The notes beneath the pieces are model-generated. The model worked only from the letters and a program-made list of their open reading frames with translations. It had not been told where the DNA came from and searched no databases. Source: a virus. Taken from it: a stretch of 25,595 nucleotides of DNA. The stretch is from the IMG/VR virus record IMGVR_UViG_3300006805_000140, positions 1-25,595 of that record; one strand, 5' to 3'. The stretch's first letter is position 1, and the number at the start of each line of letters is the position of its first letter. A program made the position numbers and the translations under genes. Of this stretch, positions 1 through 25,595 are shown one piece after another.

Positions 1-1
1 G

Positions 2-118
2 TCAACCGGGCGTTTCGTGAACAGGAAAGAAGCCAAGCATATTGCCGTGGAAGCTGGCCAAATTAGGGATGGTGCAACGCTGTCAAACCCCGAATTATTT
101 TCGGAAGATTTGTGGTGA
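2..118 (+). CDS. C-terminal fragment of a conserved phage protein (5' end outside window)
   Basis: An open frame enters from the left edge and runs 38 codons to a TGA at 116-118. The fragment reads GRFVNRKEAKHIAVEAGQ and ends in the acidic-aromatic tail ELFSEDLW. From memory, a 'GRFV-R-EA---A--AGQ ... L-SEDLW' ending recurs in small proteins of rhizobial phages whose function is not established, so no function is assigned. It points the same way as the next small genes at 493 and 763. About 375 non-coding bases separate it from them, so it is probably the last gene of a plus-strand unit that begins outside the window. The reading frame is convincing because it is compact and has a family-like ending, but the N-terminal domain cannot be seen. 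Confidence 0.7.
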   Translation, partial: STGRFVNRKEAKHIAVEAGQIRDGATLSNPELFSEDLW

Positions 119-152
119 CACCGATTCACATTCCCCCTGATATGTGGTAGGG

Positions 153-237
153 GGAGAGTATGGAATGGCAGCGAGGAAAGCAGACTCGCTCAGAAACAGG
201 CTAGGCACAGCGGGTTCGAGTCCCGTACGCTCCACCA
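153..237 (+). tRNA. tRNA-like sequence with good 3' half; degenerate tRNA or attachment-site core
   Basis: The 3' half is textbook tRNA. It has a T stem GCGGG/CCCGT (210-214 with 222-226, closing pair G-U), a seven-base T loop TTCGAGT, a 3' acceptor strand ACGCTCC (227-233), discriminator A and encoded CCA (235-237). The acceptor pairs with GGAGAGT (153-159) at six of seven positions. The 5' interior does not fold as a normal tRNA. The only strong stem is AGCGAG/CTCGCT (170-175 with 185-190), enclosing a nine-base loop without U33, and only ten bases are left for a D arm. It may be a decayed phage tRNA, a tRNA-like RNA, or an attP core copied from the 3' end of a host tRNA (Asp-like T-arm and acceptor). 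No integrase is in the window to support the last reading. Confidence 0.4.
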
Positions 238-310
238 ACACTTTATGGGGCGAACAGGTGTAGTGAGGCGTGGCCATAAGCCGGGGTAGCGTCCGGCCCA
301 TTCCAAACAC

Positions 311-468
311 ATATCCGGGCAACCGGATATAGGAAGCGGCGGCGTTGAAGGAAACGCTAGCGGCTGGAAACGTATCGTGAGAGTTCTTCAACTGAACTGA
401 CTCGTGAAAGCGGGAAAACCAGACGGGATGCTCACGAAAGCCGGGTATCAAGCCCCGGCCCGCTTCCT
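311..468 (+). ncRNA. Candidate structured RNA or structured 5' leader (strand assumed)
   Basis: This gene-free stretch holds many long, perfectly nested complementary segments. An upstream hairpin ATATCCGG/CCGGATAT (311-318 with 323-330) is capped by a GCAA tetraloop. A nine-pair closing helix joins 331-339 to 460-468. Inside it lie hairpin 341-346/353-358, helix CGTGAG/CTCACG (376-381 with 431-436) enclosing hairpin AGTTC/GAACT (382-386 with 394-398, seven-base loop), and hairpin GCCGGG/CCCGGC (440-445 with 454-459). The last stacks directly on the closing helix. Together they form a four-way junction. The element ends about eleven bases before the AAGGA ribosome site of the gene at 493, so it could be a leader riboregulator of that gene or an independent RNA. 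I recognise no known family. The plus strand is chosen from context only. Confidence 0.45.
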
Positions 469-492
469 GCCTATACTGAAAGGATAGAGAGA

Positions 493-738
493 ATGAAAGA
501 CTGGCAACCAATTGAGACAGCGCCGAAAGACGGCACGAGGTTTATCGCTTATGATAGCGATACGGACGGCGGGGGCGTTGCGTCTGGACTCGTTATAGCA
601 CGATGGGATGACGTTCGGGAATTTGATGACGAACCGCCTATTTTTGAGTGGTACGTCACTGATTTTGATGGCGGCGATGTATTGGGGGTAAATCTAACCC
701 ACTGGATGCCCCTTCCTCCCCCACCTAACCCCTCATAG
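493..738 (+). CDS. DUF551-like small phage protein
   Basis: This 81-residue protein begins MKDWQPIETAPKDGT and ends in THWMPLPPPP. That pairing is the hallmark of the DUF551 family, which is common in phages and prophages and has no established biochemical role. Between the ends is an acidic stretch (DSDTDGGG) and the family's typical ARW segment. The ATG is preceded by AAGGA at a suitable distance, which supports the start. The structured region 331-468 lies immediately upstream and would be in its 5' leader if transcription starts further left. It is followed 24 bases later by another small plus-strand gene, so the two probably share a transcript. The family call is firm; the function is unknown. 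Confidence 0.85.
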   Translation: MKDWQPIETAPKDGTRFIAYDSDTDGGGVASGLVIARWDDVREFDDEPPIFEWYVTDFDGGDVLGVNLTHWMPLPPPPNPS

Positions 739-762
739 CACGACTGAGGGAAGAACCTAAGA

Positions 763-969
763 ATGATAGTCCACTTCATAGGATTCAAAGACGACAGATA
801 CTGGAATGCCGTGAAGGTGTTTGGACCACCTCACTACATTCACCCCGGATGGGATTTACGAGCCGCGCGTGAGATTGGGCCAAGTGACGTACTGGTTTTT
901 GCGGAAGGCGATGAGAAACAGGAACCGCGCCGAAAGTCGTTCACTGACTACCGCGAACCGCCCTGCTGA
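763..969 (+). CDS. Small conserved hypothetical phage protein
   Basis: This 68-residue protein starts MIVHFIGFKDDRYWNAVKVF, continues through PHYIHPGWDLRAAREI and ends with a charged tail. The aromatic- and charge-rich pattern (FIGF-DDRYWNAVKVFG, then GWD-RA-REI, then DVLVFAEG) looks like a small globular protein. I recall similar small proteins in rhizobial genomes and phages, without a known role. A GAGGG lies some eleven bases before the ATG, a weak ribosome site. Its last 29 bases overlap, tail to tail, the end of the minus-strand holin-like gene at 941-1357, so this marks where rightward and leftward transcription meet. Function is unknown. Confidence 0.7.
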   Translation: MIVHFIGFKDDRYWNAVKVFGPPHYIHPGWDLRAAREIGPSDVLVFAEGDEKQEPRRKSFTDYREPPC

Positions 970-1357
970 TTGACGACCCCAAGAATAGATAGGCCATGAC
1001 AGCCGAAGCAATTCCAGCCTCCCAAGCATCAAGGTCCGCAACCGCAACCTGATAGTCATCAAGCCCGAAAGTCTTGACCATAAATCGGGCAAACACATAG
1101 AGCGCGACGGCCATCATTATAAGTGCCTTTGGATACCAAAGTAGCGGATGCTCGTATTCCTTAAGCTGCAATTCCTTGATCTGCGCACGTCGTTGCAGCT
1201 CCAACTCCAGAGACTTAACGTCCGCCTCTATGTTGGCCTTTTCAAGAGCCGTGGCATTTGTCGCCAGTTCCCGCTTGTGGTTTAGCACCTTCTCCACAAG
1301 GCCGTCACCGAGAAGGCCCTTGATAAAGGGGAAAACCAATCCGAGAAGGGCAATCAT
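941..1357 (-). CDS. Holin-like membrane protein (GTA/3-TM holin type)
   Basis: The 138-residue protein has a hydrophobic N-terminal segment (about 1-18), a charged helical stretch rich in Lys, Glu and Leu (about 23-68, probably coiled coil), a hydrophobic segment after HPLLWYPKAL (about 73-92), and a third containing AGIASAVMAYLFLG (about 114-130). This order resembles three-segment phage holins of the gene-transfer-agent holin type. Holins gather in the inner membrane and open it at the end of infection so that the endolysin can act. Its ATG overlaps the TGA of the 90-residue membrane gene upstream (ATGA), showing translational coupling in the lysis cassette. It is the last gene of the long minus-strand operon. 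The holin call rests on topology and position only. Confidence 0.55.
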   Translation of the reverse strand: MIALLGLVFPFIKGLLGDGLVEKVLNHKRELATNATALEKANIEADVKSLELELQRRAQIKELQLKEYEHPLLWYPKALIMMAVALYVFARFMVKTFGLDDYQVAVADLDAWEAGIASAVMAYLFLGSSISRAVRGSQ

Positions 1358-1626
1358 ACGCCAGTCCCCCCCACCTTGGCCTTGTTCCCGCTCAGGCGCA
1401 TGGCAATGTTAGCCAGTGCAGCCCCGGCAAATAGGACCACGCCCGTTTCTTTCGAGTCCAGAACAGACCCCCAAGGCAGGGCATTGATGAAATCAGCCAG
1501 CATTCCCAAGCCCATTGCGGCATTGGTCAAAACCGTTCCCCAAGAGGGAAGGAAAGCATGGATTGTGAGATAGGCGACATATAAGCCCACAGCGACGGCA
1601 ACGATAAGCAAAAGGGTGACAAGCAT
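1354..1626 (-). CDS. Small membrane protein of the lysis cassette (possible holin)
   Basis: The 90-residue protein has a strongly hydrophobic N-terminal segment (MLVTLLLIVAVAVGLYVAYL). A middle amphipathic part rich in Gly, Ala and Met follows, then a second hydrophobic stretch (VVLFAGAALANIAM) and a basic tail (NKAKVGG). Two membrane passes with a charged C-terminus are typical of small phage holins or antiholins. The gene starts four bases after the endolysin stop, with AAAGG as ribosome site, and overlaps the next membrane gene by ATGA. The sequence does not show which of the two adjacent membrane genes is the holin and which the antiholin. Confidence 0.6.
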   Translation of the reverse strand: MLVTLLLIVAVAVGLYVAYLTIHAFLPSWGTVLTNAAMGLGMLADFINALPWGSVLDSKETGVVLFAGAALANIAMRLSGNKAKVGGTGV

Positions 1627-1630
1627 GGGG

Positions 1631-2311
1631 TTAACCTTTCTTTGGCATGAACAGGAACGCGAGGAATGAGAGAAACGCTTTCAGAAGCCCTACAGAAGGC
1701 TCAGGATTGGCCGCAGACGGCGTTTCAGGGATTGGCGGCATAGTTGGGGCCGGAGACATTGGAGGGGCTGTGGGGGCTTCTTTTTGAGCCTTGATGGCGT
1801 CCAGAAGCGATTCAATCACGGCGGGCTTGTGGAAAGCCTTGTTCAACCCGTCGCCCGCGTAGAAACTTTGCCCACGGTTGACGATCCGGCTCCCACCCTG
1901 CACCGTAGAAACAACAGGAAGCGAGGCCCATTCCTTTGCAAGGTTGTTTGCAAATTCGGTACGGGTGATTTTCCCGGACAGGAACCTGGGCAAGCCGCGC
2001 TGTTCCACAAGGTAAAGCGCCATGCGGTCCTGTAGTTCCGGCGTCCACACCTCAGAGCCTTTAAGGCCCATGCCCTGCATGGTGGCTTTGAGCGTCTTGC
2101 GAAGGAACTGATAGCCGCCGCAAGCCGTAGAGGCTGATTTTCCAGCAAGCATCTGGGTTTGAAAGTTCAAAACGCCGTCTAGTGTCATCTTAGACACATC
2201 GGCATTCTTGCTTACGCCCTTCGCGCCGGAATAGATTTGGCCGTAACCTTTTGGGGCCTCATGCGACCGGATGGCGTCAAGAAGGGTTTTGATTTCAGGG
2301 GTGACTTTCAC
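1631..2311 (-). CDS. Endolysin, lambda R-like (GH104) with proline-rich linker and C-terminal membrane anchor
   Basis: The likely start is the GTG at 2311, seven bases after AGGAG, giving 226 residues. An in-frame extension to 2404 has no such site. The catalytic domain (about 1-150) follows the order of phage lambda R, a lytic transglycosylase: RSHEAPKGYGQIYSG with the candidate catalytic Glu18, GGYQF (65-69), LGLKG-like MGLKG, then EWASLPV (127-133). It would cut the glycan strands of peptidoglycan. A proline-rich linker (about 180-205) follows. The end, from Val207 on (VGLLKAFLSFLAFLFMPKKG), is hydrophobic and closed by lysines, so the enzyme may sit in the inner membrane by its tail. Lambda R itself is soluble and about 158 residues long. 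The gene is flanked by small membrane genes, as in a lysis cassette. Confidence 0.75.
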   Translation of the reverse strand: MKVTPEIKTLLDAIRSHEAPKGYGQIYSGAKGVSKNADVSKMTLDGVLNFQTQMLAGKSASTACGGYQFLRKTLKATMQGMGLKGSEVWTPELQDRMALYLVEQRGLPRFLSGKITRTEFANNLAKEWASLPVVSTVQGGSRIVNRGQSFYAGDGLNKAFHKPAVIESLLDAIKAQKEAPTAPPMSPAPTMPPIPETPSAANPEPSVGLLKAFLSFLAFLFMPKKG

Positions 2312-2321
2312 AAGTTGTCTC

Positions 2322-2474
2322 CTAAGTTTGTGCAGAAAGCAGTCGCCATTTCGGCAGACAAATGCGGGTGCGATAGAGCGGGGAAGTGCGAAATATTCCG
2401 GCACTCGAATCCCGCGCTTGTGCTGTTGCAGTGAAAGCTAACAGCAGGGCTATCAGTCCATAGAGATACCTCAT
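2322..2474 (-). CDS. Short exported peptide of the lysis cassette
   Basis: A 50-codon frame starts at the ATG at 2474, preceded by AGGAGG with a four-base spacer. It begins MRYLYGLIALLLAFTATAQA, which has the charge, hydrophobic core and A-x-A end of a secretion signal. About 30 basic residues follow, with two cysteines or fewer and no lipobox. It ends just before the ribosome site of the endolysin, so the two are probably coupled. Position suggests a lysis role, such as a spanin-like or regulatory peptide, but no family is recognised. A longer upstream extension in the same frame overlaps the previous gene and is less likely. Confidence 0.5.
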   Translation of the reverse strand: MRYLYGLIALLLAFTATAQARDSSAGIFRTSPLYRTRICLPKWRLLSAQT

Positions 2475-2482
2475 GGGGCCTC

Positions 2483-2752
2483 CTATCTTGCGAGAATTAT
2501 CGGAATCCACTTGACGGCCATGGCAGCAATGCCACCGCCAACAAGACCTCCAAGCCAAAGCACAACGCGGGAACCGCCGCGCAATTCCGCGACAAGGTCT
2601 TTCAGTTCTGAAACCTCCGCCCGCAGTTCTTCATTTTCTCTGCGCAAAAACTCCACCTGTTTAGTGAATTGCTCGCTCATCGCTTTGAGTTGTTCTTTCA
2701 AAGCTTCCGCGATGCCTTGCAGTCGCCCAATGTCTTGATCTGTGCTGGTCAT
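2483..2752 (-). CDS. Coiled-coil membrane protein, XhlA-like
   Basis: The 89-residue protein starts at the ATG that overlaps the TGA of the preceding gene (ATGA at 2749-2752). It begins MTSTDQDIGRLQGIAEALKE. Residues about 8-65 form a long heptad-rich coiled coil (LKEQLKAMSEQFTKQVEFL and LRAEVSELKDLVAEL). A single C-terminal membrane segment follows (VVLWLGGLVGGGIAAMAVKW). Soluble N-terminal coiled coil plus one C-terminal membrane helix is the architecture of the XhlA hemolysin/lysis family of about 70-90 residues, which acts with a holin in some phages. Here it opens the lysis cassette. Assignment is by architecture, not by a diagnostic motif. Confidence 0.6.
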   Translation of the reverse strand: MTSTDQDIGRLQGIAEALKEQLKAMSEQFTKQVEFLRRENEELRAEVSELKDLVAELRGGSRVVLWLGGLVGGGIAAMAVKWIPIILAR

Positions 2753-3429
2753 GCGAATGCCCATGACGAAGCGGCCATGTCTGTTGACGTGCCGCTGTTC
2801 CAAGTATCGGTTGGGGTTGTTGAATTGGCCTGAATTGGTCGGCTGTTGATTTGTACGTAAACAGCGCCGCTCGAAAAATCATAATCGGCAGACGTGCCAG
2901 TCGGGGGCGTCGGGATATTGCTGCCGGAATTTACGGCATAAGCGCCAAACCAAAGCCCACCCGCGTTGATGGTTGTTCCAGTCAATGAAACGCCAGTTCC
3001 AGACGCGGCGGTATTGCTGAATGAATCGGTTTCGTTGTTTCCCTTCCCCGGCCTGCCAACAACACGATAGACGGCAACCTTTGGCGTACAGCCTGCCGAG
3101 TAAGTTGCTGTTACAGTGACCGAACCGGAGCCGGATGGAACCGCTGCGAAGCCAATTGCGAAACTATAACCAAGTGACCCCACCGTTCCTGTATGTTCAG
3201 ACGTTGCCTTGGTGACAGCCACGCTATTGACGGTTGTTGACGCCGCCGTGAGTGTTGCTGTTGTTCCAGAGTACGAAACAATGAAAATTTCACGGTCGGC
3301 ATGGGCTGAACCTATGTCGATTGAGCCAGTGACAGAAGAAACCTTACTTCCCGACAAACTGCCGCAGTACACAAGTTCATACGAAGTGCCGGAACCCACC
3401 AGCATCATGTTGGCAATACCCGGAAGCAT
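2749..3429 (-). CDS. Putative virion structural protein (tail fibre-associated)
   Basis: The 226-residue protein is rich in Ser, Thr, Gly and Val and low in charged residues. It has many short beta-prone stretches (TATLTAASTTVNSVAVTK, GSVTVTATYSAG) and ends in SSWAFA. Such composition is typical of phage appendage proteins. It starts with ATG inside TAATG, sharing one base with the stop of the 173-residue gene upstream, and it ends in ATGA overlap with the XhlA-like gene. It lies between tail fibre genes and the lysis cassette, so a distal tail or fibre role is likely. No catalytic motif is visible. An internal start is possible, since two further methionines occur within the first ten residues. 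Confidence 0.55.
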   Translation of the reverse strand: MLPGIANMMLVGSGTSYELVYCGSLSGSKVSSVTGSIDIGSAHADREIFIVSYSGTTATLTAASTTVNSVAVTKATSEHTGTVGSLGYSFAIGFAAVPSGSGSVTVTATYSAGCTPKVAVYRVVGRPGKGNNETDSFSNTAASGTGVSLTGTTINAGGLWFGAYAVNSGSNIPTPPTGTSADYDFSSGAVYVQINSRPIQANSTTPTDTWNSGTSTDMAASSWAFA

Positions 3430-3950
3430 TATTCCACCCCCACGGTTGCAAGATAAATTTCAGTCTGCCGCGCAAGGCCGACTAGTGACATAAGATCAAC
3501 AGAAACCAATTCCGCCGCCTCATGTGCTTTAGTGTTCATGGCGTTTCGCACTGCATTGTGCGCAAGTTGCTGTTCCGGCGTCCACTTGCCCGCGTTGTCG
3601 CGCATGGCTTGCAAGGCTTCTTTTTCAGCCACCGCCAATTCATCATTTGTTGCCTCGCCATTGGCATGTCGCGCTAGTGTTTTGACCGCTTCAATTGATC
3701 GGCTATCGACAATTAAAGACTGGACCTCGCGCAACAGGGACAAGACAAAGCCGCGCCAAACACCAGCCTTTTCCGGCTCGGCCCGGAATGCCCAAATTGC
3801 TTGGGACAGTCCGTTCGTGTTGATAAAGCTGGCATAGGTTAAAGGCTCATCATCCGCCGCCGTTTTGCCTACAGCCGACAGGATGCCAACCCAGCCCTCA
3901 GAACAAGGCGAGGCCGCTCTGATACGGGAAAGAGTTGTCGTTTCAGCCAT
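3429..3950 (-). CDS. Hypothetical protein, possible tail fibre chaperone or accessory factor
   Basis: The 173-residue protein is mostly helical, with charged and Ala-rich stretches (EATNDELAVAEKEALQAMRD) and a C-terminal half of further helices. Its composition is quite unlike its Ser/Thr-rich neighbours. It is coupled to both: its ATG sits in TAATG with the tail fibre gene stop, and its TAA shares a base with the next ATG. A small helical protein placed directly after a fibre gene is often an assembly chaperone or a base-plate accessory factor in tailed phages. That role is inferred from position and no motif confirms it. Confidence 0.5.
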   Translation of the reverse strand: MAETTTLSRIRAASPCSEGWVGILSAVGKTAADDEPLTYASFINTNGLSQAIWAFRAEPEKAGVWRGFVLSLLREVQSLIVDSRSIEAVKTLARHANGEATNDELAVAEKEALQAMRDNAGKWTPEQQLAHNAVRNAMNTKAHEAAELVSVDLMSLVGLARQTEIYLATVGVE

Positions 3951-4960
3951 TATGCCAAGCCCTTGACAAGGTTGGCCGCGATGAAATTGGCCGCAATGAC
4001 TGTGTAGAATAGAACGTCGGTTGTCCCCGCTGCCGTGCTGGCTGTTGGATCAGTTCCGCCCGTAAATTTCCAGTCAGCATGATAGGCAAGAGTCCGCGAG
4101 CCTGTTCCGTCCTGAATGACACGGATAAACCCTGACTGCCCAACTTTCGTATTTGACGGCTGGCCTAGGGTCCGATTTCCGCCAAGCGTGACTCGAGCGT
4201 TGATGAAGGTGGACATATCAACGGCAATAGTTGCCGCGTCTGTGAGAGTAACGACTTCGGCGGCGCTCCATACATCATCCGTCACCAGTACCTTATCTGC
4301 CGTGTTGGCCCGGAATTGCGCCGCCGTCGCTACATTAAGCGAAGCTGCCGAACCAAGGGCAAGGTTGGAACTCATGATCGAGAACCAACCACTCGCACCG
4401 TTCGACACTAGGCCAAGCGATGAATATTGAGTGGATAGGGATTTTGTAGAAGACCCATCAACGGTCTGTGGCGATGATGGGGTTATGGTGATCGTTCCGG
4501 TTGCCCCGGAGTTGACGACAAAGAATGGAAAACCGCTGCCCACATCTTCACTGTCGGCATTGACGGTCATTACAAGCCCGCCGATACCAGAGGCGTCACA
4601 AATAAACAGCTTACCCCGGTCTGCCGCTGTAACCGTGAAATTAGCGGTCTTTGACGAAACAGGGAAATCTAATTCCGTCCCCGCAGCGGTGACTGCGTAG
4701 TTGTCTATTTCGTGGAATGTCGTTCCAGCCGATGTGGTGTAACGGAGTTTGTAAGTCCCTTCCGCCAAGAAAACCGCAGAGAAAAGGCCGCCGCTATCTG
4801 CAACAAGCGGGTTTGCATGGGCAACGCTCAAGGCCGATGTGGTGTAAGCATCAACTGGCGTCGTTGTTCCGGCATTGAAGAAATACAGCTTCGCCCCCGC
4901 AAGGACGTTGCCGTTTGCGTCATTTGCGCGTGAAAACATTTGCGGCAAGGCAAAGGCCAT
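3950..4960 (-). CDS. Tail fibre/appendage protein
   Basis: The 336-residue protein begins MAFALPQMFSRANDANGNVL and continues AGAKLYFFNAGTTTPVDAYT, then ALSVAHANPLVADSGGLF. This module of 'added parameter, then default values, then a beta-strand' is common at the N-terminus of phage fibre and spike proteins, where it attaches the appendage to the virion. The rest is Gly/Ser/Thr/Val-rich and beta-prone, with GYAF-type elements lacking and no enzyme motif seen. The start has GAGGT eight bases upstream and a CCATGG context, like several other late genes here. It is probably host-recognition machinery, together with the large fibre at 18492-20057. Confidence 0.7.
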   Translation of the reverse strand: MAFALPQMFSRANDANGNVLAGAKLYFFNAGTTTPVDAYTTSALSVAHANPLVADSGGLFSAVFLAEGTYKLRYTTSAGTTFHEIDNYAVTAAGTELDFPVSSKTANFTVTAADRGKLFICDASGIGGLVMTVNADSEDVGSGFPFFVVNSGATGTITITPSSPQTVDGSSTKSLSTQYSSLGLVSNGASGWFSIMSSNLALGSAASLNVATAAQFRANTADKVLVTDDVWSAAEVVTLTDAATIAVDMSTFINARVTLGGNRTLGQPSNTKVGQSGFIRVIQDGTGSRTLAYHADWKFTGGTDPTASTAAGTTDVLFYTVIAANFIAANLVKGLA

Positions 4961-5009
4961 GGGGATACCTCATATTGATTTTGGGGGAGTGAGGGGCTAA
5001 AAGGCCCGA

Positions 5010-5264
5010 ATGCGATTTTTGAAAATGGTCGCGGCCCTGTTTTGCGGGCTGCTTTGCGCGTACTGCGCAGTTATCGTCGGTTCAACACTGAGCGCCCTTT
5101 ATGGGCCTATCGGAATGGCGGCGGTCCTGCCCGTCGCCCTTGTGTCGTGGCTGCTTATTGTCCAGTCGCTCCCACAACGGCAGAACGAGACGCGCTATCG
5201 CGGACAAGGCGAGCAAGGGTTGCCCGTTGTTCGCGGCTCATTTGATATTGACCAGCGCGATTGA
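5010..5264 (+). CDS. Possible small membrane protein on the opposite strand
   Basis: An 84-codon plus-strand frame lies in the only sizeable gap between late minus-strand genes (4961-5154) and runs 110 bases into the 3' end of the ejection-protein gene. It starts at an ATG with AAAAGG five bases upstream. The first 55 residues hold two hydrophobic segments (MVAALFCGLLCAYCAVIVG and MAAVLPVALVSWLLIV) followed by a polar, charged tail. The membrane topology and ribosome site argue for a gene. Against it are its orientation and its large overlap with a conserved coding sequence. No family is recognised. Confidence 0.4.
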   Translation: MRFLKMVAALFCGLLCAYCAVIVGSTLSALYGPIGMAAVLPVALVSWLLIVQSLPQRQNETRYRGQGEQGLPVVRGSFDIDQRD

Positions 5265-7176
5265 ATGTTCCCTGTGGGATTGTCTTGCTAGCAAGAATGC
5301 GGGCAATTTCATCTGCACGGAGTTCAGTAATACCACTTGAAACCGCAACAGCCTTGCGAAGTCCGGACATTGCCGCGCCAATCACATCGCCACGCGCAAG
5401 CCGTGAGCCAGCCTCAAGCAAAGGCTCAACTCCGCCAAGTCCGGAATCTCCCATATCGGAAAGCTGACGCGCCGTTGTGCTGTTGCCGCTCAGGGCGTTA
5501 TAAGACTTGCGCATCTGTTCTTCGCCACGGGCGAACTCTGCAAACTGCGCAAAATTCTTTTGGTTGCCAAATACAGCCTGCAACCGCTTCTGGCGGGCGG
5601 GCGCGGCCCACAGCCTCGCAATCGCATCGCCACCCGGCCCCATGCTGTCGATAACGTCAGCCATCTTGCGGGCGTAGCCAATGCGGAACGTGTCGCGGGA
5701 AGCGTTGTCAAGATCGGCAATCGTCTTTGCCAGTACCGGAGCATCGGCATTGAATGACTTGCGACCAAGTTCAAGCGCGTTCTTGACGGACAAATCGTCT
5801 GAATAGACCTTTCGTGCCTTGGCAAATTCAGGCACCGCGCCGTCAATTGTCTTTAGAAGGTCTTTCTTAACCTCATTCAAAGAGCGGCCAATAGCGGACA
5901 TTCCGCCAGCCGCGCCCTTGGTGTTTTCCGCTTGAATAACGGAATCCAGACCGCGCTTGATGTAGTCCCATTGCTCAACGGATGGCAGAGGCGTTACCCT
6001 GCCATCCGGCCCGCGTCCGATAACGGCACCGATGGCCTTTGGCTGCTTTCCTTCCGCAATCAAAATGTCATTCGCAGCGGAAACAACCGAACTTTGCAGC
6101 CGGGGCGGGACACGCGACCACACGCGGGTTATGGCGGGTCCGTGCTGTTGATAATTGATCGGCGTGGCGTATGCTTTTTCGTATAGCGGCTTAGCATTGG
6201 TGCGGAGGGTATCAATCGCATCATCCAGTGTTTTCTGATAGCTGTCCGGGTCGCCAAGCTGTTTCCCGACCTGTTGCGTAATGCGGTCGTTCTGTGAAAG
6301 CTGACGGTTGTAAACGGCCTTGGACAACTCACGCGGCCCCTTGCCGCCACGGTTCACAACGGCACGGCCCAAACGCCCGCCGCTTTCGCCAAGCGCGTCA
6401 ATCACCATGGCGTCAGGGTTTACTTTCCCCATTTGCTGCAATTCGGCTTGAACTTGGGCGACAGTCTTGCCCTCGCGTTCTGCCATTTTAGCAATCTCAC
6501 GGGCGGCAAAGCCTTGCGCTGAACGGTTGCCAGGGACAAGATTGCGGGCAACCTTTGCCCCTGCTGAAAATGGCGCGATAGCTACGGGAACGGCACCGCC
6601 AACAAGCGCACCAGTTCCCGCACCGATTGCCGATTGTTTCAAGCTGTCTTGAAATCCGTCGCCTGAGCCAAACCCATAGGCCGCACCATATGCAGCGCCG
6701 GACTTAGCGCCTTGTGCAATTCTTGGGAGGATGGTTGTTGCAGCCTTTACGCCACTGCCAGCACCAAGGCTTGCAAGCCCGCCAACAAGCTGCCCGCCGA
6801 GATAGTCGCCCGGCGCGGCTTGCTGCATTTCCTCATTGCCTGAGCGAACCCGGTCACGGAAATCGGTGTAGATTTCACCCGCTGGCCTTTGGTCGCCCTG
6901 CACTTTGCGAACAGCGGTTTCAATGCCGCCCGCAATTTCATCCCCAAATCCAAGGGAAAGAGAGTCCAGCAGGCCAAGTGTTGCAGCCCGGTTCTTTGCT
7001 TCAACGCCAACTGGTTGCCTGTCGCCCTTGCCTTCAGCCGATTGCGAAGCCACAGAAGGCTCAGGAGCGGCTTTTTCCGCTTCGGGGGCTGTCTTGTACT
7101 TGGCAAAGCGATTGCCGCCCTGTGGGGCTGCTGTAGGTTCTGCCGTGCGGTACTTTGCGAAGCGGTTGTCTGCCAT
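5155..7176 (-). CDS. Ejection/internal virion protein (P22 gp16-like position)
   Basis: The 673-residue protein begins MADNRFAKYRTAEPTAAPQG and repeats the motif as NRFAKYKTA. Such short N-terminal N-x-FAKY motifs recur in phage ejection proteins. Residues about 125-215 are Gly/Ala-rich and hydrophobic (GGLASLGAGSGVKAATTIL, GAAYGAAYGFGSGDGF, GALVGGAVPVAIAPFSAGAK), suited to inserting into membrane. The remainder is long and helical. In P22-like virions three such proteins (gp7, gp20, gp16) leave the capsid and help DNA cross the envelope, and this is the third gene of that trio by order. Its ATG follows the preceding TAA directly. The role is inferred from position, composition and the N-terminal motif. 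Confidence 0.65.
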   Translation of the reverse strand: MADNRFAKYRTAEPTAAPQGGNRFAKYKTAPEAEKAAPEPSVASQSAEGKGDRQPVGVEAKNRAATLGLLDSLSLGFGDEIAGGIETAVRKVQGDQRPAGEIYTDFRDRVRSGNEEMQQAAPGDYLGGQLVGGLASLGAGSGVKAATTILPRIAQGAKSGAAYGAAYGFGSGDGFQDSLKQSAIGAGTGALVGGAVPVAIAPFSAGAKVARNLVPGNRSAQGFAAREIAKMAEREGKTVAQVQAELQQMGKVNPDAMVIDALGESGGRLGRAVVNRGGKGPRELSKAVYNRQLSQNDRITQQVGKQLGDPDSYQKTLDDAIDTLRTNAKPLYEKAYATPINYQQHGPAITRVWSRVPPRLQSSVVSAANDILIAEGKQPKAIGAVIGRGPDGRVTPLPSVEQWDYIKRGLDSVIQAENTKGAAGGMSAIGRSLNEVKKDLLKTIDGAVPEFAKARKVYSDDLSVKNALELGRKSFNADAPVLAKTIADLDNASRDTFRIGYARKMADVIDSMGPGGDAIARLWAAPARQKRLQAVFGNQKNFAQFAEFARGEEQMRKSYNALSGNSTTARQLSDMGDSGLGGVEPLLEAGSRLARGDVIGAAMSGLRKAVAVSSGITELRADEIARILASKTIPQGTFNRAGQYQMSREQRATLARLVRDSASRSAVVGATGQ

Positions 7177-8394
7177 TTACTGCCCCAAGATTTGAGCGGA
7201 TGCACCTTCACCGAACACGGCGTCAAATTCAGCCCGTGCGGATGGTGATGGATCGGCGGTCAAATCCTCAACTGCGTCGCTGGGAATATCAACCCCGCCA
7301 ACGTTGAAGCCGCCGCCAATGTCCTGCCCCGTAATGCCGTCAGCGCCGGGATAGGTTTGCGCGTCAGGCTGGCCCTGTGGTTGCCCTTGCTCCAAAGCGC
7401 CCGCTGCCGTGCGTTTCATCGCGTTGGCGGTTGTGGCCCTGTTTCGCGCCTTCTGTGCAATCTTCTCAGGCGTGTCGCCCGGTTGCGGGAAGTACTGAAT
7501 CGAGGCGTTTTCAAATTCGCTCGGACTAATCGCAGCGCCCGACTCCTTACGAAGAACAGCGTTGATGAAGTTTCGTTGCGCTTGGTCAAACCGTTGATAT
7601 TCAGGCGTGGCGAGATAATTCCCCACCCCAAAAGGCAAACTAGCCTTGGCTTTGTCTTTGTAGTCTGTGGCGGCGGAAACAACGGCTGGGTCTGATAGGA
7701 CAGACTCAGCATCAACCATGCGGTCATAGAAGCCTGCCGCGTTGTTCTGGTCTGTCGTGGGACGGATAGCGCGGGTCGGAGCGGGGGCGGAAGGGTCACG
7801 AGGCCCGCCGGGGATAGGCTGCAAATTGCCTTCCCCTGTCCAGCGATAACCTGCCGGGGCATTTTGACCTTCAGCACGCTTCATAGCATTTATGCGAGAC
7901 GTTTCCGCATTCATCTGGTCAAGGCCATAACCTCTATTGAACTGGTCGGCCTGTGTTGCGCCCTTAACACCCTGCATCATGCCAATGAAGGCATTGCGGT
8001 TGTTGAAATCCCGTTCCTCAGGGTCGAATTGATGGCCCTGCTTTTCGAGAAACGCAATCGTAGCATTCCACTTTTCCGGCGTGTCTGCAGCATAGAACGC
8101 GCCCGCGATTTTCTGCTTTTCAGCATCGCTCATTTCAGCCTGAACCGCTGCCTGCTTTTGCTGATAGCCCGCAACGTCCATATATGAACCAGGGTCAAGG
8201 CCAGCCAATGAGGCAAGAGAGCCTTTGTCGCCCATGAGTGCTTTGCCCATCAATGGACGGGCCTGCTCCATGCGCTGCAAGTCAGACAGCTTGAACTTGT
8301 TCATCTGGTCTGTCTGTCGAAGCTGCTTACCTTCCATGAATGCCCCATAAGGGTCAAACGCGGGGCCTTGTGCCATTTCATAGAGTGAAGCCAT
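7177..8394 (-). CDS. Ejection/internal virion protein (P22 gp20-like position)
   Basis: The likely start is the ATG at 8394, seven bases after AGGGG, giving 405 residues. A TTG five codons upstream overlaps the previous stop and is less attractive. The protein is helical, Gln- and Ala-rich, and contains a block recurrent in podovirus internal proteins: FDQAQRNFINAVLRKESGAA followed by ISPSEFENASIQYFPQPGD, then AQKARNRATTANAMKRTAAG. The C-terminal 80 residues are acidic and Gly-rich. It sits between the gp7-like and gp16-like genes. The block is familiar from many phage structural proteins of unknown mechanism, so the DNA-ejection role is inferred. Confidence 0.65.
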   Translation of the reverse strand: MASLYEMAQGPAFDPYGAFMEGKQLRQTDQMNKFKLSDLQRMEQARPLMGKALMGDKGSLASLAGLDPGSYMDVAGYQQKQAAVQAEMSDAEKQKIAGAFYAADTPEKWNATIAFLEKQGHQFDPEERDFNNRNAFIGMMQGVKGATQADQFNRGYGLDQMNAETSRINAMKRAEGQNAPAGYRWTGEGNLQPIPGGPRDPSAPAPTRAIRPTTDQNNAAGFYDRMVDAESVLSDPAVVSAATDYKDKAKASLPFGVGNYLATPEYQRFDQAQRNFINAVLRKESGAAISPSEFENASIQYFPQPGDTPEKIAQKARNRATTANAMKRTAAGALEQGQPQGQPDAQTYPGADGITGQDIGGGFNVGGVDIPSDAVEDLTADPSPSARAEFDAVFGEGASAQILGQ

Positions 8395-8405
8395 GTTTTC
8401 GCCCC

Positions 8406-9020
8406 TCAATAAAGCGTTTTGGCAAAGCCAAACTTTTCGCCAAGGCCCTGCCCAAGCGAACCGGACCCAAAGCCCCCAAAGCCGCCAAGCATTGTCAATC
8501 CGCCGCTTAGCAAACCGTCAAAGCCTGCCATCTGTCCGGCCTTGATCTGTGCCTTGTTGTTAAAATAGTTGGCCTGATTCTGCCCCTGCCCCATACGCAA
8601 GTCAGCAAGCGTTCCCGTCACACCAAGGCCCGTATTTGCACCACTCGCCAGCGGATTAACGTATTGCTGGAATGTCTGGTTCGTGACGTTTCGCGCATTG
8701 TCTTGCAGCGCCATCAAGGTACGCCCCGAATTACGCATCCCCGCCGCGTTGCCCATGCCTGCTGTGCCTGTCTGCCCCGCTTTCATCGCGGCATCGTACT
8801 GCAACCGATAAAGCGGGCTGTTCTGGAAATTCGTAATTGCCGCATTGCTGTCCCCAATGCCAATCGCGTCATTGTAGAACTGGAGCGATTTATCACCCGC
8901 CTGTTTGTACTGGTCAAACATGGGGACGGTTTCGTTATACGCTTTCTCCTGTACGGCAAGCGCCTGTTTGTTGCCCTTCTTAAGGGCTTTCGCGCCAAAA
9001 ATGCTTGAGAAAAATCCCAT
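8406..9020 (-). CDS. DNA transfer/ejection protein, P22 gp7-like
   Basis: The 204-residue protein starts MGFFSSIFGAKALKKGNKQA and includes NFQNSPLYRLQYDAAMKAG, GMRNSGRTLMALQDNA and a Gly-rich C-terminus (GGLTMLGGFGGFGSGSLG). The 'SP-Y--Q-D-----------G---SG----AL' pattern with a Gly-rich tail is typical of the first ejection protein in P22-like and related podoviruses, which is packaged in the virion and ejected with DNA. The start has GAGGT upstream in a GAGGTnnnCCATGG context. It begins eight bases after the end of the small gene at 9029 and ends beside the next ejection gene. Confidence 0.7.
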   Translation of the reverse strand: MGFFSSIFGAKALKKGNKQALAVQEKAYNETVPMFDQYKQAGDKSLQFYNDAIGIGDSNAAITNFQNSPLYRLQYDAAMKAGQTGTAGMGNAAGMRNSGRTLMALQDNARNVTNQTFQQYVNPLASGANTGLGVTGTLADLRMGQGQNQANYFNNKAQIKAGQMAGFDGLLSGGLTMLGGFGGFGSGSLGQGLGEKFGFAKTLY

Positions 9021-9028
9021 GGCTTACC

Positions 9029-9283
9029 TCAATTCTTTAACGTCGTGATTGTTTCGTTTTGCTTGGCCTTCAATTCGTTCACCATGTCCGCAATGGTCTG
9101 AATGTAAGCCTGATTGTAAGCGCCGCCCGCCGCCGCAATGTCAGTGGTGGACACCGTGTCAACCGCGTCAAAGCCACCAAGCCTGCGCTGAACCGCATTC
9201 AGCCAGCGAAGCCATATCGGGCCAAACCCGGACTTGCGGGAATCAAGAGCCTCAATGTTTTGAGGAAATTGCAGCTTAGCCAT
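9029..9283 (-). CDS. Small hypothetical virion-operon protein
   Basis: The protein starts at the ATG at 9283 (84 residues, MAKLQFPQNIEALDSRKSGF), with GAGGA about eight bases upstream. A TTG two codons earlier is also in frame. It has a Trp-rich short helix (GPIWLRWLNAVQRRLGGFDA) and a C-terminal helix rich in Lys, Asn and Glu (VNELKAKQNETITTLKN) that could be a short coiled coil. It lies between the gp10-like closure protein and the first ejection protein. The place suggests a minor virion or assembly factor, but I recognise no family. Confidence 0.6.
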   Translation of the reverse strand: MAKLQFPQNIEALDSRKSGFGPIWLRWLNAVQRRLGGFDAVDTVSTTDIAAAGGAYNQAYIQTIADMVNELKAKQNETITTLKN

Positions 9284-9285
9284 GG

Positions 9286-10710
9286 TCAATTCCTCAGGGG
9301 GCGAACGTCAACCGCCGCCTGGAACACCGCCCGCGTTACAGGTTCAGGCATGGAAAGCTTGAACCCCATCCCCGAGCCATTGCATGACCCCAAGCGATTA
9401 AAGCGCACGTCCTTTGCGTATTTGCCCTGCGTCCCGGCGCTGCGGCTGTATTCACGGCCCCAAGTCATTCCGCCATCGCGGCTTACCTTGAGCAGGATTT
9501 GAGGGTCTTGAATGTGCGCCGCACTTTCCGCATCACCTACGCCGCGCTGCACATCAAGGGACAGCGCATCGCAGATATAACCATCTGGGAAGGCGTTAAG
9601 CGGGCTAGTCTCAATTTCGAGAATGCAAGGGTCACCTTCATCATCAATCGCGTCAAACGTGAACTCATAAATGTTCCCGTCAGTTGCATCCAAGAGCAAA
9701 TCCTTATTGAACGCATAGATGTAATACCCGCACCGAAACGTGTCGGATTGGTAGCTTGTGACGGGGAACCAAAAACCAGTCACCATGTCACGCATCCAGC
9801 ACCATGTTGGAGAGCGCAGAAAATAGAATTGGTGGCCCTCAAGGTGAACGGCAAAGCCCGTTATGTCGTCGGCCCCGCCGCTCTTGATCGTGGCCGCAAT
9901 GTCTCGGTCAACTTCATGTGTGCTGATAACCTGTCGTTCACCGCCAGAACTTGCGACGACTGTCGCTAGATCGTTGACCCAAACTACAACACCAGCCACA
10001 TTAGTTGGTGAAAACCTTGCGCCACATCCGGAGCCTTCCCCCTGTCCAGCGCCAAGCAAAGGCGAGAACGGAAAGGCCGCCCCGTTGTCAAAGCGGAAAA
10101 TCTCAAGAGACTTTTCGCCCCAATACCAAAAATCTTCGCCAACGTCTAAAACCCGGACACCGCCATCCGCAGAACGTTCGGCTTCGGAAAAGTGAGGCGC
10201 ATCAATATCGCCGCTGTCATTCTCCGCCGATGAATAGGCCAAGCCATCGTTGATGCCGTAAACCGTGAAGCCGTTTGAGTGACAGTTGGAATGGACGCCG
10301 CTCGGCAAATCCACGTCTGCCACCTCTGTGATTACGTCGCTTTCAACGATATAATTCTTGGTGTCCGCCGTGATGGTGAATTGGCGGGTTGCCTTACGGT
10401 TGAATGAAATGGTTACAGGCTTTTGCCCCAACACCGTGCCAATGGCAGTCGCAATACCGCCGCCACTGATCTTGTAGCACGTCTCGCCAAACACCGTATA
10501 AACAAGGTCGCCTGAGACTATGCCGCCACGGCCTTTTTGCCCGCTTGCCACCGTCGAAAACAGCTTAAGGCGCGGCCTTGTGTAGATGGCGAAATTTGTC
10601 TTTCCGCCTTCCGTCTGTTCAACATAGCCATTCGTAATAGTAGCACCGCCGCCTTGGCGGGCCTTGGCTTTGTCCGACGCTGGACCCAATGGCAAGGGAA
10701 TGGGGGCCAT
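9286..10710 (-). CDS. Packaged DNA stabilisation protein, P22 gp10-like
   Basis: The 474-residue length matches P22 gp10 (about 472). The protein starts MAPIPLPLGPASDKAKARQG, has many beta strands with Gly-rich turns, and contains GRGGIVSGDLVYTVFG, DFWYWGEKSLEIFRF and a C-terminal stretch ILLKVSRDGGMTWGREYSRS plus KYAKDVRFNRLG that is characteristic of the gp10 family. In P22, gp10 forms the hexameric hub that plugs the portal channel after DNA packaging and carries the tail needle. Its ATG shares a base with the stop of the gp4-like gene (TAATG), so the two closure proteins are coupled. The assignment is among the firmer ones here. Confidence 0.85.
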   Translation of the reverse strand: MAPIPLPLGPASDKAKARQGGGATITNGYVEQTEGGKTNFAIYTRPRLKLFSTVASGQKGRGGIVSGDLVYTVFGETCYKISGGGIATAIGTVLGQKPVTISFNRKATRQFTITADTKNYIVESDVITEVADVDLPSGVHSNCHSNGFTVYGINDGLAYSSAENDSGDIDAPHFSEAERSADGGVRVLDVGEDFWYWGEKSLEIFRFDNGAAFPFSPLLGAGQGEGSGCGARFSPTNVAGVVVWVNDLATVVASSGGERQVISTHEVDRDIAATIKSGGADDITGFAVHLEGHQFYFLRSPTWCWMRDMVTGFWFPVTSYQSDTFRCGYYIYAFNKDLLLDATDGNIYEFTFDAIDDEGDPCILEIETSPLNAFPDGYICDALSLDVQRGVGDAESAAHIQDPQILLKVSRDGGMTWGREYSRSAGTQGKYAKDVRFNRLGSCNGSGMGFKLSMPEPVTRAVFQAAVDVRPLRN

Positions 10711-11051
10711 TAGAAATTCACAATCTCAGTTTGCGGGGCTGGATAGTTGTTGTGCATGTAGTCGGAGAGCGCGGCCTCGCCCTCAACAAGCCATGACGGG
10801 TCGCGTTCACGGCCAAACTTGCGGTAAACCTGATTACAGACGCAAAGCGTTACGCCATGTTCTGCACCATCCGGGATTTCTTCCTCGTCGTCGTACCAGT
10901 CGATAATCATACGGTTCTGAGCCGTGCGCCGCCAATTTACATAAGCGGTCTGCACAGTAACGCCGTCTTCTGCACTAGGTGTCTCGCCACTCGCCAAGAC
11001 GCCAAGTTCTTCGAGAACGGCGGTAGCCAAGTCTGTGATTGTCAAAGCCAT
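10710..11051 (-). CDS. Head completion/tail accessory factor, P22 gp4-like
   Basis: The 113-residue protein begins MALTITDLATAVLEELGVLA and has an acidic, Trp-containing middle (WRRTAQNRMIIDWYDDEEEI). The helical segment GVTLCVCNQVYRKFGRERDP resembles the 'alanine/leucine helix then gap-filling' part of gp4-type adaptors. P22 gp4 binds the portal after packaging and accepts gp10; here the gene directly precedes gp10 with TAATG coupling. P22 gp4 is about 166 residues, so this one is shorter. The call depends largely on gene order plus general resemblance. Confidence 0.6.
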   Translation of the reverse strand: MALTITDLATAVLEELGVLASGETPSAEDGVTVQTAYVNWRRTAQNRMIIDWYDDEEEIPDGAEHGVTLCVCNQVYRKFGRERDPSWLVEGEAALSDYMHNNYPAPQTEIVNF

Positions 11052-11071
11052 GGCAACCGCCGCCTTTCTCG

Positions 11072-11500
11072 TTAAGCCGTGATGTAGGTGACAGCCAGCT
11101 TCAAAGTGCCAGCGGCACCCGTGGCAGGGCCAGCCTGCACAAGAACGTCAATGGTATCCTCAGCCGTGTAGGCATTCAGAAAGCCCGTGTTGACATTCAG
11201 CGCAGCGGTAATGCCGCCCGCCTGGCCGATGGTCGCGCCGTCAATGTAACGGTCAGTGTCGCTGCCGTCGCCGACGTCAAGAACAACAGTCGGTGAACCG
11301 TCCGTGTCAATGTCCGTTGCGGTGAGCATCACGTTGATGATGGTCGCGCCCGAAGGAACGCGAACCATTTCAAAAACGTCGTTCAAAGCAGGCGCGGCTG
11401 TCATGGTATAAGAACCAGTAACAGTGACGGCCTGTCCCTTGGAAGTGCCGTGCGGCGTCGAAACGGTCGAAGCGGCAGCGGCGGCTGTGAAAGTAGCCAT
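11072..11500 (-). CDS. Capsid decoration-like or minor head protein
   Basis: The 142-residue protein starts MATFTAAAAASTVSTPHGTS, with GAGGT seven bases before the ATG. It is beta-rich with repeated Thr/Val/Ala stretches (AVTVTGSYTMTAAPALND, GATIINVMLTATDIDTDG, GAAGTLKLAVTYITA) and few charges. It follows the major capsid gene directly. Many tailed phages place a small beta-sandwich decoration or head-fibre protein there. No motif proves this, and it could equally be a head-tail joining protein. Confidence 0.5.
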   Translation of the reverse strand: MATFTAAAAASTVSTPHGTSKGQAVTVTGSYTMTAAPALNDVFEMVRVPSGATIINVMLTATDIDTDGSPTVVLDVGDGSDTDRYIDGATIGQAGGITAALNVNTGFLNAYTAEDTIDVLVQAGPATGAAGTLKLAVTYITA

Positions 11501-11563
11501 GTTAGTACCTCATGAATGAATGAAAGGGGAAAGGGGCGAACCTAAGCCCGCCCCATGTGCCAA

Positions 11564-12646
11564 TTACGCATCGGCAACGGACGCGAAGTAGCCCGTCACA
11601 ATGCCGTGTTGCTTGAGGTCGTCGGTATCGGTAGCGCCGGAACCGAAGGTGAGTTTGTTGACCTCGTACCAAGCACGGGTCGCAATGCCCTGCTTGTCAC
11701 CGTAGTCAAACTCGTCTTCAACCGACTGCCAACGCTTGCCGTAGCCAACGCCAACCGACTGAGCGCCACACAGATAGACAGGCGACACGTTGATGGCACC
11801 GGCACCAACACCAGTCAAAACCGGAATGTCGTCAATCTCGTGGACAATGACGCCATCATGTTCAATGTCGCCACCTTCAAACAACTTGATGCCCTGCATC
11901 TTGAGGTTTGAGTCACGACGGTTTGCGATGATGGTGGAGTCATTGCCAAGGTCGCGGAACGTCAGCGGGTTGGCAAACATGACATAGAAGCGCTTGCCGC
12001 CTTCGACCGTGATAGGACGAATGCGGGGGCTTGCAGACAGTGCCATGCGCTTCATCAACGACACGGCAACAGCGGTCAGCTTGTCAGCAGTGTTGTCAAT
12101 GTTGGCGAGTGAGGCGCTGTGGTCGTTGCTGCTGTTGTTGCTCTTGAGCGCGCCAAACAGAACGCGGTCAGCGTTGTCAACAAGCCAAGCGTCCTTTTCA
12201 GCCTCGGAAGCCGAAGCATAGGCAACGCCGTTGATGGAACCCATGGCGGCAATCACCTTGCCGCGGGTGTGTTCCATCGTCCAATCCTTGAGCGCAACCT
12301 TGGCAGCGTCACGAAGGTCGATTGCAGATTTCTTGTTTTCGAAAACCGGAACCTGGACGGCATGACGATACTGTTCAATCGTCAGGCGGTGCGAACGCTG
12401 TTCAAGCCGTTCTTCATTGCCCTGAAGGGTGTTGGAACCCGTGGTGGCAGCGTTTGCCAGCTTGTTGACCAAAGCAAAGTGAATGGCGTCGCCCTTCATC
12501 TTGCTCAAATCTTCTTTGACGTGAATCACGGAGTTTTCATCCGTACCCATGAACTTGGAGAAACGGTTCTCCTGCATGTATTCAGTGAAGAACTTGTCGT
12601 CCCACTGTTTGACGGTAAGCCCCGTCACGGCGGCAGATGTAGCCAT
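11564..12646 (-). CDS. Major capsid protein, N4-gp56 family
   Basis: The 360-residue protein starts MATSAAVTGLTVKQWDDKFF and continues with ENRFSKFMGTDENSVIHVKE, a stretch typical of the N4-gp56 coat family. Also seen are KGDAIHFALVNKLAN, RLTIEQYRHAVQVPVFENKK and, near the C-terminus, VGYGKRWQSVEDEFDYGDKQ with a family-like final segment. This family adopts the HK97 coat fold. The ATG has GAGGT eight bases upstream in a CCATGG context. The scaffold gene precedes it by 18 bases and a decoration-like gene follows. Coat proteins of P22 itself belong to a different family, so this virion mixes lineages. Confidence 0.85.
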   Translation of the reverse strand: MATSAAVTGLTVKQWDDKFFTEYMQENRFSKFMGTDENSVIHVKEDLSKMKGDAIHFALVNKLANAATTGSNTLQGNEERLEQRSHRLTIEQYRHAVQVPVFENKKSAIDLRDAAKVALKDWTMEHTRGKVIAAMGSINGVAYASASEAEKDAWLVDNADRVLFGALKSNNSSNDHSASLANIDNTADKLTAVAVSLMKRMALSASPRIRPITVEGGKRFYVMFANPLTFRDLGNDSTIIANRRDSNLKMQGIKLFEGGDIEHDGVIVHEIDDIPVLTGVGAGAINVSPVYLCGAQSVGVGYGKRWQSVEDEFDYGDKQGIATRAWYEVNKLTFGSGATDTDDLKQHGIVTGYFASVADA

Positions 12647-12664
12647 GGTGTAAACCTCTTGGTG

Positions 12665-13420
12665 TTAGCGTTTTTTGAGAATTTCGTTGAGCGGCGTAGG
12701 TCCGTTGAAGCCGTCCGGGTTTGAAACCCTTCCGCCTTGGGACTGCGTTTCAGCGAGTGAAGTTGGGAGAACGCCAGCCAATCGCGCCCTGACTTTTTCC
12801 TCAACAATCTTGTCAAGGTCAGTCATGGTTTTTGCGATTGTTTCTTGCCGGATTTTCTCAGCGTACTGGACAGGATCACCAATTTCTTGACGGGCCTTGA
12901 ACTCTTTGGCGGCCTTGTAAGCAAACTCTGCCGGGTTGCGGGCGCGGTTCATTTCGGCACGAAGGGCGGGGTTTTCACGGGCCTGTTCAATGAACAGATC
13001 GCGCATTTCCTCATAATCTTCGTACTTGTCCGCTGCCGCTTCCTCCAGTACCGCAAAGCGCGTTTCGCTCACGGCATTGTAGAGTTTCTCATCAAACGAC
13101 TTTGAAAAGCCTTCCGGGTCCGCAATCGGGTCAATAACCTGTTGCGGCTGGCGCAAAGCGGTCATTTCGCGTTCCAAAGCCTCGCGCTTCATCCGTTCAC
13201 TTTTCAGTTCACGGCGAATTGTTGCGAATGCCTTGTCGGCTTCTGATTTTTCCGCTTTAGGTTTTTCGGCTGCTGGCGTCTCAGCCTCTTGTGTGACCTT
13301 CTCAGGCCCGCCCTTGTCCGTTTGTGGTTTGCTTTCCGTCTGCTGCGCGGCCTCTTGTGGTGAAGGCGCAACAGCGGGCGTATCGCCGCCAAGAATGGCG
13401 TCAAGTGTAGTGGTGTCCAT
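12665..13420 (-). CDS. Scaffolding protein
   Basis: The 251-residue protein is highly charged and helical with an Ala/Pro/Gln/Thr-rich N-terminus (MDTTTLDAILGGDTPAVAPS), a long Lys/Glu-rich coiled-coil region (RRELKSERMKREALEREMTA) and a basic C-terminus ending EILKKR. Phage scaffolding proteins share this low-complexity, helical, charged make-up, and in P22 a basic C-terminus binds coat. It lies between portal and coat, the usual place. There is no protease signature, so it may be re-used like the P22 scaffold rather than cleaved. The ribosome site is weak. The role is inferred from position and composition. Confidence 0.75.
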   Translation of the reverse strand: MDTTTLDAILGGDTPAVAPSPQEAAQQTESKPQTDKGGPEKVTQEAETPAAEKPKAEKSEADKAFATIRRELKSERMKREALEREMTALRQPQQVIDPIADPEGFSKSFDEKLYNAVSETRFAVLEEAAADKYEDYEEMRDLFIEQARENPALRAEMNRARNPAEFAYKAAKEFKARQEIGDPVQYAEKIRQETIAKTMTDLDKIVEEKVRARLAGVLPTSLAETQSQGGRVSNPDGFNGPTPLNEILKKR

Positions 13421-13490
13421 TGTGTTCGCTTGTCAGCCCGATTATCGGCGGCGTCCCGAAAGCACCCGTCTTAGGTCGGTGGCACCTTAG

Positions 13491-15389
13491 TTAGCCGGGA
13501 ATAACCCCGGTGTTCTGTTGCGGCATTTGAGGCTGCATGGCCTGAGCCGCGAAACTCATATTCCCCTGCACTGTCTCGGAGCGCAGCTTGTCCGTTTCCG
13601 CTGCCGTCTTTGCGGCCTTGGTTTCGGACTCGGCAACCTTTGCCTGAGCGCCGCGCATCTGCAACTCCTGCATTTCCGGCGGGGTTTGTGGAGACTGCTG
13701 GTTCTTCATTGCCTCAAGAACCTTGTCCTTATTGCGAATGGAACTAGCCTGGATGATAGCATCAGGCGGAATTGGGAAGCCGGACTTGGCAAGGTCAACC
13801 AATTCGCCAAACTGTTCTTGCTGCAACGTCACCGTGTCAACCGTCTCGTCAAGCACAATGTCAACGTCAAGCATGGCAACGTTGTTCAGCTTCTTGCCCG
13901 TGGGTTGTTTTGCCGATGGGTCTGTTGCGATCTGCTGTTCAAGCACGGCCATTTCTTCAGGGCCAATACCTTGTGCAATCGCCTCGGCCATAGCAACGTC
14001 AGCGACGGTTTCCGGCCTGTTCAAGCCAACGAACTTGATGTTCTTTTCGTTGTCGGTGACGCGAATCCACTTTTCTTCAGTCCAGAACTGGCGAACGCGG
14101 TTCCAAATCTGGCGATAGACGCGCAACTTGAAATTACGATAGCGGGCCATGACGCGACCCAACTCAGACAGCCCGCCTTGCTGTGATGCAATGATGGCGC
14201 GTCCACTTGACCCGGCCTTTGTGTCGCCCATAAGCGATGAATTCGGCCCGGCAAACTCCATTTCGGCCTTGGCTTCTTGCAGCAACTGCAATTCGCCGCT
14301 GGTCTGGTCGGTGTTTTCCTGAATGTCAAACTTGCGGCCAGGATTGACCTCAATAACGCCGTCAGGGCGGGCCAATTCGTCACGAACCCGTTCTTTATGG
14401 TCAACCGCGCCCTTGTCCATGACAACTTGGCGCGTCATCAACCGATAAAGGCTCTTAGCGCGGCGCTTGTTGATTTCGTCCTGAATGTCGAGAAGTTCCG
14501 CAACCTCGCCATAACGGTTGTTGTCGCGGTCAACGTAGCACGACCACATTTCAAGCGGGCATTCAGGCTCACCGTCCGTATTGACAAAAGGAACGGCAAC
14601 ACCGCCCTTGAGAATGCCGCCCTTGGTGTAGTGCGCCCAATGCCAAACACCCTGCTCCAGATAGTAAACCTGCACAATGCGGACGCGCTTGCGATTGCCT
14701 AGCGAAACCCATTTGTTGAACGCGGGCTTGTCGTCATACGTCTTTGACGTTGCCGCAGCCGTCTCACTCTCAATGGTAAAGGCAATCTTGTCAGCCTTGT
14801 CGGGATAAGCCAGCTTGGCTTGCTCTTCATCCATCCATACAACGCCGCCCTTGTAGGAAGCGTCACTGAAATCATGCTTGGATGAATATGGGTCATAGAA
14901 CAGGCGGTCCCATTCCCAATACTTGATATCAGGGCAACCGCGCTTGGCGTCGTACAGGATTTCCACCCCGCCGAAGCCCTCCACAATCCCATCCTCAAAC
15001 GCATCCGAAAAGATTTCAGGGAGCATCTGCTCATCTTGAACGTAGCGCAGCGCATCCGTCGCAGCCTGTGCACCTTCTTCATCAACCGGGGCATTGCGCG
15101 GGAAGGCCCTTGGGTCCAGGCGCTGCTGGATTTCATAGCCCGTCAGAAAGTTGACCTTGCGCTTGACGCGATTCCACACAAGGGCAGGTTGCTTACGCTT
15201 CTCCAGCTTTGACCGTTCCTGAGCCGTGTACTGGTTGCCGTCAAAGTAATCACGGCACTTCTCAGACTTGGCCCGTGACGCGACGGACATTTCCTCAGAG
15301 GTTTCGAAATAGCGCACAAGTTTAGACAGCACATCGCCGCCATCTGACTTGACGGGTTTTGCAGCGCTTTCAGTTACAGCGTTTTCCAT
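13491..15389 (-). CDS. Portal protein, P22-like
   Basis: The 632-residue length and segments such as MSVASRAKSEKCRDYFDGNQ, ALVWNRVKRKVNFLTGYEIQ and GFGGVEILYDAKRG place it in the P22-type portal family. A later stretch, NRYGEVAELLDIQDEINKRR, fits the wing/crown region, and the C-terminus is Gln/Ala/Pro-rich. The portal ring sits at one capsid vertex, is the docking site for terminase during packaging and binds gp4-like adaptors later. The start overlaps the end of the large terminase by 16 bases, with GAGGG upstream. Low-complexity Met/Gln at the C-terminus (AMQPQMPQQNTG) matches portal 'barrel' tails. Confidence 0.85.
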   Translation of the reverse strand: MENAVTESAAKPVKSDGGDVLSKLVRYFETSEEMSVASRAKSEKCRDYFDGNQYTAQERSKLEKRKQPALVWNRVKRKVNFLTGYEIQQRLDPRAFPRNAPVDEEGAQAATDALRYVQDEQMLPEIFSDAFEDGIVEGFGGVEILYDAKRGCPDIKYWEWDRLFYDPYSSKHDFSDASYKGGVVWMDEEQAKLAYPDKADKIAFTIESETAAATSKTYDDKPAFNKWVSLGNRKRVRIVQVYYLEQGVWHWAHYTKGGILKGGVAVPFVNTDGEPECPLEMWSCYVDRDNNRYGEVAELLDIQDEINKRRAKSLYRLMTRQVVMDKGAVDHKERVRDELARPDGVIEVNPGRKFDIQENTDQTSGELQLLQEAKAEMEFAGPNSSLMGDTKAGSSGRAIIASQQGGLSELGRVMARYRNFKLRVYRQIWNRVRQFWTEEKWIRVTDNEKNIKFVGLNRPETVADVAMAEAIAQGIGPEEMAVLEQQIATDPSAKQPTGKKLNNVAMLDVDIVLDETVDTVTLQQEQFGELVDLAKSGFPIPPDAIIQASSIRNKDKVLEAMKNQQSPQTPPEMQELQMRGAQAKVAESETKAAKTAAETDKLRSETVQGNMSFAAQAMQPQMPQQNTGVIPG

Positions 15390-16864
15390 TCACCCTCTAC
15401 ATCTTCGTCAAGCCTGTCAAAAGCACGGTCCCATTGGTCAACCGGCTGCTTTGCAGGGAGTATTGATTTGCCCGTCATGTCCGCCAACATGCGGAACACA
15501 AGGCTTAGCGCGTCAACCTGGTCGTCATGCTTGCCAGCCGGGAAGGAAAGCAACTCGCTTTCCAAGTCTGCAAGCCATTTGGCCTTGCGGGGAAAGAACA
15601 CCTTGCCGCTTGCCAGCCTTGCCTGAAATGTTCTTGCCCGCGTCGGTTTGTCGGACGTGGAGGAATACTGTTCCCGCATACAATAGACGCCGCGCTCTTG
15701 CGCCCTGCGCTCCAGGAACGGCCCGATTGATTTAATGATCTGCCCGTTTTCCTCAGCCCAACCCAAAGGCTCTTGGGCTTCCATTAGGTCTAGAACCGCT
15801 TCAATCCACACGTCAGGGGTTTTCTGCCCCCGCCAAACGTCTGTGATGTAAACATTCCCGTCAGCATCTGCTGCAACGGTCACATGGACTGTGAAATCTC
15901 CGCCGCCATCCGTTACAGCGTAATCGCTTGCGCCATACACATGAACATTTTCGGGGAGCGTGTCGTAGTATTGAACCCATTCGCGCTTGAAAAAGTTGCC
16001 CTCTTCTGGTGCGGGCTGTTGCTGGTAAAGAGAACTCCAATCCCTCGGCAGCATGTTGCGCTTGATACGCTCCAATGCCTCAACCGGGTAATCCTCAGGC
16101 CATGCGGCGCGGCCTTCACCGTCAATCGCTGGAACCTCTACCACCCGCCAAGTGTCGCCACCCTGCGCTTGTTGCGCCAACAGATAGCCCGTCAAATCCT
16201 CTTCGTGCATTCTGTGGTTAATCACCACAATCGCACCGCCCGGCATGAGGCGATTGTAAAGTGTGCCTCGATAGTAATCTATGACCTTCTTGCGCATCAC
16301 CGCGCTCTGTGCGGCTTCCATGGTCGGGAATGGGTCATCAATCAAAGCAACGTGAGCGCCACGCCCCATGATCTGACTTTCAACACCCGCCGAAATGTAA
16401 ACGCCGCCCTGCGATGTGTGCCACTTGTTCTTAGCACTGCTGTCGTCTGAAAGCGTCGTCTCAGGGAAAAGGTTTAGATACTCCTGCGATGCAATGATGT
16501 TGCGAACGTCACGCCCAAAGTCTGCCGCGAAGTCGGCACTTGCCGATACGCTGATAAACTGTCTGTCCGGGTAATGACCCAAGTACAACGGCGGGAAGCG
16601 CCTAGAGGCCAACTCGGACTTGCCATGCCGGGGAGGCACCAACAACATGAGGCGGTCAACCTCACCCTTGAGAACACCCTCTAATTCATTTGCAATAACC
16701 CTGTGAACCGCCCCCGTCCGATAGTTGGGGTAGGTGTACTCAGTGAACGCTATCAGGTCCCGCCGCGCTATCCGGCGCTTCAGCAACTCTTGCGCCGCTG
16801 CTTTCCTCTCGGAGGATGGCAACAAGGTCGGAGTCGGGGAGTTCTTCAACAGTGCGGTTGTCAT
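15374..16864 (-). CDS. Terminase large subunit
   Basis: The 496-residue packaging motor shows a Walker A-type motif VPPRHGKSE (76-84) and a Walker B stretch ALIDDPF (173-179) with a following acidic residue in the ATPase domain. A motif INHRMHEEDL (215-224) lies between the domains. The C-terminal RNase H-like nuclease domain shows YGASDYAV (Asp314), YITDVWRG (Asp342) and KHDDQVDAL (Asp447, Asp448, Asp451). It pumps DNA into the procapsid through the portal and cuts the concatemer. The first 125 bases overlap the small-terminase-like gene in another frame. The ATG at 16864 has no strong ribosome site, so a downstream TTG start is possible. Confidence 0.9.
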   Translation of the reverse strand: MTTALLKNSPTPTLLPSSERKAAAQELLKRRIARRDLIAFTEYTYPNYRTGAVHRVIANELEGVLKGEVDRLMLLVPPRHGKSELASRRFPPLYLGHYPDRQFISVSASADFAADFGRDVRNIIASQEYLNLFPETTLSDDSSAKNKWHTSQGGVYISAGVESQIMGRGAHVALIDDPFPTMEAAQSAVMRKKVIDYYRGTLYNRLMPGGAIVVINHRMHEEDLTGYLLAQQAQGGDTWRVVEVPAIDGEGRAAWPEDYPVEALERIKRNMLPRDWSSLYQQQPAPEEGNFFKREWVQYYDTLPENVHVYGASDYAVTDGGGDFTVHVTVAADADGNVYITDVWRGQKTPDVWIEAVLDLMEAQEPLGWAEENGQIIKSIGPFLERRAQERGVYCMREQYSSTSDKPTRARTFQARLASGKVFFPRKAKWLADLESELLSFPAGKHDDQVDALSLVFRMLADMTGKSILPAKQPVDQWDRAFDRLDEDVEGEWKTL

Positions 16865-17087
16865 TCAGGTTCATATCCACCGTGGCAACTGGCTTCCCAT
16901 CAACGCGGTCCGCAATGAATGAAGCCGCAGCAAGCATGTCCTTGTGGGTTTTGTCCAAAGCCACGTCCATGACATTGCGGGCAATAGCGCGAAGGTCGCG
17001 GCCTGATTCAGCGCTGCCAATCTCCAACATGATTGCGGTATGGAAAGCCTTATCTTTGCGCTTTCCGCTGTTTTTGTTGCCTGCCAT
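16740..17087 (-). CDS. Terminase small subunit-like protein
   Basis: The 115-residue protein begins MAGNKNSGKRKDKAFHTAIM and has a predicted helical core (GSAESGRDLRAIARNVMDVA then DMLAAASFIADRVDGKP). The start 'GN-NSG' with an early basic patch and 'AIKEIADR-DGKP'-type segment is familiar from small-terminase or terminase-associated proteins of alphaproteobacterial phages. Small terminases recognise the packaging site and load the large subunit. It lies directly before the large terminase, overlaps it by 125 bases and follows the previous gene by 13 bases. The C-terminus is acidic and poorly ordered. The call rests on position and resemblance. Confidence 0.65.
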   Translation of the reverse strand: MAGNKNSGKRKDKAFHTAIMLEIGSAESGRDLRAIARNVMDVALDKTHKDMLAAASFIADRVDGKPVATVDMNLNDNRTVEELPDSDLVAILREESSGARVAEAPDSAAGPDSVH

Positions 17088-17100
17088 TTAAAAAGCCGAA

Positions 17101-17406
17101 CTAATTGTAATCGCTAAGGTTGCTTTCCTCGAAAGGAGAGCGGCGGATGAAGAGGGTAATCTCGTCTGCAACGTCATAATCACCCGCTGTATCCCAACGG
17201 CCATGAAAGCGCCCTGTGGCTGTTGTGGTGATGCTGACTGAATAGTTACCAATGCTGTTACGGGTTGGCGTTACTGTCGTCTTTGTGCCGTTGTCGCCGT
17301 ACATATACTGGAAGGTGAGATCAGCGGCGTCGGCCAAAAGATTAGTCTCCCTGTCTGTAACAAGGGTATTGACTGTAAATGTTTCGCCGTAGTTCACGCG
17401 GGCCAT
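17101..17406 (-). CDS. Small structural protein with Ig/fibronectin-like beta pattern
   Basis: The likely start is the ATG at 17406 (GAGG five bases upstream), giving 101 residues, MARVNYGETFTVNTLVTDRE. The body alternates beta strands and turns (ADLTFQYMYGDNGTKTTVTP, GNYSVSITTTATGRFHGRWD, VADEITLFIRRSPFEESNL). That resembles a single beta-sandwich domain of the kind attached to phage heads or tails. It lies seven bases after the repeat-rich fibre-like gene and just before the terminase genes. An upstream extension to 17442 lacks a ribosome site. Function is unknown. Confidence 0.6.
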   Translation of the reverse strand: MARVNYGETFTVNTLVTDRETNLLADAADLTFQYMYGDNGTKTTVTPTRNSIGNYSVSITTTATGRFHGRWDTAGDYDVADEITLFIRRSPFEESNLSDYN

Positions 17407-17413
17407 GGAAGCC

Positions 17414-18202
17414 TCACTGGATTGACACGGACAGCTTGGCACCCTGTGTGATTGAGGGGCTTAGCCTTGCCGGGGTTGTGATTGAGCCACGAAGCTTTGC
17501 GCCTTGGGATATAGATGGCGAAAGACGGGCCGGGGTGGATATGCTGGTATTGAGCTTAGCGCCCTGCGTGATGGTAACTGAGGGGCTGGTAGGGGTGAGG
17601 AGGTAAACGTCAGCCGATGAGCCTGTAAGCGTGTAGGAACCGGGTTCACTGTCTAGCGCGTAGCCATATTCGAGTGAGGCCGTTGTGCCTGTCAGTGTGT
17701 ATGAACCAGCCTCAGCCGTTAGGCCAAGGGTTTCGACAAGGATAAGGTCTGCGGCTTGCCCTGTTAGGGCATAGGAGCCAGACGTTGCCCCTATGAGGCG
17801 TCCGCGCTCCAGTGAGGCGGCTTGACCTGTAAGGCTGTAGGAACCACTGGTAGCCGTTACCTCACGGCCATATTCAAGGTTGGCAGCCGTCCCGGTGAGA
17901 GCGTAGGAACCGGGGCTGGCAGAAACGACATAGCCGCGCTCTAGATTGGCAGCGGTTCCGGTGACGGTATAAGCCCCCGCATCAGCGGTGAGCGTGTAAC
18001 CCGTCAACGGGGTGTAGATGAGATCGGCGCTTGTGCCAGTAAAGGCATAGCTTCCGGCTGTTGCCGTGACCTCGTAGCCCCTTTCGAGTGAGGCTGAAGT
18101 CCCGGTTAAGGCGTATGAGCCAGAAGCGGCAACGAGCGTCTTGGCGCTTGAAAGAGGCTGGCCCGCAATAGGCCCGCCCGCAATGGGCAGGAATGCGGAC
18201 AT
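17414..18202 (-). CDS. Repeat-rich fibre-like protein
   Basis: The 262-residue protein has a short N-terminus (1-22) followed by eight copies (about 23-202) of a roughly 22-residue repeat built around GSYALTGTAANLE, namely GSY/GAY, then hydrophobic-T-G, then a Ser/Ala-Asp/Asn-Leu step. Copies two and six carry small insertions. The tail (about 207-262) contains three QGAKL units separated by TPARLSPS blocks. Regular repeats of this length would form a beta-solenoid or rod, fitting a virion fibre or whisker. No cysteine or enzyme motif is visible. The ribosome site is AGGA, nine bases before the ATG. It sits beside tail fibre genes upstream of the terminase module. Confidence 0.65.
   Translation of the reverse strand: MSAFLPIAGGPIAGQPLSSAKTLVAASGSYALTGTSASLERGYEVTATAGSYAFTGTSADLIYTPLTGYTLTADAGAYTVTGTAANLERGYVVSASPGSYALTGTAANLEYGREVTATSGSYSLTGQAASLERGRLIGATSGSYALTGQAADLILVETLGLTAEAGSYTLTGTTASLEYGYALDSEPGSYTLTGSSADVYLLTPTSPSVTITQGAKLNTSISTPARLSPSISQGAKLRGSITTPARLSPSITQGAKLSVSIQ
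17603..18136 (-). repeat. Eight tandem coding repeats of about 66 bp
   Basis: These lie inside the fibre-like gene. Each unit encodes a GSYxLTG-type block followed by an A-x-L-E step. The units are diverged at DNA level but share words such as 'gtaggaacc' on the plus strand. The third and sixth intervals are longer by two to four codons. They are protein repeats rather than a CRISPR or replication repeat. Confidence 0.8.
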
Positions 18203-18213
18203 TTCAGATTATC

Positions 18214-18495
18214 CTATTTCCAGAATAAGGACAGGCAATATACGCCTGAACAAACCACAAGTGGAGCAGCAAGGCCCTTCCAATCAAACGGCAAGCCACT
18301 TTCCCACTGGGTAAATTCACGCCCACAATAGAACGCAGCACCCGCTGCTAGTCCTGCGTTCAGACCAAACACTGGCCAGAGGACAAGGGCGATGGTGAGC
18401 GCAACAGCGCCGTGGCAAACCCAATAGGGTGTTGCGACATAGAGGCCATACGCCATGGCCTTCACCACGAGGAAGGCGTCATTCAGCCAGGTCAT
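18214..18495 (-). CDS. Phage membrane protein with GRE-x-FDWKG motif
   Basis: The chosen start is the ATG at 18495, because GGGGGA lies six bases upstream and the start overlaps the previous stop (ATGA). An ATG two codons earlier is too close to that site. The 93-residue protein has an amphipathic start, hydrophobic segments (AVALTIALVLWPVFGLNAGL and LAAPLVVCSGVYCLSLFW) and the central motif AFYCGREFTQWESGLPFDWK. A 'YxGRE ... FDWKG' motif between two membrane segments recurs in small phage membrane proteins of unknown role. It could belong to lysis or to injection, and it is remote from the lysis cassette. Confidence 0.65.
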   Translation of the reverse strand: MTWLNDAFLVVKAMAYGLYVATPYWVCHGAVALTIALVLWPVFGLNAGLAAGAAFYCGREFTQWESGLPFDWKGLAAPLVVCSGVYCLSLFWK

Positions 18496-20057
18496 GACCA
18501 TTCCCCCACAACAGTCGTGCCATTTTCAACATGGCGTCTGCACTTGAAATAGCTGCCCGCTTTCACAATGGCCGCGTTTGCCGTGACAAGCGCACAGGAC
18601 GGGATAATCGTACCAGCCGCCGTGACGTTGAACGTGCCATGTATACGTACTACAAGTCCTGTGCCTGTGCCAGCAGCAGAGACAGACGCGACAGAGGCGC
18701 TTGTTACCGATGCAGAGCCAGAGCGCGCAGCAGCGTCAAGCGGTGTTGTGCTGTCAATACCGTCAACAAGATAGAGGATTGAGCCGAGCGTTGCGCCACC
18801 GCCGCCAAGAATATGAAACGCCATGTTGCCAGACGTGGCGCTCATAGTCGTAAGGTACAGTTCGCACTCGAAGGTATAGACGCCAGTTCCCAGCCCAAGC
18901 GTGCCATTAGTTGAGGCGTTGAATAGCTTCTGTGTCGCCACACTGCTCGTTAGCGTGTAATCAGCAGTCTGCTTGATGAGTAAGTCTTTGTCGTTCCAGA
19001 CGCCCGGACTGTTACCCGGCAGGCTGCCGACGCCAGAGGTGTAGGTTTCGACGAAGCCGCCAGATTGAATGTTATAGCGCGGTCCCGTTGACGCCCCACT
19101 CCATGTGATAGAGTAGAACGATGCTGAGCCGCCCGTATCAGCATAAATGAATTGACTGGCCCACGCCGGGGTGCCTGTTAAAGTGACAGTGATGCTGGAC
19201 ATATCCAGCACGCCGCCTGTCTGCAACAAGATGTGCCGAGCGGCGTTGCCTGAGATAGTATACGCACCAACAAAAGTGACCTTACCACCAAGAACGCAAA
19301 CGATGTGAATTTGTCCTGACGGCACTGTGCCGAAATTAAGAGCGCTCGCAGTCAGATAACCAGCCCCGACGACAGAGACGCCATGCCCGCTTGTTGTCGT
19401 CGTCAGCTTAAACCCTCGAAACACCAATGGTGCGCTTACCGACAGAACCGTATTGCTGGTGACGCTCAACACGACATTGGACGGCGTCGTCGTATCTCCT
19501 TCAAGGATTGGAGTGACAGAGCCAACGCCACCGCCCCATCTGAGCGCGTTGGTATACGTGCCGCTCGCAACGTGAATCGTTACTGTATATGTGGCCCTAT
19601 CCAAACCCGCAGTAACATCAAGCGCCTTCTGAATGGTCAGGAAAGCCCCGCCAGAGGTGTTGGCAAGGCCATCGTTGCTGTCGTTGCCATCGGTGCGGAC
19701 ATAATAGTCACGGTTGGCCGTCAGAACTTCGCGGGACCGGCTGTAGAAAGCGGCAAGAACGCCGATGAATATTGTCGCACTGCCGGACAGGCTAATCTTG
19801 CTTGTGCCCGCCGTGCCGGAAATCCTGCTGGACGTTACAGTGTCACGACTGAATGTCGTCCCCGATGAGGTATAGGTGCCAACCCCCATTTCGACATCGT
19901 CACCATCCCTAATGACATAATTTGCGGTGTCGCCATTGGACATGCCCGCTTCTGCAAATGTGTAGTGGTCCCCCGAAACAGCAGCGACAAGCGTAACCGT
20001 CCCCGTCCCAGTCGTGGCCGTGGTCATCCATGCGCGGTTGACATACTTGTGGGCCAT
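18492..20057 (-). CDS. Large tail fibre/spike with beta-helix features
   Basis: The 521-residue protein begins MAHKYVNRAWMTTATTGTGT. After an N-terminal adaptor-like beta part (1-110) the sequence YYVRTDGNDSNDGLANTSGG appears, continuing into TIQKALD. This entry motif is common at the start of right-handed parallel beta-helices of the pectate-lyase type in phage spikes. The next 250 residues are short beta strands with Gly, Ser, Thr and Asn turns and few charges. The C-terminal part (GTGTGLVVRIHGTFNVTAAG) could be a trimer-forming head. It probably binds or degrades a host surface polysaccharide, but no catalytic residues can be pinned down. Confidence 0.75.
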   Translation of the reverse strand: MAHKYVNRAWMTTATTGTGTVTLVAAVSGDHYTFAEAGMSNGDTANYVIRDGDDVEMGVGTYTSSGTTFSRDTVTSSRISGTAGTSKISLSGSATIFIGVLAAFYSRSREVLTANRDYYVRTDGNDSNDGLANTSGGAFLTIQKALDVTAGLDRATYTVTIHVASGTYTNALRWGGGVGSVTPILEGDTTTPSNVVLSVTSNTVLSVSAPLVFRGFKLTTTTSGHGVSVVGAGYLTASALNFGTVPSGQIHIVCVLGGKVTFVGAYTISGNAARHILLQTGGVLDMSSITVTLTGTPAWASQFIYADTGGSASFYSITWSGASTGPRYNIQSGGFVETYTSGVGSLPGNSPGVWNDKDLLIKQTADYTLTSSVATQKLFNASTNGTLGLGTGVYTFECELYLTTMSATSGNMAFHILGGGGATLGSILYLVDGIDSTTPLDAAARSGSASVTSASVASVSAAGTGTGLVVRIHGTFNVTAAGTIIPSCALVTANAAIVKAGSYFKCRRHVENGTTVVGEWS

Positions 20058-20060
20058 AGC

Positions 20061-20387
20061 TTAACGAATGTCCCAAAAAATGCGGGGATGGGTTATTTCT
20101 TGCGTTGTTGGGTTTTTGCTTCCGCCAACACAAAATCGCACATGAGCGCGACCACAGGTGCAGTGAAACTTGTAAATGTCAGGAATGCCCTTTGCCGCGT
20201 CCGCCTGGCTTGAATACCAAGCCTCAATATCATGGTTTTCAGGGTGACGGCAGCAACTTGCAATCTGCTGATTTTGCTCTAAATCCTCAATCCATTTGAC
20301 CGGAATCTTTACAAGCCTTGAAACCCTGGCAACAGGCGTACGTTTGCACGCTAGGACATGCCCATCATGCTGAATTGCCAAACTCAT
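20061..20387 (-). CDS. Cys/His-containing small protein of the late operon
   Basis: The 108-residue protein starts at the ATG in TAATG with the preceding gene's stop. It contains CCRHPENHDIEAWYSSQADA in the middle and then FHCTCGRAHVRFCVGG. The cysteines and histidines (Cys-Cys-x-His, later Cys-x-Cys-x3-His and a further Cys) suggest a small zinc-binding fold. A zinc-binding protein between two structural genes is unusual. It might be a virion assembly factor or a moron, and I recognise no family. The ends are four bases from the large fibre gene. Confidence 0.55.
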   Translation of the reverse strand: MSLAIQHDGHVLACKRTPVARVSRLVKIPVKWIEDLEQNQQIASCCRHPENHDIEAWYSSQADAAKGIPDIYKFHCTCGRAHVRFCVGGSKNPTTQEITHPRIFWDIR

Positions 20388-20803
20388 TAAGACACCGTCG
20401 CGAGTGAAGCCCCGAAATCAACCGTGAATGTTTCGCCGTTGCCAAGCGTGAAGTTGGCCCCGTAGTCAAAATCGCACATGAGTTTGTCAGTCGTTGACGT
20501 GTCGTCATGAATCTCGACATAGCGACCAGCAACCCAATCCGCAGCGGTCGCGGTCCACACAACGTCAACAGCCGTCATCGTGACAGTGCCGCCAGTTCTT
20601 GTGCCGTCGTTTTGAATATCCTCACCGCCCGCCGTGTAACCTGTGCCTGTGATCTGCGTCAGGTCGGCCAGTTCATCGTCTGTTGCGACCGTAGGAGCGT
20701 CTGAGTGAATGACAGCGCGGAATGTGTCCGTGGTCCCGAAAATGTCAACTTCCTCATTCACAAGGGCTTGGACAAAGGGTTCAAATTTTACATAAGCAGC
20801 GAT
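20387..20803 (-). CDS. Small virion protein with apparent ATC start codon
   Basis: The frame has a GTG at 20761, but the protein clearly continues upstream in frame as AAYVKFEPFVQALVNEEVD, matching the N-terminus (MA-Y-KF--FVE-L) recalled for this phage family. That extension begins with ATC at 20801-20803, five bases after a perfect AGGAGG (20809-20814), and an in-frame TAG lies four codons further up. The product is then 138 residues. Late segments IHDDTSTTDKLMCDFDYGAN and GNGETFTVDF match the family's C-terminal pattern (DT-TSDPLI-WYDYG, GETFTVDF). It is the first gene of the late operon. Family known to me only as a phage structural protein of unassigned role. The ATC start is read directly from the sequence; sequencing error or mutation could explain it. 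Confidence 0.7.
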   Translation of the reverse strand: MAAYVKFEPFVQALVNEEVDIFGTTDTFRAVIHSDAPTVATDDELADLTQITGTGYTAGGEDIQNDGTRTGGTVTMTAVDVVWTATAADWVAGRYVEIHDDTSTTDKLMCDFDYGANFTLGNGETFTVDFGASLATVS

Positions 20804-20971
20804 GGCAGCCTCCTATTTAGCTTTGGCAAAAGTCGCCGTGGGGGTGCTTGAATGTGATTAGGTTCCCGTCTTTCCCGCGTTCAGACGCTCTTGGGTAAGA
20901 CTGATTGTGCCGGAAAGGCTGGCGTTGAGGGGATAAGACGGGAATTTGTGCTATTTAGTGCAAAATATGTG

Positions 20972-21003
20972 TTGACAGCCGGGGGTGACTTGTGCGATAT
21001 AGA
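20972..21003 (+). promoter_or_regulatory. Candidate sigma-70 promoter for the plus-strand island
   Basis: TTGACA (20972-20977) is a perfect -35. Eighteen bases later GATATA (20996-21001), overlapping TATAGA, serves as -10. It points to the gene at 21066, whose AGGAGG ribosome site lies some 50 bases downstream. Confidence 0.65.
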
Positions 21004-21010
21004 ACATATC
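20996..21010. promoter_or_regulatory. Inverted repeat over -10/+1, candidate operator
   Basis: GATAT and ATATC flank a five-base spacer (agaac), a perfect short dyad over the -10 and transcription start of the promoter at 20972. A repressor bound here would block initiation. The small HTH protein at 22046 is the obvious candidate, but nothing in the sequence ties it to this site. The half-sites are short, so chance is possible. Confidence 0.4.
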
Positions 21011-21065
21011 AGCAGGACAACGGAGCGCGGCAATCCCGCCATCGCCCAAATCTCAGGAGGCAGAA

Positions 21066-21269
21066 ATGCTTGTTAAGTTCGCAACCCTCGCAAACGGCGT
21101 GTTCATCGAGGTATCTGGTTCGCCAGAGTTCAAGGCTTCTGACCGTTGCTTCAGGTTTGATGCCAAGGGCAATGCTGAATATGCCTTGTTTGGAGATCTC
21201 GCGGGAAACAACCCCGCTCCACGTTGGTTCGGCCACGTTTTCAAGCAATCAGATTTCATGTTTGCTTGA
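21066..21269 (+). CDS. Small hypothetical protein, first gene of plus-strand island
   Basis: The 67-residue protein starts MLVKFATLANGVFIEVSGSP. Its ATG sits six bases after a perfect AGGAGG, the best ribosome site in this part. The composition suggests a small beta-rich domain with aromatic C-terminus (RWFGHVFKQSDFMFA). It is the first gene behind the TTGACA promoter and is followed 15 bases later by a coiled-coil gene, so it probably starts a four-gene operon. No family recognised. Confidence 0.65.
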   Translation: MLVKFATLANGVFIEVSGSPEFKASDRCFRFDAKGNAEYALFGDLAGNNPAPRWFGHVFKQSDFMFA

Positions 21270-21284
21270 TGAGGAATCAACAAA

Positions 21285-21476
21285 ATGACCGGAATTTCAT
21301 CAATCCTGCGCCCCAACTACCGCAGAGCCAGAGCGTTGGCGCTTGAAATTGAAGCCATTCAAAATCTAATTGAACAAGAAACAGATGAAAGCGCTCTTGA
21401 AGAATTTGAGGCCGAACTAAAGTATTTACACTCAGAACTTTTCAAAACTGGCGTCACATCTGAATATGAATTGTGA
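21285..21476 (+). CDS. Small coiled-coil hypothetical protein
   Basis: The 63-residue protein has GAGGA about eight bases before its ATG. After MTGISSILRPNYRRAR comes a single long acidic helix, ALALEIEAIQNLIEQETDES followed by ALEEFEAELKYLHSELFK, with heptad-like hydrophobic spacing, so it probably dimerises. It lies 15 bases after its upstream neighbour, in the same direction. Small helical proteins like this in phage regulatory regions are often inhibitors or adaptors of host proteins, but no target can be named. Confidence 0.6.
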   Translation: MTGISSILRPNYRRARALALEIEAIQNLIEQETDESALEEFEAELKYLHSELFKTGVTSEYEL

Positions 21477-21551
21477 CATCGCGGAAATCCAATCAATTCG
21501 CTAACCAAGGGGCCTAACCAGCCCCGCCTAACCCCTTAATGGAGAGAGAAG

Positions 21552-22049
21552 ATGAAGATCGAAATCGACCTAAATAACATTTTTGCAGATGAAAACGGCG
21601 CTGAAACGCTAGAGGAAAGCGTTCGCCGCCAAGTCGTTGACCGCCTTTCCGGCGATATGCGAAAGCGTTTGTTTGACCGAATAGACGGAGAGGTTGCGCG
21701 AGTGATGAATGAGCAAATTGCAGAGGTTATGTCTGAAAAAATGCCGGAACTAATTGACGACATCATGAACGCCACATACACTCCCGTTAGCAATTATGGG
21801 TCAAAAGGCGCGCCAACAACCTTCAGGGAAGAAATGGTTAAGGCTATAGCTGCAAATTTGGTTTACAAGCCATCTATCTACGCAAGCGAAGAAAATGCCT
21901 TTACGAGAGCCGTAAAATCAGTGCTTGACGCAAAAACAAAAGCCATCCAAGAAGCGATTGTCAATCAGGTTGATGGGCAGTTCAAAAAAGATGCCATCAC
22001 TTTTGCCGTCAAAAAACTTTCCGAGCGGCTTGGCATTAAAACCCTATGA
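21552..22049 (+). CDS. Hypothetical helical phage protein
   Basis: The 165-residue protein starts MKIEIDLNNIFADENGAETL after GGAGAG. It is helical and charged, with many acidic-basic alternations (DRLSGDMRKRLFDRIDGEVA, VMSEKMPELIDDIMNA) and a second helical half (AFTRAVKSVLDAKTKAIQEA). A short unstructured linker (TPVSNYGSKGAPTTF) separates the halves. It couples by ATGA to the HTH gene at its 3' end, so the two proteins may act together, possibly as partners on DNA. Family and function are not recognised. Confidence 0.65.
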   Translation: MKIEIDLNNIFADENGAETLEESVRRQVVDRLSGDMRKRLFDRIDGEVARVMNEQIAEVMSEKMPELIDDIMNATYTPVSNYGSKGAPTTFREEMVKAIAANLVYKPSIYASEENAFTRAVKSVLDAKTKAIQEAIVNQVDGQFKKDAITFAVKKLSERLGIKTL

Positions 22050-22237
22050 CCCCCAAGCAACTGCAAGACTGGGTGGACAGCAAAGGCTGGAACAAATCAA
22101 GAGCAGCTCGTGAGCTTGGCCTTGGAAGGGCGAGGCTGGATCGGTATCTGAAACCCAGGAAAGGCAAAGACGCCATACCCAAGTATATTGAACTTGCCAT
22201 CATTGCCCTTAACCATGGGGCGGGGGAAAGGTTGTGA
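22046..22237 (+). CDS. Small helix-turn-helix DNA-binding protein
   Basis: The 63-residue protein overlaps the previous stop by ATGA. It starts MTPKQLQDWVDSKGWNKSRA, and the segment KSRAARELGLGRARLDRYLK (about 17-36) has the spacing of a helix-turn-helix: an Ala-rich first helix, a Gly turn and a basic recognition helix. Phage Cro-like and small transcriptional regulators have this size. Lying at the end of an island controlled by a dyad-bearing promoter, it is the natural candidate for autoregulation or for an early/late switch. The direction of control is not shown by the sequence. Confidence 0.65.
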   Translation: MTPKQLQDWVDSKGWNKSRAARELGLGRARLDRYLKPRKGKDAIPKYIELAIIALNHGAGERL

Positions 22238-22349
22238 GACGACAATAACTTAGCTTGCCGCGCCAACGTGTTTTTGGCTCGTGTCGCGGGCGCTCGGCTC
22301 CACCATGTAAAATGGCTGCTCAAAGGGTCCACCACTACGCGACGCTCAA

Positions 22350-22378
22350 ATTATAGGGGATTTCACTATAGGCCGCAA
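22350..22378 (-). promoter_or_regulatory. Candidate leftward promoter facing the plus-strand island
   Basis: On the minus strand TTGCGG (22373-22378) and a perfect TATAAT (22350-22355) are separated by exactly 17 bases. Transcription would begin near 22343 and read leftward, antisense to the four plus-strand genes and toward the late operon beginning at 20803. TATAAT on a GC-rich genome is notable, but the -35 is only a partial match. Confidence 0.45.
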
Positions 22379-22392
22379 GCGTTTTATGCGGC
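22372..22392. promoter_or_regulatory. Inverted repeat at the end of the NusG-like gene
   Basis: GCCGCA and TGCGGC form a perfect six-pair dyad with a nine-base loop that contains the stop codon of the NusG-like gene. No T-run follows on either strand, so it is a weak terminator candidate. It also overlaps the -35 of the leftward promoter candidate, so it could instead be a protein-binding site. Confidence 0.35.
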
Positions 22393-22854
22393 TTCCACCA
22401 AATTAACCTCATCCGGCAGAAAATGGGTGCGCATGAACTCCTCCAGAACGTCTTTGGTCATGGCCCTGAATTTGGGCTTTGGCCCTGCCGAACGGATGTG
22501 AAGCCCACCGCGATATGCATTCCTGGCCTTTACCTGCCATTCGTCATGGGCGATGATGAAGGGGACCATTTGCCGGGGGGGGATGGTCACAAGTTCCCCC
22601 ATTGGGGACCGAATGACGCCCTTTAGGTCTCGGATGGCATTGGCGTCCGTCACCCTGTCCGGGGTTGTCTTGAAAAACAGGTATCCGGGCAGCGCAGGAC
22701 GCGCCACAAGCTCTTTTTGACGTGTCCGGGCGCTTACCCTCTCGGTCTGCAACAAAAGCGGCAGGAAGGCTTCTATTGCGAGGCAACGCATGGTGTAGGC
22801 CACCACGGCTTCACGGTTGGAATGGACTTCAGCAAGATACCAATTCTCTGTCAT
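22384..22854 (-). CDS. NusG-like NGN-domain transcription factor lacking KOW
   Basis: The start is the ATG at 22854 with AGGGA upstream, giving 156 residues, MTENWYLAEVHSNREAVVAY. The fold of the NusG N-terminal (NGN) domain is visible: WYLAEV at 5-10, an amphipathic helix with Glu15, FLP at 30-32, then ARPALPGYLFFKT (51-63, the PGY-F signature) and the hydrophobic VIRSP. The NGN domain binds RNA polymerase's clamp. No KOW domain follows; the C-terminus is a short helix-rich extension (TKDVLEEFMRTHFLPDEV). RfaH/NusG-type paralogues act as operon-specific antiterminators, so this could let RNA polymerase read the long late operon. It ends the early operon. Confidence 0.7.
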   Translation of the reverse strand: MTENWYLAEVHSNREAVVAYTMRCLAIEAFLPLLLQTERVSARTRQKELVARPALPGYLFFKTTPDRVTDANAIRDLKGVIRSPMGELVTIPPRQMVPFIIAHDEWQVKARNAYRGGLHIRSAGPKPKFRAMTKDVLEEFMRTHFLPDEVNLVEAA

Positions 22855-22901
22855 GTCTGTCCCTTTTCTATTTGAGAGGCGGGGGAAGCCCAATCCATTA
22901 T

Positions 22902-23210
22902 TCAGCCCCTTGAAAATTTGACTTGATATTTGAAAACAAAACCATCCAAAGCCGTCCCGTAAATCTGAAACGTGGTGTCGCCTGACGCATTCCAGCCTTT
23001 CATCGCCGAAACAGCCTTAGCCCTTGCTTCTGGAATTTTGGCTTCAATCGCCACGTTGATTTCTTCATGCTCATGCAGTTCCCCCGCGCCACATACTGGA
23101 AACCGCCGTCCGATTTTGGCGCTTGCCTCTTGTGCCTCCACATAAAGAGAGCGCCATTTCGCTACCAAATCATCTGACGGCTTTAATTCCACGAAAACGA
23201 TTGCTTCCAT
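22902..23210 (-). CDS. Hypothetical protein of the early operon
   Basis: The 102-residue protein starts MEAIVFVELKPSDDLVAKWR, with AAGGAGG eight bases upstream. It has a helical N-terminal half (VAKWRSLYVEAQEASAKIG), a short CGAGELHEHEEIN stretch with a possible metal-binding His cluster, and a C-terminal beta part (ASGDTTFQIYGTALDGFVFK). It lies 47 bases before the NusG-like gene. I recognise no family. Its position suggests early expression and perhaps host takeover or DNA metabolism. Confidence 0.55.
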   Translation of the reverse strand: MEAIVFVELKPSDDLVAKWRSLYVEAQEASAKIGRRFPVCGAGELHEHEEINVAIEAKIPEARAKAVSAMKGWNASGDTTFQIYGTALDGFVFKYQVKFSRG

Positions 23211-23245
23211 TATTCAGCCTCCTTACTGGTGATGGTGCGCGTCAT
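23210..23245 (-). CDS. Eleven-codon coupling frame
   Basis: An ATG (23243-23245) overlaps the TGA of the 29-residue gene (ATGA). The frame MTRTITSKEAE ends in TAA that shares its last base with the next ATG (TAATG at 23208-23212). The ribosome site of the next gene is inside it. It may only hand ribosomes across a 30-base gap and need not make a useful peptide. Confidence 0.2.
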   Translation of the reverse strand: MTRTITSKEAE

Positions 23246-23331
23246 GTGAACCTCTTGATGATTTCATACACAGCCATTGCAATGAGTGTGGCTGCTATGA
23301 TTTTCAGTTGCAAGCGGGTGGGGTATTTCAT
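23242..23331 (-). CDS. 29-residue membrane peptide
   Basis: The ATG at 23331 overlaps the TGA of the 140-residue gene (ATGA at 23328-23331). The product MKYPTRLQLKIIAATLIAMA continues VYEIIKRFT and stops. A basic start, a single hydrophobic core (IIAATLIAMAVY) and a basic tail make a one-pass membrane peptide. Such tiny peptides, easily missed by gene callers, are frequent in phage early operons. The gap in which it lies is otherwise empty. Function is unknown. Confidence 0.45.
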   Translation of the reverse strand: MKYPTRLQLKIIAATLIAMAVYEIIKRFT

Positions 23332-23750
23332 GCGGAAAACATTTCTTCCTGCGCACGAATGTCGTAACCCTCCTCTTCAATCTCAACATATCGCCGATAT
23401 TGAAACTCCCGCTGCATGTTGATTTTTGCCGATGCCGATACCGATCTGAGGCTAGCGATATGAGGTTCCAAAGCTGAAACATGACGAGCATCGGCCCGTC
23501 TCCTACGCTCAAACCATTCAGGGTTTAGAGTCTTAAGGGCAATGAGCCGCGCCTTCCTCGCAAGAGGCCATGCACCCGGACCCTCCATGCCCCCCGTTGA
23601 AGTACCACCGGGCGCTAGACCTGCCCTAATATGCCCCCCGGCTTGGGACAGTTCAACTGACACCCCGGAAGCCTTCAAAACCTTCTCAGGCGTTGTGGCG
23701 AACAACGCGCCCATGCCACCAAGAAAACCTCTGCGCTTTAAGTTTGCCAT
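23328..23750 (-). CDS. Hypothetical protein with twin-arginine-like N-terminus
   Basis: The 140-residue protein starts MANLKRRGFLGGMGALFATT at an ATG in TAATG with the DUF1376 gene stop. The RRGFLGG start resembles a twin-arginine signal (R-R-x-F-L) followed by a mild hydrophobic stretch. A Gly/Pro-rich linker (about 35-62) and a basic helical part (FERRRRADARHVSALEPHIA) follow. The C-terminus is acidic (EIEEEGYDIRAQEEMFSA). A secreted product is surprising in a replication operon, so the N-terminus may be a chance resemblance. I recognise no family. Confidence 0.55.
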   Translation of the reverse strand: MANLKRRGFLGGMGALFATTPEKVLKASGVSVELSQAGGHIRAGLAPGGTSTGGMEGPGAWPLARKARLIALKTLNPEWFERRRRADARHVSALEPHIASLRSVSASAKINMQREFQYRRYVEIEEEGYDIRAQEEMFSA

Positions 23751-24649
23751 TATGCTGCTGCCTGAGTGTGTTGGGGTGGGGTTTTAGACGGAACCGTAAT
23801 TTCTGACTGCTCTTCCAAAAACTTCGTTCTCATGCCCCGCGATTTGTAATGGGCAATCCACGCCCTGAACTCAGGCGAACCGCGCTTGACTAAGAAAACC
23901 TCCTGATTGCTCCCCACAGCGGGGGGCACCCTCCCCCCCTCAGAACGGCGCTTGTGATGGTCGGCAATGGCATTTGTGAAATAAGACAACGAGCCTGGCA
24001 TTTTTTGGCCCGTCGCTTTTTTCCGGTCCACAATCGCGCTAACAGCAGGCCAAACATCAAGTTCAGGGTCGTACCCCTGAGACAGCCACACAGAAACGAT
24101 TGACCAGTTCCCCATCCAACGAGGGTCGTTTGTAACCCCCATCCGGTCCGTAATCCGTTGGCCCAACTCGACGCAAGTCGATTGAGGCGGCGCATCCTGC
24201 TTAGCGTCAGCTAAGCTATCTGACTTCTGGCTTCTGACTTCTGACTTCTGACTAGCATCTGTTTCGCATTGCGTTTGGGGTGCGGTCGCATCGGTCTTTT
24301 GTTGTTTTTGCTTGTTATTTTTCCACCACCTTGATTCAGCCGACGATTTTGCTTTTACGCTTTTTACTTCACGCGCTTGCAGTTCATCCGCAACTCTTTG
24401 GTTCCAAATCCCTGTCTCGCTCACTATCAATTTGTTGGCATCAACAAGGTGATCGACGGCTGCTTTGAACTGCCTTTGACTGCACCCACACAAGCGGGAC
24501 AGCATGCCAATATCGTTCGGTATGGGTGCGGCCCGGTCGTACATCGTGGCAATCAGGGTAATGTAGATACCAGTCTCGACGGCGGACAAACCGCGCGTCC
24601 CGGCAAGCCAGTCATTAGGATAAAACTGGAACCAAGGCATGTCGCTCAT
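23750..24649 (-). CDS. DUF1376 (YdaU-like) phage replication protein
   Basis: The 299-residue protein starts MSDMPWFQFYPNDWLAGTRG and continues LSAVETGIYITLIATMYDRA, the DUF1376/YdaU signature with a winged-helix N-terminal domain (about 1-95, including CGCSQRQFKAAVDHLVDANK). A low-complexity linker rich in Lys, Gln, Ser and Asp (about 100-155) follows, with a heptad SEVRSQK repeat made by a 7-bp DNA repeat. The C-terminal part (160-299) contains DPRWMGNWSIVSVWLSQGYD. YdaU-type proteins occupy the phage replication-initiator slot (lambda O-like position). It overlaps the nuclease gene by ATGA and the next gene by TAATG. Confidence 0.75.
   Translation of the reverse strand: MSDMPWFQFYPNDWLAGTRGLSAVETGIYITLIATMYDRAAPIPNDIGMLSRLCGCSQRQFKAAVDHLVDANKLIVSETGIWNQRVADELQAREVKSVKAKSSAESRWWKNNKQKQQKTDATAPQTQCETDASQKSEVRSQKSDSLADAKQDAPPQSTCVELGQRITDRMGVTNDPRWMGNWSIVSVWLSQGYDPELDVWPAVSAIVDRKKATGQKMPGSLSYFTNAIADHHKRRSEGGRVPPAVGSNQEVFLVKRGSPEFRAWIAHYKSRGMRTKFLEEQSEITVPSKTPPQHTQAAA
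24220..24252. repeat. Tandem 7-bp repeat inside the DUF1376 gene
   Basis: About 4.7 copies of CTGACTT, one of them with a single substitution (CTGGCTT), lie in tandem. Because 7 is not a multiple of 3, three units make a 21-bp period, which reads as the heptad SEVRSQK in the encoded linker. Slippage at such a repeat changes the frame unless three units are gained or lost. Confidence 0.8.
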
Positions 24650-25227
24650 GCTGCCCTCCGGTAGTCATTCACAATGGCCGCAATCTCATGCGCCAACTTG
24701 TAGGACAGCCTGTTAATCGTGCGTCCAGAATATCGCAGCGTTTTCACACCAAGCGCCCTTAGGTAGTCATCGCGCTTTGCATCCTTTTCGCGGGCCGCAC
24801 TGTTTGAATGGAAGTCAGCCCCGTCACACTCCAAAGCAAAAGAGTGCTTCCCCCCCTTAGAGTCCGTGACTTGGACTAGAAAATCAAGGCGATAGCGCCC
24901 AATTACAAACTGAGGCGCAATAACAACGGGTGACCTGGGCCATTCATCCCCGCTCATTACGTCATGTAGAGCCGGGGGGAAACAATCGGTTCCGGGGATA
25001 ACCATAAATCCCATTGCCGCCAGCGCCACACGTTCAATAGGGCTTTCGCAAAGATGTAACATCGCGAGCACGCGGGCTTTGGCTTTGTAGAGCAATTCTA
25101 CAGGCCCCTGCATCTCCACAAGTTCATTAAGCGCCGACTGTTCGCCGTCCCGTATTGCGGACGCAACATCAGGCTCCACCTTAACGCCGTAAGCCAGTGT
25201 CGCAACATTGTTCCCAATATGCTTCAT
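24646..25227 (-). CDS. Vsr/DUF559-like nuclease (PD-(D/E)XK fold)
   Basis: The 193-residue protein starts at an ATG right after an in-frame TGA. After a helical N-terminus comes CESPIERVALAAMG (Glu61, Glu65), then VIGRYRLDFLVQV (Asp115), then ALECDGADFHSNS (Glu133, Asp135, His140), KDAKRDDYLRALGVKTLRYS (Lys148-Ser167). This order (E, then LDFLV, then ECDG-xxFH, then K-RD--L---G) is the signature of Vsr/DUF559-type nucleases, which cleave DNA by a metal-dependent mechanism. It overlaps the replication gene by ATGA. Possible roles are host DNA degradation, recombination or a helper of replication. Substrate cannot be told. Confidence 0.75.
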   Translation of the reverse strand: MKHIGNNVATLAYGVKVEPDVASAIRDGEQSALNELVEMQGPVELLYKAKARVLAMLHLCESPIERVALAAMGFMVIPGTDCFPPALHDVMSGDEWPRSPVVIAPQFVIGRYRLDFLVQVTDSKGGKHSFALECDGADFHSNSAAREKDAKRDDYLRALGVKTLRYSGRTINRLSYKLAHEIAAIVNDYRRAA

Positions 25228-25264
25228 TTTTCACCACCAAATGTTGAAACAACAGGAGGAAAAC

Positions 25265-25595
25265 TCATAACGACACCGTAGCGCATTGATCTGTGTTTTG
25301 GTGAACTGAAACTAGTTTCTCGCTGTTGTCAACATGTGGCGCGAACAAGTTAATCTTGTCGCATATCGCCTGCATTGCTTTGTCAAACATTTCCGGCTTC
25401 TTGGCGTACAATTTGATTGCGTGTTGGATTGTGGAATGGTCCCGGCCCCCCAAATTCCGCCCTATTTGAGGGTATGAAAGCGGCGTGTACTTGCGGGCCA
25501 GAATCATCACGCATTGGCGAAGTCGCACAAGGCGTTTTTCCCGGCGCGGGCTGATAATCTCAGCAACGCTAACCCCTGCCACCTGGGACGCGGCA
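25265..25595 (-). CDS. DnaA domain IV-like DNA-binding protein (5' end outside window)
   Basis: The frame is open through the right edge, so the gene starts outside the window; the GTG at 25582 is not evidently the start. The visible 109 residues contain VAGVSVAEIISPRREKRLVR, LRQCVMILARKYTPLSYPQI and GGRDHSTIQHAIKLYAKKPE. GRDHSTI is the DnaA box-recognition signature of domain IV. No AAA+ part can be seen, and the upstream residues are already domain IV in type, so a stand-alone domain IV protein is likely but not proven. Phage proteins of this kind could bind DnaA boxes at the phage or host origin. I did not spot a perfect TTATCCACA in the window. Confidence 0.75.
   Translation of the reverse strand, partial: AASQVAGVSVAEIISPRREKRLVRLRQCVMILARKYTPLSYPQIGRNLGGRDHSTIQHAIKLYAKKPEMFDKAMQAICDKINLFAPHVDNSEKLVSVHQNTDQCATVSL

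Follow-up and report, generated by a model that had tools for sequence, protein, structure and literature searches.

A phage intergenic region probably holds a folded RNA of two similar tandem units with tRNA-like elements

The locus and its fold

The window analyzed here, a 25,595-nt stretch of DNA from the IMG/VR virus record IMGVR_UViG_3300006805_000140, is a phage fragment; its portal protein and that of Pseudanabaena phage Pan3 are 45% identical. Positions 1-118 (+ strand) encode the C-terminal end of a small, Arn.3-like phage protein that shares 69% identity with a protein of Sinorhizobium phage NV1.1.1. At the other end, two frames lie on the - strand: one (25265-25594) with the helix-turn-helix domain of the bacterial DnaA C-terminus (Bac_DnaA_C) and one for an endonuclease-like protein (REase_MTES_1575/DUF559; 24646-25227). 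The region described below lies upstream of a DUF551-like gene (Table 1).

Table 1. Features of the folded region and the gene downstream of it
Feature	Positions	Strand	Basis or remark
Unit 1 leading hairpin, 9 bp (131-139/148-156)	131-156	+	Fold
Unit 1 junction	161-305	+	Fold, z -2.3 to -3.0
Unit 1 closing helix	161-168/298-305	+	Fold
Unit 1 hairpin	170-175/185-190	+	Fold
Unit 1 arm	199-206/268-275	+	Fold
Unit 1 T arm, loop UUCGAGU	210-226	+	Perfect T arm
Unit 1 acceptor 3' strand CGCUCC; A73; CCA	228-233; 234; 235-237	+	
GGGGCG, acceptor 5' strand in permuted order	247-252	+	Followed by GAACAGGU
Unit 1 last hairpin	280-285/292-297	+	Fold
Unit 2 leading hairpin, GCAA tetraloop	311-330	+	Fold
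Unit 2 junction, twin of unit 1	331-468	+	Fold
Unit 2 T-arm motif AGUUC UUCAACU GAACU	382-398	+	Alternative fold
DUF551-like gene, possible cis target	493-738	+	phrog_924; phiGT1 relative annotated DUF551-like

Structured DNA begins at about position 130, and the candidate RNA is roughly 340 nt long. A sequence-only reading had proposed a four-way-junction RNA at 311-468; the helices of this interval are real, but they make up just half of the object, whose twin (130-306) lies directly upstream. When 119-480 was folded, the + strand gave a z score of -4.43 and the - strand a weaker one of -2.42. The + strand of 300-480 reached -70.3 kcal/mol, compared with -52.6 +/- 4.7 kcal/mol for 200 dinucleotide shuffles (z -3.73, 0/200), an excess that the - strand shared to a much less exceptional degree (z -1.95, 7/200). 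Among smaller pieces, the unit 2 junction (331-468) folded alone gave z -3.61 (0/200 shuffles made in the same way), the hairpin at 311-330 gave z -4.22, and 125-160 gave z -2.43.

The claim that no protein frame explains the region agrees with our data: the only long frame (95-511, - strand, 138 aa) matched neither Pfam nor PHROG, nor, by tblastn, any of 50,697 phage records, and part of it is the unit 1 T arm read in antisense. No described family had been recognised at the locus, and Rfam at the gathering score was likewise empty. At permissive thresholds (119-490, up to E 10), the + strand gave no Rfam signal except a partial match at 210-259 to the permuted tmRNA models RF04321 and RF01851 (20.5 and 17.3 bits). 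The idea of a group I intron, prompted by GCGGGAAAACC, which recalls a P element, was dropped, as Rfam gave it no support over 119-490.

Two similar units in tandem

The minimum-free-energy (MFE) fold of unit 2 contains the elements first described there: the 20-base hairpin (311-318/323-330, GCAA loop), the nine-pair closing helix (331-339/460-468), the small stem (341-346/353-358) and the last stem (440-445/454-459), which abuts the closing helix. The long arm is present too, but with 7 bp (375-381/431-437) in place of the 6 bp previously counted. The stems named for the four-way junction stand, and an additional 3-bp stem (360-362/371-373) makes the junction formally five-way in the MFE. 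In unit 1, the junction also encloses the T arm and an acceptor-type hairpin. Its closing helix and arm have a probability of 0.97-0.99 in folds starting at 145-161, and of 0.25 when 119-480 is folded whole.

The order of parts is common to both units. After the leading hairpin comes the closing helix (UGGAAUGG/CCAUUCCA in unit 1, AGGAAGCGG/CCGCUUCCU in unit 2), followed by one unpaired C and a hairpin (AGCGAG/CUCGCU and GGCGUU/AACGCU, respectively). Both units continue with a linker containing GAAAC, an arm, a T arm, an acceptor-type stem, which is very weak in unit 2 (probability 0.02), and an A-rich linker. The last hairpin is near-identical in the two (GCCGGG/UCCGGC and GCCGGG/CCCGGC) and abuts the closing helix in each. 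Hand alignment of the pairs in the closing helix and the two hairpins showed 14 of 20 to be the same, two with one-sided and four with two-sided changes, and none lost; the helices common to both units thus contain compensatory pair changes.

Covariance models built from each unit alone recovered the other one. For the model of 161-305 (R3), the best other match in the window was 332-467 (22.3 bits, rough E 0.003), the next having an E of 0.8. For the model of 311-468 (R2), the best + strand match was 130-306 (14.4 bits, rough E 0.015), barely above a - strand match over palindromic hairpins (14.3 bits). A combined sequence and structure alignment of the units, with a scoring scheme fixed after the resemblance had been noticed, scored 85.2. 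The best of 2000 shuffles reached 68.2, and the best of 4000 natural segments, which were almost all GC-rich and included the 200 most stable ones, reached 75.0. Duplication is strongly supported only in this combined test; by sequence only, the 3' strands gave weak support (p 0.016) and the 5' strands none that was significant (p 0.12). The shared architecture of the units is far beyond chance.

The candidate RNA occurs once in everything searched. Relatives found through the lysozyme, portal, DUF551 and 941-1357 proteins, scanned with RF04321 and the window DNA, held no homologue. DNA patterns for the acceptor, D region and junction core found none in IMG/VR and GTDB genomes; three genome matches were due to chance and lacked a T arm, and a match in L209 was unrelated. 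Blastn of 300-492 against phages found no homologue, nor did R2 and R3, as single-sequence models, over the collected loci, 40 phage records and 398 genomes, where their weak matches were tRNAs or chance.

That no homologue was found would suit a locus with no function at the RNA level, either a chance fold of GC-rich intergenic DNA or a DNA structure such as an origin or packaging signal. The z score of -4.4 for 119-480 with a weaker opposite strand, the twin architecture and the T arms argue against this, and we consider it very unlikely. Instead, the predicted folds suggest that region 130-470 probably gives rise to a folded, + strand, non-coding RNA of two similar tandem units, and we hold with good confidence that the structured RNA and its twin architecture are genuine.

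tRNA-like elements and known RNAs

The original comparison with an enlarged cloverleaf, in which the closing helix served as the acceptor, was wrong in detail: the tRNA-like parts are a T arm and acceptor-type hairpin at 210-252, upstream of the interval first proposed, and a T-arm motif at 382-398. Searched on both strands, the 25.6 kb window has just two T-arm motifs (5-bp stem, UUCRANY loop), one in each unit, at 210 and at 382. The stretch at 382-398, already marked inside the long arm, does exist, but its identity as a T-arm motif had been missed. Such a motif arises by chance in 0.045% of shuffles of 331-468. The MFE has another fold at this place, and the T arm has a probability of 0.27; because this alternative is just 0.5 kcal/mol above the minimum, formation of the unit 2 T arm is possible. 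Unit 2 has no CCA.

In unit 1, the T arm is followed by an acceptor 3' strand ending in ACCA. This strand, CGCUCC, pairs with the downstream GGGGCG, and the third pair is G.U (G3.U70), as in tmRNA; GAACAGGU after the acceptor 5' strand is also found in the phage tmRNA L133. The order of T arm and CCA upstream of the 5' acceptor, with G3.U70 and A73, occurred once in the window and in 0 of 100 shuffles. When the flanks were shuffled around a fixed T arm, 12% of the shuffles had an acceptor of 6 bp or more, 0.43% had a correctly placed P2-like helix of 7 bp or more, and 0.15% had the full permuted-tmRNA feature set, by criteria set post hoc. The criteria of several of the tests reported here were likewise chosen after the sequence had been seen.

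Permuted tmRNAs (RF04321, RF01849/50/51; L018, L133 and phage Melnitz, whose two-piece tmRNA has been published; PMC9004378) share with the window the T arm, ACCA, G3.U70, A73, the acceptor 5' strand downstream of CCA followed by GAACAGGU, a P2-like helix three nt before the T stem, and the overall size. The window differs from them in its P2 topology and its tandem twin unit. Moreover, its RF04321 score of 20.5 bits misses the gathering score of 47 bits, the conserved D-region GGNUUCGAC (UUCGAC) is absent, the window reading GGUGUAGUGAG, and ARAGORN called no tmRNA and no tag frame. A covariance model built on 28 genuine phage tmRNA domains (R1) scored the window at 35.1 bits, compared with 34-42 bits for tRNA-context false positives and 52-74 bits for genuine tmRNAs outside the training set. 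As it did not separate the window from these false positives, R1 was rejected as proof of tmRNA identity. Because its R1 score equals that of false positives and it lacks both UUCGAC and a tag, the locus is tmRNA-like in anatomy and outside the permuted tmRNA family.

A functional, divergent phage two-piece tmRNA with a short, unrecognised tag would account for the gene order, size, acceptor and spacing. Its tag would be expected to start about 66-120 nt past the acceptor 5' strand (an estimate from ARAGORN coordinates), which corresponds to 313-367. However, the GNRA hairpin and junction occupy the tag's place, and none of the reading frames at the locus ends in the usual Ala-Ala. Together with the ARAGORN result, the sub-cut-off score and the missing UUCGAC, this makes such a tmRNA highly improbable. 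The viral contig L018 carries a beta-type permuted tmRNA (L018:8662-9027) that has a long tag, AKTKTRVNANATQSDEFFALVA, and shares its acceptor with the window.

The 28-nt module at 210-237 matches this phage tmRNA and tRNA-Asp 3' ends equally well (26/28). It could therefore be read as the 3' end of a host tRNA, tRNA-Asp-like, left as a remnant or prophage attachment site, with the neighboring hairpins unrelated to it. A related phage, G014, has a tRNA-Asp 3' part beside an integrase-like frame, and in the window 153-159 pairs at 6 of 7 positions with the acceptor 3' strand. However, that pairing arises in 21% of shuffles, this alternative acceptor stem contains a mismatch, and its outer four pairs can be forced into the full fold only at a cost of 8.5 kcal/mol. 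A73 stands where tRNA-Asp has G73, and no D or anticodon arm was recognised; ARAGORN called no tRNA cloverleaf with an anticodon arm, and the Rfam tRNA model had no match up to E 10 over 119-490. The module had 0 copies with at most one mismatch in 398 sampled Pseudomonadota genomes, and no integrase was recognised in the examined frames of the window, a fragment that starts 119 nt upstream. The twin unit, too, would be left unexplained. We regard a tRNA remnant or attachment site here as improbable.

The T-arm match in G014, considered as a homologue, was set aside as the tRNA-Asp 3' part mentioned above. At L082:1200-1300 (- strand), in a phage related through its portal protein, a tRNA-Asp 3' part that extends from the anticodon arm through CCA lies near an integrase-like frame, with a terminator-like hairpin after it; this is probably an attachment site.

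Possible functions

About 12 nt separate the end of the structure from the AGGA ribosome site of the DUF551-like gene, which is on the same strand, so the junctions might act in cis as a leader controlling translation or transcript stability. However, the + strand here has no terminator-like or promoter-like site, and the ribosome site lies outside the fold. A related DUF551 gene in L002 has no such leader (by eye), R2 has no match in L002 or L221, and the CCA and T arm would be unexplained. A leader role is thus rather unlikely.

The RNA could also be a structural or scaffold "ornate" phage RNA, in which the T arms make tertiary contacts and several units come together as a larger particle, with no tmRNA decoy. 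It resembles GOLLD, ROOL and OLE in being non-coding and highly structured. Like GOLLD and ROOL, which occur in phages near tRNAs and sometimes with tRNAs inside the RNA (PMC12286853), it is phage-borne and has tRNA-like parts, and it is tandem. On the other hand, no Rfam match to GOLLD, ROOL or OLE was found up to E 10 over 119-490, its length of about 340 nt is far short of the more than 800 nt of many GOLLD RNAs, and assembly is without evidence. We judge a scaffold role unlikely, if somewhat less so than that of a leader.

The + strand structure and the tRNA-like elements support the early suggestion of a phage non-coding RNA or tRNA mimic. Most likely, the locus specifies a non-coding RNA mimicking the upper half of a tRNA or tmRNA; because no homologue was found, its function is something that we infer. 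Our tentative proposal, short of an even chance, is a dedicated + strand two-unit phage RNA whose tRNA-like top half serves as a decoy for a host partner. The unit would have arisen once, been duplicated, and then diverged under selection for pairing. Once transcribed, unit 1 would present an alanine-type acceptor stem (G3.U70, A73) in circularly permuted order, and its module might be trimmed like a tRNA or two-piece tmRNA, by RNase P and 3' processing. The trimmed module could then offer a tRNA top half to binding partners such as AlaRS, EF-Tu or SmpB and, lacking a tag frame, would act during infection as a decoy titrating such a partner. This decoy step is the weakest part of the explanation, and, given a single occurrence and no homologue, we place modest confidence in the mechanism.

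The decoy would perhaps be akin to the tag-less tmRNA of phage DS6A, which consists of a tmRNA-like domain (TLD) only; a molecule of this sort is a strong inhibitor of tmRNA and may work by titrating SmpB (PMC4131195). Both are phage-borne tmRNA-like domains without a tag frame (PMC4131195, PMC11915505), and they are alike in the proposed way of working, a likeness taken from their descriptions. Whereas the DS6A RNA is little more than a TLD, the window's domain is part of a large junction with a second unit after it. More speculatively, and with considerable doubt on our part, the locus may belong to a phage RNA class of its own. Its junction unit, duplicated in tandem, could show a T arm in either copy and an ACCA acceptor in the first, and during infection it would have the evolved role of occupying a host machine that binds tRNA or tmRNA (ribosome rescue, EF-Tu or a synthetase).

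If real in vivo, this would be a phage-built RNA made from a duplicated tRNA-like structural unit and a lead on phage interference with the machines that rescue ribosomes or handle tRNAs. Following the DS6A precedent, the decoy idea could be tested with a short construct. The case also illustrates that a tmRNA-like RNA with no tag can escape both ARAGORN and Rfam cut-offs.

Permuted tmRNAs are frequent in phages: over 120 IMG/VR contigs matched the permuted-tmRNA motif pattern, and in most of the contigs that were examined ARAGORN calls a tmRNA with a tag. Five loci on viral contigs (L113:3371-3653, L114:3372-3578, L145:3547-3752, L167:1715-1933 and L183:1385-1552) hold permuted tmRNAs that score above the Rfam cut-off and on which ARAGORN is silent; most of them still look as if they encode tags.
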